Shown here: piece by piece, positions 1 through 64,000 of the stretch
Position numbering within the stretch: position 1 is the first letter of the stretch
How the letters are laid out: the number at the start of each line of letters is the position of its first letter
DNA from: Mycetocola manganoxydans
GTDB lineage: Bacteria; Actinomycetota; Actinomycetes; Actinomycetales; Microbacteriaceae
NCBI RefSeq assembly: GCF_003667545.1
Contig: NZ_RCUV01000003.1
Location: 124,001-188,000, forward strand
Reading direction: 5' to 3'
DNA length: 64,000 nucleotides
The notes under the pieces: model-generated
Told to the model about the DNA's origin: nothing
Database searches by the model: none
Seen by the model: only the letters and a program-made list of their open reading frames with translations
Made by a program: the position numbers and the translations under genes

Positions 1-201
1 CTCGCCCAGGCGTGGCTCTTCCTCGTCGCTGCCGAGTTGCTCGGGGCATCCATGGGTCTGGGCTTCCTGCTGAGTGACTCGCAAAACAACGGCAGGCTCG
101 ACCGCATCTTCCTCGCAATCGTGCTGCTCGCCCTCCTCGGCAAGATCACCGACTCCCTCGTCGGACTGTTCGAGCGCTGGGTGAACAAACGCTGGGGTTG
201 A
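1..201 (+). CDS. ABC transporter permease, SsuC/TauC/nitrate type (C-terminal part)
   Basis: The window opens inside this gene; 66 codons in frame 1 run to a TGA. The peptide has two hydrophobic stretches around a GASMGLGF segment and ends in a basic tail (FERWVNKRWG). This is the usual C-terminus of permeases that import aliphatic sulfonates, taurine, nitrate or bicarbonate-like anions. The substrate cannot be assigned from the tail. The ATPase and binding protein would lie to the left, outside the window. Confidence 0.75.
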   Translation, partial: LAQAWLFLVAAELLGASMGLGFLLSDSQNNGRLDRIFLAIVLLALLGKITDSLVGLFERWVNKRWG

Positions 202-220
202 TCCGCAGCTGAACTCGGTG

Positions 221-288
221 CGATTTCACCCACTTCGGACCACGTCACCCGGCGTGCTGCGTGAAAGCGTCCGAACGGGGTGAAATCG
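221..288. repeat. 68-bp intergenic palindromic repeat, family A copy 1
   Basis: The outer arms CGATTTCACCC (221-231) and GGGTGAAATCG (278-288) are perfect 11-bp inverted repeats. Inner arms TTCGGAC (234-240) and GTCCGAA (269-275) extend the symmetry, and a TCAC/GTGA pair lies nearer the centre. Copies of the same 68-bp length lie at 1545-1612 and 28660-28727, also intergenic. Confidence 0.8.
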
Positions 289-427
289 TTCCGCACCGGC
301 GCCAGATGTCCCTTGTGAAAGCCGCCTGATGTTGGTGTGATGGGAGTGTTCGCGAAGCGCTACCCGCGCAGATACGAACCCGCCCACACCAGGGGCAGCA
401 CCATCACCCACAAGGAGATCCCCGACA

Positions 428-1522
428 ATGACGTCACCCTTTGATTCCGGCGCGTCCCTCGACGCCCTGCACTCCCCCACGATCGACCACGAAACAGTCC
501 TGGTCACCCGCGGCATCCGATCCGGTCTGACCATCAGCGTCGCCGTCCATTCCACGAAACTCGGACCAGCCCTCGGTGGCGCCCGGATCTGGAACTACGG
601 GTCCTGGCTCGAAGCCGTCGAGGATTCCCTCCGGCTCTCGGCCGGGATGACCCTCAAGAACGCCGCGGCAGGGCTCGCCCGCGGCGGCGGCAAGTCCGTC
701 ATCTTCGTGCCTCACGGAACCACGCTCGACAACACCGCACGCAGAGACGCCATGCTCGACCTCGGAGACGCGGTCGAGAGCCTCGGCGGCAGCTATCAAA
801 CCGCTGAGGATGTCGGCACGAGCGCCAACGACATGGCCATCGTCTCCGAACGCACCCGGCATGTGTCCGGACTCCCCGCCGATCGGGGTGGCGTCGGTGA
901 ACCGAGCGACGCGACAGCCGCCGGCGTGTACTCCGCCGTTCTCGCAACCCTCGACACCGTGCTCGGGAACCCCCTTGTCCGCGGCAGACATGTCACAATC
1001 TCGGGGCTCGGGCAGGTCGGTGGACGTCTCGCCCGTAGATTGGCCGCTGCCGGAGCATCCCTCATCGTCACCGACGTGAACCCCGCTCGCCGGGCCCTCG
1101 CGGAGGAGATCGGCGCGAGCTGGATCGAACCGGGTGACGAGCACCTGTTCGAGACGGACCTCTTCGTTCCCTGCGGCGTCGGCGGCGCCCTCACCCGCGA
1201 GATCATCGCCGAACTGCGCTGCCGCGCCGTCGTCGGAGCCGCCAACAACCAGCTCGCCGAACACGATGGTGCCGAGCAGTTGGCGGAGCGGGGCATCCTG
1301 TGGGCGCCGGACTTCATCGTCAACGCCGGCGGGGTGATCTACCTCGACATGGCATCGCGGCCTGGCGCAGATCTCGACTCGATCCTCGCCCGTGTCGACG
1401 GTATCGGGGAGACGCTGCGCTCGGTGTATCGCTCGGCAGCGGAACAGGGAACGACCACTCTCGCCGCAGCCGAGAAGCTCGCGATGGACCGGCTGGAGGG
1501 CGCAACACTCCGGGCGGCCTGA
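428..1522 (+). CDS. Glu/Leu/Phe/Val-family amino-acid dehydrogenase (leucine/valine dehydrogenase type)
   Basis: This 364-residue protein is predicted to catalyse NAD-dependent reversible oxidative deamination of a branched-chain or aromatic amino acid to the 2-oxo acid. K77 (TLKNAAAGL) and K89 (GGGKS) are 12 residues apart, as are the substrate-binding and catalytic lysines of leucine dehydrogenase. The motif TAEDVGTS carries the catalytic Asp. ISGLGQVGGRLARRL near residues 195-209 is the Rossmann NAD-binding loop. The length fits the octameric Leu/Val/Phe class rather than glutamate dehydrogenases of more than 410 residues. AAGGAG at 412-417 sits 10 nt before the ATG and fixes the start. 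The gene stands alone between two family A repeats. Which amino acid is preferred cannot be decided by eye. Confidence 0.88.
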   Translation: MTSPFDSGASLDALHSPTIDHETVLVTRGIRSGLTISVAVHSTKLGPALGGARIWNYGSWLEAVEDSLRLSAGMTLKNAAAGLARGGGKSVIFVPHGTTLDNTARRDAMLDLGDAVESLGGSYQTAEDVGTSANDMAIVSERTRHVSGLPADRGGVGEPSDATAAGVYSAVLATLDTVLGNPLVRGRHVTISGLGQVGGRLARRLAAAGASLIVTDVNPARRALAEEIGASWIEPGDEHLFETDLFVPCGVGGALTREIIAELRCRAVVGAANNQLAEHDGAEQLAERGILWAPDFIVNAGGVIYLDMASRPGADLDSILARVDGIGETLRSVYRSAAEQGTTTLAAAEKLAMDRLEGATLRAA

Positions 1523-1544
1523 CGAACCCGGCTCGGCGCAGGCG

Positions 1545-1612
1545 CGGATTCACGCGTTCCGGCCCAGATCACGCGGTACGCCGGGTGAATCGGTCCGGGG
1601 TGCGTGAAATCG
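1545..1612. repeat. 68-bp intergenic palindromic repeat, family A copy 2
   Basis: This copy aligns without gaps to copies 1 and 3 over 68 bp. It begins CGGATTCACGCG and ends GTGCGTGAAATCG, with the inner TTCCGGCCC/GGTCCGGGG block conserved in position. It lies between the amino-acid dehydrogenase and the DUF6421-like gene, so copies 1 and 2 flank the dehydrogenase. Confidence 0.75.
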
Positions 1613-1772
1613 CGGCCATTGTCTGGCGCGGCCAGACCGCCGACGCAGCAAATCTGCGTCAGAAGGACGAACCACGCAGCTCCCGGTCGTGAGAGTCAAG
1701 AAAACGCCTGACCGCGGCCCAATATGCTCGACGTATCCGCAGTTCTCACACTCAAGTACCGGGAGGGTAGTT

Positions 1773-3188
1773 ATGTCGAAATCTCACGCACACGTGATCG
1801 TTGGCGAGCCCGAGGTGCTTGAAGACCGCGCCGACCTGGCCACCCACCCGGCCTGGCTCCGCCTCAAGGACGCAGCCACCGGCATCCGCCCGCTCCAGGT
1901 CAAGGACGGGTCCATTCCAGAGACGGATGTCCACGACTCCGCCCGCGGGTTCGTCGCGACGATCGTCGACGCGGTTCGCGAACTGGCGCCACTGTTCCCG
2001 TGGGACGCCGCATACCTCGACGCCGTCGTCATCGATATGGAGCGCTGGTCCCGTGAGGACTTCGGAGTTCCGGACTTCTTCGACTCGCTGATGGCGTTCC
2101 AGCCGCAGGAGCACCGCATTGATGGGCGCACCCACCTCGTGTTGTTCCCGATGTACACGCAGAACGGGTCGACCGATCGCCTGGTCGAAGCCGTGATCGT
2201 GGAAGTGCTCTGGCCGGAGTTCATCGCCGAACTCGAAGCCGGCGACTACTCGAACAAACTGTTCGTGCCCATCCGCTTCGTCGATTTCACTCCCGGGTAC
2301 GACACCAACTCGGCCGTGCTTTTCCCCGAGACCGTCGCGATGCGCGCCATCCCGACGTTCACCTGGGGGGCGATCTTCGCCGACCGCGAGGCCGCCAGGT
2401 TCCGCCGAGTGGTGAAGGCTGCTGCCGAAATCACGAAGCTCGACCTCCCGGCGGACGCGCAGGTGCTGCTCGAAGATCAGAAGCTGACCGAAGAGACCTT
2501 CGTCATGTGGGACCTCATCCACGACCGCACCCACATGCGGGGCGACCTCCCGTTCGACCCGTTCATGATCAAGCAGAGGATGCCGTTCTTCCTCTACTCA
2601 CTCGAGGAATTGCGGTGCGACCTCACCGCGTTCCGCGAATCGGTGAAGCTCGAGCGCACCCTGTCGGCACAGAGCCCGGCCGAACTGACCGAGGCGGAGA
2701 CCGAGATCCTCGCCCACGCGAAGCTCGTGCAGTACGCGGTGATCTTCGATCGGATCTTCCGGTTCGCTCTCACCGGCAGCCGCGTGCGCAACTACGACGG
2801 GCTCGGCGGGCAGTTGCTGTTCGCCTGGCTGCACCAGCACCACGTTCTGCACTGGACAGACACCGCCCTCACGATCGACTGGGCGGAAGTTCCCGATGTC
2901 GTCGTGGCCCTCGGCAACGCGATCGACGATCTGTACTGGCGTTCGATCGACCGGCCGAAGGTCGCACACTGGCTTGCCGCTTACGACCTGGTGTCCGGCA
3001 CGGTCGAACCGCACCCCGCATCGAAGTGGGCGCGCGGGCTGCCGGACGACGTACTCACCGGGGCGCCCAAGGGATACACCGACCTCGTGATGGACGATGA
3101 GTTCCCGCTCAGCATGTTCTACGAGGCACTCTCGAAGAAGATGCGCGACGTGATCGAGTCGACCGCGGGGATCACCGGTCGTGACTGA
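1773..3188 (+). CDS. DUF6421-like protein of unknown function
   Basis: This 471-residue soluble protein resembles the actinobacterial DUF6421 family, an assignment made from memory. Its role is unknown. The centre holds an HxxxH-type cluster (LIHDRTHMRG) followed about 25 residues later by a Glu/Asp-rich helix (LEELRCDL), which could be a metal site; that is inference. GGGAGGG at 1761-1767 precedes the ATG at 1773, so the longer frame from 1689 is rejected. A possible -10 (TATGCT) is at 1723-1728. The stop overlaps the next gene, an SDR, by 8 bases, implying translational coupling and probably a shared pathway. Confidence 0.7.
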   Translation: MSKSHAHVIVGEPEVLEDRADLATHPAWLRLKDAATGIRPLQVKDGSIPETDVHDSARGFVATIVDAVRELAPLFPWDAAYLDAVVIDMERWSREDFGVPDFFDSLMAFQPQEHRIDGRTHLVLFPMYTQNGSTDRLVEAVIVEVLWPEFIAELEAGDYSNKLFVPIRFVDFTPGYDTNSAVLFPETVAMRAIPTFTWGAIFADREAARFRRVVKAAAEITKLDLPADAQVLLEDQKLTEETFVMWDLIHDRTHMRGDLPFDPFMIKQRMPFFLYSLEELRCDLTAFRESVKLERTLSAQSPAELTEAETEILAHAKLVQYAVIFDRIFRFALTGSRVRNYDGLGGQLLFAWLHQHHVLHWTDTALTIDWAEVPDVVVALGNAIDDLYWRSIDRPKVAHWLAAYDLVSGTVEPHPASKWARGLPDDVLTGAPKGYTDLVMDDEFPLSMFYEALSKKMRDVIESTAGITGRD

Positions 3189-3864
3189 CTCCCTCGATCC
3201 CGGTTCTCCGGCCGCTGGTCGCACCGTGCTCATCGCCGGTGCGACCAGCGCTGCAGGGATCGCCGTCTGCCGGAGCCTCGCGTCGGCAGGTGCCAGGGTG
3301 ATCGCGGTCGGATCTCATGCGGAGCGTCTCGCCGCTGTGACCGGCGCGGTTCCGGATGCCGCGACGCACGTCTGCGACCTCAGCAACGTCGACGACGTGG
3401 TCGCCCTGGGCGAACGTGTGCGCTCCGAGAACGGACCGATCGACGGGCTCATCCATCTCGTCGGCGGCTGGCGTGGTGGCGGCGGACTCGACGGCCAGAC
3501 CGACGAGGACTGGGAATTCCTGCACACCCGGATCGTCACCACCCTGCGCAACACCACCCGAGTCTTCACCGACGACCTCCGCGCCTCGGATGCCGGCCGG
3601 CTCGCGATCGTCTCCTCGACGAGCGTCGACCGACCGACACCGGGTGGCGCCAATTACGCGGCGGTGAAGGCGGCAGCGGAGACCTGGGTGCGAGCGATCG
3701 CTGCGGGATTCACGAAGTCCGCACCGGCGGCATCCGCCTGTATCTTCGTGGTGAAGGGGCTCGACGGGCTCGAGACCCGACTCGCGTCGGGTGTCACTGG
3801 CCTGTGGGATCAGGAAGCGGCACCCGCGGCGCTGACACGGGTCGTGCTCGAGCCGGCGACCTGA
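3181..3864 (+). CDS. SDR-family NAD(P)-dependent oxidoreductase
   Basis: This 227-residue short-chain dehydrogenase has the cofactor motif GATSAAGIA near residues 20-28, the central IVSSTS serine and the catalytic YAAVK (Tyr-x3-Lys). The C-terminus is shorter than in classical 250-residue SDRs. It starts at a GTG overlapping the end of the DUF6421-like gene by 8 bases, with no clear ribosome-binding site of its own, so translation is probably coupled. The substrate is unknown. HLVGGW after the third strand is a frequent variant of the NNAG motif. Confidence 0.82.
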   Translation: MTDSLDPGSPAAGRTVLIAGATSAAGIAVCRSLASAGARVIAVGSHAERLAAVTGAVPDAATHVCDLSNVDDVVALGERVRSENGPIDGLIHLVGGWRGGGGLDGQTDEDWEFLHTRIVTTLRNTTRVFTDDLRASDAGRLAIVSSTSVDRPTPGGANYAAVKAAAETWVRAIAAGFTKSAPAASACIFVVKGLDGLETRLASGVTGLWDQEAAPAALTRVVLEPAT

Positions 3865-3911
3865 CACGATTCTCCGCCTCACGACGGATGCCACGGAGCC
3901 ACTGGACTCGT

Positions 3912-3917
3912 TAGCGT
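3912..3917 (+). promoter_or_regulatory. predicted leaderless -10 element of the histidine kinase gene
   Basis: TAGCGT is followed by 6 nt and then the GTG start at 3924. No -35 match is seen. Six or seven bases between a TAnnnT hexamer and the start codon is the known layout of leaderless actinobacterial transcripts. Confidence 0.5.
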
Positions 3918-3923
3918 GGGAGG

Positions 3924-5291
3924 GTGACTTCCTCAGCCTCGCCACTCGTCGACCCGGGCGGCCCCGCATGGCGCCAGCCGGCGGTGTCGTCGAGAGACCT
4001 GCGGGCCGATGCCATTCTTGCCGCCGCCCTCTTCGTCGGCACCCTGATGAGCCTCATGCTCTACGACATCTCCGGTGTCTACGACGAACCGGCACCGATG
4101 TGGATGAGCCTGATCTGGGCGGCTCTCATCACATTGCCCCTCGCGTTCAGGCGGCGGTTTCCGAACACCGCCGCCATCATCGTGTCGGTCACGTTCATCG
4201 CCGGCGGTGAGCTGAGGGTTCCCGAGCTGCTGTTCTGCAACATCACCCTCTTCATGGCGCTCTATGCCGTCGGCGCGTGGGTCGACAACCGGCGCACGGC
4301 GATGCTCGTGCGTGGACTGATCATCGGGGCGATGCTCAGCTGGCTCGTGATCGCGATGCTTCGTGAGACGACAAACCCGGAAGGGCTCGACGGCTTCTCG
4401 CGCGTCGGCGCCTTCTCGCCCCTTGTCGCGTTCCTGATGATCCAGATCCTCACGAACCTCCTTTACTTCGGCGGCGCGTACTACTTCGGTGACCGGTCGT
4501 ATGCAGCGGCGCGGCAAAAGGCGCTGCTCGAGTTCCGCACCGACGAACTCGAACGGGAACGGGAACTGACGGCAGGCCAGGCCGTCGCGCTCGAACGGGT
4601 TCGGATCGCTCGCGAACTGCACGATGTCGTTGCACACCACGTGTCCGTCATGGGCGTACAGGCGAGCGCCGCGCGGACGGTTCTCGACTCCGACAGGGCA
4701 GCTGCACGGGATGCCCTCGCGAATATCGAACTCGGCGCCAGGTCCGCCATCGACGAACTGCAGAAGCTGCTTCACACCCTACGCGCGAGCGACCCCGTCG
4801 ACGCCGCATCGACGAGCGCATCCACGCTCGGCCTCGAGTCCCTGAACGCCCTTGTCGCCGACTCGACGGCATCCGGCATGCCGACGACCCTCAGTGTCAT
4901 CGGGGAACCCTCCGAGGTGTCCCCACTCGTGGCGCTCAGCGTGTACCGGATCGCCCAGGAAGCACTCACCAACGCCCGCAAGTACGCCGGGGCCGGTGCG
5001 ACCGCCGACGTACGACTGCGTTATCTGCCGGACGAGCTCGAACTCGAGGTCACCAACACCGGAACCGTTCCGCTGACGCCACGCCCCGGCGGGCTCGGCC
5101 AGGTCGGCATGCGGGAGCGCGTCGATGCGCTCGGCGGCAGCCTCGAACTCGGCCCACGCCATCGCGGCGGATACCTGGTCCGGGCCCGTCTTCCGCTCGC
5201 TTCTGCTGGTCCCGTTCCGACCGAGACGGATGCCGCCATCGACCAGACACCGGAGGCCCTCGATCGGGTCTCCCCGAGGAGTAACCGATGA
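3924..5291 (+). CDS. Sensor histidine kinase, NarL type (HisKA_3)
   Basis: This 455-residue membrane kinase has six or so hydrophobic helices in residues 28-190, then a short coiled region and a HisKA_3 dimerisation domain. The phosphoacceptor is H233 in RELHDVVAHHV. The ATPase domain has the N box (QEALTNARKYA) and G box (GLGQVGMRERV). No extracytoplasmic sensor domain is visible, so the membrane part itself may sense. The start codon is GTG with a probable leaderless promoter. The stop overlaps the response regulator by 4 bases (ATGA). The target genes are unknown. Confidence 0.9.
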   Translation: MTSSASPLVDPGGPAWRQPAVSSRDLRADAILAAALFVGTLMSLMLYDISGVYDEPAPMWMSLIWAALITLPLAFRRRFPNTAAIIVSVTFIAGGELRVPELLFCNITLFMALYAVGAWVDNRRTAMLVRGLIIGAMLSWLVIAMLRETTNPEGLDGFSRVGAFSPLVAFLMIQILTNLLYFGGAYYFGDRSYAAARQKALLEFRTDELERERELTAGQAVALERVRIARELHDVVAHHVSVMGVQASAARTVLDSDRAAARDALANIELGARSAIDELQKLLHTLRASDPVDAASTSASTLGLESLNALVADSTASGMPTTLSVIGEPSEVSPLVALSVYRIAQEALTNARKYAGAGATADVRLRYLPDELELEVTNTGTVPLTPRPGGLGQVGMRERVDALGGSLELGPRHRGGYLVRARLPLASAGPVPTETDAAIDQTPEALDRVSPRSNR

Positions 5292-5962
5292 CCCCGACCC
5301 GTGTGCTCCTCGCCGACGACCACGAGATGGTGCGGGCCGGGTTCCGTATCATCCTCGGTTCGCAGCCTGGCATCGAGATCGTCGGAGAAGCCGCCACCGG
5401 CGCCGAGGCCCTTGCCCGTGCTGCGGAGCTGAAGCCGGACGTCATCTGCATGGACGTTCAGATGCCGGACATGGACGGGCTCGAGGCGACCCGGAGGATC
5501 GTCGCGGACGAGTCCGTGACATCCGCCGTGCTCATCCTCACCACCTTCGACCGCGACGACTACCTGTTTGAGGCTTTGGGGGCAGGGGCGAGCGGGTTCC
5601 TGCTCAAGAACTCCACGCCGGAACAGCTCATCGATGCCGTGCGCGTTGTCGCGTCGGGTGATGCGCTGCTCGCACCGGCCGTGACCAGGCGGGTGATCGA
5701 GCGGTTCGGTGCACCGGTCGAAAAGAGCACCGCACCGGTGACCCCGCCTGCAGCGCTCGAAACACTCACCGACCGCGAGGCCGAGGTGCTGCAGCTCGTG
5801 GCGCAGGGTCTGTCGAACGCCGAGATCGCCACTCAGCTGTTCGTCGGCGAAGCGACGGTGAAGTCACATGTGTCGAAGGTGCTGCAGAAGCTCGGCCTGC
5901 GCGACCGGATCCAGGCCGTGGTCTGGGCGTACGAGAACCGGGTTGCTGTCCCAGGGGGATGA
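5288..5962 (+). CDS. Response regulator, NarL/FixJ (LuxR-HTH) family
   Basis: This 224-residue partner of the upstream kinase has a receiver domain with acidic pocket D10-D11, phosphoacceptor D56 (VICMDVQMPDMDG), switch LTTFD and the conserved lysine in FLLKN. A LuxR-type helix-turn-helix follows from about residue 155 (LTDREAEVLQLVAQG ... VKSHVSKVLQKLGL). The 4-base overlap with the kinase indicates one operon. It converges on the minus-strand CitE-like gene 43 bases downstream, and no strong terminator was seen between them. Confidence 0.92.
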   Translation: MTPTRVLLADDHEMVRAGFRIILGSQPGIEIVGEAATGAEALARAAELKPDVICMDVQMPDMDGLEATRRIVADESVTSAVLILTTFDRDDYLFEALGAGASGFLLKNSTPEQLIDAVRVVASGDALLAPAVTRRVIERFGAPVEKSTAPVTPPAALETLTDREAEVLQLVAQGLSNAEIATQLFVGEATVKSHVSKVLQKLGLRDRIQAVVWAYENRVAVPGG

Positions 5963-6005
5963 AACGGATGTCCCGCCGCCCGGCCGTTGTCGGTGTGTCG
6001 GCCCG

Positions 6006-6869
6006 TCACCTTGACGGATCGCGGCGAACCCCCGCCTGACGCAGAACCCGCTCGGCAGCCCGCACCATCGCGACGTCGATGAATGTGCCATCGTCGAGCA
6101 CGAATGCACCGGTGCCGTCGGCAGCGGCGAAACGGACGCGGTCCACGATGTGTTGCGCGCGTGCAATGTCCGCTGTATCCGGTGTGAAGACCGTGCGGAT
6201 GACCTCGAGCTGGCGCGGATGCACAGCGGTTCGCCCGGCGAAACCGAGCGCTCGGCCAGCACGGCAACTCGCGTCCAGGCCATCCAGGTCGGCAACGTCG
6301 GCAAAGACGGCCATCAAGGGCGCAGGAAGCCCAGCCGCTGCGGCGGCATTGACGATGCGGCTGCGCGACCAGGACAGGCCCGCCTCCCCTTCCTGCCCGG
6401 CGGGTACGCCGAGTTCGGCGCGGAGATCGGCCTCACCGGTTGCGATCGAGGAGACACCCGAGCAGGCGATCTCGAACGCGCGCTCGATGGAGATCGCCGA
6501 CTCGAGCAGAGCGTGCACCTCGCGGCCCGGCAGCGCGGCACGGAGCGTTGCGACATCCTCGGCCGATTGGGTCTTCGGCAAGCGCACGCCGAACGCGATC
6601 GGGAGTCCGGTGATCGCCGCCAGATCGGCGTCGTGTGCGGGCGAACCCGATCCGTTGACGCGTACCTGTACCGTGGGTGCCCGTTCGCCGCGGGCCTCCC
6701 ACTTCGCGGCGAAGTCGCTCAGCGCCGCCCGCCCATCTGCTTTCCGCGAGGCGGCGACGGCATCCTCAAGATCGACGATGACGGCATCCGCCCCGGCGTC
6801 GAGTGCCTTGTCGAACCGCTCCGGTCGGTCTGCCGGAGCGTAGAGCGCGACCATGGTCAATCGAGTCAT
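6006..6869 (-). CDS. HpcH/HpaI-type CoA-ester lyase (CitE-like)
   Basis: This 287-residue TIM-barrel protein of the citrate-lyase beta/malyl-CoA lyase group cleaves or forms C-C bonds in acyl-CoA esters. Family motifs are present: VIVDLEDAV near residue 30, the arginine strand VQVRVNGSG, the metal Glu in ALLESAISIERA and the Asp in ATGEADLRAELG. It is the last gene of the ten-gene LacI operon. Its ATG overlaps the TGA of the CoA-transferase by 4 bases. Coupled to that enzyme it could cleave a CoA-activated product of the imported compound; the exact reaction is inference. Confidence 0.82.
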   Translation of the reverse strand: MTRLTMVALYAPADRPERFDKALDAGADAVIVDLEDAVAASRKADGRAALSDFAAKWEARGERAPTVQVRVNGSGSPAHDADLAAITGLPIAFGVRLPKTQSAEDVATLRAALPGREVHALLESAISIERAFEIACSGVSSIATGEADLRAELGVPAGQEGEAGLSWSRSRIVNAAAAAGLPAPLMAVFADVADLDGLDASCRAGRALGFAGRTAVHPRQLEVIRTVFTPDTADIARAQHIVDRVRFAAADGTGAFVLDDGTFIDVAMVRAAERVLRQAGVRRDPSR

Positions 6870-8053
6870 GCGATGCTCCCGTCAGCACGCAGGGCAGCGA
6901 GCTCGTCGTCGGTGTAGCCCAGTTCGACCAGCACGGCGTCGGTATCCGCACCGTGCGCCCGTCCGGTGAACGCGATGGTCGCGTCATCACGCGAGAGCCG
7001 GAACAGCGGTCCCTGCATGGCGATCTCGCCCAGGTCGGCATCGTGGATGCGGTGGATCGTTCCGAGCGCATTGAATTGCGGGTCGGCGACGATGTCGGAC
7101 GGATCATAGATCGGCGCGACCGCTGCTTCTGCTTCCTCGAACACTGCGACGACCTCATCGCGCGAGTGCTGCGCGATCCAGCCGCCGACGGCGTCATCGA
7201 GGAGGTCCGCGTGCTCGGCGCGAGTCGCCCCGCTTGCGAACCACGTCTCATCCGCGAGTTCTGGCCGGCCCACGAGAGCGACGACACGCTCAGCGATCGA
7301 CTGAGCGCTCGTCGAGACAGCGACCCACGATCCGTCGGCCGTTCGATACGCGTTACGAGGTGCGTTGTTGACCGATCGGTTCCCTGTCCGTGGCTGCACC
7401 GTGCCGAGTTGATCCCACCGGGTGATCTGCGGACCGAGCATGGCGAGGATGGGCTCGATGATGGCAACGTCGATTTCCTGGCCGACGCCGTCTCGATCTC
7501 GCGCATGCAGGGCGACCATGATGGCGTACGCCGTTGCGAGCGACGCCACCCCGTCCGCGAGCCCGAAGGGAGGAAGAGTCGGCGGGCCGTCGGGTTCACC
7601 GGTGGACGACGCGAACCCGCTCATTGCCTCCGCAAGGGTCCCGAAACCCGGGCGGCGGCGGTACGGGCCGATCTGTCCGAATCCGGTCACGCGGGCGAGC
7701 ACCAATCCGGGATTCTCGGCGGAGAGTGCGGCGTAGTCGAGTCCCCAGCGCTCGAGGGTGCCCGGGCGGAAGTTCTCGATCACAACGTCTGCGGTTTGTG
7801 CCAGCCGAAGGAACGCATCCCGGCCACCGTCGGTGTGCAGGTCGATCGCCACGGTGCGCTTGTTGCGACCGAGCGTCTTCCACCAGAGGTTCTGGCCGTC
7901 CTTGCTGGGTCCGTGACCGCGCGCAGGGTCAGGTCGGTTCGGATGCTCGACCTTGATGACGTCGGCACCCATGTCGCCGAGGTGCATCGCAGCCATGGGG
8001 CCGGCGAACAGCGTCGACGCGTCGACCACGCGCACTCCGTCGAGCGCACTCAC
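6866..8053 (-). CDS. CaiB/BaiF family CoA transferase
   Basis: This 395-residue class III CoA transferase moves CoA between carboxylic acids. The N-terminus (LDGVRVVDASTLFAGPMAA), VIKVEHPNRPDPAR, WWKTLGRNKR and VIENFRPGTLERWGL are family signatures. The nucleophilic Asp is probably in GLADGVASLATAYAI. The GTG at 8053 is chosen because it begins the conserved N-terminus and overlaps the previous stop by 4 bases (GTGA). The frame is open for 86 more codons upstream, but that part lies over the previous gene. The operon position suggests it activates an acid made from the transported substrate. Confidence 0.87.
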   Translation of the reverse strand: MSALDGVRVVDASTLFAGPMAAMHLGDMGADVIKVEHPNRPDPARGHGPSKDGQNLWWKTLGRNKRTVAIDLHTDGGRDAFLRLAQTADVVIENFRPGTLERWGLDYAALSAENPGLVLARVTGFGQIGPYRRRPGFGTLAEAMSGFASSTGEPDGPPTLPPFGLADGVASLATAYAIMVALHARDRDGVGQEIDVAIIEPILAMLGPQITRWDQLGTVQPRTGNRSVNNAPRNAYRTADGSWVAVSTSAQSIAERVVALVGRPELADETWFASGATRAEHADLLDDAVGGWIAQHSRDEVVAVFEEAEAAVAPIYDPSDIVADPQFNALGTIHRIHDADLGEIAMQGPLFRLSRDDATIAFTGRAHGADTDAVLVELGYTDDELAALRADGSIA

Positions 8054-9987
8054 GACGCATCCTCTCGACAGATCCGGAAGCCGATTGACGGCGACGCATC
8101 CTGGCCGAGCCCGGGCAGGAGCAGCTTCGCGGTGAACTCCGGAGGCTTCACCCCGCCGTCGAAATACCAGTCCGAACCCACACTGCAGTGGGCGCTGCCG
8201 CCCTTGAGCATGACGAATCGCGAGCGGCCATCTGAATGCTCCGACTCGGTCCAGTTCCACACTTCCGGCATCCTGCGAGTGAAATCCTGCTGGGTTGCGG
8301 CGAGTTGCCACTCGTCCTCGGTGGGAAGCCGGCCGCCTGCCCAGGCCGCGTACTCCCTGGCGCGCGTGAATGTCACGTTCGTCGCTGGGCGTTCGGGGTC
8401 GCGGGCATCCGCGACCTCGCCGATCGCTTCGAGGAAGCGGGCGTACTCAGCTTCGCTCACCTCCGAGGCGGCAACCTGCACGGGCCGCGCAACAACAACC
8501 ACCCGGTCGATGGTCCGCTGGTCGTGCAACCGGGGAGGCAGCGGCTTCCACTCGTCGACGTAGGGCGCACCGTCGTACATACCGGTCTCTCTCATCCGGT
8601 ATCGCACGGTAAGCGTGTGTTCGCCGGCGGGTACCTCGACGGGGCGGTCCCAGACCGATTCATCGTGCACGACCGGCCCGTTCCACCGGGGTGCGTCGAG
8701 ACGCCGGGAGGTGCGGTGCCGGAACGACGCGTCCCGGTCAGCGGTTTGGCCAGCGAGGGCGGCCTGCGCAATCCCGAGCTCCTCTGGCGCTGGAGTTCCG
8801 TGGCTGATCTGCACGGCCCCGGCGATTCCGCCTGCGGGCACCGTGATCGCGTCGGCGGTGTCGCCGGCGTGAAGCGGAGACCATCGTGCGCCGGAAGGAA
8901 CGTACACGGCGTCGTCGTTCGCTGTGTTGGCGAGGAGCAGCACGGTCACACCGTCCAGCTCGAAGGCGGAACCGACGACGCCGCCCTCGTGCACGGCGAG
9001 GGGCGTCCACGCTCCCTCCACGAGCCAGCGATGGAATTGACGCTGGACAGGAAGCATCCGGCGCAGCGTCGCGGCATCCCGGTCGTTCCACCCGACCCAG
9101 GCACCGAAGACGACCTCCCACACCATGACCCCGACACCGTTCAGCCAGGCGGATCGAAGTTCGGCAGCATGGTCGCGGTGCCAGCGGCGGATGTGATGCT
9201 GCATGTGGCGGCGCTCGAACCACCGGGCGCGAAGGACGCCCGGGGTCTCGGAATCGGCAAACCATTGGGCCCACGAAAGCGTATGGTCGGCGATCCGCTC
9301 GGTTGCGAGCTTCGACTCCCCTTCGAGGCCGACGCCTTCTCGTGCAGCGTCGAGTGCTGCGACGAGCTCAGGATCGGCCTTCTTGAGCGTGTCGAGGAAG
9401 ACGCCATCCGCGCCGATTCGGCGCACGGTCGTGGCGAGTTCGGTCGCGTCATCGCCCGCTCGACGTGTCCCCGTGTCCCACGGGTTGTAGTCGAGGAACA
9501 CGGCAACACCCGCTGCACGCAAGACCGCGGCGACGTCGGCAAGCCCTGGCACCTCGTAGAAGTCCCACTGATTGCGATCGTCGATACCGATCACTGGATA
9601 CGCGTGCCACAGCACGATTCCGTCGAGACCTCCAAATCGCTCCTGGGCATCAGCGAGAAAACGCTCAGGGGTGAAACGCTGGGTTTCGAAGTCGAAGAAC
9701 AGTTCGTCCCACAGCCAGGTCTGCGCCACGGTGAAACAGCTGCTTGCCCAAGCCGACGCAGGGTCGGCGTAACGGGTGGGCTCTCCGTGGCGTCGTCTCG
9801 CGCCGTCGCGCCACGCAGCGAGTTGGGCGCGCCACCGGTCGAAGTCGGCCGGGTCGGCCGGCGCCGCAAAGATCTTGGCGTCGTCGAGAACAGTTGCCGC
9901 GTCCCCCTCGGAGAGATCGACGTCGAGGGGAACTCGCGTGGGCAGATCCAGCTCGCGGGGGTGAAGGGGGTCAAAACCGCCGCTCAT
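8050..9987 (-). CDS. Fusion: hydrolase-like TIM-barrel region plus FGE-sulfatase-like domain
   Basis: This is a 645-residue cytoplasmic protein with no signal peptide. Residues about 80-330 look like a glycoside-hydrolase-type barrel, with strands DGIVLWHAYPVIG, VAVFLDYNPWDTGT and ADGVFLDTLKKAD. A beta-rich linker follows. From about residue 490 it resembles the formylglycine-generating enzyme/SUMF1 domain (AEYARFLEAIG, AAWAGGRLPTEDEWQLAA, LKGGSAHC, SIGFRIC). The second copper-binding Cys of true FGE, five residues after the first, is Asp here, so sulfatase activation is unlikely. It overlaps both neighbours by 4 bases. I do not recognise a characterised homologue. A role in cleaving or binding the imported glycoside is inference. 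Confidence 0.72.
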   Translation of the reverse strand: MSGGFDPLHPRELDLPTRVPLDVDLSEGDAATVLDDAKIFAAPADPADFDRWRAQLAAWRDGARRRHGEPTRYADPASAWASSCFTVAQTWLWDELFFDFETQRFTPERFLADAQERFGGLDGIVLWHAYPVIGIDDRNQWDFYEVPGLADVAAVLRAAGVAVFLDYNPWDTGTRRAGDDATELATTVRRIGADGVFLDTLKKADPELVAALDAAREGVGLEGESKLATERIADHTLSWAQWFADSETPGVLRARWFERRHMQHHIRRWHRDHAAELRSAWLNGVGVMVWEVVFGAWVGWNDRDAATLRRMLPVQRQFHRWLVEGAWTPLAVHEGGVVGSAFELDGVTVLLLANTANDDAVYVPSGARWSPLHAGDTADAITVPAGGIAGAVQISHGTPAPEELGIAQAALAGQTADRDASFRHRTSRRLDAPRWNGPVVHDESVWDRPVEVPAGEHTLTVRYRMRETGMYDGAPYVDEWKPLPPRLHDQRTIDRVVVVARPVQVAASEVSEAEYARFLEAIGEVADARDPERPATNVTFTRAREYAAWAGGRLPTEDEWQLAATQQDFTRRMPEVWNWTESEHSDGRSRFVMLKGGSAHCSVGSDWYFDGGVKPPEFTAKLLLPGLGQDASPSIGFRICREDAS

Positions 9988-10916
9988 GCCTGTGTCCTCT
10001 CGGTCAATGCGGCGACCTCCGCTGCTGACGGCACCGCGTCCTGCGCACCCGGGCGGGTAACAGCGATCGCGGCCGCAGCCGCCCCTGCCCTGGCTGCGAC
10101 TTTAAGCAATGACATATCGACGCTCTGGGGTGCGCGTCCGGATGCTGCAAGGGCAGCGGCGAACATTCCACAGAAGGTGTCGCCCGCGCCGGTCGTGTCG
10201 ACCGCGTCTGCAGCGAAAGCCGCAATGTCGGCGCGCTCTTCTCCGCACACGACGAGCGATCCGCGACGGCCGAGGGTGACGACGAGCGCGCGTACGAGTG
10301 GTGCGAGCGCCGTCACCGCCGCCTCGAGGTCGTCGACGTCGGTGATGTCGAGCGCCTCATGCTCGTTGACGATGAGCACATCCACCGAGGCAAGCAGCGC
10401 TGCCCTGGCCGAGTGGAACGGCGCCGACGGTGCGGCATTGAGAAGGTGCCAGGTCTGGGCGCCGCGGGCGGTGGCGGCATCCTGTACCAGAGCGACGGGA
10501 ATTTCCAATTGTGTGAGTACGACACGTGCCGTTGACACGAGCGAACGCTGAACTGGCGTCAGAGCGGTGGCTGCCGCGTTGGCGCCGGGCACGACAACAA
10601 TGGTGTTGTCTGCGGTGTCGTCCACCGAGATGAACGCCATGCCGCTCGGTCCTTCGACCTGCGACAGCCCGGAGACGTCGACGCCGTCAGCGACGAGGGC
10701 ATCCCGAAGGTTTTCCCCCTCCGGGTCGGTTCCCACAGCCCCGACGAAGGCGACGGATGCTCCTCCCGCCCGACGGGCAGCGACGGCCTGGTTCGCGCCC
10801 TTTCCTCCACCGGTGCGCACCAGCGAGGACGCGAGTACCGTTTCGCCCGGGGCTGGAATCCGGCGGACGCGCGTGACGACGTCCTGATTGATGCTGCCGA
10901 CGACGACGACACTCAT
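9984..10916 (-). CDS. PfkB-family sugar kinase, ribokinase-like
   Basis: This 310-residue kinase is predicted to phosphorylate ribose or a similar pentose with ATP. GSINQDVV at the N-terminus and GGKGANQAVAA near residues 37-47 are ribokinase substrate-site motifs. DTTGAGDTFCG near residue 245 holds the anion hole and catalytic Asp. The length is normal. It overlaps the fusion gene and the preceding ADP-ribosylglycohydrolase-like gene by 4 bases each. Next to two (ADP-)ribosyl-hydrolase-fold proteins, a free ribose-type sugar is a sensible substrate; that is inference. Confidence 0.85.
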   Translation of the reverse strand: MSVVVVGSINQDVVTRVRRIPAPGETVLASSLVRTGGGKGANQAVAARRAGGASVAFVGAVGTDPEGENLRDALVADGVDVSGLSQVEGPSGMAFISVDDTADNTIVVVPGANAAATALTPVQRSLVSTARVVLTQLEIPVALVQDAATARGAQTWHLLNAAPSAPFHSARAALLASVDVLIVNEHEALDITDVDDLEAAVTALAPLVRALVVTLGRRGSLVVCGEERADIAAFAADAVDTTGAGDTFCGMFAAALAASGRAPQSVDMSLLKVAARAGAAAAAIAVTRPGAQDAVPSAAEVAALTERTQA

Positions 10917-12280
10917 GACATTCCCTTCGACAGGCGAAGCGTACGGTCAGCCAGCTCCCGGATGGAACGCTCCGCACCTCCGGGCATCGAGGTCGAGATT
11001 CGATCTTTCAGCGGCCCGGTCCACGCCTCACCGATTCCTTCGGCACCGACGAGTCCGCCGACCACGGATCCGACGGTCGCGCCGACCGAATCGGTATCCC
11101 ATCCGCCGGCGACGGCAAATGCGATGGCGGCGCCGAAATCGTCGCCATACGCCTCAAGAGCGCAGGCGGCGAGCGCCGCATTGTTGAGCGTGTGCACCCA
11201 GTGCATCCCCTCGAAGGCAGAATGCAGGGAGTCGAGCGCTGAGTCTGCGGTCAATCCGCCCGTGGCGAGTGAGCGGCCCGTTTCCCGTCCCAGGCGAACG
11301 GCGACGGCAAGGCGGGAATCCGGCGGCACGACGGTGTCTGCAGCATCCAGGGCCTCGCCGGCGGAAGGGGCGACGAGCGACGCGGCGCACAGCGCGGCAG
11401 CCCACATCTCGCCGTAGATGCCGTTGCGGGTGTGACTGAGTCGCGCGTCTGTCCATGCCGATGCCGCAGCGGCACGCACATCGCCCGGGTGCGCCCAGCC
11501 ATGCACATCGGCACGGATGAGAGCGCCGATCCATTCGCGGAACGGGTTGTGATGTTTCGCCGTGTCCGGGATGGACCGCGCGTCGAGGATGTTCCGGTAC
11601 GCCGCACGCTCGGCGGTAAAGACCCGGCCAGCGGGGAGGGCGCCCAGCCACGCTTCGGCTATGTGCTCGGTCGTCAGGTTCGCGCCATGGGTCTCGAGCA
11701 GCTGGAGCGCGAGGATCGGGAAGTTGAGATCGTCATCCTCGGGCATCCCGTCGATGTTCTCCACGAGGGAGGTCGGTGCCGAGCGACGGTTCCAGGGCCA
11801 CCGATTCCCGATGTCCGGGGAAAGACCGACTGCGGTGAAGTACGTCCGGATCGGCCAGTTCCCTGTCGAACGAGCGATCTCCTCAATGCCCCTGCGAGGA
11901 ATCTTCTCGACGGGCTTGCCGAGCAGACACCCGGCGGACCGGCCAAGCCACGCTCCATGCACGCGAGCGAACGCAACGGACACCTCGCCCGGGGATGAAA
12001 CGGCGGGGAGCAGCGCGGTGATATCGGACCACTCGTCCGGCTCCTCGGAGCTCGGCGTCTGCAGGGCCTGCAATTCGTCAAGCACTGTGCGCGCCAGAGC
12101 GCGCACCTCAGGTGGAGCGGGCACTGCGCTTGCCCCCGAGGGCGCGAGCGCAATCGATCCGCCCCCGTTCGCCCATCGCCGTTCGATGGGAGCGATCTCG
12201 CTCTCCTCGACGCCCTGCTCGCGCAGGGCGGCGAGCTCGGCGGGGACCAGGTCTTCGGGTTGCGCCCACGTCAACCTCAC
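10913..12280 (-). CDS. ADP-ribosylglycohydrolase-family protein, second copy
   Basis: This 455-residue protein has the all-helical ARH/DraG fold signatures. Two metal-binding clusters are visible: MPEDDDLNFPILALQ in the middle and GGWDTDSVGATVGSVVGG near the C-terminus. About 120 N-terminal residues precede the fold (GAWLGRSAGCLLGKPVEK) and have no recognised domain. The GTG at 12280 is chosen because it overlaps the previous stop by 4 bases (GTGA); upstream codons lie inside the preceding gene. The family hydrolyses N- or O-linked (ADP-)ribose. In a catabolic sugar operon the substrate is more likely a small ribosylated or other glycosylated compound than a modified protein. Confidence 0.8.
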   Translation of the reverse strand: MRLTWAQPEDLVPAELAALREQGVEESEIAPIERRWANGGGSIALAPSGASAVPAPPEVRALARTVLDELQALQTPSSEEPDEWSDITALLPAVSSPGEVSVAFARVHGAWLGRSAGCLLGKPVEKIPRRGIEEIARSTGNWPIRTYFTAVGLSPDIGNRWPWNRRSAPTSLVENIDGMPEDDDLNFPILALQLLETHGANLTTEHIAEAWLGALPAGRVFTAERAAYRNILDARSIPDTAKHHNPFREWIGALIRADVHGWAHPGDVRAAAASAWTDARLSHTRNGIYGEMWAAALCAASLVAPSAGEALDAADTVVPPDSRLAVAVRLGRETGRSLATGGLTADSALDSLHSAFEGMHWVHTLNNAALAACALEAYGDDFGAAIAFAVAGGWDTDSVGATVGSVVGGLVGAEGIGEAWTGPLKDRISTSMPGGAERSIRELADRTLRLSKGMS

Positions 12281-13446
12281 GCCGCGGTCTCCCGGCCCAG
12301 CACTGTTGCAAGTGCCGCCGCTCGCTGCGTCGCGCGGTCGGCATCCGCTCGTGCGACGTCGCGGACGACGTCCGTCATGGAAGCCACCACGCCGTCGAGA
12401 TCGAGCCGACTGGCCGTTGTGACGCCGGAGACCCATTCGCTCGGGACGGCGTCGTAGCCGGAGAGGCCGCCGCAGATGGCACCGGCCATCGTCGCGATCG
12501 AGTCGGAGTCACGCCCGTAGTTCACAGCGTCGAGTACCGCCGCCCGCAGATCCCCGTCCCGGGCAACGACGAAGCCCAGCGCGACCGGAAGCTCCTCGAT
12601 CGACTTGGTGCGTGACGGGAGCCTGGCGTCCATCGCCGGCGCGCGGTAGTGATCGCCCACCGTGTCGAACGGGGCGACGGCAGTGCGCACGATGCGAGCG
12701 AGGTCACGGGGATCATCCGATCCACCGGCGCCCATGAAATCGTCGACGGCGTCGAACACGGCGCGGATCGCCGCGGCGGTGCCATCGTGAGCGACGTCCA
12801 GTACGGCAGCGCGAACATCAGCGATGGTCGCGCCGGGGGCTGCGGATGCCGCCACCGCAGCCGCGAACACTCCCGCTGCTTCACGCCCATACGACGACTG
12901 GTGCGCGCCGGCGATGTCAATCGCCTCGGCGTATGCACCGCGCGCGTCACCGATGTGCACGAGCCCGACGGGTGCCATGTACATCGTGGCCCCACAGTTG
13001 ACGATGTTGCCGACGCCCGCCTCGCGAGGGTCGGCGTGGCCATAGTGCAGCTTCGCGACGATCCACTTCTCGGCGAGAAAGACACGCTGCAGGATGAGTG
13101 CATCGTCCTCGAGTTCGGGAACCCAGCGTCGTTCGCCGATCATGAGCGGGACCAGGTCGCCGGCGACGTCGTACGCGTCGAGGTGACGACGTCGTTTGGC
13201 GTATACCTCCACGAGCGCGTGCGTCATGAGGGTGTCGTCGGTGACGTGCCCATCACCCTTGTGGTACGGGGCAATCGGCCGCGCTGTCTTCCAGTCGGCA
13301 AGGAACGGCCCAACGATTCCCTCGACTCGACCGCCGTGACGCTCTTCGATTTGATCGGGGGTCCACCCCTCGGTCGCCCCTCCCAGGGCGTCTCCCACTG
13401 CGGCTCCTGCGAGCACTCCGGCCACTCGATCCTGCAACACGAACAT
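12277..13446 (-). CDS. ADP-ribosylglycohydrolase-family protein, first copy
   Basis: This 389-residue protein has AAVGDALGGATEG at residues 15-27, the metal-site T69-D70-D71 (HVTDDTLMTHAL) and GRDSDSIATMAGAICGG near the C-terminus. All are diagnostic of ARH/DraG hydrolases that use two magnesium ions. AAGGAG lies shortly before the ATG. A stem-loop at 13480-13507 separates it from the binding-protein gene. The two family members in this operon are only distantly alike, so they may act in sequence or as a heteromer. Confidence 0.84.
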   Translation of the reverse strand: MFVLQDRVAGVLAGAAVGDALGGATEGWTPDQIEERHGGRVEGIVGPFLADWKTARPIAPYHKGDGHVTDDTLMTHALVEVYAKRRRHLDAYDVAGDLVPLMIGERRWVPELEDDALILQRVFLAEKWIVAKLHYGHADPREAGVGNIVNCGATMYMAPVGLVHIGDARGAYAEAIDIAGAHQSSYGREAAGVFAAAVAASAAPGATIADVRAAVLDVAHDGTAAAIRAVFDAVDDFMGAGGSDDPRDLARIVRTAVAPFDTVGDHYRAPAMDARLPSRTKSIEELPVALGFVVARDGDLRAAVLDAVNYGRDSDSIATMAGAICGGLSGYDAVPSEWVSGVTTASRLDLDGVVASMTDVVRDVARADADRATQRAAALATVLGRETAA

Positions 13447-13479
13447 ATTTTCTCCTTATGACTCCAGCTGTCGACAAAC

Positions 13480-13507
13480 GCGGGGGCGAACCGGTGGCCG
13501 CCCCCGC
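13480..13507 (-). other. intercistronic stem-loop after the sugar-binding protein gene
   Basis: GCGGGGGCG and CGCCCCCGC pair perfectly (9 bp) around a 10-nt loop. There is no T-run, so it is less likely a full terminator than an mRNA-stabilising or attenuating hairpin. Such a hairpin would let the binding protein outnumber the enzymes encoded downstream. Confidence 0.55.
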
Positions 13508-13515
13508 GGGTGTCA

Positions 13516-14811
13516 TCAGCCGGCGATGTCGGCCCAGCCGTCGGACAGCTGAGCGGCGAGCTGCTCGCTGGTGATCTCATTGGCCAGGTACTGCTGGAAG
13601 GCCGGCGTCGCGATCGTGTCTTTCCACTCGGTGTACTTTTCCACCTTGAGGAACGGCGGTCCGACGAGACCATCGCCTGATGCCAGCACCTGAGTCCAGG
13701 CGGGGTTGTCCGCCGCCAGTTTCTCCACCTCGGCGCGCGCCGCGTCAGACGACGGGATGAGCGCGTCGGCGTAGGCGATCTGGGCGAGGTTGTCGCCGGC
13801 CATGAAGAAGTTGAGGAACTCGGCGGATTCTTCAACGTACTCGGAATCGATGTTCACTGAGTACGTCTGCGGGTTCGCTGCCTGGATAGCGCCTTCGGAG
13901 CCTTCAAGCGGGGGCAGAGCCACCCAGTTGAAACCTTCCGGAGCATCATTGGCGATGTTCGTCGCCTGGAATGAGCCCTGCACGGTCATCGCGACCTTGC
14001 CGCCGTAGAACGAGGCGAGCACCTCTGATCCCGACTGGGTCAGGGAGGTGGGATCGACCGACTTGTCGGTGTACGTCATCTCGTGGACCAGCTCAGGCAC
14101 GGCGAGTTCCGCGTCGCCGACCTCGATCGAGGCGTCCTCGCCCTCACCCGAGAAGAAGGTGCCGTCGAAGCCGAGCGCGAGGCTCATCATCGCCGCAGTC
14201 GGCGACCCGAGTCCCCAGCCCAGGCCGTGGGCGTCGCCGGTTGTGGTCGCCTTCGCGATCTCCTGAAGCTCATCCCACGTCATCGAGTCCCCGGTGGGAA
14301 CCTCGACGCCGGCGGCCTCGAGAAGGTCGGCGTTGGCGAACGCCATGTAGGACTGCAGCGTCGACGGGTACGCGATGATCTCGTCGTTCTGGGTGACAGA
14401 GTCCCAGATGCCCTCGGAGATGTCTGCTTTCAGGTCGCCATCGATGTAGTCGGTCAGATCGGCGAGATAGCCGTCGGCCGCGAAGGAGACGATCGAGCTT
14501 GCCTCATAGTGGATGATGTCCGGTGCCGTTCCGCCGGTGAACTGCGTAACGAGCTTGTCGAACGTCCCGTCCCATCCCGCCTGGACGATCTTGACCTGGA
14601 CGTCGGAGTTCTCCGCGTTCCAGTCGTCGACGATCGCCTTGACGGCCGCTTGCGTCGCCGGCTGGTCGGACAGCGACTGAAACTGAAGCGTGACTGCACC
14701 GTCGTCGCCTCCGTCGCCGCTGTTGGTTGCGCTGCCTTGCTGGCATCCGCTCAGGACGAGGACTGCCGCGCCCGCGAACGCGACGGCTCCAATGCCTCGG
14801 ATTCTCTTCAT
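13516..14811 (-). CDS. Sugar ABC transporter substrate-binding lipoprotein (family 1)
   Basis: This 431-residue extracellular binding protein has a lipoprotein signal ending LVLSGC, with the modified Cys at residue 23. A Gly/Asp-rich linker and an SBP_bac_1 domain follow (LQFQSLSDQPATQAAVKAIVDDWN, GTAPDIIHYEASS, AMTVQGSFQ, NPQTYSVNI). It delivers a carbohydrate-like ligand to the two permeases encoded just upstream in the operon. AAAGGCGAG precedes the ATG. The ligand cannot be read from the sequence. Confidence 0.9.
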   Translation of the reverse strand: MKRIRGIGAVAFAGAAVLVLSGCQQGSATNSGDGGDDGAVTLQFQSLSDQPATQAAVKAIVDDWNAENSDVQVKIVQAGWDGTFDKLVTQFTGGTAPDIIHYEASSIVSFAADGYLADLTDYIDGDLKADISEGIWDSVTQNDEIIAYPSTLQSYMAFANADLLEAAGVEVPTGDSMTWDELQEIAKATTTGDAHGLGWGLGSPTAAMMSLALGFDGTFFSGEGEDASIEVGDAELAVPELVHEMTYTDKSVDPTSLTQSGSEVLASFYGGKVAMTVQGSFQATNIANDAPEGFNWVALPPLEGSEGAIQAANPQTYSVNIDSEYVEESAEFLNFFMAGDNLAQIAYADALIPSSDAARAEVEKLAADNPAWTQVLASGDGLVGPPFLKVEKYTEWKDTIATPAFQQYLANEITSEQLAAQLSDGWADIAG

Positions 14812-14853
14812 GTTGCTCGCCTTTCTGATTGTGATTCCCCGTGGTAGGCCGGG

Positions 14854-15693
14854 TCAGCCTTTGACTGCGCCGGCGAGCATTCCGCCGGTCAGCTTCTTCT
14901 GCAGGATGCTGAAAATGATGAGCGACGGGATGGTCGCGAGGATCGCGCCTGCGGCCAGCGGTCCGAGCTGGGTCTGTCCTTCGGCACCCAGGAATGAGCG
15001 CAGGGCGATCGGCAGCGTGTATAACTCCGGACTCTGCAGCAGCACAAGAGCCAGGAAGAACTCGTTCCACGCCGAGACGAAGGTGAACATCGCCGTCGCA
15101 ACGAGACCGGGGGCGAGAAGAGGAAGAACGATCGTCCGCAGAATGGTGATGCGTGACGCGCCGTCCATCTCTCCCGCTTCTTCCAGCTCGGTCGGAATCG
15201 CCGCGACGTAACCCTGCAGCATCCAGAGTGTGAATGGCAGCGTGAACGTGACGTAAACCAGGATGAGGCCGAGAAGGGTGTCGTTCAGGCTGATGGCACG
15301 CAGCACCAGGAACAACGGGATGATGATGAGGATCGATGGGAACACCTGACTGGTGAGAATCCACACAGTTCCCGCGGCTCGCAGGCGCCCTTTCAGGCGA
15401 GCCAGCGCATAGGCCATCGGCATTGACAGGAGCACCGTGATCACCATCGTCGCGATCGAGACGAAGAGCGAGTTGCCTGCCGCGAGCAGCAGGTTCTGGC
15501 GTTCGAGGGCCGCACCGAAGTTACTGAAGTCCCACTCCGCTGGCAGGAGATTCACGGCCAGCGAGTTCAGCTCTCCGCTCGATTTGAACGAGGCGGACAG
15601 CAGCCACAGCAGCGGAAAACCAAGGAAAAACAGGAACATCGCGAGTGCTGCATACATCAGCACCGTTGCGTACCAGGGGCGCTTCATGGTCAT
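14854..15693 (-). CDS. Carbohydrate ABC permease, MalG type
   Basis: This 279-residue inner-membrane permease has six hydrophobic helices and the EAA loop (ELEEAGEMDGASRITILRTIVLPLLAPG region), which docks the ATPase. The C-terminus (LTGGMLAGAVKG) is typical of CUT1 MalG proteins. It overlaps the MalF-like gene by 4 bases. No ATPase gene is in the operon, so a shared MsiK-type ATPase encoded elsewhere is expected, as is usual in actinobacterial CUT1 systems. Confidence 0.92.
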   Translation of the reverse strand: MTMKRPWYATVLMYAALAMFLFFLGFPLLWLLSASFKSSGELNSLAVNLLPAEWDFSNFGAALERQNLLLAAGNSLFVSIATMVITVLLSMPMAYALARLKGRLRAAGTVWILTSQVFPSILIIIPLFLVLRAISLNDTLLGLILVYVTFTLPFTLWMLQGYVAAIPTELEEAGEMDGASRITILRTIVLPLLAPGLVATAMFTFVSAWNEFFLALVLLQSPELYTLPIALRSFLGAEGQTQLGPLAAGAILATIPSLIIFSILQKKLTGGMLAGAVKG

Positions 15694-16622
15694 GCGCGTG
15701 ATCCCTTCGACTGGCGGAACTGATTGACGAGATAGAGCGACAGGATGAGCATGATGGCGATCACCAGCACGTCGCCCATCGCCGACGCGTACCCGATCTC
15801 CCGGTTACGGAAGGCCTCGAGGTACGTGAACAGCGGGGGGATCATCGTGCGCCCTCCCGGGCCTCCTTCGGTGAGTACGTAGATGAGTCCGAAGGAGTTG
15901 AACTGCCAGATGAAGTCGAGCGCCGTTACGGCGATGATGATGGGGCGCAGGCTCGGCAGGGTGATGTGCCAGAAGCGGCGGATCGCGCCTGCACCGTCGA
16001 CGGCCGCAGCCTCGTGCTGCTCTGCCGAGATCGACTGCATGCCGGCAAGCAACAGCACGGTGGTTTGAGGGATGCCTGACCAGACGCCCACCACGATGAC
16101 CGCCGGGAGGGCTGTCGAGAAGTCGCCGAGCCAGTTGACGCCGGGAATCCCGAACACTTCGAGCGCGCCGTTGAGCGGACCCGAGTTGGGGTTGTAGATC
16201 ATCCGCCAGACGATCGCGATCACGACCGGTGGCATCGCCCACGGGATCAGCGCCAGTACGCGGGTGAGCCCCTTCAGCCGTAGGTCACTGTTGAGCAGCA
16301 GCGCGAGTGCCATCGCGCAGACGAGGGTCAGAAGCGCCACCGACCCGGCCCAGACGATGCCGATCCCGAAGGATCCCCAGAAGCGGTGATCGCCGAGAAG
16401 TTCGATGAAGTTGCCGAACCCGATGAAGTTGATTTCGGCGTTGCGTTTCAGCGTGGCATCCGTGAAGCCGAGGGCCACACCGCTCGCGAGGGGGATGACG
16501 GAGAAGATGATGATCGGCAGCAATGCTGGGATGACGAGCGCTACCGCCTCACGGCGCTGTGCGCGGGCACGATGACCGACCCGCTTCGTCTGCCGCGGGA
16601 CCTTTGTGGCGACACTGCTCAT
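15690..16622 (-). CDS. Carbohydrate ABC permease, MalF type
   Basis: This 310-residue permease has six transmembrane helices after a basic N-terminus and the EAA motif EQHEAAAVDGAGAIRRFWHI. LTEGGPGGRTMIPPLFTYLEAF is a CUT1 MalF signature. The ATG overlaps the repressor stop by 4 bases. With the MalG-like partner and the lipoprotein it forms an importer for the substrate of the operon. Confidence 0.92.
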   Translation of the reverse strand: MSSVATKVPRQTKRVGHRARAQRREAVALVIPALLPIIIFSVIPLASGVALGFTDATLKRNAEINFIGFGNFIELLGDHRFWGSFGIGIVWAGSVALLTLVCAMALALLLNSDLRLKGLTRVLALIPWAMPPVVIAIVWRMIYNPNSGPLNGALEVFGIPGVNWLGDFSTALPAVIVVGVWSGIPQTTVLLLAGMQSISAEQHEAAAVDGAGAIRRFWHITLPSLRPIIIAVTALDFIWQFNSFGLIYVLTEGGPGGRTMIPPLFTYLEAFRNREIGYASAMGDVLVIAIMLILSLYLVNQFRQSKGSRA

Positions 16623-17692
16623 CCGGCTGCCCTCTCTTCGCCGAGCCCTGTGGCTTCGGTACTGCGGTCGGCCGGAGATGCGTGGCCCTGTGTGTTGGGG
16701 CGGTGAACCGATGATCCACGCACAACCAGCGACGGTGCGACGGTGACGGTATGCGCAGCACGAGACGGTTCAGCGATGCGGGCAAGCAGGAGTTCGGCGG
16801 CAACGCGGCCGCGCTCCTCTGCTCCGAGATCGACGCTCGTCAGTCCAGGCCTGACCACTCCTGCGAGCTCCGTGTTGTCAATGCCGGTGACGACGATTTC
16901 GTGCGGGACCCGCAGTCCGAGGTCTTCGGCCGCTCGAATGGCACCGATGCCGATCAGGTCGTTCGCGGCGACGATGGCGTCAGGACGCCGGTCGCCCTCG
17001 AGAACCTGGCGTGCGGCGGCGTACCCCGCCGAGATCGTGAAGTCCTCGGCATCGACGCTGCGCGTCGTGAGAAGCGGGTGCGCGAGAACGGCCGCGGCGA
17101 AGCCATCGCGGCGAAAAGCGCCTGGGGTCGTGTCGACGGGTCCGTTCACGAAGGCGATGTCCCGGCGATCCTCGGCAACCAGGTGACCGACGACGAGACG
17201 CATCGCCGTGAGCGAGTCTGCACGGACGGTATCGAGGTTCACGTCGTCAGGCAAACGGCCGAGCACGACGACAGGTGTCGGTGTCTTGGCGAGTGCGGTG
17301 AGCAGTTCGTCGGTGACCCGGAGCGGCGAGAGGATCATGCCGTCGACATAACCGCGTCCGAGGTCGCGCACGACGTCGACCGACGATGACGAGGTGCCCG
17401 TCGACGAGAGGACCAGGCGGTAACCGGATGCGGAGACCACACGCTCGATCGCGCTCATCATTTCGACGTAGACCGGGTTGCCGATGTCGGCAACGGCATA
17501 GGCGAGCTGTTTCGTGCGGCCGCGTTTGAGGGACTGTGCCGTCGCATCGGCGACGTAGCCGAGTGTGGCGGCCGCGTGTTGCACCTTCGCGACCGTCTCC
17601 GCGCTCGCGATCTGGCCGTTCAGCGCCCGTGAGGCAGACGCCACGGAGACGCCGGCATGAGCGGCGACCTGGGTGATGGTGACACGAACCAA
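16619..17692 (-). CDS. LacI-family transcriptional repressor
   Basis: This 357-residue regulator has an N-terminal helix-turn-helix (ITQVAAHAGVSVASASRALNG), the hinge and a periplasmic-binding-protein-like effector domain (LAYAVADIGNPVY, PDAIVAANDLIGIGAIRA, GIDNTELAGVVRPGLTSVD). A TTG start at 17692 is chosen because AAAGGAG lies 4 nt upstream and no ATG or GTG begins the HTH. An open frame reaching 18286 is not coding. It is the first gene of the ten-gene operon. The operator-like palindrome at 17713-17726 suggests autorepression and control of the whole operon. Confidence 0.9.
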   Translation of the reverse strand: MVRVTITQVAAHAGVSVASASRALNGQIASAETVAKVQHAAATLGYVADATAQSLKRGRTKQLAYAVADIGNPVYVEMMSAIERVVSASGYRLVLSSTGTSSSSVDVVRDLGRGYVDGMILSPLRVTDELLTALAKTPTPVVVLGRLPDDVNLDTVRADSLTAMRLVVGHLVAEDRRDIAFVNGPVDTTPGAFRRDGFAAAVLAHPLLTTRSVDAEDFTISAGYAAARQVLEGDRRPDAIVAANDLIGIGAIRAAEDLGLRVPHEIVVTGIDNTELAGVVRPGLTSVDLGAEERGRVAAELLLARIAEPSRAAHTVTVAPSLVVRGSSVHRPNTQGHASPADRSTEATGLGEERAAG

Positions 17693-17712
17693 GGCTCTCC
17701 TTTGAGCGGAAC

Positions 17713-17726
17713 TGTAAACGTTTCCA
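17713..17726 (-). promoter_or_regulatory. LacI-family operator
   Basis: TGTAAACGTTTCCA has the GnAAACGTTTnC core typical of LacI/GalR operators. It lies about 20 nt before the repressor start codon and just downstream of the predicted transcription start, where a bound repressor would block transcription. No second copy was noticed in the window. Confidence 0.75.
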
Positions 17727-17735
17727 ACGATCTCG

Positions 17736-17764
17736 AAGATGCCACCGATACGTCTCGATGTCAA
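17736..17764 (-). promoter_or_regulatory. predicted promoter of the LacI-headed ten-gene operon
   Basis: On the minus strand a perfect -35 (TTGACA, 17764-17759) is followed by 17 bp and a weak -10 (CATCTT, 17741-17736). This places the transcription start at about 17729, at the edge of the operator. The strong -35 with a poor -10 suits a regulated promoter. Confidence 0.55.
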
Positions 17765-17841
17765 GACGTTTGACGGATGTCGCGGTCGCGCGCATGACCG
17801 GCGGAAGGGCCTCGTGGGGCCGATCGATTGCGGCGTCCCGC

Positions 17842-19044
17842 CTACTCCGCGGGCGGCGCCTCGCGTGGCATCCGCAATGCGGACAGCGCGGCGATGAGCA
17901 GGAACACCGCTGCGACGCCGAAGGCGGCGGGGAAGGATGCCACGTCGACAAGCCAGCCGGCGACGAGTGGGCCCGCAATCGCACCGAGGTCGCTCGTCAT
18001 CGAGAACACGGCGACCGGTCGGCCGCCGCGCGCGCCAGCCGTGGCATCCCCGACCGCAGCTGCGGGGGCGGTGCCCATGAACGCGGCAGCGATCCCGTAG
18101 ACGCACAGCAGCACGGTGAGGATCGCGAAGTTCGGGGCGATCGAGATCGCGAGGATCGTCGCCGCCGCGACGGTGTACGCGCCGAGGATTGCGGGTTTGC
18201 GGCCGACGGTGTCGACGAATCGGCCGGCGGGCCCGAGGGCGATCGTCTGGACGACCGCGGCGATGGCGAATGCCGCACCGGTCCACGCCGCCGTTCCCGA
18301 GAGCACCTCGACAACGAGGACCGGGATCAGTGCACTGCGCACCCCGAGAGAGGTCCAGCCGTTGGCGAAGTTGGCGAGGCAGGCGGCACGGAACCGGGGG
18401 TCCCGCAGAACGCTGCGCAGCGGCAGCTCAGCCGGCGCCGGAGCGCCCGAGTCCTCGACCGCACCTCGCTGCAGCAGAACGAGTCCGACGAGGCCGGCGA
18501 CCGCCAGCGTCCCGGCGTAGAAGAAGAACGGCGCCGTGAGCGACACCGTCGCGAGAACCCCACCGATCGCCGGGCCTGCCATTCCTCCGAGCAGGAATCC
18601 GCCCTGGTAGAAGCCGACCGAACGCCCACGACTCGACGCGGGTGTCGACCGCAGAAGCAGCGTCATCGCCGACACCGTGAACATGGCGGACCCGATGCCG
18701 CCAGCGCCCCGCAGCAGCAGGATCTCGACGTAGCTCCCGGCCAGGCCGACGAGCGCACTCGAGAGGGCGACGATCCCGATACCGATCGCGAGCAGGGTGC
18801 GCTCACCCAGCCAGTCGATGAGCCGCCCGCAGAACGGACTCGCGACGAAACGCATCAGGGCGAACGCCGACACCACGGCCCCGATTTCGAGGTAGCCGAC
18901 GCCGAAACTGCGCACGTACACCGGCAGCACGGGAACGACGACGCCGAACCCGACCATCACGAAAAACGCGATCACCCCGAGCACGAGCACGTCTCGCGGC
19001 AGACGACGAATGTTCGTCAGACGCGGGAGGGACAATCGGGGCAC
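17842..19044 (-). CDS. MFS transporter (drug-efflux-like)
   Basis: This 400-residue membrane protein has 12 predicted helices. The first loop motif GRLIDWLGERTLLAIG and the C-terminal-half repeat GRFVDTVGRKPAILGAY are MFS signatures. It resembles the drug:H+ antiporter/YfcJ-like group; the substrate is unknown. The GTG at 19044 is preferred to an ATG 14 codons upstream because TACGCT lies 6 nt before it (leaderless layout). It is probably not part of the LacI operon, since the operon's own promoter lies downstream of it. Confidence 0.82.
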   Translation of the reverse strand: MPRLSLPRLTNIRRLPRDVLVLGVIAFFVMVGFGVVVPVLPVYVRSFGVGYLEIGAVVSAFALMRFVASPFCGRLIDWLGERTLLAIGIGIVALSSALVGLAGSYVEILLLRGAGGIGSAMFTVSAMTLLLRSTPASSRGRSVGFYQGGFLLGGMAGPAIGGVLATVSLTAPFFFYAGTLAVAGLVGLVLLQRGAVEDSGAPAPAELPLRSVLRDPRFRAACLANFANGWTSLGVRSALIPVLVVEVLSGTAAWTGAAFAIAAVVQTIALGPAGRFVDTVGRKPAILGAYTVAAATILAISIAPNFAILTVLLCVYGIAAAFMGTAPAAAVGDATAGARGGRPVAVFSMTSDLGAIAGPLVAGWLVDVASFPAAFGVAAVFLLIAALSALRMPREAPPAE

Positions 19045-19050
19045 CAGCCC

Positions 19051-19056
19051 AGCGTA
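19051..19056 (-). promoter_or_regulatory. predicted leaderless -10 element of the MFS gene
   Basis: TACGCT on the minus strand is followed by 6 nt and a GTG. It supports the shorter start for the MFS gene. Confidence 0.45.
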
Positions 19057-19168
19057 TGCGGCTCCCCCGCTCGGCGGAGACAGCACCGCTTGAAAGACCC
19101 CCCGACAGGCGGATGCCTTCGGTCACCGCCCGGCCGTACCGTTGAGTCATCGTCCCAGAGGAGGCAGC

Positions 19169-20053
19169 ATGCTCGAGATCCGAAACGTCAGCAAACGCTA
19201 TGGCACCGCCCAGGTGCTCACCGACGTGAACTTCGACGTCATCCCCGGCAGAATGACCGGGTTCGTCGGCGGCAACGGCGCCGGAAAGACCACGACGATG
19301 CGAATCATCCTCGGCGTGCTCGCGTCGGACGGCGGCACCATCACCCTCGGCGGCACAAAACTCACCCCGGAAGACCGTCGGCGCTTCGGGTACATGCCCG
19401 AGGAACGCGGCCTGTACCCGAAGATGAAGGTCGAAGAGCAGCTCATCTACCTCGCGCGGCTCCATGGACTGTCCTCAGCAGCGGCGAAAAAGAACGCCGG
19501 TGCCCTGCTGGAACAACTCGGGCTCACCGAGCGCTCCAGCTCAACGGTCGAGAGCCTCTCCCTCGGAAACCAGCAGCGCGCACAGATCGCCGCAGCGCTC
19601 GTCCACGACCCGGAGGTCCTCATCCTCGACGAGCCGTTCTCCGGTCTCGACCCGCTCGCCGTCGACGTCGTCGTCAGCGTGCTCAAGGACCGCGCCGTCT
19701 CGGGTGCTCCTGTGCTCTTCTCCTCGCACCAGCTCGACATCGTCGAACGCCTCTGCGACGACCTCGTCATCATTGCGAACGGCTCGATCCGCGCGAACGG
19801 GTCCCGTGAATCGCTCCGCGCCGCACACTCGACACTCCGCTATGAACTCATCTCGAGCGGGGATGCCGGCTGGTTGCGGGCCGTTCCAGGAGTCAGCGTC
19901 GTGGACTTCGACGGTGGGTACGCCCTTTTCGATGTCGACACCGAAGCCACCGCCCAGGCCGTCCTCCGTGACGCCATCGGTCGCGGCGACGTCGCGACGT
20001 TCTCTCCGCAGCATCCGTCACTGGCACAGATTTTCAAGGAGGTCATCCGATGA
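19169..20053 (+). CDS. ABC transporter ATPase, NatA-like
   Basis: This 294-residue ATPase has Walker A GGNGAGKTT, signature LSLGNQQRAQI (LSxGxQ form), Walker B VLILDEPFSGLDP and H-loop SSHQLD. The C-terminal extension (about 230-294) is usual for exporters paired with NatB-type permeases. GAGGAGG at 19158-19164 precedes the ATG at 19169; an in-frame ATG at 19142 has no such site. TACCGT at 19137-19142 may be the -10. It is coupled to the permease gene by a 4-base overlap. The exporter may carry sodium, peptides or antibiotics. Confidence 0.9.
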   Translation: MLEIRNVSKRYGTAQVLTDVNFDVIPGRMTGFVGGNGAGKTTTMRIILGVLASDGGTITLGGTKLTPEDRRRFGYMPEERGLYPKMKVEEQLIYLARLHGLSSAAAKKNAGALLEQLGLTERSSSTVESLSLGNQQRAQIAAALVHDPEVLILDEPFSGLDPLAVDVVVSVLKDRAVSGAPVLFSSHQLDIVERLCDDLVIIANGSIRANGSRESLRAAHSTLRYELISSGDAGWLRAVPGVSVVDFDGGYALFDVDTEATAQAVLRDAIGRGDVATFSPQHPSLAQIFKEVIR

Positions 20054-21168
20054 CAACGACAACGACAACGACAACCAGGCCCCCAGCGCCGAGCATCGCG
20101 CAGAGCACCTGGCTCGTCGCCGAGCGCGAAATCACCGTGCGACTGCGCAGCAAAGCCTTCCTGATCTCCACGGGCATCCTCCTGCTGCTTGTGCTCGCGT
20201 CGATCGTCATCGGCGGTTTCGCGGCACAGAACGCGGCGAGCGAAAAGACGCCCGTCGCGGTGGTCGGAACCGCGGGGGACGCCATTCCGTCGGGAGCGGC
20301 CCTCGACATCACCGAAGCCTCGAGTGTCGACGAAGCCAGCGAGCTGGTCCGCGACGGCACCGTCGACGCGGCGATCGTCCCGGACAGTTCGACACCACTC
20401 GGCGTCGGGATCATCGCCGACACGAGTGCACCGAGCGGACTCATCGGCCAGTTGAGTATCTCGCCGCCGGTGACGCTCCTCGACGAAAACGCCACCAACC
20501 CGCTCATCACCTATTTCGTGGCCCTCGGCTTCGGGCTCGTCTTCTTCATGTCGGCAATGACGTTCGGCTCGGTCATCGCACAGAACGTCGTCGAGGAGAA
20601 GCAGACGCGAGTCGTCGAGATCCTGATGTCGGCCATCCCGGTTCACGCCCTCATGGCAGGCAAGGTACTCGGCAACTCGATCCTCGCGTTCGGCCAGATC
20701 GCGGTGATAGCCGCGCTATCGATCATCGGCCTCACCATCACAGGGCAGACCGACCTGCTGAGCGGACTTGGCACGCCCATCATCTGGTTCGTCGCGTTCT
20801 TCGCCATCGGCTTCGTCCTCCTCGCCGCTCTATTCGCGGCGACCGGGTCGATGGTGTCGCGAATGGAAGACATCGGCTCCACGACGACGCCGGTGACCAT
20901 GATGATCATGCTGCCGTACTTCGCGGTGATCTTCTTCAACGAGAACCCGACCGTGATGGCGATCATGTCCTACGTCCCCTTCTCAGCTCCGGTGGGGATG
21001 CCTGTCCGCCTGTTCCTCGGGACGGCCGCCTGGTGGGAACCGATCCTCTCCCTCGTCATCCTGGCGCTGACGACCGTTGCGTGCATCTGGGTCGGATCGC
21101 GGATCTACCAGAACTCGCTGCTGAAGATGGGTGCGCGCGTGAAATGGGGCGAAGCGCTCAAGAGCTGA
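20050..21168 (+). CDS. ABC-2 type permease, NatB-like
   Basis: This 372-residue membrane protein has one N-terminal helix, a large extracellular domain (about residues 60-150) and a C-terminal block of five helices, the ABC-2 NatB layout. EEKQTRVVEILMSAIPVHALMAGK is a family motif. The first nine residues are Met plus eight threonines, encoded by an ACGACA-type microsatellite, so length variation between strains is plausible. It forms an exporter with the upstream ATPase. Confidence 0.88.
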   Translation: MTTTTTTTTRPPAPSIAQSTWLVAEREITVRLRSKAFLISTGILLLLVLASIVIGGFAAQNAASEKTPVAVVGTAGDAIPSGAALDITEASSVDEASELVRDGTVDAAIVPDSSTPLGVGIIADTSAPSGLIGQLSISPPVTLLDENATNPLITYFVALGFGLVFFMSAMTFGSVIAQNVVEEKQTRVVEILMSAIPVHALMAGKVLGNSILAFGQIAVIAALSIIGLTITGQTDLLSGLGTPIIWFVAFFAIGFVLLAALFAATGSMVSRMEDIGSTTTPVTMMIMLPYFAVIFFNENPTVMAIMSYVPFSAPVGMPVRLFLGTAAWWEPILSLVILALTTVACIWVGSRIYQNSLLKMGARVKWGEALKS

Positions 21169-21267
21169 CGCCGCCTTTTCGGGGGTCATTTCGGGAAATG
21201 TCCGTGACATGAGGATCACTCAAGAATAGTCTGCGGAGATCACCCGGTCTGACCCGAAAGGACCGTC

Positions 21268-21618
21268 ATGACATCCTCCATTGCGCCCGAAACCGCCCTC
21301 ACCCGACGAGAGCGACAACGGCAGCTCAACCCGCTCCGCTATCACGCCATGATCAACCCGGCCCGGATCCCCGAGCCGGTCCATTTCGAACCGGGACCGA
21401 AACGCCTCAGCGCCACAGCGTTGCTGCTCGGTCTCGGTTCGTTGCTGGTTGGCTTCACGATCATCGCTCCGATCGCGGCGCTCGTCTTCGGCGTGATCGC
21501 TCTCGGCCGCGAACCAGCCCACGCCGCGCTGTCGGCGTGGGGAATCGCTACGGGCGTCGTGTTCGGAGCAATTTGGGCGGTGCTCACCCCGACCATCCTG
21601 GTTGCGTTGTTCGGCTGA
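21268..21618 (+). CDS. DUF4190-like small membrane protein
   Basis: This 116-residue protein has a polar N-terminus of about 50 residues and two hydrophobic helices separated by a short loop (VFGVIALGREPAHAALSAWGIATG), as in DUF4190. GAAAGGA lies before the ATG. A -10-like TAGTCT is at 21227-21232. Its function is unknown. Confidence 0.75.
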   Translation: MTSSIAPETALTRRERQRQLNPLRYHAMINPARIPEPVHFEPGPKRLSATALLLGLGSLLVGFTIIAPIAALVFGVIALGREPAHAALSAWGIATGVVFGAIWAVLTPTILVALFG

Positions 21619-21690
21619 ACCGGCGGCGAGTCAAGCTGGACCAGCGCCACCGTGCCGACCAGACTGGAACTGGCCACCGAGGAGGGTTCC

Positions 21691-22230
21691 ATGTCGACGT
21701 CACAGCTCCCGCAACATCCGGTCCAGGCGAGCCTCGCCAACCTCGGTTCACGCTGGCTCGTCACAATGGAGCGAACGCTTGCTCACCCCACCGACGTGAT
21801 CTGGGCCGTCCTGACGGATCGCACCCTCATCGGTCGGTGGGCGCCGTTCGATCCGGATCGCGACCTCACCGAGACCGGGTTCGTCGCCCTGCCCGAAGCG
21901 GGAGTGACGCGCGCCGAAGACGACGACTCCGAGGACTCGATCGGGACAATCGTGACGGTCGACCCACAACGGATGCTGTCGCTCGTCTGGGGCGGGGACC
22001 CTCTCGACATCGAGTTGGCGCCGACGGCATCCGGTACCGTGCTTCGGCTCAGCCATACCTTCGACGACCGCGCATCCGCATCGAGCTATGCCGCGGGCTG
22101 GCACCTGTGCCTGACCGCTCTCGACGCTGTCGCGGGAGGCGTCGAGATACCGCGGATGGTCGGCGAAGACGCACGGCTGCACGGCTGGGATTCGCTGCAG
22201 GAGCAATACACCGACCTGTTCGATTCCTGA
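21691..22230 (+). CDS. SRPBCC/AHSA1-family protein
   Basis: This 179-residue protein has the START-like hydrophobic ligand-cavity fold of the Aha1-C/CalC group: TLAHPTDVIWAVLTDRTLIGRWAPFD near the N-terminus, VTVDPQRMLSLVW and TVLRLSHTF in the sheet, and YAAGWHLCLTALDAVAGG in the last helix. GAGGAGGG at 21679-21686 selects the ATG at 21691 over one 13 codons upstream. The ligand is unknown. Confidence 0.82.
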   Translation: MSTSQLPQHPVQASLANLGSRWLVTMERTLAHPTDVIWAVLTDRTLIGRWAPFDPDRDLTETGFVALPEAGVTRAEDDDSEDSIGTIVTVDPQRMLSLVWGGDPLDIELAPTASGTVLRLSHTFDDRASASSYAAGWHLCLTALDAVAGGVEIPRMVGEDARLHGWDSLQEQYTDLFDS

Positions 22231-22270
22231 CGCGCACCTGGCCTCCCGAAATCTGCGCAAAACTAGAGGG

Positions 22271-23347
22271 GTGACCGACATCCTGCACGACCCCAACTCC
22301 CGCGGATTCGCCAGCGACAACTACGCCGGCGTGCACCCCGAAGTCCTCGAAGCGATCGCCTCCGCCAACGGCGGGCACCAGACAGCGTATGGCGCAGACG
22401 TGTACACGACCCGCTTGAGGGAGGTCTTCGCGTCACACTTCGGGGATGGAGTGCAGGTATTCCCCGTCTTCAACGGCACCGGCGCGAACGTCGTCGGACT
22501 CCAGTCGATGCTTCCCCGGTGGGGCGCCGTCATCTCCGCATCGAGCGCTCACATCAACGTCGACGAGAACGGTGCGCCGGAGCGCGTCGGCGGAATGAAA
22601 CTGCTCACCGTCGATGCCCCCGACGGGAAACTCACGCCCGAGCTGATCGACCAGGAGGCGTGGGGCTGGGGCGACGAGCACCGGGCCCAGCCGCTCGTCG
22701 TGTCGATCACGCAATCCACAGAGCTCGGCACGCTGTACAGCGTCGACGAGGTGAAGGCGATCGCGAGACACGCCCACCGCCACGGGATGAAACTGCACAT
22801 GGATGGCGCGCGGCTCTCGAATGCCGCCGCGGCTCTCGGCGTGCCGTTCCGCGACTTCACGACCGACGCCGGGGTCGACGTGCTCTCGTTCGGTGGCACC
22901 AAGAACGGCCTGCTCTTCGGCGAGGCGGTGGTGGTCCTCAACCCCGCGGCATCCGACGGCCTGATCTTCCTGCGCAAGCTGAACATGCAACTCGCGTCGA
23001 AGCTGCGCTTCGTTTCGGCACAGCTCATCGCCCTGCTCGAGGGGGACCTGTGGCTGCGTTCTGCATCCCACGCCAACGCGATGGCCGCGCGCCTTCGCAG
23101 TTCGCTCGATGACCTGGTCTCGGAGGGCGCGATCACGGGCCTCGAGTTCAGCCAGCCCACCCAGTCGAACGCGGTATTCGCGACCCTGCCGCCCGGAGTT
23201 GCCGACCGGCTCCGTGAGCAGTTCCGGTTCTACGACTGGGACGCCGCGAAGAATGAGGTGCGCTGGATGGCGTCGTTCGACACGACCGAGGCCGATATCG
23301 ACGCGTTCGTCGCCGGAATCCGGGCGGAATTGGCACCCATCGCATAA
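22271..23347 (+). CDS. Low-specificity threonine aldolase (PLP enzyme)
   Basis: This 358-residue fold-type I PLP enzyme is predicted to cleave threonine or allo-threonine to glycine and acetaldehyde. FASDNYAGVHPEVLEAI is the family N-terminus. LHMDGARLSNAAAALG contains the cofactor Asp and Arg. SFGGTKNGLLFGE carries the Schiff-base lysine. It starts at a GTG with AGAGGG directly upstream. It is followed at once by an 80-bp family B repeat that may end transcription. Confidence 0.87.
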   Translation: MTDILHDPNSRGFASDNYAGVHPEVLEAIASANGGHQTAYGADVYTTRLREVFASHFGDGVQVFPVFNGTGANVVGLQSMLPRWGAVISASSAHINVDENGAPERVGGMKLLTVDAPDGKLTPELIDQEAWGWGDEHRAQPLVVSITQSTELGTLYSVDEVKAIARHAHRHGMKLHMDGARLSNAAAALGVPFRDFTTDAGVDVLSFGGTKNGLLFGEAVVVLNPAASDGLIFLRKLNMQLASKLRFVSAQLIALLEGDLWLRSASHANAMAARLRSSLDDLVSEGAITGLEFSQPTQSNAVFATLPPGVADRLREQFRFYDWDAAKNEVRWMASFDTTEADIDAFVAGIRAELAPIA

Positions 23348-23357
23348 CCCGCCGGTC

Positions 23358-23437
23358 CGTTCAACAGGCGCAATCCTGCGTTCGTCACGCTCAACAGGCG
23401 CCAGACGGGGCTCCGGGCCGGAGGCGCCTGTTGAACG
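23358..23437. repeat. 80-bp intergenic repeat, family B copy 1 (two direct units plus one inverted)
   Basis: CGTTCAACAGGCG (23358-23370) and CGCTCAACAGGCG (23388-23400) are direct units 30 bp apart. CGCCTGTTGAACG (23425-23437) is the inverted unit. Units 2 and 3 can form a 15-bp stem with one mismatch and a 20-nt loop; unit 1 can compete for the same arm. It lies between convergent genes, where it could act as a two-way terminator. The second copy at 36419-36498 has identical spacing. Confidence 0.8.
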
Positions 23438-23450
23438 CGCGGCAGTACAT

Positions 23451-24431
23451 CTAGCCGCGGTCGGCGAGCAGCCGATCGAACAGGGAATCCGTCTCGGCGT
23501 CGACGACCCGTCGCGACTCGTCGGCGTCGTACCACTCGACGATCTCGCGAGCCCCGTCGCTGAAGAGCGTGCGCTGGCCGAAGTCAGGAACGAGGGCCTT
23601 GAGTTTGCTGTTGTCGAACACACTCGAATGGGTCTTGTCGCCGAGCAGTCCGGCTCCCAGGTCGGGAGCGGCCGCTGCGATGACGTCGCTGGTCACGTGA
23701 ACGATTTCGGGTTCGACGCCTGCTGCCGCGCCGAGCGCGCGATAGATGGCGTCCCAGGTCGGGGCTTCGTCTCCCGTGATGTGGAAAGCCTCGCCGATCG
23801 CGGCAGGATGACCGAGCAGTCCGACGAACCCGACGGCGAAGTCGCGCGTGTGGGTGATGGTCCAGAGGGAACTGCCGTCTCCATGCACCACGACCGGTGC
23901 ACCGCGTCGCATCCGCTCGACATCAGTCCAGCCGCCGAGGGTCGGAAGCGCTGTGCGGTCGTAAGTGTGGGAGGGCCGCACGATCGTGAGCGGATAACCG
24001 CTCGCCCGGTACTCGGCGACGAGCACGTCTTCGCACGCGATCTTGTTGCGCGAGTACTCCCAGAACGGGTTGCGGAGCGGCGTCGACTCGGTGATCGGCA
24101 AGCGTGAGGGCGGCGTCTGGTACGCAGAAGCCGAGCTGATGAACACGTATTGTCCGGTGCGATCGCGGAACGTGTCGAGGTGCAGCTGGCCGGGAGTGAA
24201 GCTCAGGAAGTCGGCGACGACACCGAACCGACGGTTCCCGATCGCGGCGGTGACGGCCTCCGTGTCGCGGACGTCCGCCTGCAGCGTCTCGATACCGTCG
24301 GGCAGTGGGCGCTTCGTCGACTCACCGCGATTGAGGACGGTGACCTCCCAGCCGCGTTCGGCGGCGAGCGCCACCGAAGCCGAACTGATGATGCCGGTAC
24401 CGCCGAGAAACAGGACACTTTTTGCAGTCAT
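23451..24431 (-). CDS. NAD-dependent epimerase/dehydratase-like reductase
   Basis: This 326-residue extended-SDR protein has the NAD motif LFLGGTGIISSASVALA at the N-terminus, adenine-site QADVRD and a YSRNKIACED motif carrying the Tyr-x3-Lys pair. The remainder resembles plant-type isoflavone-reductase/CSP41-like epimerases. The ATG at 24431 is chosen because it begins the Rossmann strand; the longer frame overlaps the divergent acetyl-CoA synthetase. The substrate is unknown. Confidence 0.8.
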   Translation of the reverse strand: MTAKSVLFLGGTGIISSASVALAAERGWEVTVLNRGESTKRPLPDGIETLQADVRDTEAVTAAIGNRRFGVVADFLSFTPGQLHLDTFRDRTGQYVFISSASAYQTPPSRLPITESTPLRNPFWEYSRNKIACEDVLVAEYRASGYPLTIVRPSHTYDRTALPTLGGWTDVERMRRGAPVVVHGDGSSLWTITHTRDFAVGFVGLLGHPAAIGEAFHITGDEAPTWDAIYRALGAAAGVEPEIVHVTSDVIAAAAPDLGAGLLGDKTHSSVFDNSKLKALVPDFGQRTLFSDGAREIVEWYDADESRRVVDAETDSLFDRLLADRG

Positions 24432-24552
24432 GCGCCCATCCTCTCGTGACTTGGCGGATTTCGCGGGCTTCGCGACAAATTCGCCGGGAACCTTGACATC
24501 GGCGCACGTTACGTCGCGTTTCCTCGCGATTTCGACAGCCAACGAGCCGACC

Positions 24553-24558
24553 GTAACG
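24553..24558 (+). promoter_or_regulatory. predicted leaderless -10 element of acsA
   Basis: TAACGT is followed by 7 nt and the ATG at 24566. CGTTACG at 24508-24514 and CGTAACG at 24551-24557 form an inverted pair in the same divergent promoter region and may be a regulator site. Confidence 0.45.
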
Positions 24559-24565
24559 TCGAAGA

Positions 24566-26614
24566 ATGCCCGCGCTCGAAGCATCCGCCCCCACTCTCGC
24601 CAATCTCGCCACCGAAACGCGACGGTATCCCGCGCCCGGAGCGTTCACCGCGCAGGCCAATGTGTCAGCCGAGGACTGGGTGCAGGCGGATGCCGACCCG
24701 GTCGCGTTCTGGGAGGACGCGGCCCGCCGTCTCGACTGGGCCGAACCCTGGCACACCGCACACACCTGGGAACCCGTGACCGAGGGACCCGACGGCGAAC
24801 TCAGCGTGCCGACGGCGGAGTGGTTCGCGGGCGGGAAACTCAACGTCGCGGTGAATTGCGTTGACCGCCACGTGGCATCCGGAAACGGTGCCAGGGTCGC
24901 GCTGCACTTCGAGGGTGAGCCGGGCGACCGGCGTTCGATCACGTACGCCGACCTGCAGCGCGAGGTGTCGCGTGCGGCCAACGCCCTGACCGAGCTGGGT
25001 GTCGGCAAGGGCGACCGGGTCGTGATCTACCTGCCGGTGATCCCAGAGACCATCATCGCGACGCTCGCCGTGGCGCGGATCGGCGCCATCCACTCCCTCG
25101 TGTTCGGCGGATTCAGCGCTGACGCGTTGCGGTTCCGGGTCGAGGACACCCGCGCCAAGCTCCTCATCACGACCGATGGGCAATACCGCCGCGGTACGGC
25201 TGTCGCAGTGAAAGACAATGCGGATGCCGCCGTTGCTGGCGTCGACAGCATCGAACACGTTCTCGTGGTGCGTCGCACGGGCGATGACATCCCTCCGATC
25301 GCGTGGACCGAGGGCCGCGACGTGTGGTGGCACGACACGGTGGGTATGGCATCCGACGTCCACGAGGCGGAGGCGTTCGACGCCGAGACGCCGCTGTTCA
25401 TCATCTACACCTCCGGCACCACCGGCAAGCCGAAGGGACTGGTTCACACCTCGGGCGGTTATCTGACCCAGGCGTCGTGGAGCCACTGGGCCATCTTCGA
25501 CGCGAAGCCCGACGATGTGCACTGGTGCACTGCCGACCTCGCCTGGGTCACCGCGCACACGTATGAGATCTACGGGCCGCTGTCGAACGGGCTCACCCAG
25601 GTGATCTACGAGGGCACACCGAACACCCCGCACACCGCGCGGCACTTCGAGATCATCGAACGCTATGGGGTGACGACGTATTACACGGCACCGACGCTCA
25701 TCCGTACCCTCATGACCTGGTTCCCCGACGGTGTTCCCGCCGACTACGACCTGTCCTCCCTGCGCGTGCTCGGCACGGTCGGGGAGGCGATCAACCCAGA
25801 GGCCTGGGTGTGGTTCCACACCCACCTCGGTGGCGGGCGGCTCCCGATCATCGACACCTGGTGGCAGTCCGAGACGGGTGCGTCGGTGATGGCCCCGCTT
25901 CCCGGTGTGTCGACCCTCAAACCTGGCTCGGCGAACCGTGCGCTCCCGGGGCTCTCGACGCTCATCGTCGATGACGACGGCAATCCGGTTCCGTTCGGTG
26001 AGGGCGGTTACCTCGTCGTCGACCGGTCAGGACCCGGGCTCGCCCGAACCGTGTGGGGAAACCCGGATCGCTACCGCGACTCCTACTGGGCGAGATTCTG
26101 GCGGCAGGGCTATTTCTTCTCCGGCGACGGCGCGAAGTGGGATGCCGACGGCGACATCTGGGTCCTCGGCCGGGTCGATGACGTGATCAACGTGTCCGGA
26201 CACCGACTGTCGACGATCGAGATCGAGAGCGCGCTCGTGTCGCATCCCGCCGTCGCCGAGGCCGGCGTCGTCGGCGTGACGGATGCCCTCACCGGGCAGG
26301 CCATTGCGGCGTACGTCATCCCTGCCGCCGGTTCCCACGGTGCCGGGGCGGAGCATCCGGAGTACTGGCTGGGCCTTGCCGATGAGCTCACCGCTCTGCT
26401 GCGGGCTCATGTTGCGCGAGAGATCGGGCCGATCGCGAAGCCGCGCGATGTGGTCGTGGTGCCGGACCTGCCGAAAACCCGCTCGGGCAAAATAATGCGG
26501 CGGCTGCTCGGAGACATCTCCGACGGGCGGGCGCTTGGCGATGTGACGAGCCTGCAGGACGACACCGTTCCCGCACGGATCGAGCGGATTGTGCTGGCAC
26601 GCGCTTCTCACTGA
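24566..26614 (+). CDS. acsA: Acetyl-CoA synthetase (AMP-forming)
   Basis: This 682-residue enzyme activates acetate with ATP and CoA. Motifs include IYTSGTTGKPKGLVH (P-loop), WWQSETGASVMAP, GDGAKWDADGDIWVLGR and the C-terminal PKTRSGKIMRR, which carries the lysine usually inactivated by acetylation. The length is close to the usual 650. The start at 24566 fits a leaderless transcript. The gene is divergent from the reductase and appears single. Propionate or another short acid is possible, but the tryptophan-rich acyl pocket (DTWWQSETG) favours acetate. Confidence 0.9.
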   Translation: MPALEASAPTLANLATETRRYPAPGAFTAQANVSAEDWVQADADPVAFWEDAARRLDWAEPWHTAHTWEPVTEGPDGELSVPTAEWFAGGKLNVAVNCVDRHVASGNGARVALHFEGEPGDRRSITYADLQREVSRAANALTELGVGKGDRVVIYLPVIPETIIATLAVARIGAIHSLVFGGFSADALRFRVEDTRAKLLITTDGQYRRGTAVAVKDNADAAVAGVDSIEHVLVVRRTGDDIPPIAWTEGRDVWWHDTVGMASDVHEAEAFDAETPLFIIYTSGTTGKPKGLVHTSGGYLTQASWSHWAIFDAKPDDVHWCTADLAWVTAHTYEIYGPLSNGLTQVIYEGTPNTPHTARHFEIIERYGVTTYYTAPTLIRTLMTWFPDGVPADYDLSSLRVLGTVGEAINPEAWVWFHTHLGGGRLPIIDTWWQSETGASVMAPLPGVSTLKPGSANRALPGLSTLIVDDDGNPVPFGEGGYLVVDRSGPGLARTVWGNPDRYRDSYWARFWRQGYFFSGDGAKWDADGDIWVLGRVDDVINVSGHRLSTIEIESALVSHPAVAEAGVVGVTDALTGQAIAAYVIPAAGSHGAGAEHPEYWLGLADELTALLRAHVAREIGPIAKPRDVVVVPDLPKTRSGKIMRRLLGDISDGRALGDVTSLQDDTVPARIERIVLARASH

Positions 26615-26645
26615 TCGCATACAGCGTCGGCGAGTGTGCTCCTCA

Positions 26646-26651
26646 TAGAAT
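26646..26651 (+). promoter_or_regulatory. predicted -10 element upstream of the Fn3/lectin gene
   Basis: TAGAAT lies 33 nt before the ATG at 26685, giving a leader of roughly 25 nt. No convincing -35 is present. Confidence 0.35.
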
Positions 26652-26684
26652 GGAAGCATTCCCCGACTGTGAACCCGGTGCCCC

Positions 26685-28613
26685 ATGTCTGCTCCTGCCG
26701 CACAACGCGTTGCGTCGCGCCAGGTCACTCGCCGTCGGGTCCGCCAGGGTCCGCTCGTCGCGATGGCTGTCATCGCCCTTCTGCTCGCGATTTTCACCGT
26801 CGGGAACACGGGGCAATCGGAGGCGACCCTCCGCGATACGACGAGCGGTGAGATCCTTGCCGTCCAGGCCGCCTCGATCAAGGCGGCCAGCGCTGTCACG
26901 ACATCGCCCGCTGTTCAGTTCTCTGCGGGAGTGACGGAGAAGACCGGTGGGCTGACCATCACCAACACGGGAAGCATCGAGGCCGACTATCGCACGGTCA
27001 CGACCGTGGAAGGGTCTGCTGCACTCGCCAGCGGCGTGCGGGTCTGGATGTGGGCCTCGACGCCCGCGGGCGGGTGCGCGACGACTGCCGTGGATCCGAA
27101 GACCGGAACGTGGGCCTCTTTTCCTGAACTGACGGGAACACTGGCGGCCGGCGGCTCACAGTTCTATTGCGTCAAGACGTCCCTCATCACGCCCGTGGGC
27201 CTGGCGTCCGGCACGGCAGTGACAGCGACTTTCTCCACGACTCTGTCGCACAGCAGTTGGACGAGTGCGGCGACGTCGTCGGTGACCCAGACCTTCGTGG
27301 ACGCGAACCCTTCGGCGCCGAGTGGCCTCACTTTCAGCGGCACCACCTCTGCATCGACGACGTTGAACTGGACGGCATCGACCGATGATGTTGGCGTGAC
27401 CGGATATGACGTCTACCGAGGCACGACGCTGATCGGAAGCACGACCGGAGCCACCTCCTTCATCGTGACGGGGCTCTCCGCATCGACGTCGTACAGCTTC
27501 ACGGTACGAGCGCGCGATGGGGCGGGGCACACCTCTCCGGCGTCTCCGATAGCAACTGAGAAGACGCTCTCGGTCAGCGCACCCACCGGATGGTTCCAGC
27601 TCGTCAACACCAAGAGCCAGCTGTGCATCGACGCGTCGGGCTCCGGTACCGCCAACTTCACCCCGCTCGTGCAATGGACGTGCAGCAACCCCGCCTCGCT
27701 CAACCAGCAGTGGAGCTTCTCCGGACCGAACTCGGCCGGTTACTACACCGTGGTGCCTCGACACTCGAGCTCCGTGATCTGGGATGTCGAATCAGCATCG
27801 AACAACAACGCGGCGCGCATCATCCTCTACGGACCGAACTCGGGCACCAACCAGCAGTGGAGCGTCATCGCGGTCGGTACGGATAAGTATCAGTTCGTCG
27901 CTCGCAACAGCGGCAAATGCATGTCCGTCGTCGGCGGGGTCTCAACGGTGAATGCAACCTTCGAGCAGGTCACGTGTAATCCGGCCGACCCGGCGCAGAC
28001 GTTCAGTCTGCGCTCGTCGGTTGCACCCGTGTCTCCGAGCGAACCGCGGAACCTCACTGCCACGCCGGCTGGCAGCACGTCGATCTCTCTGAGCTGGGCA
28101 ACGCCGACGAACTCAGTCGGCGTCGTCGGATACGTCGTGTACCGGAACGGTGTCGCCCGTTCGTCGCATCCGTCCGGCCTCTCATTCCTGGATACCGGGC
28201 TCAATCCGGGTACGACGTACACGTACACAGTCCGGGCAAAAAATGCGGCAGGGCAGACGTTCAACCCGTCGCTCTCCGCCTCCGCGACCACGAGCACGAT
28301 AAATGCCCCGCCGAAACTGACGTGTAAGTCATACGACGCCTGGTATCTCGAGTACACCTGGCAGGAACCGACCACGGAAGTGGTGCGATACGAGTCGTAC
28401 CTCAACGGCGTCCTGATGCCGCTTTCTGATGCGTGGGCCCCGCCCACGAAGTGGTGGCCCGTTCTCCAGCTAGGTACGCAGAACGTCCCGACGAACCTCA
28501 CGGGAACAGTTGCTGTGGAGGTCAGGCAGGTGCTCTCCAACGGAACCCAGGTTTCCATGGGTGTTGGCACCCTTCGTATCGGTCCCTCGAGCGCGCCTTA
28601 TAACTGCTCCTGA
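26685..28613 (+). CDS. Secreted protein with two Fn3 domains and a ricin-type lectin domain
   Basis: This 642-residue protein has a basic N-terminus and one hydrophobic signal/anchor helix (about 24-42). An N-terminal beta domain (45-200) follows, faintly like TasA/camelysin-type surface proteins. Then come Fn3 domain 1 (206-295), a ricin-B beta-trefoil (301-450; QLCIDASGSG, NQQWSF and KCMSVVGG repeats), Fn3 domain 2 (450-540) and a C-terminal beta domain with a Cys pair (LTCKSYD ... PYNCS). No catalytic domain or sorting signal is seen. It probably binds polysaccharide at the cell surface. Threonine/serine-rich composition differs from neighbouring genes. Confidence 0.82.
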   Translation: MSAPAAQRVASRQVTRRRVRQGPLVAMAVIALLLAIFTVGNTGQSEATLRDTTSGEILAVQAASIKAASAVTTSPAVQFSAGVTEKTGGLTITNTGSIEADYRTVTTVEGSAALASGVRVWMWASTPAGGCATTAVDPKTGTWASFPELTGTLAAGGSQFYCVKTSLITPVGLASGTAVTATFSTTLSHSSWTSAATSSVTQTFVDANPSAPSGLTFSGTTSASTTLNWTASTDDVGVTGYDVYRGTTLIGSTTGATSFIVTGLSASTSYSFTVRARDGAGHTSPASPIATEKTLSVSAPTGWFQLVNTKSQLCIDASGSGTANFTPLVQWTCSNPASLNQQWSFSGPNSAGYYTVVPRHSSSVIWDVESASNNNAARIILYGPNSGTNQQWSVIAVGTDKYQFVARNSGKCMSVVGGVSTVNATFEQVTCNPADPAQTFSLRSSVAPVSPSEPRNLTATPAGSTSISLSWATPTNSVGVVGYVVYRNGVARSSHPSGLSFLDTGLNPGTTYTYTVRAKNAAGQTFNPSLSASATTSTINAPPKLTCKSYDAWYLEYTWQEPTTEVVRYESYLNGVLMPLSDAWAPPTKWWPVLQLGTQNVPTNLTGTVAVEVRQVLSNGTQVSMGVGTLRIGPSSAPYNCS

Positions 28614-28659
28614 TCGGCAGTGGCACCCTCCCCCGCCCGTCCTCCGCCGAGGGGCGCGT

Positions 28660-28727
28660 GCTTTTCACCCGTTGCGGACCAATACACCCGGCGTAATGCG
28701 TGAACTGGACCGCAGTGAGTGAAATCG
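28660..28727. repeat. 68-bp intergenic palindromic repeat, family A copy 3
   Basis: This copy aligns without gaps to copy 1, with 49 of 68 positions identical by hand count. The blocks TTTTCACCC, GCGGACCA, CACCCGGCGT, TGCGTGAA and GTGAAATCG are kept. It lies between the convergent lectin gene and the small acidic gene. Confidence 0.75.
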
Positions 28728-28770
28728 TGGCGGCAAGGCGGCGACGCGGCATCCGTCACCGGCGACGGCC

Positions 28771-29091
28771 TCACTCCGACCAGGGACGGGCGCGGAGCGC
28801 AGAGAAGTCACCCGCGATGAAGTCCGCAGCGACCGGGAGGGCGTCATCGACGCTCTCGAGCGTCAGGACACCGACCTCTTCGCCCTCGACACCCACGTTC
28901 TCGAGAAGAACGCTGTCCATGCTGATCTCGAGGTTCCATTCATCGGAGTCTGTGACGGACACGCTTGCATGCTCCTCATCCGCGTCTTTCAATTCGGCCA
29001 GCAAGTCCGCGAGCCGTTCGAGTGAGACCTCTTCCACCTCTGCACCGTTCACATCAACGAACCACACCGCTCGTTCCGTCGTCATCGCCAC
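28771..29091 (-). CDS. Small acidic protein, possibly Imm1-like
   Basis: This is a 106-residue, strongly acidic protein with no signal or membrane segment. The pattern of short strands (AVWFVDVNGAEV, ASVSVTDSDEWNLEI, VLLENVG) and a C-terminal helix ending in a tryptophan recalls the Imm1 immunity family. That likeness is weak and no toxin gene is adjacent. The start could also be two codons downstream (MTTERAV). It converges on the lectin gene. Confidence 0.55.
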   Translation of the reverse strand: MAMTTERAVWFVDVNGAEVEEVSLERLADLLAELKDADEEHASVSVTDSDEWNLEISMDSVLLENVGVEGEEVGVLTLESVDDALPVAADFIAGDFSALRARPWSE

Positions 29092-29208
29092 TCCATTCCA
29101 GTCAGTAAGCCGGGTCGCACTGTTTCGATGCTCCCGCGGCTATTCGACCACACCTCGGACAAACCGGGTTTGTTGTGTCAATCCCTCTATGGGACCACCT
29201 CGCGCCAA

Positions 29209-29214
29209 TAGGCT
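29209..29214 (+). promoter_or_regulatory. predicted leaderless -10 element
   Basis: TAGGCT is followed by 6 nt and the ATG at 29221. There is no Shine-Dalgarno sequence, consistent with a leaderless transcript. Confidence 0.5.
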
Positions 29215-29220
29215 GGCCCG

Positions 29221-30213
29221 ATGAGATTTGGAACCTTCATCCCCCAGGGATGGCGACACGACCTTGTTGGAATCGACACCCGCGAGCAGTGGGAGACGAT
29301 GAGCAGCCTGGCAGCCCACGCGGATGCCGGCCCCTGGGAATCGATCTGGGTGTACGACCACTTCCACACCGTTCCAGTGCCAAGCGAAGAAGCAACGCAC
29401 GAAGCATGGACGCTGATGTCCGCCTTCGCCGCCACCACCAAGCGTGTGCGTCTCGGCCAGATGTGCACGTGCATGAGCTACCGGAACCCGGCATACCTCG
29501 CCAAGGTCGCCGCGACCATCGACGTCATCTCAGACGGGCGCGTCGAGATGGGAATCGGCGGTGGCTGGTACGAACACGAGTGGCGCGCGTACGGCTATGG
29601 TTTCCCGAGCGCCGGCGACCGGCTCGGCCGTCTCAACGAGGGCGTCCAGATCATGAAGCAAGCGTGGGAGACAGGAACAGCGACCCTCGACGGCAAGCAC
29701 TACCAGGTCGACGGCGCGATCGTCCGGCCGCTTCCTGTCCAGGAAGGCGGCATCCCGTTCTGGATCGCCGGCGGCGGCGAAAAGGTCACCCTGCGCATCG
29801 CCGCGAAGTACGCCCAGTACACGAACTTCGACGGTTCGCCCGAAGGCTTCACCCACAAGAGCGACATCCTCCGCGGACACTGCGAGAAGATCGGCCGCAA
29901 CTTCGACGAGATCGTGCGCAGCTCGAACTACAACGTCGTCATCGCCGACACCGAAGCAGAGGTCGACGAACGCCTCGACGCGATCCAGGCCCGGGTCACC
30001 CCGTACCTCGGTGAAGCCAAGGCCGCCGACTTCATGGCGGAGTACCGCAGCGGCAATGCTCTCGGCGTCGGCACCCCCGAACAGATCGTCGAGCGGCTCT
30101 CCGGCATGAAGGAGAAGGGTCTCGCATACGCGATCACCTACTTCCCCGAAGCGGCATACGACCGGTCGGGCATCGAACTGTTCGAACGAGAGGTCATCCC
30201 GGCACTGTCCTGA
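29221..30213 (+). CDS. LLM-class flavin/F420-dependent oxidoreductase
   Basis: This 330-residue luciferase-like TIM-barrel protein has the N-terminus FGTFIPQGW, RVRLGQMCTCMSYRNPAYLAK (cofactor strand), RVEMGIGGGWYEHEWRAYG and GGIPFWIAGGGEKVTLRIAA. These are typical of the F420-dependent branch of the family. With Fgd and an F420:NADPH oxidoreductase in the same window, F420H2 is the likely cofactor, though FMN cannot be excluded. A perfect hairpin terminator follows at 30238-30269. The substrate is unknown. Confidence 0.82.
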   Translation: MRFGTFIPQGWRHDLVGIDTREQWETMSSLAAHADAGPWESIWVYDHFHTVPVPSEEATHEAWTLMSAFAATTKRVRLGQMCTCMSYRNPAYLAKVAATIDVISDGRVEMGIGGGWYEHEWRAYGYGFPSAGDRLGRLNEGVQIMKQAWETGTATLDGKHYQVDGAIVRPLPVQEGGIPFWIAGGGEKVTLRIAAKYAQYTNFDGSPEGFTHKSDILRGHCEKIGRNFDEIVRSSNYNVVIADTEAEVDERLDAIQARVTPYLGEAKAADFMAEYRSGNALGVGTPEQIVERLSGMKEKGLAYAITYFPEAAYDRSGIELFEREVIPALS

Positions 30214-30237
30214 CGGATGCCGTCACACGGCGACACA

Positions 30238-30269
30238 GAAAGCGCCACGGAATATCCCGTGGCGCTTTC
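30238..30269 (+). terminator. hairpin terminator after the LLM oxidoreductase gene
   Basis: GAAAGCGCCACGG pairs perfectly with CCGTGGCGCTTTC (13 bp) around a 6-nt loop, followed by a short T-rich run (TGCTTCTATT). Confidence 0.8.
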
Positions 30270-30330
30270 TGCTTCTATTGAGCTGGGTCAATGGCGACCG
30301 ACCGTAGATCAGCATCGCGAAGGAAGCCAC

Positions 30331-30921
30331 ATGTCACTCACCACCATCAGCCGCACCGCCGAGACGAGCGCCCCGATCCACGAGGTCCTCGCCGAACGCT
30401 GGAGTCCTCGCTCCTTCGACTCGAGCGTCGAGGTTCCCTCTGAGAAGATCACCGCCGCCCTCGAGGCCGCACGCTGGTCAGCATCCGCCGCGAACACGCA
30501 GCCGTGGCGCTTCATCGTCGCCCGCCGCGGAACGACGGAGCACGACACCATCGTCGAGAACCTCATGGGCTTCAACCAGGTCTGGGCATCGTCAGCCCAG
30601 GTTCTCATCGTGAACCTCGCCGCGATCGCCGCCGAAGACGGCACGCCTCTCCGCTGGTCGCAGTACGACCTCGGCCAGGCTGTCGCGAACCTCACCGTTC
30701 AGGCGCACCACGACGGCCTCCACGTTCACCAGATGGGCGGCATCGAGGTCGACGGCCTGAGGGAGGCCTTCGACATCGACGCAAACCTGGAGCCGATCTC
30801 CGTGACGGCCCTCGGCGTGCTCGGTACCCCCGAGGCCCTGACGAGCGACGTTCTCCGCGAGCGCGAAGTTGCTCCGCGCAGTCGGCGCCCGCTCGAGGAA
30901 ATCGTGCTCGTCAGCGCCTGA
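30331..30921 (+). CDS. Nitroreductase-family FMN protein
   Basis: This 196-residue protein begins a typical nitroreductase domain with ERWSPRSFD (FMN phosphate-binding Arg). SASAANTQPWRFIVARRG and YDLGQAVANLTVQAHHDGLHVHQMGG are further family motifs. AAGGAA at 30320-30325 selects the ATG at 30331; a frame open from 30217 includes the terminator and is rejected. The physiological substrate is unknown. Confidence 0.85.
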   Translation: MSLTTISRTAETSAPIHEVLAERWSPRSFDSSVEVPSEKITAALEAARWSASAANTQPWRFIVARRGTTEHDTIVENLMGFNQVWASSAQVLIVNLAAIAAEDGTPLRWSQYDLGQAVANLTVQAHHDGLHVHQMGGIEVDGLREAFDIDANLEPISVTALGVLGTPEALTSDVLREREVAPRSRRPLEEIVLVSA

Positions 30922-30931
30922 ACCCACGAAG

Positions 30932-30968
30932 AAGCCCGCGCCGCCCCCTGGGGGACGGACGCGGGCTT
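30932..30968 (+). terminator. rho-independent terminator between nitroreductase and clpB
   Basis: AAGCCCGCG and CGCGGGCTT form a 9-bp stem followed by a run of six T residues on the plus strand. On the minus strand the run is interrupted (CTTCTTC), so it probably serves the plus-strand gene best. Confidence 0.8.
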
Positions 30969-30989
30969 TTTTCCGTTGAGCGGATGCCG

Positions 30990-33140
30990 TTACACAGCCA
31001 CCGCAACCGACTCGACGGTGAGCGCGTCCGTGCTCGGGTCGAGGTCGACGCGCACTGTGTTGCCGTCGCGCACGCTGCCCTCGAGGATCGCCGTTGCGAG
31101 CCGGTCGTCGATCTCGTTCTGCATGAGCCGGCGCAGCGGCCGCGCCCCGTAGATCGGGTCGTAGCCACGTTCGGCGAGCCAACTGCGGGCATCCGGTGTC
31201 ACCGCGAGCTCCAGTCGGCGCTCCTGCAGACGACGTTGCAGACGGTCGATGTAGAGCTCGACGATCTGGCTGAGATCTTCCTCCGTGAGGGCGGAGAAGA
31301 CGACGATGTCGTCGAGCCGGTTCACGAACTCAGGCTTGAACGCCTGCCGAACGAGGTTCTGCACCGCTTCTTCCTTCTCGGGCCACGACATCGACGGGTC
31401 AACGAGGAAGTGCGAGCCGAGGTTCGAGGTGAGGATGAGGATCGTGTTGCGGAAGTCCACCGTCCGACCCTGCCCATCGGTGAGACGGCCGTCGTCGAGC
31501 ACCTGCAACAGCACATCGAACACCTCGGGGTGTGCTTTCTCGATCTCGTCGAAAAGCACGACCGAGTACGGCCTCCGCCGCACAGCCTCAGTCAGCTGAC
31601 CGCCCTGCTCATATCCGACGTAGCCGGGAGGAGCACCGACGAGCCGGGAGACGGAGAACTTCTCGCCATACTCCGACATGTCGATCCGCACCATCGCCTT
31701 ATCGTCGTCGAAGAGGAATTCGGCGAGCGCCTTGGCAAGCTCGGTCTTGCCGACACCGGTGGGGCCGAGGAACATGAATGATCCCGTTGGGCGGTTCGGA
31801 TCGGAGATTCCCGCCCGCGTGCGCCGCACGGCATCCGACACGGCCTTGACAGCCTGCTTCTGCCCGACGAGCCGTTTGCCGAGTTCGGTTTCGAGGTGCA
31901 GCAACTTCTCGGTCTCGCCCTGCAGCAAGCGGCCGACCGGAATACCGGTCCATGCGGCGATCACAGCGGCGATGTCGTCTGCGGTGACCTGGTCATTGAC
32001 CATGAGCGGCCCGTCGTTCTCGGCCTGCTCCGCCTCACGGAGCTGGTGCTCCATCACGGGAATTTCACCGTAGAGCAGTCGCGACGCCTTCTCGAGGTTG
32101 CCCTCACGCTGGGCGCGATCGGATGCCACACGGGCAGCGTCGAGTCTCTCCTTCAGCTCACCGACCCGGTTGAGGTTCGCGCGCTCCTTCTCCCAGCGCG
32201 CCTGCAGCTCACCGAGGGAGGCCTGACGTTCCTTGAGGTCCTCGCGCAGCTTCGCGAGGCGTTCCTTCGATGCATCGTCCTTCTCTTTCTTGAGAGCGAG
32301 CTCCTCAAGTTTGAGCCGGTCCACGCTCCGGCGTAGCTCGTCGATCTCGACCGGCGACGAGTCGATCTCCATCCGCAGCCGTGACGCTGCTTCGTCGATG
32401 AGGTCGATCGCCTTGTCTGGAAGCTGGCGAGACGGGATATAGCGGTTCGAGAGGGATGCCGCTGCCACGAGAGCGGAGTCGGCGATCGTCACCTTGTGGT
32501 GTGCTTCGTAGCGTTCCTTGAGCCCGCGCAGGATAGCGACGGTGTCTTCGACACTCGGTTCTCCGACATACACCTGCTGGAACCGCCGCTCCATGGCGGC
32601 ATCCTTCTCGATGTATTCGCGGTATTCGTTGAGGGTCGTTGCCCCGATCATCCGCAATTCACCGCGCGCGAGCATGGGTTTGAGCATGTTCGATGCTGCG
32701 ACGCTGCCCTCGCCAGCACCCGCGCCCATGAGAGTGTGGAGCTCATCGATGAAGGTGATGATCTGGCCCTGGGCGTCGTTGATCTCCTGCAGAACGGCCT
32801 TCAGCCGCTCCTCGAATTCACCGCGGTACTTCGCTCCCGCGACGAGAGCGGACAGGTCGAGCGACACCAGTTGCTTGTTCTTGAGCGATTCGGCGACATC
32901 ACCGGCGACGATGCGCTGGGCGAGCCCCTCGACGACGGCGGTTTTACCGACGCCGGGCTCCCCGATGAGAACGGGGTTGTTCTTGGTTCGTCGGGTGAGC
33001 ACCTGGCTCACGCGACGGATCTCGGCGTCCCGACCGATCACCGGGTCGAGCTTGCCCGACCGGGCGACTTCGGTGAGGTTGACGCCGTACAGTTCGAGGG
33101 CGCTCTTCTGCTCGCCCTGCGGTTGCTGACCCGGTTGCAT
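30990..33140 (-). CDS. clpB: ClpB disaggregase lacking the N-terminal domain
   Basis: This 716-residue AAA+ chaperone works with DnaK to dissolve protein aggregates. It starts only about 28 residues before the first nucleotide-binding domain ([13 protein letters not shown], Walker A GEPGVGKT). The roughly 140-residue Clp_N substrate domain of full-length ClpB (about 860 residues) is absent. The coiled middle domain (about 270-400) and second AAA domain ([37 protein letters not shown]) are intact. AGGAGG stands just before the ATG, and a HAIR operator lies 24 bases upstream of the start codon, so the short form is the real start. Confidence 0.93.
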
Positions 33141-33163
33141 GTGGCCTCCTGGAGGATCGAAAA

Positions 33164-33188
33164 GTTGAGTCGTTGTGACTCAAGTTTA
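33164..33188 (-). promoter_or_regulatory. HAIR operator (HspR site) and -10 element of clpB
   Basis: GTTGAGT-N7-ACTCAAG (33164-33184) matches the HspR consensus CTTGAGT-N7-ACTCAAG at 13 of 14 positions. The -10 TAAACT, read on the minus strand, overlaps its edge (33188-33183). The string GGTAAACTTGAG is shared with the dnaK promoter. Confidence 0.88.
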
Positions 33189-33225
33189 CCGCGCGCATTC
33201 GACAGGCGCTACCGGCCGGATCTTC

Positions 33226-33231
33226 TAGGCT
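33226..33231 (+). promoter_or_regulatory. predicted -10 element of the amine oxidase gene
   Basis: TAGGCT lies 36 nt before the ATG at 33268, in the divergent region shared with clpB. No clear -35 is present. Confidence 0.35.
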
Positions 33232-33267
33232 GGGACAACCAGCGAACTCCCAGAGAATCGAGCAGAC

Positions 33268-34431
33268 ATGTCCTCCGCCGACGTCATCGTGATCGGCCTC
33301 GGCTCCATGGGTGGCGCTGCAGCGAATGCCCTTGCCCAGCGCGGCCTCTCGGTACTCGGCTTCGAGCGGTTCTGGCCGTCCCACGATCAGGGCTCTGCGC
33401 ACGGCGGCACCCGGATCATCCGCCAGTCCTACTTCGAGGGAGTCGAGTACGTTCCCCTCCTGCGGCGCGCATACGAGGGCTGGCGGCAGCTCGAGGACCA
33501 GGCCGAAGCCAAGCTCGTCACGATCACCGGCGGGATCTACATCGGCGATCCGGAGGAGGAAACCTTCACTGGAGCGCTGAGCTCGGCGCGGGAGTGGAAC
33601 CTCCAGCACGAGGTGCTCTCGAGCGACGAGATCACCGAGCGATTCCCGGCGATGCGCCCGGCCGATCACGCCGTCGGCCTGTTCGAGGAGAACGCCGGCT
33701 TCGTGGACCCGGAGCGCACGACGGCCGCCAACATTCGCGTCGCGACGGAGCACGGCGCCCGCCTGCACTTCGGCGAGGCCGTGTTGTCCTGGACAGCGAC
33801 GCGCGGCGGCGGGGTCGAAGTCGTGACCCGACACGGAACGTATGGAGCGGACAGGCTCGTTGTCGCACCGGGAGCGTGGTCGGCGCAACTACTGGGTGAG
33901 GTCGGCGCGCCCGTGACGGCCGAGCGCCAGGTCATGTATTGGTTCCAGCCCGGGTATTCCCGCGGCCGGCCGGTGTTCGAGGACTACGCCGTCGGCCGGC
34001 AGCCGGTCTTCATCGAGCGCACCGATGGGAACGAGCAGGTCTACGGTTTCCCGATCGCTGACGGGTCGGGCGGCGGGATCAAAATCGGCTTCTTCCACGA
34101 CGAGCGCCCAACAGACCCGGATGCCGTGGACCGCACCGTGCTCCCCTTCGAAATCGCACGGATGCAATCACGCGCGCTCGAACTGTTCCCCCACCTGACC
34201 GGACCCCTGCTTCAGGCGAAAACCTGCCTGTACCCGAGCGCACCAGACGACCACTTCATGATCGGGCTTCACCCGGAGCACTCGCAGGTAACGGTGGCCA
34301 CGGGCTTCGGGGGACACGGGTTCAAGTTCGTCCCCGTGGTCGGCGATATCGTCGCCGACCTCGCGTCGCGCGGCCGTACGGATCTGCCGATCGGTCTGTT
34401 CGATCTGGAACGACCGGCGCTCCTCGGGTGA
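33268..34431 (+). CDS. FAD-dependent N-methylamine oxidase (sarcosine/N-methyltryptophan oxidase family)
   Basis: This 387-residue flavoprotein oxidises N-methyl amino acids to the amine, formaldehyde and peroxide. It has the N-terminal FAD motif VIVIGLGSMGGAAANALAQRG and GSAHGGTRIIRQSYFEG. KTCLYPSAPDDHFMIG holds the cysteine that binds FAD covalently in monomeric sarcosine oxidase and SolA. GFGGHGFKFVPVVGDIVADL closes the flavin site. The length is normal. The preferred substrate (sarcosine, N-methyltryptophan or another) cannot be chosen by eye. Confidence 0.87.
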   Translation: MSSADVIVIGLGSMGGAAANALAQRGLSVLGFERFWPSHDQGSAHGGTRIIRQSYFEGVEYVPLLRRAYEGWRQLEDQAEAKLVTITGGIYIGDPEEETFTGALSSAREWNLQHEVLSSDEITERFPAMRPADHAVGLFEENAGFVDPERTTAANIRVATEHGARLHFGEAVLSWTATRGGGVEVVTRHGTYGADRLVVAPGAWSAQLLGEVGAPVTAERQVMYWFQPGYSRGRPVFEDYAVGRQPVFIERTDGNEQVYGFPIADGSGGGIKIGFFHDERPTDPDAVDRTVLPFEIARMQSRALELFPHLTGPLLQAKTCLYPSAPDDHFMIGLHPEHSQVTVATGFGGHGFKFVPVVGDIVADLASRGRTDLPIGLFDLERPALLG

Positions 34432-34448
34432 CCCGCGCTCGCACACGA

Positions 34449-34490
34449 AAATGACCCGCAGACCTGGGGGCACAGGTCAGCGGGTCATTT
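34449..34490. terminator. bidirectional hairpin terminator
   Basis: AAATGACCCGC pairs with GCGGGTCATTT (11 bp) and the inner GACCT pairs with AGGTC. The arms end in A/T-rich sequence on both sides. It lies between convergent genes (amine oxidase and a small acidic protein). Confidence 0.78.
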
Positions 34491-34524
34491 CGTCGTTCTG
34501 CGGAGAACCGCAACTTTTCGATTA

Positions 34525-34881
34525 TCAACCAGTAACGGGCCCACGGGGCGGAACCGCGCCCGTGTCGTCGTCATCCAGATAGGAATCCGCCGAGACGGCT
34601 CCCTGCGAGCTGTCCATGCCGGGGTCCGCTGACGCGGCGAACTCGCTGGCAGACTCCTCGCCGGACACGTTGCCCGGTTTGGTCTCGTCGAAGTCGTCGA
34701 GGATGCCGTTGGTCTGGTCGAACGGATGGGCGACGTCACCCAGGGCCCCGAGGTTCTCGTCTCCCGCGTCGGCAGACTCGGAACCGGTGTTCACTCCGGC
34801 TTCCGTTCGATCAGCGGGGCTGACTTCACCGTCAGCGTCGTTGATCTTCAGCTGGTCTTCGATGTCTCGTGAATCGCTCAT
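34525..34881 (-). CDS. Acidic, probably disordered small protein
   Basis: This 118-residue protein is rich in Asp, Glu, Ser, Gly and Ala with almost no hydrophobic core (segments SDSRDIEDQLKIND, DQTNGILDDFDETKPG, ADSYLDDDDTG). It has no Cys, signal or membrane segment. Composition suggests intrinsic disorder. It lies alone between a terminator and a monooxygenase gene. I do not recognise a family. Confidence 0.62.
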   Translation of the reverse strand: MSDSRDIEDQLKINDADGEVSPADRTEAGVNTGSESADAGDENLGALGDVAHPFDQTNGILDDFDETKPGNVSGEESASEFAASADPGMDSSQGAVSADSYLDDDDTGAVPPRGPVTG

Positions 34882-34951
34882 ACCCTCGACGCTACGCGGC
34901 AGAAAACGGGCAGCAAGGCCCTTGACAGCCGCGAACGAGGTTCCGAACGGC

Positions 34952-36334
34952 TCAGCCGACGAGGGCCGGAGTCACTTTGTACTGCGAACCGCGGTGCTCC
35001 TCCGGGAGCCGATCACCGCGCCCGTGCAGCTTGTTGCGGAACGTGCCCTCGACATAGTCGGAGGGATAGGCATCCCGCGCCTGCAGCTCGGGGATCACGA
35101 ACTCGACGATGTCCTCGAACGAGCCGGGGGTGATCGCATAGGCAAGGTTGAATCCGTCGACGTCGGTCTCGTCAACCCACGACTGAAGCTGGTCCGCGAC
35201 CTCCGCGCCCGAGCCAACGATGCGGGTACCGAGCCCACCGATGCCTGCCCAGGCGGCGATGTCACGCACCGTCCATTCACTTCCGTCTTCGGATGCCGCC
35301 TGGAAGTTGGCGACGGCGGACTGGATCGCGTTGCTCTTCACGTCGCCGATCGGGTCGTCGAGGTCGTACTGCGACAGGTCGACGCCCATCCAGCCCGACA
35401 TGAAGACGAGTGCTCCCTCGGCACTCGCGTACTGCTGGTAGTCCTCATGCTTCGCTTTCGCCTTCTCGGGCGTCTCGTCGGTGATGATCGTCACCAGCTG
35501 GTAGATCTTCGCGGAGTAACGGTCGCGACCGGCCGCTTCGAGCGCATCCCGAATCTTCGACACGGTCGCCTTGAGTACCGCCTTGGTGGGTGAGCCGACG
35601 AAGATCGCCTCGGCGTTCTCGGCGGCGAACTGCACACCGCGACCGGATGCCCCCGCCTGGAAGATCACCGGCGTGCGCTGCGGGGACGGCTCCGAGAGGT
35701 GAATGCCGGGAACGGTGTAGTTCTTTCCGTAGTGGCCGATCTCATGCACCTTGGCCGGGTCGGTGAAGACGCCCGTTTCACGGTCACGGACGACGGCGTC
35801 GTCCTCCCACGAGCCCTCCCACAGCTTGTACAGCACCTCGAGGTACTCGTCGGCGATGTTGTAGCGCTCATCGTGTTCGATCTGGTCGTCATGCCCCATG
35901 TTCCGGGCGGCGCTCGGCAGGTAGCCGGTGACGACGTTCCAGCCGACCCGTCCCTTGGTGAGGTGGTCGAGCGTCGACAGGCGCCTGGCGAACGGGTACG
36001 GGTGCTCGTAGGCAGTGCCGGCGGTGATGCCGAAGCCGAGGTTCTCCGTCACGGCCGCCATCGCCGAGACGAGCAGGAGCGGGTCACTGACGGGAATCTG
36101 CGCGCCGTTGCGGAGGGCGGCTTCGTTGCTGCCGCCGTAGACGTCATAGGTGCCGAGCACGTCGGCGATGAAGAGCCCGTCGAACTTGCCGCGTTCGAGC
36201 AGCTTGGCCAGTTCGGTCCAGTAGCTGAGATCGGTGTAGCGGTGCGACTGGTCGTCCGGGTGGCGCCACAGCCCTGGAGACTGGTGGGCGACGCAGTTCA
36301 TGTCGAAGGCATTGAAACGGATGTGACGAGGCAT
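34952..36334 (-). CDS. LLM monooxygenase of the NtaA/SnaA/DszA family
   Basis: This 460-residue FMNH2-dependent monooxygenase belongs to the group that oxidises nitrilotriacetate, thiophenes or sulfonates. The N-terminus (IRFNAFDMNCVAHQSPGLWRHP), RLSTLDHLTKGRVGWNVVTGY, ARNMGHDDQIEHDERY and PVIFQAGASGRGVQFAA are family motifs. It needs a separate flavin reductase, and none is adjacent. Transcription comes from the side of the family B repeat. The substrate is unknown. Confidence 0.86.
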   Translation of the reverse strand: MPRHIRFNAFDMNCVAHQSPGLWRHPDDQSHRYTDLSYWTELAKLLERGKFDGLFIADVLGTYDVYGGSNEAALRNGAQIPVSDPLLLVSAMAAVTENLGFGITAGTAYEHPYPFARRLSTLDHLTKGRVGWNVVTGYLPSAARNMGHDDQIEHDERYNIADEYLEVLYKLWEGSWEDDAVVRDRETGVFTDPAKVHEIGHYGKNYTVPGIHLSEPSPQRTPVIFQAGASGRGVQFAAENAEAIFVGSPTKAVLKATVSKIRDALEAAGRDRYSAKIYQLVTIITDETPEKAKAKHEDYQQYASAEGALVFMSGWMGVDLSQYDLDDPIGDVKSNAIQSAVANFQAASEDGSEWTVRDIAAWAGIGGLGTRIVGSGAEVADQLQSWVDETDVDGFNLAYAITPGSFEDIVEFVIPELQARDAYPSDYVEGTFRNKLHGRGDRLPEEHRGSQYKVTPALVG

Positions 36335-36418
36335 GTTTCCATGGTGCGTGCCCAGCCCGTCCGGGTCGAGCGGAGTCGCAACACGGCGTCACACAGGCTC
36401 GGTTGCCTGTCTGCGTCA

Positions 36419-36498
36419 CGCTCAACAGGCGCAAAGCCCGCCGTGTAACGCTCAACAGGCGGAACCGGCACTTTTCAAGCGCGTCTCCCTGTTGAACG
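36419..36498. repeat. 80-bp intergenic repeat, family B copy 2 (two direct units plus one inverted)
   Basis: Units CGCTCAACAGGCG at 36419-36431 and 36449-36461 are again 30 bp apart. The inverted CCTGTTGAACG ends at 36498, giving the same 37-bp offset as copy 1. Between the units the sequence is diverged, so only the three units and their spacing are kept. It lies upstream of the NtaA-like gene. Confidence 0.8.
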
Positions 36499-36511
36499 TA
36501 CGGGACCGGCG

Positions 36512-37702
36512 TCACACAGACGCGGCAAGCACTCGTTCGTAGACGGCGATCATCCGCTCGGTCTGGAAACTCTGCCGGAACGCCTGACTGGTCTGCGGCT
36601 CGACGACCAGCGGGGATCCGGATGCCACGTCAGCGGCAACCAGACGGATCGCCTTGGCCAGCGCCTCGACCGATCCGTCCGTGGGCTGCCAATAGATCCC
36701 GTCGGGCAGTTCGCCGGCGATATTCGGATCGCTGACGATCGACGGGGTGCCGAGCGCCGCTGCCTCGAAAACCGTCATGCCCTGGGTCTCGAAGCCGATC
36801 GAGGTCTGCACGAGCGCATCAGCGGACGCGATGGCGGCAAGCGCATCGGAATACGGCACCTTGCCTGCGAACACGACCCTGTCCTGGAGTCCGTTCTCCC
36901 GGACGAACGCCTGTGCCCTGGCCAGCAGCAGACCAGCGCCGTAGAGCCGGAACTCGGCATCGACTCCGGACTCCAGAATCGCCTCGAGGTATTCGAGAAC
37001 CCGCTTCTCGGAACTCATCCGGCCCATCCATACGAACAGGGGCCGCCCTGCCTGGCGTGACGGGGCATCCCGGAGCACACTCTCGACGACGGCATCATCC
37101 GCACCGGTGAGGATCACTTCGACGTCGGTTGCGGCACCTCTGCGCTCGAGGAGCGCGGCGAAGTGGCCGCTCGGAGCGATCGAAGCATCCGCCCGCACGG
37201 CCAATTCGTTGAGGTAGGCCCACGCACTGGGCGCGAGTTTCGACCGTGCCGGTCTGAGTACCCGGTGCTCCCACCACAACAGGGCGCGGATCGCCAGCTT
37301 CGGGCACGGAACGACCTGCTCGATCCCGAACTCCATGTGATTGTGGAAGGTGTGCACAGCACGGATGCCGTGCCGCGCGGCGAATCGGTACCCGAGCATC
37401 GCGCCCCAGAAGTCGGCCTGCACATGCACGACGTCGACCGGCGGCCGGCCGGCAAGCGCCCGGTCGATCCGACGGTCATTCCCGCGGCTCACCAGCGTCA
37501 TCGAGTACTCGCGGTCGAGCGTGATGGGAATCGACGGCGTATCGATGTAGTCGGGGCTGCCTGCATGCTCGCGGTGCATTCTCGGCGCGCACACCGTCAC
37601 CGTGTGGCCTGCCTGCTCGAGGAAGCGCTTCTGCAACCTGATCGAGACCTGCACTCCGCCGAGGGAATCCGCGTGCTGGTCGCTGAACATCAGTATGTGC
37701 AT
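36512..37702 (-). CDS. GT4-family glycosyltransferase
   Basis: This 396-residue GT-B enzyme has an N-terminal acceptor domain (MHILMFSDQHADSLGGVQVSIR, VDVVHVQADFWGAM) and a C-terminal sugar-nucleotide domain (FVWMGRMSSEKRVLEYLEAI). The EX7E motif is in GFETQGMTVFEAAALGTPSIV. It resembles PimB/MgtA-type mannosyl- or glucosyltransferases acting on lipid acceptors in actinobacterial envelopes; the donor is uncertain. It lies 12 bases after the DUF2017 gene on the same strand. Confidence 0.85.
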   Translation of the reverse strand: MHILMFSDQHADSLGGVQVSIRLQKRFLEQAGHTVTVCAPRMHREHAGSPDYIDTPSIPITLDREYSMTLVSRGNDRRIDRALAGRPPVDVVHVQADFWGAMLGYRFAARHGIRAVHTFHNHMEFGIEQVVPCPKLAIRALLWWEHRVLRPARSKLAPSAWAYLNELAVRADASIAPSGHFAALLERRGAATDVEVILTGADDAVVESVLRDAPSRQAGRPLFVWMGRMSSEKRVLEYLEAILESGVDAEFRLYGAGLLLARAQAFVRENGLQDRVVFAGKVPYSDALAAIASADALVQTSIGFETQGMTVFEAAALGTPSIVSDPNIAGELPDGIYWQPTDGSVEALAKAIRLVAADVASGSPLVVEPQTSQAFRQSFQTERMIAVYERVLAASV

Positions 37703-37714
37703 GGTGGCTCAAGG

Positions 37715-38248
37715 CTACCCTCCGATGCCCTCGACCTCCTCGAGCGCCTCGAGCAGGGAACCCTGCGCGAAGCCGAACCAGTCGTAGAGGCTTTCGACGT
37801 ATTCCGCGTCGGGATTCTCCATCTCACCGTCCTCAGTAACGGTGGCGATGCCCAGGCTCGTCGCGAGTACGAGTCGCAGGTCGGTGAGCGTGCCCAGCCA
37901 GTACATCGCGTACTCCCGATCGAGTTGCACGAGGTGCATGTCACCGTCCGCTGTGTGTTTCTGCCGAGCGAAGTCGAAGGAGGTCAGCACCCCTCTCGCG
38001 TTCTCAATCTTGCGGTCGATGAGCCCGTCGAGGGTGTATCGGCGGAATTCGTCGGCAGCCTCGGGGTCGTCGGAATAGGCATCGGGGAAAAGCCGTGCGA
38101 GCACCGTCGGGTCGACGTCAGCCTCCCCCTCCTTGACCCGCTCGAGCAGACCGATGATCTGTTGCACGAGGTCGGTGAACAACGCGACTTCCTGCGCTTC
38201 GAACTCTGCGAGCAGGTCGCCCCCGGATGTCGCGTCGAACGCTCTCAT
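37715..38248 (-). CDS. DUF2017 family protein
   Basis: This 177-residue, acidic, mostly helical protein has [21 protein letters not shown] and [24 protein letters not shown] as in actinobacterial DUF2017. This family almost always sits next to clpS, as here, with a 4-base overlap. It may assist ClpS-dependent protein turnover; that role is inferred from context only. Confidence 0.88.
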
Positions 38249-38529
38249 TCCGGCACCTTCGCGAGGGTCGCGAGAAGCCCGTACCCGTGGAGGGCGACGA
38301 CGTGGCGCTCCATCTCTTCACGGCTTCCGGTCGCGACCACGGCCTTGCCGGAGTTGTGAACCTGAAGCATGAGCTCCTCGGCGCGAGCCCGGGAGAAACC
38401 GAAGTAGCTCCGGAACACCCACGACACGTAGGTCATGAGATTCACCGGGTCGTCCCAGACGATCGCGTTCCACGGCGTGCCGAGCGTGAGGGACTCGGAA
38501 AGGTCCAGGCGGTGGTCAAGTTGCGGCAC
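38245..38529 (-). CDS. clpS: ClpS, adaptor of the ClpAP/ClpCP protease
   Basis: This 94-residue adaptor hands N-degron proteins to the Clp protease. [20 protein letters not shown] contains the conserved Asp-Asp-x-x-Asn substrate pocket, and [21 protein letters not shown] is the Clp-binding half. The ATPase and protease partners are not in this window (ClpB at 30990-33140 does not use ClpS). It is divergent from fgd. Confidence 0.93.
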
Positions 38530-38571
38530 TCTTCCAGCTTCGCACGCTCGCCCGCCAATGCAATGCCCCGA

Positions 38572-38577
38572 TAGTCT
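38572..38577 (+). promoter_or_regulatory. predicted -10 element of fgd
   Basis: TAGTCT lies 47 nt before the fgd ATG in the region divergent from clpS. Confidence 0.35.
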
Positions 38578-38624
38578 CGGAAGGTCGGCGATGACCGCCG
38601 CGGTATGCGTTCCAGGAGGCTCGG

Positions 38625-39629
38625 ATGTTGAAGTTGGGTGTCAAGGCGTCGGCGGAGCAGTTCGGGCCACGCGATCTCGTTGAGCTCGGAGTTTCCGCCG
38701 AGAAGCACGGGTTCGACAGCGTCACGGTGAGCGATCATTTTCAGCCGTGGCGCCACAACGGCGGCCATGCCCCGTTCTCGCTCGCCTGGATGACGGCCGT
38801 CGGAGAACGAACCGAGCGCATCCAGATCGGAACATCGGTGATGACGCCGACGTTCCGCTACAACCCGGCCGTTGTCGCTCAGGCCTTCGCCACCATGGGT
38901 TGCCTGTACCCCGATCGCGTGTTCCTCGGTGTGGGCACCGGCGAGGCACTCAACGAGATCGCCACCGGTTTTCGGGGCGAGTGGCCTGAGTTCAAGGAGC
39001 GGTTCGCCCGCCTTCGCGAATCCGTCGACCTGATGCGCCAGTTGTGGGTCGGCGACCGGGTCGACTTCGACGGCGAGTACTACTCGACGAAGGGAGCGTC
39101 GATCTATGACGTACCCGAGGGGGGCATCCCCGTCTACGTCGCCGCGGGCGGACCGGTCGTCGCCCGCTACGCGGGTCGCGCCGGTGACGGTTTCATCTGC
39201 ACCTCGGGCAAGGGCATGGAGCTCTACACCGAGAAACTCCTCCCCGCTGTCGCGGAGGGTGCAGGCAAGGCCGGGCGCGACGTCGCCGCCATCGACAAGA
39301 TGATCGAAATCAAGATTTCGTACGACACCGACCCGGACGTCGCCCTGGAGAACACCCGTTTCTGGGCGCCGCTGTCGCTGACCCCGGAACAGAAGCACTC
39401 CATCGACGACCCGATCGAGATGGAGGCGGCCGCCGATGCCCTGCCGATCGAGCAGGTCGCCAAACGCTGGATCGTCACGAGCGACCCCGATGAGGCCGTC
39501 TCACTGATCAAGCCGTACATCGACGCAGGACTCAACCACCTTGTCTTCCACGGTCCGGGTCACGACCAGCAGCGATTCCTCGATCTCTTCTCCCGCGACA
39601 TCGCACCGAAGCTTCGCAACCTGGCCTGA
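38625..39629 (+). CDS. fgd: F420-dependent glucose-6-phosphate dehydrogenase
   Basis: This 334-residue LLM-fold enzyme oxidises glucose-6-phosphate and reduces cofactor F420. Long stretches match mycobacterial Fgd1 as I remember it: [67 protein letters not shown] and [23 protein letters not shown] at 38614-38619 precedes the ATG. An F420:NADPH oxidoreductase gene follows 50 bases later, so the pair can exchange reducing power between F420 and NADP. Confidence 0.93.
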
Positions 39630-39679
39630 TTTTCCTGCGGCGCGGGAACATCTCAGCGCCGGGATGACTTGGAGACCCT

Positions 39680-40324
39680 ATGACAACTCTTGGACTCATC
39701 GGGGCCGGCAACATCGGCTCCCAGCTCGCTCGCGCCGCCGTCGCTCACGGCTACGACGTCGTCGTTTCGAACTCCCGCGGCCCCGAATCACTCACCGAAC
39801 TCATTCTCGAACTGGGGGAGAAAGCGACAGCGGGGACCACAGCGGATGCCGCTCATGCGGATCTCGTCGCCGTTGCGATCCCGCTCAAAGCGGTCGACAG
39901 CATCCCGGCCGATCTGCTCGACGGCAGGATCGTGATCGACACGAGCAACTATTACCCTCAGCGCGACGGCAACATCGACGCCCTCGATGCCGAACAGACC
40001 ACCGTCTCCGAGCTGGTCCAGAATCACTTCTCTGGCGCGCGGCTGGTGAAGGCGTTCAACCACATCCAGTCCGACGCCATCACAGACGAGGCCCAGTCGG
40101 CGGGAACCGCCGAACGGCGTGCGCTGATCGTCGCGAGCGATGACGACGAGGCCAAGGCGGCCGTCGCCGAGTTCATCGACGCCATCGGTTTCGACGTCCT
40201 CGACATCGGCCCGCTCAGCGAGAGCTGGCGCATCCAGGTCGGGACACCGGCGTACGGCCCACGTCGCGACCGCGAGGAACTCGAGATCGACATCGCTCAA
40301 GCGGAACGCCCCTCCGGCTCCTGA
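39680..40324 (+). CDS. NADPH-dependent F420 reductase (F420H2:NADP+ oxidoreductase)
   Basis: This 214-residue Rossmann protein has GLIGAGNIGSQLARAAVAHG and VVSNSRGPESL (Ser-Arg for the NADP 2'-phosphate). The later DTSNYYPQRDG and LVKAFNHIQSD motifs are typical of Fno/NpdG. It transfers hydride between F420H2 and NADP+. It is adjacent to fgd on the same strand, which supports the assignment. Other dinucleotide-binding NAD(P) domain proteins are possible. Confidence 0.82.
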   Translation: MTTLGLIGAGNIGSQLARAAVAHGYDVVVSNSRGPESLTELILELGEKATAGTTADAAHADLVAVAIPLKAVDSIPADLLDGRIVIDTSNYYPQRDGNIDALDAEQTTVSELVQNHFSGARLVKAFNHIQSDAITDEAQSAGTAERRALIVASDDDEAKAAVAEFIDAIGFDVLDIGPLSESWRIQVGTPAYGPRRDREELEIDIAQAERPSGS

Positions 40325-40327
40325 CGA

Positions 40328-41449
40328 TCAGCGTCGTGTCGACACCGTCACGGTGAATTTGCTGTTGCGCCCCAGCTGACGGGTCGGCCCGACGAGTCGC
40401 TCGAGCACCGGCCGGTAGCCGAGGTGTGAGTTCCACACCGTCCACAGCTCACCGCCGGGTGTGAGTACTCGCGCCGCATCGACGAAGAGCTTCTCGGCGA
40501 TACCGGCGTGGACGGTCGCTCCGACGTGGAACGGCGGGTTCAGCAGGATGAGTTCCGCTGAACTCGTTTCCCACCCCGAGAGGCCGTCGTCCCGCACGAC
40601 GGTGATCCGGTCGGCGACCCCGTTCGCGAGCGCGGTCTCGCGGGCGGATGCCACGGCCGCGGCGGACTGGTCGGTGGCGGTCACTCGCATGCCCGGCCTG
40701 GCGCGGGCGACAGCAGTCGCGATTACTCCGGTGCCGCAACCGAGATCGATGGCCTGCGTCGCAGCCGGAAGCTGCTCGAGGAATCCGAGGAAAAATCGCG
40801 TGCCGATGTCGATCTTCGTCCCGGCGAACGCGGCGCCGTGAGCGCACACCACGAGGTCGAGGTCCCGGTGCGACTCGCGGGCCGGCCAGGCCGGGTCCCC
40901 GGCAGGCGGTGCAGGGTCACGTGCGACGAGCACGCGCGATTTCTGCTGCGCCAGCTGCGCCGTCACCGCTCCGAAGTGTTCGCCGAGCACGTCGTTCATC
41001 GCGTGGGTCATGTGCTTGACCCGTCCGCCCGCGTACACCGTGACATCCGCCGTCGCATGCCGGGCGATCAGTTCGGTGATTTCGGCGAGCGCATCGAGCG
41101 ATCGCGGCAGTTGCAGGAGCACGACGCGAGCACCGGAGACCACGGACGCGTCGAGCGGCATGCTGGTGAAGCTGCCGGTGAGCGAGTGCACTTCAGCGTT
41201 GTTGGCGAGGGCACGTTCGCCCGACAACGCGTCCTGATGGGTGCGGATGCCTGTCGCTCCGGCATGCGCCGCTCCGAGCGTCAGGGCACCGTACCTGTCT
41301 CCGATCACGGTGACCTCTCCAGGCATCGCCGTGGCGATGTCCGCAGCGGCGGTCTCCAGGAGCAGCCGATCGGTGGCGTCGGCAGCGAACAGGTTGGGAC
41401 TTTCGACATCCGGCCAGCGGCGGAGCCGGTCGAACGCGAAGTCAGTCAC
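40328..41449 (-). CDS. RsmC/RlmG-like rRNA guanine-N2 methyltransferase
   Basis: This 373-residue protein has two tandem methyltransferase-like domains. The N-terminal one is degenerate; the C-terminal one keeps the SAM motif AIDLGCGTGVIATAVA and catalytic NPPFHVG (Asn-Pro-Pro-Phe). That is the layout of RsmC (16S G1207) and RlmG (23S G1835). It converges with the F420 reductase gene, leaving only 3 bases between the stops. The exact rRNA target cannot be decided. Confidence 0.84.
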   Translation of the reverse strand: MTDFAFDRLRRWPDVESPNLFAADATDRLLLETAAADIATAMPGEVTVIGDRYGALTLGAAHAGATGIRTHQDALSGERALANNAEVHSLTGSFTSMPLDASVVSGARVVLLQLPRSLDALAEITELIARHATADVTVYAGGRVKHMTHAMNDVLGEHFGAVTAQLAQQKSRVLVARDPAPPAGDPAWPARESHRDLDLVVCAHGAAFAGTKIDIGTRFFLGFLEQLPAATQAIDLGCGTGVIATAVARARPGMRVTATDQSAAAVASARETALANGVADRITVVRDDGLSGWETSSAELILLNPPFHVGATVHAGIAEKLFVDAARVLTPGGELWTVWNSHLGYRPVLERLVGPTRQLGRNSKFTVTVSTRR

Positions 41450-41480
41450 CTGTTCAGGGTAACGGTGCCCGGGTGACGGT

Positions 41481-42542
41481 TCAGGCGATTGTGGTTGGAG
41501 CGGTCGACGAATCGACGGCGCCGGCAGGCCGCTCCCGGAAGGCGTGAGCCATCCACCACCAGCTCAGCAAGCCGATGGCCGCGTTGACGAGAAGACCCAG
41601 AAGCACGAACAGCACACCCAGGCCGATCAACGGGGTGAAGTCGACGTTCTCCAGTCCCGGAATGCTGTCTGGCCCGCTGAAGTCCTGGTCGGTGTCGAAG
41701 CCGGACGGGAACATGCCGAACAGCCCCGAGAAGGGTGCACTCAGCGCGCTCGCCAGCCACGACGCCGCGACCGCAACCCCGAGGCCGCTCCACGTAACGG
41801 CGACCGGACGGTTCACCTGGCGACCGCGGAGGATCCAGATGCTGGAGAGGTAGCCGAGGATCCAGAGAATCACGCCGAGGATGAACGAGCCGATGAGCCA
41901 CGGGAGGGCCATCGACCACGCGTCGGCGATGAATTGATCGGTCACATCCTGACCGACTTCACCGTTCAGTGAGAAATCGTCAGGGTTGTTTCTCGCGACG
42001 GAGGAGAACAGTGCTCCGAAAAATGCGCCGAACGCGGCGACGATGAGCGGGATGACGGCGAGCGCGAAGCCGATGCTCATCAGCGTGAATGACACGGCGC
42101 CGGCGAGCATGGCCCCACGTTTCTGGCGTGCGCCGAGCGGTGGCCGGGGCGGAACGGGCGGTCCGCCGGGAACGTTCGCGAGGTAGGGCTGCTGCTGAGC
42201 CTGGGGGTACGCGGCCGGGTATCCGGGCTGAGGCGGGTAGCCCTGCTGCTGCTGTGGGTATCCGGGCTGCTGATATCCCTGCTGCCATCCTGGCTGCTGT
42301 GGGGAGCCCTGCTGCGGATAGGCCTGTTGCTGCGGATAGCCGGGCTGCTGGATCGGGCCCGGCGCCGGAGCGGCAGGAGAGTGCGGAGGTGGTGGCGGCG
42401 GAGATCCCGGCGGAGGCGCGAGAGGTGAACCCGGCGGAGGACCGGCGGGCTGGCCACCGGTCTGAGCCGGTGCGGACTCTTTCCCGCTGTCGGGCGACGA
42501 CGGTGCGGCGTCGTCGCGGTCGTTCGATTCGTGTTCGCTCAT
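41481..42542 (-). CDS. Proline/glutamine-rich membrane protein
   Basis: This 353-residue protein has about 135 N-terminal residues of low-complexity Pro/Gln/Tyr sequence (PGYPQQQ-type repeats), predicted cytoplasmic and disordered. Four hydrophobic helices follow (about 145-175, 210-235, 245-265 and 300-330). Such Pro-rich N-termini on small membrane proteins are common in actinobacteria, often near cell-division or envelope factors. The function is unknown. It follows hspR on the same strand after 101 bases. Confidence 0.8.
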   Translation of the reverse strand: MSEHESNDRDDAAPSSPDSGKESAPAQTGGQPAGPPPGSPLAPPPGSPPPPPPHSPAAPAPGPIQQPGYPQQQAYPQQGSPQQPGWQQGYQQPGYPQQQQGYPPQPGYPAAYPQAQQQPYLANVPGGPPVPPRPPLGARQKRGAMLAGAVSFTLMSIGFALAVIPLIVAAFGAFFGALFSSVARNNPDDFSLNGEVGQDVTDQFIADAWSMALPWLIGSFILGVILWILGYLSSIWILRGRQVNRPVAVTWSGLGVAVAASWLASALSAPFSGLFGMFPSGFDTDQDFSGPDSIPGLENVDFTPLIGLGVLFVLLGLLVNAAIGLLSWWWMAHAFRERPAGAVDSSTAPTTIA

Positions 42543-42643
42543 GCGGTCAGCTTAACCAGAGGCACGAACGGGCGGAACCCACCCTGGGTACCGTTCGGGA
42601 TGGCACGGGAGTACCGGTCAGGCCAATCGCCAGGGGCAAGGGG

Positions 42644-43057
42644 TCAGCGTTGGAATGGCCGCCAGACGACGACCTCGGTGCGCCTCTGGGCGCGGGTTCC
42701 GCTCTTGAGCGGGATGACATCGCCGTGCGCTCCCGCGGCGAAGACTCGTCGACCGGGAGATTTGACGAGTTCTTCAGCCAGCGCGTGTTCGAGTTCGCGA
42801 ACCCGCCCGCGGAGCGCGACGACCTCATTCTCGAGTGCCAGGATCCGGCCGATGCCTTCGAGGCTCACGCCCTCGGCGCTGAGCCGGGCAACCTCACGCA
42901 ACTGGACGACATCCCGCATCGAGTACCGTCGGGACTTTCCGGCGGTGCGGGTGGGAGAGACGAGGCCGAGCCGGTCGTACTGCCGCAGGGTCTGCGGATG
43001 CATTCCGGCCAGCTCGGCCGCCATCGCGATCGCGAAGATCGGCGAATTCTCGTCCAT
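42644..43057 (-). CDS. hspR: HspR, MerR-family heat-shock repressor
   Basis: This 137-residue repressor has a MerR-type HTH (FAIAMAAELAGMHPQTLRQYDRLGL), a wing (PTRTAGKSRRYSMRDVVQLREVARL) and a coiled helix (LALENEVVALRGRVRELEHALAEEL). It binds HAIR sites with DnaK as co-repressor. It is the last gene of the dnaK operon, 5 bases after dnaJ, so it controls its own supply. HAIR sites are visible upstream of dnaK and clpB. Confidence 0.93.
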   Translation of the reverse strand: MDENSPIFAIAMAAELAGMHPQTLRQYDRLGLVSPTRTAGKSRRYSMRDVVQLREVARLSAEGVSLEGIGRILALENEVVALRGRVRELEHALAEELVKSPGRRVFAAGAHGDVIPLKSGTRAQRRTEVVVWRPFQR

Positions 43058-43062
43058 GGTCG

Positions 43063-44049
43063 TTATCCCCTTGCCCGGAGGATCAGGTCGTCACGCGGGT
43101 TCTCGTGCGGTTCGAGTTCGTGGAACTTCTCGAGCGCAGCACGCGCTTCGGCGCTGAGGTGCGACGGGACGGCGACCTGGACAACGGCGAGCAGGTCGCC
43201 GGTGCCCTTCGACGTCGAGACGCCGCGTCCCTTCACCCGGAGAACCCGGCCGGACGGAGTACCGGGTGCGACACGCAGCCGCACCGGTTCGCCTCCGAGG
43301 GTGGGCACTTCGATGGTGGCGCCGAGCGTTGCTTCGACGAACGTGACGGGCACGTTGACCCGGAGGTTCAACCCGTCGCGCTCGAACACCGGGTGCTTGC
43401 GCACCGAGACGGTCAGTACGAGGTCACCGGTGGGGCCACCGTCGGGAGACGGGTGGCCCTTGCCGCGCAGCTTGATCTTCTGCCCGTCGGAGACACCCGC
43501 CGGGATGTTGACCTTGATCGTTCGACCCTCGGCTGTCTGCAGGGTGATCTGGTCACCCTTGGTTGCCGTGAGGAAATCGATCGTGGTGGATGCTGTGACA
43601 TCGCGGCCAGGGGTGGGCCCGCCGAAGCCGCGGTACCCACCGCTCGACTGACCGAAACCACCGCGACCGAAGACACCACCGAGAATGTCTTCGAAGTCGG
43701 CCTGCTGGTAACTGGTGCTCGTCCCGCGCGCGCCGCCTCCGAACATCCCGCCGAAGACGTCGTCGAAGCCGCCGTTCGCTCCACCGCCACCCGGCGCGGT
43801 GAACCGGGCGCCGGAGCCCATGGCCCGGACGGCGTCGTACTCCTTGCGCTGCTCAGGGTCGCTGAGAACCGAGTATGCCTCGCTCAGTTCCTTGAACTTC
43901 GCTTCGGCCTGCTCGTCGCCGGCGTTGGAGTCCGGGTGATACTTGCGGGCAAGCTTGCGGTAGGTCTTCTTCAGGTCAGCGGCGGTGACATCCTTCTTCA
44001 CACCGAGAACCTTGTAGAAGTCCTTGTCGAACCAGTCCTGACTTGCCAT
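43063..44049 (-). CDS. dnaJ: DnaJ-family co-chaperone without zinc finger
   Basis: This 328-residue J protein has a J-domain with the HPD motif (RKYHPDSNAGDEQAEAKF), a Gly/Phe-rich linker (about 80-155) and two C-terminal beta domains (TIKVNIPAGVSDGQKIKLRGKG). The CxxCxGxG zinc-finger repeats of type I DnaJ are absent; the linker passes straight into the first beta domain. By architecture it is a type II (CbpA-like) protein occupying the dnaJ position of the operon. It stimulates the DnaK ATPase. Confidence 0.92.
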   Translation of the reverse strand: MASQDWFDKDFYKVLGVKKDVTAADLKKTYRKLARKYHPDSNAGDEQAEAKFKELSEAYSVLSDPEQRKEYDAVRAMGSGARFTAPGGGGANGGFDDVFGGMFGGGARGTSTSYQQADFEDILGGVFGRGGFGQSSGGYRGFGGPTPGRDVTASTTIDFLTATKGDQITLQTAEGRTIKVNIPAGVSDGQKIKLRGKGHPSPDGGPTGDLVLTVSVRKHPVFERDGLNLRVNVPVTFVEATLGATIEVPTLGGEPVRLRVAPGTPSGRVLRVKGRGVSTSKGTGDLLAVVQVAVPSHLSAEARAALEKFHELEPHENPRDDLILRARG

Positions 44050-44054
44050 CGCGC

Positions 44055-44684
44055 CTACTCAGCGGGAACGGCGACGACAACCTTCGCCGCACGCAGGAGT
44101 GTCGAACCGATGGTGTAACCGGTCTCGACGACGTCGAGAATGGTTTCGGTTTCGACGTCTGGCGTCGGCTGCTGGAAGATCGCCTCGTGGAGGTTGTGGT
44201 CGAAGGGCTCACCCTTCACCCCGAACGGAGCTAGACCGAGCTTCTGAACGCTCGTGCGGAGTTTCGCGGCGATCGCTGAGAACGGGGTGTCGCCCTCGAG
44301 GTCGCCGTGTTTCTCCGCGCGGTCCAGGTCGTCGAGCACGGGCAGGAGCACCTTGACGACGTCACCGGTCAGGCGCTCACGCTCGACCTCGCGGTTCGCC
44401 TCGGTGCGCTTGCGGTAGTTCGCGTACTCGGCGCTGACGCGCTTGAGGTCGACGAGGTGCTCGTGCTCGGGTTCAGCGTCGGCAACACGCTCGGCCTCCG
44501 CGTCGCCGTCGAGGCCGTTGGCCTCCGCTGCGTCGAGGATGTCCTGGACGGTCAGTTCGTCGTCGATTGTTTCGGGCAGTTCCGAGTCCACCTGCGACTC
44601 AGGGTCGGAAGCAATCGCTTCCGACCCCTCGTTCACTGGCTGAACCTCGTCACCGTCTTCTGGAGTCGGGTTCGTGTCAGTCAT
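44055..44684 (-). CDS. grpE: GrpE nucleotide-exchange factor
   Basis: This 209-residue DnaK exchange factor has an acidic disordered N-terminus (about 1-70), a long helix (HLVDLKRVSAEYANYRKRTEANREV) and a C-terminal beta domain ending with the GrpE signature region (GEPFDHNLHEAIFQQPTPDVETETILDVVETGYTIG area). It lies two bases after dnaK and five before dnaJ in one operon. Confidence 0.94.
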   Translation of the reverse strand: MTDTNPTPEDGDEVQPVNEGSEAIASDPESQVDSELPETIDDELTVQDILDAAEANGLDGDAEAERVADAEPEHEHLVDLKRVSAEYANYRKRTEANREVERERLTGDVVKVLLPVLDDLDRAEKHGDLEGDTPFSAIAAKLRTSVQKLGLAPFGVKGEPFDHNLHEAIFQQPTPDVETETILDVVETGYTIGSTLLRAAKVVVAVPAE

Positions 44685-44686
44685 TG

Positions 44687-46549
<1,863 letters not shown>

Positions 46550-46638
46550 GTGTTATTTCTCCTTTAGGACCGGTCAGGGTCTGTTTCGATGTTGGCCGGG
46601 GTACGGCCCGCTAGAAAAGTTCGTGACGCTCACTCATA

Positions 46639-46659
46639 GTTGAGCGGCGATGGCTCAAG
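46639..46659 (-). promoter_or_regulatory. HAIR operator 1 of dnaK
   Basis: GTTGAGC-N7-GCTCAAG is an HspR-type inverted repeat with a 7-bp spacer. It abuts the -10 hexamer of the dnaK promoter, so bound HspR would hinder RNA polymerase. Confidence 0.85.
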
Positions 46660-46685
46660 TTTACCCGAGGTCGTTCTCGTGTCAA
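46658..46685 (-). promoter_or_regulatory. dnaK operon promoter
   Basis: Read on the minus strand, a perfect -35 TTGACA (46685-46680), 16-bp spacer and -10 TAAACT (46663-46658). It lies between the two HAIR sites. The leader is roughly 100 nt. Confidence 0.78.
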
Positions 46686-46700
46686 CTTCTCACGGCAAAT

Positions 46701-46721
46701 CTTGAGCCTTGCTGACTCAAC
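46701..46721 (-). promoter_or_regulatory. HAIR operator 2 of dnaK
   Basis: CTTGAGC-N7-ACTCAAC lies just upstream of the -35. With operator 1 it brackets the promoter, allowing cooperative HspR binding. Confidence 0.85.
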
Positions 46722-46796
46722 TTCTGTCGCCGTTCTCAACGAGAAAGAGGGCGAGCAGGCTTTCGCCCACTCGCCCGTCATTTCGAGCGGATGCCG

Positions 46797-47111
46797 TCAG
46801 TCGGCTCGGCGGACGGCCGCCGCGACTCCCGCCACCACGAGCACGACGCCTCCCGCGACGAGAGCGGCGATCACCCACGTCGTCGGGTCGAGAACGAATG
46901 GGACGATCGCATTGGTCACCATGAAGGCGGCGAACACCAGGAGGATCACACCCCAGAAGATGGTGCCGAAGCGGGGCCGGAGCCGCTCACTGTGTTCGTT
47001 CGACGGGAACGGGGTGTCGGAGCCTGTCGGCTTTGTGCCGAACAGGATCTCCGTGGCATCCGCGTCGCCGGTCGTCGGCGGGAACGGTCGGGTGTCCTGG
47101 TTGTCGGTCAT
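46797..47111 (-). CDS. Small membrane protein with two helices
   Basis: This 104-residue protein has a polar N-terminus of about 48 residues and two hydrophobic helices (FGTIFWGVILLVFAAFMVTN and a Val/Ala-rich one at the end). Its start overlaps the stop of the PspC-domain gene by 4 bases, so both are probably parts of one envelope-stress unit. I do not recognise a named family. Confidence 0.75.
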   Translation of the reverse strand: MTDNQDTRPFPPTTGDADATEILFGTKPTGSDTPFPSNEHSERLRPRFGTIFWGVILLVFAAFMVTNAIVPFVLDPTTWVIAALVAGGVVLVVAGVAAAVRRAD

Positions 47112-48649
47112 CGGGAACTCCTTCGGGTGTCGCTGATGTCGACGCTTCCGGCGCCGAGCCAGATTCGGACGGTTGTTGTGTCGCTGTCGGACGTATTGCC
47201 GAACCGGACGACCTCGCGGTAGAGCGGAGCGCCGCGCTCCCGCAGGTCGCCGCCGTCATCGGTGTAGCTGACCCCGGCGACACCTCCGGAGACTTCGAGG
47301 ATCACGGGCACGTCGTCCGGGAGTTCGAGGTCGACGGTTCCCGCGCCGAGCCAGAGCTCCACGAGCCCGCCGGTTTCCGCGCCGCGGTCGTCGAGCCCGG
47401 TCAGGTCGAGCGTCGGCGACCCCGCCCCCATCGTGAATCCGGTCGAGGTGCCTGGAGCCGCGTCTGTCACCTCCCAGACCCTGTCCCCAACGGCTGCGAT
47501 GGAGGTGCCACGGGGGAAGACTCCGACGAAGAGCAGCACGAGGATCGCGACGATGGCGAAGAACCCGAGCGCGCCGCTCTCCTTTCCGAGGATGCCGGAA
47601 AGGATCGTCGCGAGGGCGATCACCGCGAGCGCTCCGCCGACGCCGATGAGGAGAGCCGTGTCCGAGAACTCGGTGTAGCCGAGCCCGATTGTGAGGAACA
47701 CTCCTGCAAGGAGCGACAAGCCCAGCGAGATCGAGACGAAGGCAGCTCCTGGCTGACGCCGGCGGTATCGTTCCTCGTGCTCACGACGGAGACGGGCACG
47801 CTCGGCGTCACGAATCCGGCGCTGTGCTTCTTTTTCCGCCGCGTTCCGCGACGGATCCCAGACCGCACCGATCACGGTCGGGGATGCACCCGCTGCGCCG
47901 TGTGCCGCTTCGGGGCTTTCGTACCAGACGCCGGACGGTGTGGCGCTTCCGCTGGTCGCCGCGAAGGCGTCACCGGTGCCGGTGCCCGGGTCCGCGCTCG
48001 GCGGAGCGTCGGTGGAGCCTGCGCCAGACGTCGCGTCGCTTGCCGCACCCGTGGCATCCGCAGTGGGAGGGACAGTTGGTGCTGCTGCGTTCATCCAGAA
48101 GTCCTCGTGCGAGCGGGGTGTCTGAGCGGGCGCGGCGGGAGCACCCTCGGTCACACGCTTGGCGATGACCACGGTGAGCCAGACCAGGCCGGCGAGAAGA
48201 GCGAGGATCCAGCCGGTGCGGAAGGTGGACTCGAGCCACTCCGGCATGTTCCAGAAGTCCGGCGTGCCCTGCCACCACAACCCACGCATGAACGGCAGGA
48301 AGGTGAGGCCGATGAGCACGATGATGGCCACCGCCGCCGGATCGAAGATGCCCTTGAGCGCCCGCTCGGTGTGGATGCGTCCTGAGCTGTCGGGAAGCAG
48401 AGCCCAGGCGACCGCATAGAAGAAGAGGATAGGACCGCCGAGCAGGGCGATGACCAGGATGATGCCGCGGATGATGAGTGGGTCGAGGCGCGTGTGCGCT
48501 GCGATGCCGCCGGCGACACCGGCGAGCCAGCGGTCGTCCGAACGGGTGATGCCGATGCTGCGGATCCAGTCGAAGAAATTCGCGGGAGGCGGCGGCGCGG
48601 CCGGACCGGCCGAAGCCGGTGCGCCAGAGGGGAAAGGTGCGTCGTTCAT
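47108..48649 (-). CDS. PspC-domain membrane protein with C-terminal LiaF/ToastRack-like domain
   Basis: This 513-residue protein has an N-terminal PspC domain (RSDDRWLAGVAGGIAAHTRLDPLIIRG region, about 35-95), further helices, a Pro/Ala/Ser/Thr-rich linker (about 165-265) and a basic RERARLRREHEERYRRR-like stretch. Four helices and a C-terminal beta domain (ELWLGAGTVDLELPDDVPVI, WLGAGSVDIS) like LiaF/ToastRack follow. The ATG at 48649 begins this architecture; the frame stays open far upstream over the divergent kinase and is rejected there. It is likely an envelope-stress sensor partnered with the divergent PspC-kinase. Confidence 0.82.
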   Translation of the reverse strand: MNDAPFPSGAPASAGPAAPPPPANFFDWIRSIGITRSDDRWLAGVAGGIAAHTRLDPLIIRGIILVIALLGGPILFFYAVAWALLPDSSGRIHTERALKGIFDPAAVAIIVLIGLTFLPFMRGLWWQGTPDFWNMPEWLESTFRTGWILALLAGLVWLTVVIAKRVTEGAPAAPAQTPRSHEDFWMNAAAPTVPPTADATGAASDATSGAGSTDAPPSADPGTGTGDAFAATSGSATPSGVWYESPEAAHGAAGASPTVIGAVWDPSRNAAEKEAQRRIRDAERARLRREHEERYRRRQPGAAFVSISLGLSLLAGVFLTIGLGYTEFSDTALLIGVGGALAVIALATILSGILGKESGALGFFAIVAILVLLFVGVFPRGTSIAAVGDRVWEVTDAAPGTSTGFTMGAGSPTLDLTGLDDRGAETGGLVELWLGAGTVDLELPDDVPVILEVSGGVAGVSYTDDGGDLRERGAPLYREVVRFGNTSDSDTTTVRIWLGAGSVDISDTRRSSR

Positions 48650-48763
48650 GGTCTCGAGTCTGGCCTCCACCCGACACCCGAACCATGGGGTATCCCCCTG
48701 ACCTGACCCTGAGATCCGCGACGAGGGTCCCTGACCGGGCCGCCGGAGTGCTTGGATTGCAGC

Positions 48764-49981
48764 ATGGACACCCCTCGCTTGATCCGGCCGCGCGTGCGGC
48801 TCGTCGGCGGCGTGTGTGCCGGGTTCGCCGAGCACACCGGGCTGCCGTTGCCTGTGGTGCGCACGGTGACCGTGCTGTTGACGGTCTGCGGCGGCGCCGG
48901 CGCCCTTCTGTATGCGTGGTTGTGGGCGACGACCCCCGTCGCTGAGAACTCGGCCGATCCCCTCAAGAACGTTCTCACCCGTCCGACGGATGCCGCCTCG
49001 GCGGATTCCGGCCGGGTCCGGTCCGCTCCCGTGACCGAGATCCTTCTCGGGGTCGCGCTTCTCGCAGCAGCGGCGGCCCTCGTCGCATCGAGGCTCGGAG
49101 TGGATGTTCCGCTTGCGTTCGTCATCCCTGCGATCGTGGTTCTCTCCGGAGCGGGGCTCGCATGGCGGCAGTTCGATGATCTGCGACAGCAACGCTCCTC
49201 ATCGTCATCGGCTCTGCTGGTTCGGGCGCTTGGCGCGCTCGTGCTCGTGGCCCTCGGCATCCTGCTGTTCTTCGTCACCGGTGAGGAACCGAACGTCTGG
49301 ACGGTGTTCACCGCCGCGATCGCCGTGCTGTTCGGGGTGGCCATCGTCGTCGCGCCGTGGCTCGTGCGACTGACCCGCGACCTCGCGGACGAACGAGCGG
49401 CGCGCGTGCGTGAGGCCGACCGGGCCGAGATCGCGGCGCACCTTCACGACTCGGTGCTGCAGACGCTGGCGCTGATCCAGCAGAAGGCCGATCCTTCGAG
49501 CGAAGCGTCACGGCTCGCCCGCGCGCAGGAACGGGAGCTGCGGGACTGGCTGTTCGCCGGCTCACCGGCGTCGAGCGTGGATCTCGCCGCGGAGTTGCGC
49601 CGGATTGCCGCGGTGATCGAGCAGGAGTACGCCGCCCAGATCGACGTCGTGTCCGCCGGGCAGAGTCCTCCCTCGGTTCCGGACGCCCTGCTCGGCGCGG
49701 CCAGGGAGGCGATGCTCAATGCGGCACGGCACGCGGGAGGAATGGTGTCGGTGTTCCTCGAGTCCTCGCCCACCGCCGTCGATCTCACCGTCACCGACCG
49801 GGGTCCAGGCCTCGTGCTCGACGACATCCCCGCAGACCGGATGGGCGTTCGCGAGTCGATACTCGGTCGCATGCACCGGATCGGCGGAACCGCCGAGCTC
49901 GTCCCCGGGCCGGGCGGGACAGGCACCGAAGTCCGCCTTTCCCTCCCCCTGAACGCTGGAGTACACCATGTCGAGTCCTGA
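48764..49981 (+). CDS. PspC-domain sensor histidine kinase
   Basis: This 405-residue kinase carries a PspC domain at its N-terminus (RLVGGVCAGFAEHTGLPLPVVRTVTV) and further helices (about 90-215). A HisKA_3-like domain follows with phosphoacceptor H228 in AAHLHDSVLQTLALIQ, then an ATPase domain (AAREAMLNAARHAGG, GPGLVLDDIPADRMGVRESI). The ATG at 48764 is chosen; TTG codons a few positions upstream add nothing conserved. It overlaps its response regulator by 14 bases and is divergent from a second PspC gene. Envelope stress is the likely signal. Confidence 0.87.
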   Translation: MDTPRLIRPRVRLVGGVCAGFAEHTGLPLPVVRTVTVLLTVCGGAGALLYAWLWATTPVAENSADPLKNVLTRPTDAASADSGRVRSAPVTEILLGVALLAAAAALVASRLGVDVPLAFVIPAIVVLSGAGLAWRQFDDLRQQRSSSSSALLVRALGALVLVALGILLFFVTGEEPNVWTVFTAAIAVLFGVAIVVAPWLVRLTRDLADERAARVREADRAEIAAHLHDSVLQTLALIQQKADPSSEASRLARAQERELRDWLFAGSPASSVDLAAELRRIAAVIEQEYAAQIDVVSAGQSPPSVPDALLGAAREAMLNAARHAGGMVSVFLESSPTAVDLTVTDRGPGLVLDDIPADRMGVRESILGRMHRIGGTAELVPGPGGTGTEVRLSLPLNAGVHHVES

Positions 49982-50636
49982 GAACCGTGAACTCACCGTC
50001 GTGATCGTCGACGACCATTCCATCTTCCGGTCGGGGCTTCGCGCCGACCTGGCCGACGACATCCGTGTTCTCGGCGAAGCGGCAACCGTCGACGAAGCCG
50101 TCGACCTCGTCGTCGCGACGGGGCCGCGCGTGGTCCTTCTCGACGTGCACCTTCCCGGTGGGGCGGGCGGCGGCGGTGCCGAGGTCATTCGCCGGGCGGC
50201 GCAGCAGGCACCGAACACACGGTTCCTGGCATTGAGTGTGTCCGACGCGGCCGACGATGTCGTGACCGTCATCAGGAGCGGCGCCCGCGGGTACATCACC
50301 AAGAGTGCGTCCGGTGCGGATGTGTCGGATGCCGCACGGCGCGTCGCCGAGGGAGACGCCGTGTTCTCGCCCCGGCTCGCCGGCTTCGTCCTCGATGCGT
50401 TCGGGGCGGTCTCGGGCGAGACGGCCGAGGCATCCGACGAATTGGATCGACTTTCCGCCCGAGAGCAGGAGGTCATGCGTTTGATCGCCCGTGGCTATGC
50501 CTACAAGGAGGTCGCAACGTCGCTGTTCATCTCGGTGAAGACGGTCGAGACGCACGTGTCGAGCGTGCTCCGCAAGCTGCAGCTGTCGTCGAGGCACGAA
50601 CTCACGGCGTGGGCTCTTGAGCGCAAACTGCTCTGA
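49968..50636 (+). CDS. Response regulator, NarL/LuxR-HTH family, partner of the PspC kinase
   Basis: This 222-residue regulator has a receiver domain with D15-D16, phosphoacceptor D59 (VVLLDVHLPGG) and the conserved Lys in YITKSASG. A LuxR HTH follows from about residue 160 (LSAREQEVMRLIARGYAYKEVA ... VETHVSSVLRKLQL). The ATG lies inside the kinase gene (14-base overlap), so the two are translated together. Its targets may include the divergent PspC operon, as in LiaRS- or PspC-type circuits. Confidence 0.9.
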   Translation: MSSPENRELTVVIVDDHSIFRSGLRADLADDIRVLGEAATVDEAVDLVVATGPRVVLLDVHLPGGAGGGGAEVIRRAAQQAPNTRFLALSVSDAADDVVTVIRSGARGYITKSASGADVSDAARRVAEGDAVFSPRLAGFVLDAFGAVSGETAEASDELDRLSAREQEVMRLIARGYAYKEVATSLFISVKTVETHVSSVLRKLQLSSRHELTAWALERKLL

Positions 50637-50679
50637 GTGCGGCGCGGCGAATGTTCGCCGCTGCGAAACCGGGAACCAC

Positions 50680-50685
50680 TAGCCT
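50680..50685 (+). promoter_or_regulatory. predicted leaderless -10 element of the UMF1-type MFS gene
   Basis: TAGCCT is followed by 6 nt and the ATG at 50692. No Shine-Dalgarno or -35 is seen. Confidence 0.5.
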
Positions 50686-50691
50686 GACCTC

Positions 50692-52029
50692 ATGACGACC
50701 AACGCCAACGACGGCAACGCCACTGTCGCCCCCGCTCTCTCCGAGGCGCCAGCCACGATCGATTCGAAGCAGGTCCTCGCCTGGGGCCTGTGGGACTGGG
50801 GCTCAGCCGCGTTCAATGCCGTCGTCACGACGTTCGTCTTCACCGTCTATCTCACCTCGGAGGCGTTCGGCCAGGAAGCCGCCGTCTCCGCACAGCTGGG
50901 CTGGGCCCTCGCAGGGGCGGGACTGCTCATCGCCCTGCTCGCCCCGGTGACCGGCCAGCGCTCGGACAGCGCCGGGCGCCGCAAGTTCTGGCTCGCGATC
51001 AACACCTACATCGTCGTTGCGATCACCGCTGGCATGTTCTTCGTGCAACCCGATCCGAGCTTCCTCTGGCTCGGACTTCTGCTCGTCGCCGCGGGCAACG
51101 TGTTCTTCGAGTTCGCCGGTGTGAACTACAACGCCATGCTCGCGCAGGTTTCCACCCCGAAAACGATCGGGCGGGTTTCCGGAGTCGGGTGGGGCCTCGG
51201 CTATCTCGGTGGCATCGTGCTGTTGCTCATCGTGTACTTCGGACTGATCCAGCCCGACGTCGGCATCTTCGGAATCACCGGCGAAGGTGCAATGGATGTG
51301 CGCGTCACGGTGCTCGTTTCGGCGATCTGGTTCGGCCTGTTTGCGCTCCCCGTCCTGCTCAGCGTCCCAGAGTACGAGGGTGTCGGTGCGCGCCGCGCGA
51401 AGGTCGGCTTCATCGCCTCGTACCCGCGGCTCTTCAGCGACATCAGGAAGCTCTGGAACGAAAGCCGCCAGACCGTGTACTTCCTCCTGGCAAGTGCCGT
51501 CTTCCGTGACGGACTCGCCGGGGTGTTCACCTTCGGCGGCGTCCTGGCGGCCGGCTGGTTCGGTTTCTCCCCCGGTGAGGTGATCATCTTCGCGATCGGC
51601 GCGAACGTCGTTGCGGGCATCTCGACCATCACCGTCGGTCTGCTCGACGACAAGCTCGGGGCGAAACCGGTGATCGTGGGTTCTTTGATCGGCCTCGTCG
51701 TCGCCGGGCTCGCCGTGTTCTTCCTGCACGACGGCGGCGCCATCATGTTCTGGATCTTCGGTCTCGCCCTGTGCCTTTTCGTCGGCCCCGCCCAGTCCGC
51801 CTCGCGGTCATTCCTGGCGCGGCTGATCCCGGCCGGACGCGAGGGAGAGGTCTTCGGTCTCTACGCCACGACGGGTCGCGCCGTGTCGTTCCTCGCTCCG
51901 ACCGCGTTCGCGCTGTTCATCACCATCGGTGGCGAACAATACTGGGGAATCCTCGGCATCATTCTCGTGATTTTCATCGGACTTCTGTTGCTTCTTCCTG
52001 TGCAGGCGAAGCAGGAACGTCTGAGGTAG
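50692..52029 (+). CDS. MFS transporter of the UMF1/Atg22 family
   Basis: This 445-residue membrane protein has 12 predicted helices and the N-terminal WGLWDWGSAAFNAVVTTFVFTVYL motif, diagnostic of the UMF1/Atg22-like (vacuole effluxer) MFS group. GPAQSASRSFLARLIPAGREGEVFGLYATTGRA in the second half confirms it. In bacteria the substrate is unknown; amino-acid efflux is suggested by the yeast family member. It appears monocistronic with a leaderless start. Confidence 0.87.
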   Translation: MTTNANDGNATVAPALSEAPATIDSKQVLAWGLWDWGSAAFNAVVTTFVFTVYLTSEAFGQEAAVSAQLGWALAGAGLLIALLAPVTGQRSDSAGRRKFWLAINTYIVVAITAGMFFVQPDPSFLWLGLLLVAAGNVFFEFAGVNYNAMLAQVSTPKTIGRVSGVGWGLGYLGGIVLLLIVYFGLIQPDVGIFGITGEGAMDVRVTVLVSAIWFGLFALPVLLSVPEYEGVGARRAKVGFIASYPRLFSDIRKLWNESRQTVYFLLASAVFRDGLAGVFTFGGVLAAGWFGFSPGEVIIFAIGANVVAGISTITVGLLDDKLGAKPVIVGSLIGLVVAGLAVFFLHDGGAIMFWIFGLALCLFVGPAQSASRSFLARLIPAGREGEVFGLYATTGRAVSFLAPTAFALFITIGGEQYWGILGIILVIFIGLLLLLPVQAKQERLR

Positions 52030-52052
52030 CCCGCCGCAGCATCCCCGAAAGA

Positions 52053-52058
52053 TAGGAT
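52053..52058 (+). promoter_or_regulatory. predicted leaderless -10 element of the FadR-type regulator gene
   Basis: TAGGAT is followed by 6 nt and the ATG at 52065. Confidence 0.5.
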
Positions 52059-52064
52059 CTCTGC

Positions 52065-52739
52065 ATGGCGGTCACTGACGAGGCAATCCTCAAGATCAAA
52101 GAGATGATTCTCACGGGCGAACTCGGGCCCGGTGACCGGCTTCCCCCGGAGAAGGAACTTTCCGAACGCCTCGGCCTGTCACGCAGTTCGATGCGCGAGG
52201 CGGTGAAGGCCCTCGAGGTCATCCGTGTGCTCGACGTCCGCAGGGGCGACGGCACCTACGTCACGAGCCTTGAGCCTCGGCTGCTGCTCGAGGCGATGTC
52301 GTTCGTCGTCGACCTGCACGACGATTCGTCGATCCTCGAACTGTTCGCCGTCCGTCGCATCCTCGAACCCGCTGCCGTCGCCCTCGCAACACAGCACATG
52401 ACGGATGCCACGGTGAGCGGCCTGCGCGCACAGATCGCGTCTGTCGACCACAGCACCGACGTCGAGGGACTCGTTGCCCACGACCTCGAGTTCCACAAGG
52501 CGATCGTGGACACCGCGGGCAACGGGTACCTCGCGAGCCTCATCGAATCGCTCTCGAGTCACACCGTGCGGGCGCGGATCTGGCGCGGCCTGACCCAGGA
52601 GAACTCCGTCGATCGCACTCTCGCCGAGCACCGCGGCATCGTCGACGCCCTCGAGCGCGGCGACGCCGACCTTGCCCAGGCGCTCACGATCGTGCATATC
52701 TCCGGTGTGGAGCAGTGGCTCCGCGACGCCGTCAGCTGA
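52065..52739 (+). CDS. GntR regulator of the FadR/FCD subfamily
   Basis: This 224-residue regulator has an N-terminal winged HTH (LKIKEMILTGELGPGDRLPPEKELSER-type start, LSRSSMREAVKALEVI) and a helical FCD ligand domain (AVRRILEPAAVALAT, HDLEFHKAIVDTAGN, LAEHRGIVDALERGD) with the usual Asp/His metal ligands. FCD regulators often respond to sugar acids or 2-oxo acids. It lies beside the aldolase gene and the GntR sugar locus and may take part in their control; this is inference from position. Confidence 0.87.
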   Translation: MAVTDEAILKIKEMILTGELGPGDRLPPEKELSERLGLSRSSMREAVKALEVIRVLDVRRGDGTYVTSLEPRLLLEAMSFVVDLHDDSSILELFAVRRILEPAAVALATQHMTDATVSGLRAQIASVDHSTDVEGLVAHDLEFHKAIVDTAGNGYLASLIESLSSHTVRARIWRGLTQENSVDRTLAEHRGIVDALERGDADLAQALTIVHISGVEQWLRDAVS

Positions 52740-52778
52740 CGTCAGAGCCAGGGGCTGAGTGCCTCAATCCCTGAGTGG

Positions 52779-52797
52779 GGCGGGTCAGGAACCCGCC
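52779..52797. terminator. possible short terminator hairpin between convergent genes
   Basis: GGCGGGT pairs with ACCCGCC around a 5-nt loop and overlaps the stop codon of the minus-strand aldolase. There is no T-run. Weak support. Confidence 0.3.
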
Positions 52798-53450
52798 AGG
52801 CCCCGACCAACCGCCGCCTCGAACTCCGCCGCTGAGCTGTCGCTCACATCGTTCTGGAACGCGGCGAGCAACACCGACGGCGCCGCCGTGAAGTACGGGA
52901 CGCCGAGCAGGGCGAGGTCGACCAGGTCCGACGGCGACCGCAGGCTCGCGGCGAGAACGTCCGTTCCGCTGCCGTCGACGAGCGACTGCATCCGGCCGAT
53001 CTCAGCGAAACCGTCTCGGCCGGCGTCGCCCAGCCGCCCGAGGTAGGGAGCGATGTACCGCACTCCGATCGTCGCGGCAGCGAGCGCCTGGGCGTCCGAG
53101 TACACGGCGGTGAGCAGAACGCGTGCTCCGCGCCTGACCAGAACGGATGCTGCCCCGAAGCCCTCGCGCGTTGCCGGCACCTTCACGACAGCGAGGGAAC
53201 CCAGATCGAGGATCTCGTGTGCGTGCGTCACCAGCTCCTGTTCGGTTGCGCCCCAGGACTGGAAGAAGATCTCCCGCGCGCCCTCGGACTCCCACCGGCC
53301 ATAGAGTTCGGCCAGGTCAGAAACAGATCGTCCCGCGCGCTCCAGAATCGTCGGGTTCGTCGTCACACCGTGAACCAGTCCGGAGACGAGAAGGTCTGAG
53401 ACAGCATCCACGTCGGCACTGTCAGCGTAGAAACGGGGCGTGGTCGTCAT
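52785..53450 (-). CDS. Transaldolase/fructose-6-phosphate aldolase-like protein
   Basis: This 221-residue TIM barrel of the TalC/FSA-type transaldolases has D10 (FYADSADVDAV), TTNPT at 30-34 and Schiff-base K90 in AVVKVPAT, at positions close to E. coli FSA (D6, K85). The enzyme would cleave or join ketose phosphates through dihydroxyacetone or a related unit. The ATG at 53450 begins the conserved domain; AGGAAAG lies before it. It is divergent from the ribokinase-like gene and shares that promoter region, so both may obey the GntR operator at 53528-53543. Confidence 0.82.
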   Translation of the reverse strand: MTTTPRFYADSADVDAVSDLLVSGLVHGVTTNPTILERAGRSVSDLAELYGRWESEGAREIFFQSWGATEQELVTHAHEILDLGSLAVVKVPATREGFGAASVLVRRGARVLLTAVYSDAQALAAATIGVRYIAPYLGRLGDAGRDGFAEIGRMQSLVDGSGTDVLAASLRSPSDLVDLALLGVPYFTAAPSVLLAAFQNDVSDSSAAEFEAAVGRGLAGS

Positions 53451-53505
53451 GGCGTACTTTCCTGTCGTGAACGAATCCGTCCGGGAAGCGTACCAAGCCC
53501 AACCC

Positions 53506-53533
53506 TTGAGCTGGCCCACCTGTCCGCTAATGT
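53506..53533 (+). promoter_or_regulatory. predicted promoter of the ribokinase-like/rbsD/gntR operon
   Basis: -35 TTGAGC (53506-53511), 16-bp spacer, -10 TAATGT (53528-53533). The -10 lies inside an operator-like sequence. Confidence 0.5.
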
Positions 53534-53543
53534 AATGACAGGC
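53528..53543. promoter_or_regulatory. GntR operator-like site 3
   Basis: TAATGTAATGACAGGC matches the complement of the site at 55823-55838 at 12 of 16 positions. It overlaps the -10 of the ribokinase-like gene. The spaced repeat CCTGTC/GACAGG (53519-53524 and 53537-53542) adds to the symmetry. Confidence 0.55.
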
Positions 53544-53594
53544 AGAGCCGGACTCCCTCCGGCTCCCGCCACACCCGCCCTCCGAAAGGCACCT

Positions 53595-54557
53595 ATGAGC
53601 CAGACACAGTCGTCTGCACCCGCTCCAGGCGGCGTGCTGATCGTCGGAAGCATCACCGCCGACCTCACCACCTTCTCCTCCCGTTTGCCCGCCCGCGGTG
53701 AAACGATCCTCGGCGACGACTTCACACTCGTCCTCGGCGGCAAGGGGGCCAATCAGGCCGTCGCTGCCGGACTCGCCGGGGGCAACGCGCACATGGTCGG
53801 CTGCGTCGGGACCGACCTGTTCTCCGAACTCGTCACCGGTGGCCTGCGCGATGCCGGCGTGCACATCGACCACGTGCGCACCGTGCCCGGCCCGACCGGC
53901 ATCGCCCACATTCGCGTGGACGACTCCGGCGAGAACGACATCGTCATGGTGCCGCTCGCCAACTCGTCGCTGAGCGAAGAACAGATCGACACCGCCTTCG
54001 ACGAACTCGGCGCCACCTGCCGCGTGCTCCTCACCCAGCTCGAGATCCCCTGGGCCCTCACGCAGTATGCGATCCGCAAGGCCAACGCCGCCGGACTCAC
54101 CGTGGTTCTCGATCCTGCACCCGCCGCCACCCTCGATGAAGCAATCTGGCCGCTCGTCGACATCGTCACACCGAACGAGACCGAGGCGTCGATCCTCACC
54201 GGAATCGCGGTCGTCGACGAAGCGTCAGCGATCGAGGCGGGCCGCTGGTTCACCGCACGCGGCGCCACGAGCGCTCTCATCACCATGGCCGCAGCCGGGG
54301 CCGTTCTCGTGACCGCCGATGCCGTGGAGCACTTCGACTCGATCCAGGTCGACGCCGTCGACACGACGGCCGCCGGTGACGCGTTCGCCGGTTACCTCGG
54401 CGCATCGCTCGCCGACGGGTACGACGTGACGGATGCCATCCGTCGCGCCATCGCGGCGGGCGCGCTCACCGTCACCCGCCGTGGTGCGTCACCCAGCCTG
54501 CCTCACCGCACCGAGGTCGACGCCCTCGCCGCCGGCCACGCGGGAGCCGTCCGATGA
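53595..54557 (+). CDS. Ribokinase-like PfkB sugar kinase
   Basis: This 320-residue kinase has GSITADLTTFSSRLPARGET, LGGKGANQAVAAGLAGGN and DTTAAGDAFAGYLG, the last holding the catalytic Asp. The Ala-Ala form of this motif also occurs in E. coli RbsK, so it is not a defect. GAAAGG lies before the ATG at 53595; the frame open from 53535 includes the promoter and is rejected. The 4-base overlap with an rbsD-like gene supports ribose or a similar aldose as substrate. Confidence 0.85.
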   Translation: MSQTQSSAPAPGGVLIVGSITADLTTFSSRLPARGETILGDDFTLVLGGKGANQAVAAGLAGGNAHMVGCVGTDLFSELVTGGLRDAGVHIDHVRTVPGPTGIAHIRVDDSGENDIVMVPLANSSLSEEQIDTAFDELGATCRVLLTQLEIPWALTQYAIRKANAAGLTVVLDPAPAATLDEAIWPLVDIVTPNETEASILTGIAVVDEASAIEAGRWFTARGATSALITMAAAGAVLVTADAVEHFDSIQVDAVDTTAAGDAFAGYLGASLADGYDVTDAIRRAIAAGALTVTRRGASPSLPHRTEVDALAAGHAGAVR

Positions 54558-54958
54558 GAAGCACGAACACCACCATCAACCCGCAGCTCTCCCGCATCAT
54601 CTCGGAGACCGGGCACACCGACCTCATCGTCGTCACCGATGCCGGCCTGCCGATCCCACCCGGCTCCGACCGCGTCGACCTGGCCTATCGCCCGGGCGCC
54701 CCCGCGTTCTTCGACGTTCTCGACACCGTGCTCGCCGAGCTCGTCGTCGAAGGAGCGGTCGTCTCGGCCGAGATCGAGGACCACAGCCCCGAGGTCCTCG
54801 CGGCGCTGCGTGAGCGGCTCGATCCGCTCGGAGTTCCCATCACCCTCGTCCCCCACGCCGACTTCAAACTGCGCACCCATGACGCACGTGCGTTCGTCCG
54901 GTCAGGGGAGTTCACGCCATACGCGAACGTCATCCTCCAGGCCGGCGTCGCGTACTAA
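54554..54958 (+). CDS. RbsD-like D-ribose pyranase
   Basis: This 134-residue protein has INPQLSRIISETGHTDLIVVTDAGLPIP at its N-terminus, the family signature including the catalytic His. It interconverts pyranose and furanose forms of ribose (or a related sugar such as fucose in FucU) so that the kinase can use it. The C-terminal YANVILQAGVAY also fits. It is coupled to the kinase gene by an ATGA overlap. Confidence 0.87.
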   Translation: MRSTNTTINPQLSRIISETGHTDLIVVTDAGLPIPPGSDRVDLAYRPGAPAFFDVLDTVLAELVVEGAVVSAEIEDHSPEVLAALRERLDPLGVPITLVPHADFKLRTHDARAFVRSGEFTPYANVILQAGVAY

Positions 54959-54977
54959 CGCTCGAGGATCGAACATC

Positions 54978-55793
54978 GTGACCCTGGCCACCGACCCCGC
55001 ACCTGCAATCGAGTCCACCGACATCGACCGGCAGGCCCCGACGCCGATGTACCACCAGCTGAAGCGCCGGATCATCGAGGACATCGCCCGTCTCGGCCTG
55101 CGCCCCGGTGACCTCCTGCCCGGTGAACACCGCCTGTGCGAGCAGTTCGGTGTCTCCCGCACCGTCGTGCGGCAGGCACTGTCCCAGCTCGAACATCAGG
55201 GGGTGATCGAGAGAGTCAAGGGCAAGGGCACGTTCGTGGCGCACCAGAAAACTCCCGAGAGCCTTGTCCACACGCTGACCGGTCTCTTCCAGGAGGTCGC
55301 CGCACGTGGAGGCCACGTGCACAGTGACGTGAGACGGCTCGAGGTCGCCCCGGCCGACGACGAGGTAGCGGATGCCCTCGGCATCGCTCCCGGTACCGCC
55401 GTCGTCGTGCTCGAGCGGCTGCGCCACGTCGACGACGAACCGTGGTCGTGGACCACGACCTACCTCCCCCACGACATCGGGCACGTCGTGCTCGACGAGG
55501 ACCTGCGGGACCAGTCGCTCTACGCGATCCTCGCGACCCATGGCATCCGCGCCGTTCGTGGTGTGCGTTCGGCCGAAGCCGCGTCGGCGACAGCGGAACA
55601 GGGCGCGCTTCTCGGCGTGCCAGCCGGCCAGGCTCTCCTCGTGCTCCGCAGTGTGGGCTTCGACGAGAACGAGCGCCCGATGGAGTTCTTCGTCGCGTAT
55701 CACCGGGGCGACCGCAGCCGGTTCGAGTTCCAGCTCAACGCGACGCCCGGCGATTCGAGCACCGCCGCTTTGCGGCACACGGGAGCGAACTGA
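54978..55793 (+). CDS. GntR regulator of the HutC/UTRA subfamily
   Basis: This 271-residue regulator has an N-terminal wHTH (YHQLKRRIIEDIARLGLRPGDLL, CEQFGVSRTVVRQALSQLEHQG) and a UTRA effector domain (about 100-255; VVVLERLRHVDDEPWSWTTTYLP). The GTG at 54978 is chosen with GAGGAT upstream; the longer frame overlaps rbsD. UTRA domains bind sugar phosphates or amino acids. The palindromes at 55806-55838 just downstream and at 53528-53543 upstream are its likely operators. Confidence 0.88.
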   Translation: MTLATDPAPAIESTDIDRQAPTPMYHQLKRRIIEDIARLGLRPGDLLPGEHRLCEQFGVSRTVVRQALSQLEHQGVIERVKGKGTFVAHQKTPESLVHTLTGLFQEVAARGGHVHSDVRRLEVAPADDEVADALGIAPGTAVVVLERLRHVDDEPWSWTTTYLPHDIGHVVLDEDLRDQSLYAILATHGIRAVRGVRSAEAASATAEQGALLGVPAGQALLVLRSVGFDENERPMEFFVAYHRGDRSRFEFQLNATPGDSSTAALRHTGAN

Positions 55794-55805
55794 GAATCCA
55801 CGCTC

Positions 55806-55838
55806 ACATGTAATTACATGTCACCTGTCATTACAGGT
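55806..55838. promoter_or_regulatory. two tandem GntR operator-like palindromes
   Basis: ACATGTAATTACATGT (55806-55821) is a perfect 16-bp palindrome. ACCTGTCATTACAGGT (55823-55838) is near perfect. Their centres are 17 bp apart. The consensus ACnTGTnATTACAnGT also fits the site at 53528-53543. A possible promoter (TTACAT-N17-TACTGT, 55815-55843) is overlapped by both. Confidence 0.75.
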
Positions 55839-55883
55839 ACTGTGGAAGCGCAGCATCGACGCTGCCCGACCGAGGAGATTTCC

Positions 55884-56462
55884 GTGACGACGTACTCAAG
55901 CCTTCCCGTGCCGCCGATGAGCATCCGATTCGACCCCGCCGGAGGGACCCTCCAGCCCGAGGGGCCGACGTTGACCCGCCGCATGTCGGACCTCGAGGGC
56001 CTGTTCCGCGACCACGCCGCCTGGGAGCAGGCCGTCGCCGATGGTGACCCGGTTGTCTACTCCGTCGTCTCCTCACGGGTGCCCGAGGTGGAGCGGGAGT
56101 TGCCGCAGTCGATCACTACCATTCAGCCCGGCTCGACGGCAGGGGAACTGTGGATGACCAAGGGGCATCAGCACCCGAACCACCAGGGTGAGATCTATCT
56201 CGGAATCTCCGGCCACGGCGGGCTTCTCATGTTCAACGGCACCGAAACCGAGTGGGTAGACATGACACCGGGCACCATCGGGTACATGCCTCCCGGCTGG
56301 GCACACCGCAGCATCAACGTCGGCGACGAGCCGTACTCCTTCCTCGCCGTCTACCCCGGCGGAGCCGGACACGACTACGGCTGGGTCCTCGAGCACGGAA
56401 TGGGCCGACGCGTTCTTGCCGGCGAGACCGGTGTCGAGTTCGTCGACTACTCCGCGGACTGA
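55884..56462 (+). CDS. Cupin-type phosphoglucose isomerase-like protein
   Basis: This 192-residue cupin resembles archaeal-type glucose-6-phosphate isomerase (GPI/PF06560). TKGHQHPNHQGEIYLGISG supplies the metal-binding His-x-His and Glu, and PPGWAHRSINVG the last His. It probably isomerises an aldose phosphate and a ketose phosphate. The GTG at 55884 follows GAGGAG. It is the first gene after the tandem operators and starts a tightly spaced six-gene run. Confidence 0.82.
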   Translation: MTTYSSLPVPPMSIRFDPAGGTLQPEGPTLTRRMSDLEGLFRDHAAWEQAVADGDPVVYSVVSSRVPEVERELPQSITTIQPGSTAGELWMTKGHQHPNHQGEIYLGISGHGGLLMFNGTETEWVDMTPGTIGYMPPGWAHRSINVGDEPYSFLAVYPGGAGHDYGWVLEHGMGRRVLAGETGVEFVDYSAD

Positions 56463-56467
56463 TTTCC

Positions 56468-57967
56468 ATGATCATCGCCCACGACCTCGGGACGACCGGC
56501 AACAAGGCCTCCCTGCACACCGACGATGGCCGCCTGCTCAGCGCCGTGACCGTCGGCTATCCGGCACGCTTCGCCGACGGCGGCCTCGCCGAGCAGGACC
56601 CCGAAGACTGGTGGAATGCGGTCGTCCAGGCCACACGCGACCTCCTCGCGCGGGCGAACGCCGATCCCGCCGCGATCACCGGGCTGACGATCAGCGGCCA
56701 GATGATGGGTGCGGTACTGCTCGACGCCGAGTACCGCCCTGTACGCCCGGCCATCATCTGGGCGGACACCAGATCGAGCGCTCAAACGACGGCGCTCGAA
56801 TCCATCATCGGACAGGGCCGTGCCTATTCTCTTCTCGGCCACAGGCTCAACCCGACGTACTCGCTCGAGAAGATCATGTGGGTCCGCGACAACGAACCTG
56901 ACGTCTTCGCCCGCGTCCGGCACTTCTGCGTCGCCAAGGACTTCGTCATCCACCGGCTCACCGGGCGGCTCGCCACGGACCGCTCGGATGCCTCGGCCAC
57001 GAACGCATACGACCAGGCGCTCGGCGCGTGGTCACCCGACATGCTCGCGGCAGCCGGCCTCGATGTATCGCTGTTCCCGGAGATTCTCGCGTCGACGGAT
57101 GTCGTCGGTGAGCTCACGGCGGATGCGGCGAGCGCCACGGGACTTCGCCGGGGCACGCGCGTCGTCATGGGTGGAGGAGATGGGCCCATCGCAGCGGTGG
57201 GCGCGGGAATCGTCTCACCGTCAGACGGCGCGTACGTCTCCCTCGGTACCTCGTCGTGGATCTCGTTCGCGAGTGACGTGCCCGTGTACGACCCGCTCAT
57301 GCGCACGATGACCTTCGACAACGTCGTCCAGGGCAGCTACGTCCCGACAGCGACGATGCAGGCTGGAGGGGCTGCCCTCGCCTGGGTCTCCGAACTCCTT
57401 TCTCCCCACCCGTCGAGCTCCGAACTCTCCGCCCTCGTCGCCGATGCCGACACCGCCGGGGCCGCGTCGAGCGGGCTCTACTTCCTGCCGTATCTGCTCG
57501 GCGAGCGTTCCCCGCACTGGAATCCGGATGCCTCCGGCGCGTTTCTCGGGATCGGCCGGCATCACGGGCGAGCAGCGATGACTCGCGCCGTGCTCGAGGG
57601 GGTCGCGTTCAACCTCTTCACGTGCATCCAGGCCTTCCGCGAATCCGGCGCCGTCGTCGACCGCATCGATGCGATCGGTGGAGGTGCCGCGAGTGATGTC
57701 TGGCTGCAGATCCTCGCCGACGTCTGGGGCGTGCCTGTCCGCCGCCGCAGTATCGTCGAGGAGGCGAACAGCCTGGGTGCCGCCGTCACGGCCGCCGTCG
57801 GGCTCGGGCTCGTCGACGACTTCGGGGCCGCACGCGGGCTCTCGGAGGTGACCGCCGAATTCACCCCCGACGGGTCTCGGCACAGTGACTACCTCGGCAG
57901 GCACCGCGTGTTCCTCGGCGGATATTCGAGCCTCGAGTCGTGGAACTCCGGAAGGTTCGCGCGCTGA
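56468..57967 (+). CDS. FGGY-family carbohydrate kinase (xylulokinase/gluconokinase-like)
   Basis: This 499-residue kinase has MIIAHDLGTTGNKASLH (phosphate 1), ISGQMMGAVLLD, the catalytic Asp in GGGDGPIAAVGAG, and the C-terminal FGGY signature region (GGGAASDVWLQILADVWGVPV, EANSLGAAVTAAVG). The ATG at 56468 lies 5 bases after the cupin gene. Its stop shares one base with the next start (TGATG). FGGY kinases act on ketoses, polyols or aldonates; next to a KDPG-aldolase-like gene, an aldonate or ketose is likely. Confidence 0.87.
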   Translation: MIIAHDLGTTGNKASLHTDDGRLLSAVTVGYPARFADGGLAEQDPEDWWNAVVQATRDLLARANADPAAITGLTISGQMMGAVLLDAEYRPVRPAIIWADTRSSAQTTALESIIGQGRAYSLLGHRLNPTYSLEKIMWVRDNEPDVFARVRHFCVAKDFVIHRLTGRLATDRSDASATNAYDQALGAWSPDMLAAAGLDVSLFPEILASTDVVGELTADAASATGLRRGTRVVMGGGDGPIAAVGAGIVSPSDGAYVSLGTSSWISFASDVPVYDPLMRTMTFDNVVQGSYVPTATMQAGGAALAWVSELLSPHPSSSELSALVADADTAGAASSGLYFLPYLLGERSPHWNPDASGAFLGIGRHHGRAAMTRAVLEGVAFNLFTCIQAFRESGAVVDRIDAIGGGAASDVWLQILADVWGVPVRRRSIVEEANSLGAAVTAAVGLGLVDDFGAARGLSEVTAEFTPDGSRHSDYLGRHRVFLGGYSSLESWNSGRFAR

Positions 57968-58923
57968 TGGCACAGATCCTTGCCTCGAGTCGCTCCTTCT
58001 CGTCGGGCTCCCGCGACCTGATCGGCGAACTCGCGGCGGCGGGCCACGACGTTGTCCTCGCGACACCCACTCATGACCTGGACGAACTTCGCCCCCTCCT
58101 GTCGGATGCCGTCGCCTGGATCGCAGGCACTGGCCCGGTCACAGCGGCACACCTCGACGCTGCGCCGAACCTTCGCGTCGTCGCCAGGTACGGGGTGGGA
58201 TTCGAGGCGGTGGATCTCGCTGCCGCCGCCGAACGTGGGATCCTCGTGACCAACACCCCGGGGGCGAACAGCGGCGCCGTCGCGGACCACACCGTCGGGC
58301 TTATGCTCGCCGTGCTGCGGGGAACGACCCTCGGTGACCGTCGCGTGCGTGCCGGGGACTGGTCGGTGCACCGCGGCCGGGAACTGGGTTCTCTCACCGT
58401 GGGCATCGTCGGGTTCGGGCGGATCGGCCAGGGTGTCGCCCGTCGGCTCTCCGGATTCGGCTCCCTGGTCGTCGCCCACGATCCCTGGCTCGGCGACGAC
58501 GCGATGCGTGCCGCAGGGGCCGAACCGCTCGATCTCTTTGAGATGGCCGCGGCATGTGATCTTGTGACGCTCCACGCGCCGGGAGGCGCGACGATCGTGG
58601 ATGCCGGCTGGCTGGCATCCGCTCGGGAAGGGCTCGTGCTCGTCAACACGGCACGACCCGAACTGATCGATGAAGCCGCTCTCGCCCGCGCGCTCCGCGA
58701 TGGACGCATCGCCGGGTTCGCCGCGGACACGCTCGCCGGTGACGTGAGCGGGTTGCCGTCGCCGCTGCTCGCCGAGGACCTCTCCACCACAGTCGTGGTG
58801 ACGCCGCACTTCGGCGCGCAAACCGTAGAAGCGGTCGACGCCATGGGCTCGATCGCCGTCGACAACGTGCTCGCCGTGCTCGCCGGTGACACTCCCCCCA
58901 ACCCCGTCCCGTTGAAAGGCTGA
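57967..58923 (+). CDS. D-isomer-specific 2-hydroxyacid dehydrogenase
   Basis: This 318-residue NAD(P)-dependent enzyme has the cofactor motif VGIVGFGRIGQGVARRL, the catalytic Arg in LVNTARPELIDE, GFAADTLAGD and the catalytic His in VTPHFGAQT. It would interconvert a 2-oxo acid and a D-2-hydroxy acid, for example a 2-ketoaldonate and an aldonate. The ATG at 57967 overlaps the kinase stop by one base; an upstream in-frame ATG lies inside the kinase gene. Confidence 0.86.
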   Translation: MAQILASSRSFSSGSRDLIGELAAAGHDVVLATPTHDLDELRPLLSDAVAWIAGTGPVTAAHLDAAPNLRVVARYGVGFEAVDLAAAAERGILVTNTPGANSGAVADHTVGLMLAVLRGTTLGDRRVRAGDWSVHRGRELGSLTVGIVGFGRIGQGVARRLSGFGSLVVAHDPWLGDDAMRAAGAEPLDLFEMAAACDLVTLHAPGGATIVDAGWLASAREGLVLVNTARPELIDEAALARALRDGRIAGFAADTLAGDVSGLPSPLLAEDLSTTVVVTPHFGAQTVEAVDAMGSIAVDNVLAVLAGDTPPNPVPLKG

Positions 58924-58925
58924 CC

Positions 58926-59552
58926 GTGTCGCTCGACCGATTGAAATCCACCCGGGTGCTCGCCGTCCTGCGCGCTCCGTCTCCCGACAGCGCTCTTCGG
59001 GCAGCGGACGCGCTCGTTGACGGCGGAGTCACCGGACTCGAGATCACCTTCTCGACTCCTGACGCGCCCGCCGTGATCCGCGCCCTCGACGAGAAGTACG
59101 GCGACCGCATTTACGTCGGTGCAGGCACGGTGACGACGCAGGAGCAGGCGACACGGGCAGCGGAGGCCGGGGCGAAATTCCTCGTGAGCCCCGGCACCCG
59201 TGAGAACCTCACCCGGGCGATGAAGGACACCGGGCTGATCGTGATGACCGGAGCCCTGAGCCCCTCAGAAGTGATGGCAGCCGTCGAGTACGGAACCGAC
59301 GTCGTGAAAATCTTCCCCGCATCGCTCGGCGGTCCTGCCTTTCTCACGGCACTGCGCGGACCGTTCCCGACCGTTCCGCTCATGCCGACAGGTGGCGTCA
59401 GCCCGGAGAACATCGGTGAGTGGTTTGCGGCAGGTGCGATCGCGGTCGGTGCTGGCAGCGACCTGGTCTCCTCCGCAGCGCTCACCGCCGGGGACTGGGC
59501 CGCGATCACTCGCCGCGCTGAGGCGTACGCTGCATCCGGGGTCGGCGCATGA
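58926..59552 (+). CDS. KDPG/KHG aldolase-family protein
   Basis: This 208-residue class I aldolase has R16, general-acid E39 (TGLEITF) and Schiff-base K128 (DVVKIFPAS), all in the right places for 2-dehydro-3-deoxy-phosphogluconate aldolase. GAGTVTT and PTGGVSPENIGEW also fit. It splits a 2-keto-3-deoxy sugar-acid phosphate into pyruvate and an aldehyde. GTG start, 2 bases after the dehydrogenase. No sugar-acid dehydratase gene is visible in the window. Confidence 0.88.
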   Translation: MSLDRLKSTRVLAVLRAPSPDSALRAADALVDGGVTGLEITFSTPDAPAVIRALDEKYGDRIYVGAGTVTTQEQATRAAEAGAKFLVSPGTRENLTRAMKDTGLIVMTGALSPSEVMAAVEYGTDVVKIFPASLGGPAFLTALRGPFPTVPLMPTGGVSPENIGEWFAAGAIAVGAGSDLVSSAALTAGDWAAITRRAEAYAASGVGA

Positions 59553-60463
59553 CCGGCCACATGGGATTTGTCGGGGTCACCACAGGTGGGTCATCGATCA
59601 TGCGGATCTTTCCCCGATGGGCCGAGATCCTCGACCTGCCAACGCGCACCCTTGTCGGACATGATCTTCCGCTGGATGCCGCAGCGGCGGATTACCGGGG
59701 CCTCGTCGAGCAGATCCGGGATGACCCTGACCACCTGGGAGCCCTCGTCACCACACACAAGATGGCCCTGTTCGAAGCTGCGTCAGACCTTTTCGACGAA
59801 CTCGACGCCTTCAGCACGCTGTGCGGTGAGGTCTCGAGCATCTCGAAGAGCGACGGCAAGCTGCTCGGTCACGCCAAGGACCCGATCACCGCGGGACTCG
59901 CGGTAGCCGAGTTCCTCCCCGACGACCACTTCGGCTCGACCGGCGCTGACGCTCTCATCCTTGGCGCCGGCGGGGCGGGGACAGCGTTGAGCTGGTACCT
60001 CAGCGAGCGGAGCGACCGGCCCCGGTCGATCATCGTCACCGATACGAGCGCCGAACGGCTCGACCATCTCCGTGACGTCCACGTGCGCCGGGGAACACCC
60101 ACCGGCCTCGTGCGGTACGTTCTGGCATCCGGCCCGGACGTCACGCGCGGGCTCCTCGCGGAACTTCCGGCGGCCAGTCTCGTCGTCAACGCGTCAGGCC
60201 TGGGCAAAGACCGGCCTGGGTCGCCCCTTCCCGACGGCGCCGTGTTCCCGCATGCCGCCTACGTGTGGGAGTTCAACTATCGGGGAACCCTCGAGTTCCT
60301 CGCGCAGGCTCGCGAACAGGAGGCGGCATCCGACCTCGTCGTCGTCGATGGCTGGCGGTACTTCATCCACGGCTGGACGCAAGTGATCGCCGAGGTGTTT
60401 GCCATCGACCTCACCGACGAGCTCGTCGAACGCCTCGCCGACGCCGCCGAAGACATGCGATGA
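59549..60463 (+). CDS. Shikimate dehydrogenase-like (AroE-fold) oxidoreductase
   Basis: This 304-residue protein keeps the AroE catalytic Lys (K71 in ALVTTHK) and the Asp in GHAKDPITAGLAV. The NAD(P) motif is ILGAGGAGTALSWYL. The N-terminal substrate motif of true AroE (Ser-x-Ser-x-x-x-His) is replaced by GGSSIMRIFPRW, so shikimate is unlikely. It may oxidise a polyhydroxy acid in this pathway. It overlaps both neighbours by 4 bases. Confidence 0.8.
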   Translation: MTGHMGFVGVTTGGSSIMRIFPRWAEILDLPTRTLVGHDLPLDAAAADYRGLVEQIRDDPDHLGALVTTHKMALFEAASDLFDELDAFSTLCGEVSSISKSDGKLLGHAKDPITAGLAVAEFLPDDHFGSTGADALILGAGGAGTALSWYLSERSDRPRSIIVTDTSAERLDHLRDVHVRRGTPTGLVRYVLASGPDVTRGLLAELPAASLVVNASGLGKDRPGSPLPDGAVFPHAAYVWEFNYRGTLEFLAQAREQEAASDLVVVDGWRYFIHGWTQVIAEVFAIDLTDELVERLADAAEDMR

Positions 60464-61398
60464 CTCCGCCGCTCGCCCGCACCGTCCTCGGCGATGTCGC
60501 CGCGGCCGATCTCGGTCGGGTGAATTATCACGAGCACCTGTTCCAGGTGTCGCCGTTGCTCCCCGGTGACGAACTGGAGAATGAACCGGCGTCGCTCGCC
60601 GAAGCCGGGCTCCTTCACGCGAGCGGTTTCGACTCCATGGTCGACGCCACACCGATCGGGCTCGGCCGCGACCCCGAAGCGGTCGCCAGAATCAGCACAG
60701 GGACCGGACTCCACGTCGTGGCGACGACCGGGGCGCACCGCGAGGCACACTACGGGAACGGCCACCCGCTACTCGAGTTGGCTGAATCCCCGCTCGCCAA
60801 CCTGTTCCTGTCCGATCTCACCAACGGCATGCCGGTCGACGACACCGACCCGGGCCGCCGAAGCGCGGTGCGTGCCGGGGTACTCAAGGCGGGCGTCGAC
60901 TACTGGCGGATCTCCGCGTTCGAACGGCGAGTGCTGGCTGCCGTCTCCGCCGCCCACGAACAGACCGGGGCCCCCGTCATGGTGCACCTGGAATTCGGCA
61001 CCGCCGCCCACGAGGTGCTGGACGTTCTCGAGGCGGGCGGGGTGAACCCGTCGCGCGTCGTCCTCGCCCACGCCGACCGCAACCCGGACACTGGCTTGCA
61101 TCTGGAGCTCGCCGCCCGTGGCGCCGTGCTCGGATACGACGGCATGGCCCGCTCCCGCGTGCGGACGGACGCTGAGCTTCTCGATCTCACGGCTGAGGTC
61201 GTCTCATCCGGAGCCACGGTCGTGCTCGGCGGCGATGTCGCGCGGCGCAGCCGTTACGAGTCGTACGGCGGGATGCCCGGTCTCGCCTACCTGGGCCGCA
61301 GATACCTTCCTCGGCTGCTCGATCGGATCGGACGCGACGCGCTCGACGGCATCCTCACGACGAACGCGCATCGCTGGCTGGGGTGGACCGTCGGCTGA
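60460..61398 (+). CDS. Phosphotriesterase-family amidohydrolase, lactonase-like
   Basis: This 312-residue TIM barrel has the first metal pair in VNYHEHLFQV, the bridging carboxylated Lys in AGVLKAGVD, His residues in MVHLEFG and VLAHADRNPD, and the final Asp in LGGDVARRS. All PTE ligands are thus present. Bacterial family members in sugar operons are often lactonases for sugar lactones or their phosphates. The ATG overlaps the previous stop by 4 bases. The 3' end overlaps the convergent aldo/keto reductase by 44 bases. Confidence 0.84.
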   Translation: MTPPLARTVLGDVAAADLGRVNYHEHLFQVSPLLPGDELENEPASLAEAGLLHASGFDSMVDATPIGLGRDPEAVARISTGTGLHVVATTGAHREAHYGNGHPLLELAESPLANLFLSDLTNGMPVDDTDPGRRSAVRAGVLKAGVDYWRISAFERRVLAAVSAAHEQTGAPVMVHLEFGTAAHEVLDVLEAGGVNPSRVVLAHADRNPDTGLHLELAARGAVLGYDGMARSRVRTDAELLDLTAEVVSSGATVVLGGDVARRSRYESYGGMPGLAYLGRRYLPRLLDRIGRDALDGILTTNAHRWLGWTVG

Positions 61399-62374
61399 CC
61401 TCGGGTACCAGCCCCGTCGTCGCCAGTTCTCTCCAGAGCTCGTCGGGGATCCGGACAGACATGCGTTCGGCGTTCTCCCGCATTTCCTCCGGCTTCGCCG
61501 ACCCGACCGCGACCGTGCGCACGGCGTCGTCGCGGAGGCTGTACGCCAGCGCTGCAGCCGGCAACTCGACGCCATGGTTGCGGCAGACGGCCACAATCCG
61601 ACGGACGGTCTCGAGACGGTCGGCGGGGACGGGGCCGTACTCGAAGTGAGCGTCCTCGCGTGGCTCGGCTGTGGCGAGGATGCCCGAGTTGAAAACGCCG
61701 ACGTTCACGATGCCCACGCCGCGCTCACGGCACAGGTCCGAAATCGCGAGCGGTGCGGACTGGTCGAGCAGGGTGTAGCGGTTAGACACCATCACGAGAT
61801 CAATGTCGCTGTCGGCGACCGCGTCACGCAGGATCGCGACGTCGCTCGTGCCGACTCCGACTGCTCGGACGAGCCCTTCGTCACGCATCGACGCAAGGGT
61901 CGCCAGGGCCCCGGGGATGTCGCCGGTCACTCCGTATTGTTCCGGGTCGTGCAGGTAGAGGATGTCGACGCGGTCGAGCCCCATGCGCTGAAGTGAATCG
62001 TCGAGGCTACGGCGGATCCCGTCTGCCGAATAGTCCCACACCCTCCTGGCCGCCTGTGGCACAAGGAACCAGGTGTCGTCCGGCTTGTGCGCGTTCTCCG
62101 GTGTCGGCTCGAGCAGCCGGCCGACCTTGGTGCTGACGAGATAGTCGTCCCGGTTCTTGTCGGCGAGGAACTCACCGATCCTGCGTTCGGAGAGCCCGAG
62201 ACCATAGTGCGGGGAGGTGTCGAAGTAACGGATGCCGAGATCCCACGTGGTCTCGAGCGCGGCGGTCGATTGCGCGTCATCAACGGCGGTGAACAGATTC
62301 CCGAGTTCCGCGCCGCCGAACGAGAGCGGGCCGAATTCGATGGGGTCGGTCCGACGCGAAGCTGTGGCGGTCAT
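61355..62374 (-). CDS. Aldo/keto reductase, D-threo-aldose 1-dehydrogenase-like
   Basis: This 339-residue AKR has the tetrad elements RYFDTSPHYG (Asp and Tyr), VSTKVG (Lys) and LYLHDPE (His). The segment between (GLGLSERRIGEFLADKN and the W-x-x-x-x-A-A-R-R-V-W region) resembles the L-fucose/D-threo-aldose dehydrogenase branch, which makes aldonolactones. A lactonase-like gene converges on it, which supports such a sequence of reactions. It is separated from the binding-protein gene by a strong hairpin and is probably in the same transcript. Confidence 0.84.
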   Translation of the reverse strand: MTATASRRTDPIEFGPLSFGGAELGNLFTAVDDAQSTAALETTWDLGIRYFDTSPHYGLGLSERRIGEFLADKNRDDYLVSTKVGRLLEPTPENAHKPDDTWFLVPQAARRVWDYSADGIRRSLDDSLQRMGLDRVDILYLHDPEQYGVTGDIPGALATLASMRDEGLVRAVGVGTSDVAILRDAVADSDIDLVMVSNRYTLLDQSAPLAISDLCRERGVGIVNVGVFNSGILATAEPREDAHFEYGPVPADRLETVRRIVAVCRNHGVELPAAALAYSLRDDAVRTVAVGSAKPEEMRENAERMSVRIPDELWRELATTGLVPEVSRRSTPASDARSS

Positions 62375-62396
62375 GTGTTCCTCCCGGATGCAGGAC

Positions 62397-62427
62397 GACC
62401 CCTCCCCCGGGTACCGGGGAAGGGGTC
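62397..62427 (-). other. strong intercistronic stem-loop after the ribose-type binding protein gene
   Basis: GACCCCTCCCCCGG and CCGGGGAAGGGGTC pair at 13 of 14 positions around a 3-nt loop. No T-run follows, so partial termination or mRNA protection is likely. It mirrors the hairpin after the other binding-protein gene at 13480-13507. Confidence 0.65.
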
Positions 62428-62449
62428 GGGCACTGCGGATGATTCGGTA

Positions 62450-63442
62450 CTACTCGTACAGGACGGCGGCGATCTCTTCGTCGTCCATGTTGTCCTTATC
62501 GAACCAGTAGTAGCCGGTGTCGATGACCTCTTCAGGGGTCTCGCCGTTGATGATGTCGTAGGCAGCCTGAACGACCTCTTCACCGATACCGATCGGGTTC
62601 TGCGTGATGGCACCGGCCATGATGCCGTTGGTGATGGCGTCGATCTGTGCCTTGCCGGAGTCGAAGCCGACAACGGTCAGTTCACCGGGCTCGAGGCCCA
62701 GCTCGCCGACAGCGTTCACAACGCCGATCGCGGATCCCTCGTTGGTGCCGTAGATGCCCTTGAGGTCCGGGTGGGCCTGGATCATCGTCTTGGCAATGTC
62801 TGCCGACTTGAGGTGGTCACCGTCACCGTACTGGGTGTCGACGATCTCGATGTCGGGGTATTCGGCTTCCATCTGCTCGATGAAACCGTCGCGACGCTCG
62901 ACACCGGTGGAGTTGATCTGGCTGTGACCGACGATCGCGACCTCACCCTTGCCACCGATCAGTTCTGCCATGTGGTCGGCGGCGAGGGCGCCAGCGCCCA
63001 TGCTGTCGGTCTTGGCGATGCTCTGGCCGTATTCGCTGGAGCAGCCGGCGTCGAATTCGACGATGGGGATGCCGGCTGATTCTGCCGACTCATAGAGCGG
63101 GATGCAGGCCTCGGGGTCGAGGGCGGCGAAACCGATGGCATCCGGCTTCTTGTCGATGGCCGCCTGCAGCATCTGCAGCTGGCCGTCGATCTCGGTCTCG
63201 GCTGCCGGGCCGTCGAAGGTCACTGTGACACCCAGCTCTTCAGCGCGCTGCTCTGCACCCTGCTTGACGGCCTGCCAGAACTGGTGCTGGAAGCCCTTCG
63301 ACACGAGCGCAATCGTGATGTCGCCGTCGCCGGAGCCGGACTCTTCAGCCGCTCCTCCGCCGCCACCGTTCGAACAGCCGGCGAGGCTCAGGGCCACAGC
63401 GGCCGCGGCCGCGAGGACTGCGACTTTTTTTCCTGTTTTCAT
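62450..63442 (-). CDS. Ribose-type sugar ABC substrate-binding lipoprotein
   Basis: This 330-residue binding protein has a lipobox LSLAGC (Cys23), a Gly/Ser/Asp linker and a Peripla_BP_4 domain (ITIALVSKGFQHQFWQAVKQGAEQ start, PDAIGFAALDPEACIPL, GIYGTNEGSAIGVVNAV, VVGFDSGKAQIDAI). Ligand specificity is unknown. It lies after the RbsC-like permease gene on the same strand, separated by 204 bases containing a stem-loop. It presumably imports the substrate of the facing GntR locus. Confidence 0.9.
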   Translation of the reverse strand: MKTGKKVAVLAAAAAVALSLAGCSNGGGGGAAEESGSGDGDITIALVSKGFQHQFWQAVKQGAEQRAEELGVTVTFDGPAAETEIDGQLQMLQAAIDKKPDAIGFAALDPEACIPLYESAESAGIPIVEFDAGCSSEYGQSIAKTDSMGAGALAADHMAELIGGKGEVAIVGHSQINSTGVERRDGFIEQMEAEYPDIEIVDTQYGDGDHLKSADIAKTMIQAHPDLKGIYGTNEGSAIGVVNAVGELGLEPGELTVVGFDSGKAQIDAITNGIMAGAITQNPIGIGEEVVQAAYDIINGETPEEVIDTGYYWFDKDNMDDEEIAAVLYE

Positions 63443-63591
63443 CGATTAACTCCATTGTTTGTTCGGACCAACCGGGGGTGGTTCGGCCATGCTATTTCGT
63501 TTGAGTGACCGGAGGTGGCGAAAGTACATGTGGATACAAGATCGTTATATCCCGCGTCTTTCCGCCGATGCAATCGATTTCGCGATTCGCT

Positions 63592-63634
63592 GGGGAAGAG
63601 CAGCCCGGCCTCTCGGGTGCTGCCAGCCCTTCCC
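63592..63634 (-). other. stem-loop between permease and binding-protein genes
   Basis: Stacked arms GGGGAAG/CTTCCC, GCAGC/GCTGC and CCCG/CGGG form a long interrupted stem immediately after the permease stop. The rest of the 63443-63646 gap holds no gene that I can see. An own promoter for the binding protein in this gap is possible but was not identified. Confidence 0.5.
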
Positions 63635-63646
63635 GGGTTCGGGGGC

Positions 63647-64000
63647 TTAGGTGATCGATCTCCGCTGGCGGAGGGTGTCGGTGAAGACGGCGATCAGGAT
63701 GACGACTCCGACGACCACGTTCTGCCATTCGGTCTGGATCGACATGATCCGGAGACCGTTGATGAGAACGCTCATGATGAGCGCACCGATGACGGTGCCC
63801 ATGATCGACCCACGGCCACCGAGCAGCGACGTGCCGCCGATGATGACAGCCGCAATCGCCTGGAGCTCGTAGCCGACACCGATCTGAGGCTGGGCCGAAT
63901 CGAGTCGCGCCGCGATCACGACACCGGCGAAACCGGTGAACAGGCCGGCAACGGTGTAGACGGTGATGAGCCACTTACGCGTGTTGACGCCGGAGAGGCG
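63647..64000 (-). CDS. Ribose-type ABC permease RbsC (C-terminal part)
   Basis: The window ends inside this gene; 117 residues are visible. GVNTRKWLITVYTVAGLFTGFAG and AVIIGGTSLLGGRGSIMGTVIGALIM are RbsC/BPD_transp_2 signatures, including the EAA-like GGTSLxGG loop. It is upstream of the binding protein in the same operon. The ATPase gene is expected beyond the right edge. Confidence 0.9.
   Translation of the reverse strand, partial: RLSGVNTRKWLITVYTVAGLFTGFAGVVIAARLDSAQPQIGVGYELQAIAAVIIGGTSLLGGRGSIMGTVIGALIMSVLINGLRIMSIQTEWQNVVVGVVILIAVFTDTLRQRRSIT

Follow-up and report, generated by a model that had tools for sequence, protein, structure and literature searches.

FGE/SUMF1 (PF03781), the formylglycine generator, carries a copper-binding cysteine pair in the motif GGSxxCx4C and has sulfatases as substrates. 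Its paralogue SUMF2, which in animals exists as a protein of its own in the endoplasmic reticulum, lacks the catalytic cysteines, and in EgtB, SenA and OvoA an FGE-like domain without the copper cysteines forms part of the active site, with an iron-binding DinB domain present. In the retaining alpha-glycosidases of families GH13, GH101 and GH129 the catalytic Asp ends strand 4 and the catalytic Glu ends strand 5, GH13 having in addition an Arg two residues ahead of the nucleophile.

Here we analysed a gene, X, in a 64,000-nucleotide stretch of the genome of Mycetocola manganoxydans, a soil-type bacterium; we refer to the whole stretch as the window and give positions within it. The reading that we favour, with moderate confidence, is that X is a cytosolic, probably operon-encoded, glycoside-hydrolase-like enzyme in which D199 and E224 would form the catalytic pair, and an FGE-like domain that is no oxidase would bind or cap an imported glycoside substrate. 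The features of X are as follows.

8050-9987, minus strand: gene X, 645 amino acids, ATG start; glycoside-hydrolase-like TIM barrel, beta-sandwich and Cys-less FGE-like domain
9118-9732, minus strand: predicted TIM barrel, strands 1 to 8, residues 86-290 (AlphaFold2 pLDDT 91, pTM 0.91; fold matches)
9391-9393, minus strand: Asp199 codon, just past strand 4; proposed nucleophile (D in 103/103)
9316-9318, minus strand: Glu224 codon, final residue of strand 5; proposed acid/base (E in 103/103)
8806-9012, minus strand: beta-sandwich, C-terminal part of the hydrolase half, residues ~326-394 (strands in the predicted model)
8515-8634, minus strand: residues 452-491, the most conserved stretch, consensus RETGMYxGAPYVDEWKPLPPRLH; taken as the start of the FGE-like domain
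8065-8514, minus strand: FGE-like domain, residues 492-641 (PF03781 and profile matches to structures)
8185-8187, minus strand: Cys601 codon, first FGE copper-Cys position, ending GGSAHC
8170-8172, minus strand: Asp606 codon, second FGE copper-Cys position

The preliminary description had read this frame as ending in an FGE-type domain and as lacking a signal peptide, and both points were borne out: PF03781 was the only Pfam family found in X at E <= 0.1 (42 bits, above the cut-off of 23.3; E 1.1e-10, residues 498-580), and no signal peptide was apparent by eye. The domain gave profile matches to FGE, SUMF2 (1y4j, likewise a Cys-less FGE fold), CalU17 and EgtB structures, and shares with FGE/SUMF1 the RLPTE.EW core and the KGGS and GFR landmarks. 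Because 65/65 scanned sequences matched PF03781 (best E 4.8e-22), the set being the window's gene and 64 homologues picked from the 103 aligned sequences that underlie all conservation counts for X, a chance likeness to FGE was ruled out. No other FGE-domain match was found elsewhere in the genome. A profile was also run against 396 genomes from the phylum, with four candidates scored in each; it recovered the window's own gene alone, too few being scored to speak of absence.

Only one of the two copper-binding cysteines had been noted in X, C601 in GGSAHC with Asp606 five residues on, and for X itself this is correct. What does not hold is the picture of a half-lost site. Cys occurs at position 601 in 3/103 sequences and at 606 in 0/103 (D or E in 94/103), and a homologue 84% identical to X has Arg at 601; judged from this alignment Cys601 is a sporadic substitution, not a conserved remnant, ruling out a half-decayed copper site. 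The homologues were inspected for restored cysteines and none of the sequences examined has both, which rules out an active FGE. The pair was intact in 10/10 FGE-family genes taken from relatives. The core of the fold spanned 20-31 residues (median 23) in the 103 X rows, taken from alignment columns since the motif measure was unusable on 22/103 sequences, versus 71-75 by motif in the ten FGE genes, so that the X family is missing about 50 residues. The earlier observation that no sulfatase gene lies nearby extends to the whole 3.06-Mb genome (99.99% complete), where PF00884 had no match at E <= 0.001 in a search that found 10/14 controls, 9 of them over the cut-off. Because the cysteine pair is absent from all 103 sequences and present in the relatives' FGEs, the core is shortened and no sulfatase is matched, the sequences support the proposal, already made in the preliminary description, that the domain is a repurposed fold and not a formylglycine generator.

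The public product name, 'SUMF1/EgtB/PvdO family nonheme iron enzyme', implies instead that the FGE-like domain has kept an oxidative activity, working through its one Cys or another metal; the two plasmid-borne homologues are recorded as nonheme iron enzymes. The Pfam match above the gathering score, the profile likeness to EgtB, SenA and FGE, and the strong conservation of K595, G596, G597, W607 and Y608 (each 103/103) are compatible with such an activity, to which we nevertheless give very little credence given the residues at 601 and 606 and the missing core. Moreover, X resembles EgtB, SenA and OvoA in the sequence of its C-terminal domain but has a barrel in place of their DinB domain, with no DinB match in Pfam at E <= 0.1, and it scored far from equivalog level (42.5 bits versus a cut-off of 420 for SenA, 31.4 versus 360 for EgtB). 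The sequence gives the public name no support, and we regard it as misleading; the domain appears to be no oxidase, the fold having been retained but not the copper site. It would most likely serve as a substrate binder or cap, its rebuilt conserved pocket (RETG...EWKP...H and KGG...WY...GFR) binding the substrate or closing over the barrel. Median identity to the window was 0.825 for residues 452-491 versus 0.73 for residues 74-310, and the confidence of the full-length AlphaFold2 model was low at the conserved segment 468-487.

The N-terminal half had been described as resembling a glycoside-hydrolase barrel, with structure prediction and comparison with hydrolase families suggested as checks. 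A (beta/alpha)8 barrel is present in the AlphaFold2 model, and its fold neighbours agree with the description. At E <= 0.001 Foldseek found 435 matches in the PDB. Amylase/glucosidase-type enzymes, which we take to be GH13, made up most of the best 50, the others including fucosidases, a GH30 xylanase, a 3,6-anhydro-galactosidase and the non-enzymatic CD98hc; GH101 and GH66 did not appear among these 50, which excludes neither family. VIA-align gave Z 21.0 with 1g1y (330 aligned, rmsd 4.0), 20.1 with 5opq (320 aligned, rmsd 4.2), 19.6 with 8rzk, titled ZgGH129 (317 aligned, rmsd 4.2), and 18.3 with 5wzr, NagBb (298 aligned, rmsd 3.7), so that enzymes of the GH13 and GH129 types are the closest structural neighbours of the modelled barrel. 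Family assignment, the other half of the comparison, did not follow: Pfam, NCBIfam and profile searches of X and the 65-member set assigned no Pfam GH family to the barrel. GH129-type structures matched at Z 18.3-20.1 and rmsd 3.7-4.2, with no Pfam match to GH129 or GH101; PF00128 (Alpha-amylase) was found neither in X at E <= 0.1 nor among the families of the 65 members; and GHL6, Melibiase_C and Malt_amylase_C each appeared in 1/65 sequences (E 0.024-0.035). With hhalign, the barrel alignment A3, of low diversity (Neff 2.5), aligned with neither 20 GH13 nor 8 intended GHL6 proteins, some of the latter picks being possibly in wrong frames, so that this negative carries little weight.

As in the GH13 and GH129 retaining enzymes, the modelled TIM barrel is followed by a beta-sandwich, and the invariant acids lie at strand ends. 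Because this placement resembles that in GH13, GH101 and GH129, D199 is likely the nucleophile and E224 the acid/base. The searches detected no sequence relation of X to those enzymes, and if D199 is the nucleophile, the position of the GH13 Arg is taken by F197 in 103/103 sequences.

Gene X lies in a cluster of ten genes, the other nine being the following.

16619-17707, minus strand: LacI-type regulator (PF00356 and PF13377; start approximate, ORF extending to 18286)
15690-16622, minus strand: ABC permease A (PF00528; best NCBIfam UgpA and MalF, under cut-offs)
14854-15693, minus strand: ABC permease B (PF00528; best NCBIfam GlcU and MalG, under cut-offs)
13516-14811, minus strand: sugar-type solute-binding protein (PF01547, E 8.1e-32)
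12277-13446, minus strand: ADP-ribosylglycohydrolase-family protein b (PF03747, E 7.9e-44; ORF as listed overlaps protein a)
10913-12436, minus strand: ADP-ribosylglycohydrolase-family protein a (PF03747, E 2.2e-39; true start probably within the ORF)
9984-10916, minus strand: PfkB kinase, ribokinase-like (TIGR02152, 244.4 bits versus a cut-off of 299.65, hence no equivalog by that test)
6866-8053, minus strand: CoA-transferase family III (PF02515, E 1.1e-117; start approximate, ORF extending to 8311)
6006-6869, minus strand: CitE/HpcH-type CoA-ester lyase (PF03328, E 3.4e-29; RipC 138.6 bits versus a cut-off of 375)

The ten-gene order was identical in 61/70 fully covered loci, and 7 others lacked the kinase only. 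The cluster is of catabolic type and widely shared, although the conservation of its order is uninformative on the activity of X. It is apparently undescribed: among the titles and abstract openings returned by a literature search, none pointed to the cluster or to a barrel-FGE fusion. In NCBIfam the importer genes were closest to maltose, glucose and glycerol-phosphate systems. The best matches of the CoA-transferase were succinate-glutarate (229 bits), formyl-CoA (206) and mesaconate (205) transferases, and those of the lyase RipC (139) and CitE (121), all far under curated cut-offs. Solved relatives of the solute-binding protein and of the ADP-ribosylglycohydrolase-family enzymes included none informative on substrate.

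Proteins a and b are the only PF03747 matches of the genome and retain their acidic motifs (EDDD in 77/78 rows, with one gap, and WDTDS in 78/78 for a; TDDT and GRDxDS in 76/76 for b). Together with the ribokinase-like gene, and with the four ADP-ribosylglycohydrolase-family genes seen at the locus of a large-genome relative, this could mean that the operon reverses or salvages ADP-ribosylation and handles ADP-ribose-type compounds, with X assisting. We consider this improbable, as the importer is nearest to the sugar systems named above and neither a CoA-transferase nor a CitE-like lyase has, to our knowledge, any part in salvaging ADP-ribose. In Sphingopyxis, moreover, a block of ribokinase, X and CoA-transferase has beside X a GH127-type enzyme, of a Pfam family other than that of X, in the position held by the ADP-ribosylglycohydrolase genes in Actinomycetota; it weakly matches aceric acid hydrolase (83 bits versus a cut-off of 950). 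No ADP-ribosylglycohydrolase is annotated in that stretch, whose gene table is incomplete, and the window's two genes found no match there.

X is not bound to the ten-gene pathway everywhere, because around two remote homologues, at locus L119 and in Spirosoma (L177), the other nine genes are absent from the stretches read; the neighbours there are different and likewise sugar-degrading. GH28 and GH36 genes occur at the Spirosoma locus, and one remote homologue has GH3 adjacent and GH67 nearby. These contexts bear on a serious alternative that we nonetheless hold to be unlikely: that the barrel handles this substrate by other than hydrolytic chemistry, as a lyase, an isomerase or a transglycosidase, or that it is catalytically silent and offers the two ADP-ribosylglycohydrolase-family enzymes a binding scaffold. 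This alternative would fit a barrel assigned to no GH family, some of whose fold matches, such as CD98hc, are not enzymes, and which conserves many residues besides the two acids (H128, R138, Q140, E258, H261, H264 and E276, each 103/103, and R268 at 97% or more). A silent scaffold is hard to reconcile with D199 and E224 being invariant and kept also in one Spirosoma (Bacteroidota) and one Sphingopyxis (alphaproteobacterial) homologue, and one serving those two enzymes with the occurrence of X without their genes at L119 and L177. Glycosidase-family neighbours in four different contexts also argue for a hydrolase.

In the pathway built on a hydrolytic X, the ABC importer would bring in a glycoside, whose glycosidic bonds X and the ADP-ribosylglycohydrolase-family enzymes would cleave; the ribokinase-like enzyme would phosphorylate the pentose so released, and the CoA-transferase would make a CoA ester of the released hydroxy-dicarboxylic acid, to be split by the CitE-like lyase. 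The substrate is probably a glycoside of a hydroxy-acid. Which acid is a guess, because formyl-CoA/oxalate-type transferases score nearly like dicarboxylate ones and all stay far below the curated cut-offs. That X founds a new GH family with a disarmed FGE fold in its active site, and that the ten genes form a new pathway in which enzymes of the ADP-ribosylglycohydrolase family work as ordinary furanosidases on an imported hydroxy-dicarboxylic acid glycoside, is a tentative proposal, possible though short of probable. If true, it would mean a new hydrolase family, a new use of ADP-ribosylglycohydrolase-family enzymes, and a pathway across many soil and plant-associated Actinomycetota hidden by nonheme-iron-type naming, whose substrate the conserved gene cluster should make findable through ordinary growth and induction tests. 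The search for recurrent genes in the X loci also returned many shadow reading frames and, by eye, an esterase-like ORF in 17 loci.

The fusion of a hydrolase-like barrel with an FGE-type domain, encoded by the gene below (X), is real and widely conserved. It and the gene cluster around it are apparently undescribed: no description of either was found among the open-access literature matches listed, though a description or a glycoside hydrolase (GH) family number may already exist. We consider the finding of moderate interest until the substrate is named.

8050-9987, minus strand, single open frame encoding the 645-aa fusion X

For comparison we aligned 103 full-length sequences, consisting of the window's own, 22 from the genome search and the best 80 of 373 named-genome relatives. 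At least two pairs among them are the same gene twice (L002/L100 and L003/L045). Left out were loci L006-L015, which match in the FGE domain only, L001, which is the window itself, and L034, the second piece of the L033 gene. In an even draw of the class, 20 of the 394 genomes, the window's own included, had a match to X at E <= 1e-20.

Residues 498-580 of X match the FGE-sulfatase domain PF03781 (E 1.1e-10), and the residues singled out in the preliminary description are exact, Cys601 closing GGSAHC and Asp606 lying five residues further on. Among the aligned homologues position 601 is Cys in only three (the window, L021 and L094), Arg in 48 and Val in 19 of the 103, while 94 have an acidic residue (Asp or Glu) at position 606 and none has Cys there. 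Eight residues of the domain are conserved in all 103 sequences (K595, G596, G597, W607, Y608, G636, F637 and R638). In contrast to the X family, where no member examined has the cysteine pair, all ten FGE-family genes found in eight genomes of relatives (L006-L015) keep it as GGSxxCx4C. Compared with these genes the X family is about 50 residues shorter between the RLPTE and VW landmarks, whose spacing is 20-31 (median 23; alignment columns, 103 rows) in the X family and 71-75 (by motif) in the ten FGE genes. The plasmid-borne homologues from Spirosoma (Bacteroidota; L177) and Sphingopyxis sp. FD7 (Alphaproteobacteria; L178), each 32% identical to the window's protein, have a longer domain that retains a YPWG stretch, with the copper cysteines absent and PF03781 as their only Pfam match. 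In public records both (L177:13863-16037 and L178:3298-5433) are named 'SUMF1/EgtB/PvdO family nonheme iron enzyme'. Since none of the members examined, the 103 aligned and the two plasmid homologues, has a copper site, the lone cysteine of the window is incidental and not meaningful.

X is also the sole PF03781 match in the 3.06-Mb genome (99.99% complete), which gave no match to the sulfatase family PF00884 in a search whose control was positive in 10 of 14 known genomes, 9 of them above the cut-off. With neither cysteine pair nor sulfatase match, the earlier view that the domain is not a formylglycine generator was right. ARAGORN found no tRNA or tmRNA genes in window 1-64000.

The N-terminal half proved to be the barrel that had been proposed: residues 22-401 are predicted, from an alignment of 65 of the 103 sequences hand-picked for spread, to form a barrel of eight strands and, after it, a beta-sandwich (pLDDT 91, pTM 0.91). 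Foldseek returned 435 PDB matches to this model at E <= 0.001, and GH13 amylase-type and GH129-type enzymes stand close together at the top of the VIA-align list: 1g1y (amylase-type GH13; Z 21.0, rmsd 4.0, 330 aligned), 5opq (GH129-type; Z 20.1, rmsd 4.2, 320 aligned), 8rzk, titled ZgGH129 (Z 19.6), and 5wzr (GH129-type; Z 18.3, rmsd 3.7, 298 aligned). Save where a title names the family, the GH numbers of these structures are those we take them to have. The list also holds CD98hc, a non-enzymatic protein, and the shared fold is therefore no proof of activity. No Pfam GH family matches X; among the 65 members GHL6, Melibiase_C and Malt_amylase_C appeared once each, at E 0.024-0.035.

In the predicted model D199 directly follows strand 4, which ends at residue 198, and E224 is the last residue of strand 5; neither varies in any of the 103 rows, nor in an alignment of seven sequences that spans three phyla. 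These are the strand-end places at which GH13, GH101 and GH129 enzymes carry their nucleophile Asp and acid/base Glu. GH13 enzymes have an Arg before the nucleophile, whereas X has Phe197, and because of this replacement we do not file X under GH13.

Median identity to the window's protein varies along its length, being 0.53 for residues 22-73, 0.73 for 74-310, 0.36 for 311-401, 0.29 for 402-451, 0.825 for 452-491 and 0.55 for 492-641. The most conserved stretch, residues 452-491 (RETGMYxGAPYVDEWKPLPPRLH), is where in our reading the FGE-like domain begins, and this degree of conservation suggests that the domain may shape the active site. The full-length model, built from 17 sequences, has a mean pLDDT of 75.7 and is poor precisely at that stretch.

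Upstream of X on the same strand lie genes for a LacI-type regulator, two sugar-type permeases, a binding protein, two ADP-ribosylglycohydrolase-family proteins (a and b) and a ribokinase-like kinase, and downstream are a family III CoA-transferase and a CitE-like lyase. The named loci number 80 and were selected as the nearest to X, which leaves distant contexts under-represented; the counts refer to the 70 of them that are fully covered (9 kb or more upstream and 3.5 kb or more downstream), the other ten being shorter. In 61 of the 70 all ten genes occur in the same order and strand, and in seven more only the kinase is missing. The remaining two are L105, with no kinase and with the regulator in another place, and L069, where five of the cluster genes are absent. 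The ribokinase-like gene went unmatched in nine covered loci (L037, L040, L041, L067, L069, L080, L097, L102 and L105). The other nine genes, with the kinase absent, are also present in L120, from a relative with a 1.8-Mb genome. An ORF resembling, by eye, a secreted esterase lies near the cluster's downstream end in 17 loci (including L048, L050, L053 and L055), mostly at about 14 kb in locus coordinates.

Proteins a and b are both probably active, because their acidic motifs are kept: in a, WDTDS is present in all 78 rows and EDDD in 77, with a gap in the remaining one, and in b TDDT and GRDxDS are present in all 76. Two large-genome relatives carry further genes of this family before the usual two, at least one in L118 (3373-4533, a 31% match to protein a) and two in L121 (14720-16964, both PF03747), which has four in all.

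The best scores of the CoA-transferase were to succinate-glutarate (229 bits), formyl-CoA (206) and mesaconate (205) transferases, and those of the lyase to RipC of itaconate degradation (139 bits) and CitE (121), all far below the curated cut-offs; among solved structures, CaiB/BaiF, formyl-CoA and succinate-hydroxymethylglutarate transferases match the CoA-transferase. These matches suggest that a hydroxy-dicarboxylic acid might be converted to its CoA ester and then cleaved, and the upstream genes suggest import of a pentose-containing glycoside. The simplest story using all the genes would be hydrolysis of a pentose-containing glycoside of a hydroxy-dicarboxylic acid, X making one of the cuts.

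X is found in other settings too. The remote homologue L119 (44%) adjoins a GH3 gene, with a GH67 gene nearby, and the Spirosoma homologue, which on inspection by eye carries an export signal, adjoins GH28 and has GH36 nearby. The other nine window proteins have no match in either stretch, so X would also work outside the ten-gene cluster. The Sphingopyxis block runs ribokinase, X, GH127-type enzyme, CoA-transferase, with a methylisocitrate-lyase-like gene on the opposite strand; the kinase is 43% and the CoA-transferase 30% identical to the window's. Thus the link between X, ribokinase and CoA-transferase appears to recur in another phylum, at one locus and with weak CoA-transferase identity. 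The GH127-type enzyme there (L178:5438-7228) weakly matches aceric acid hydrolase, at 83 bits against a cut-off of 950.
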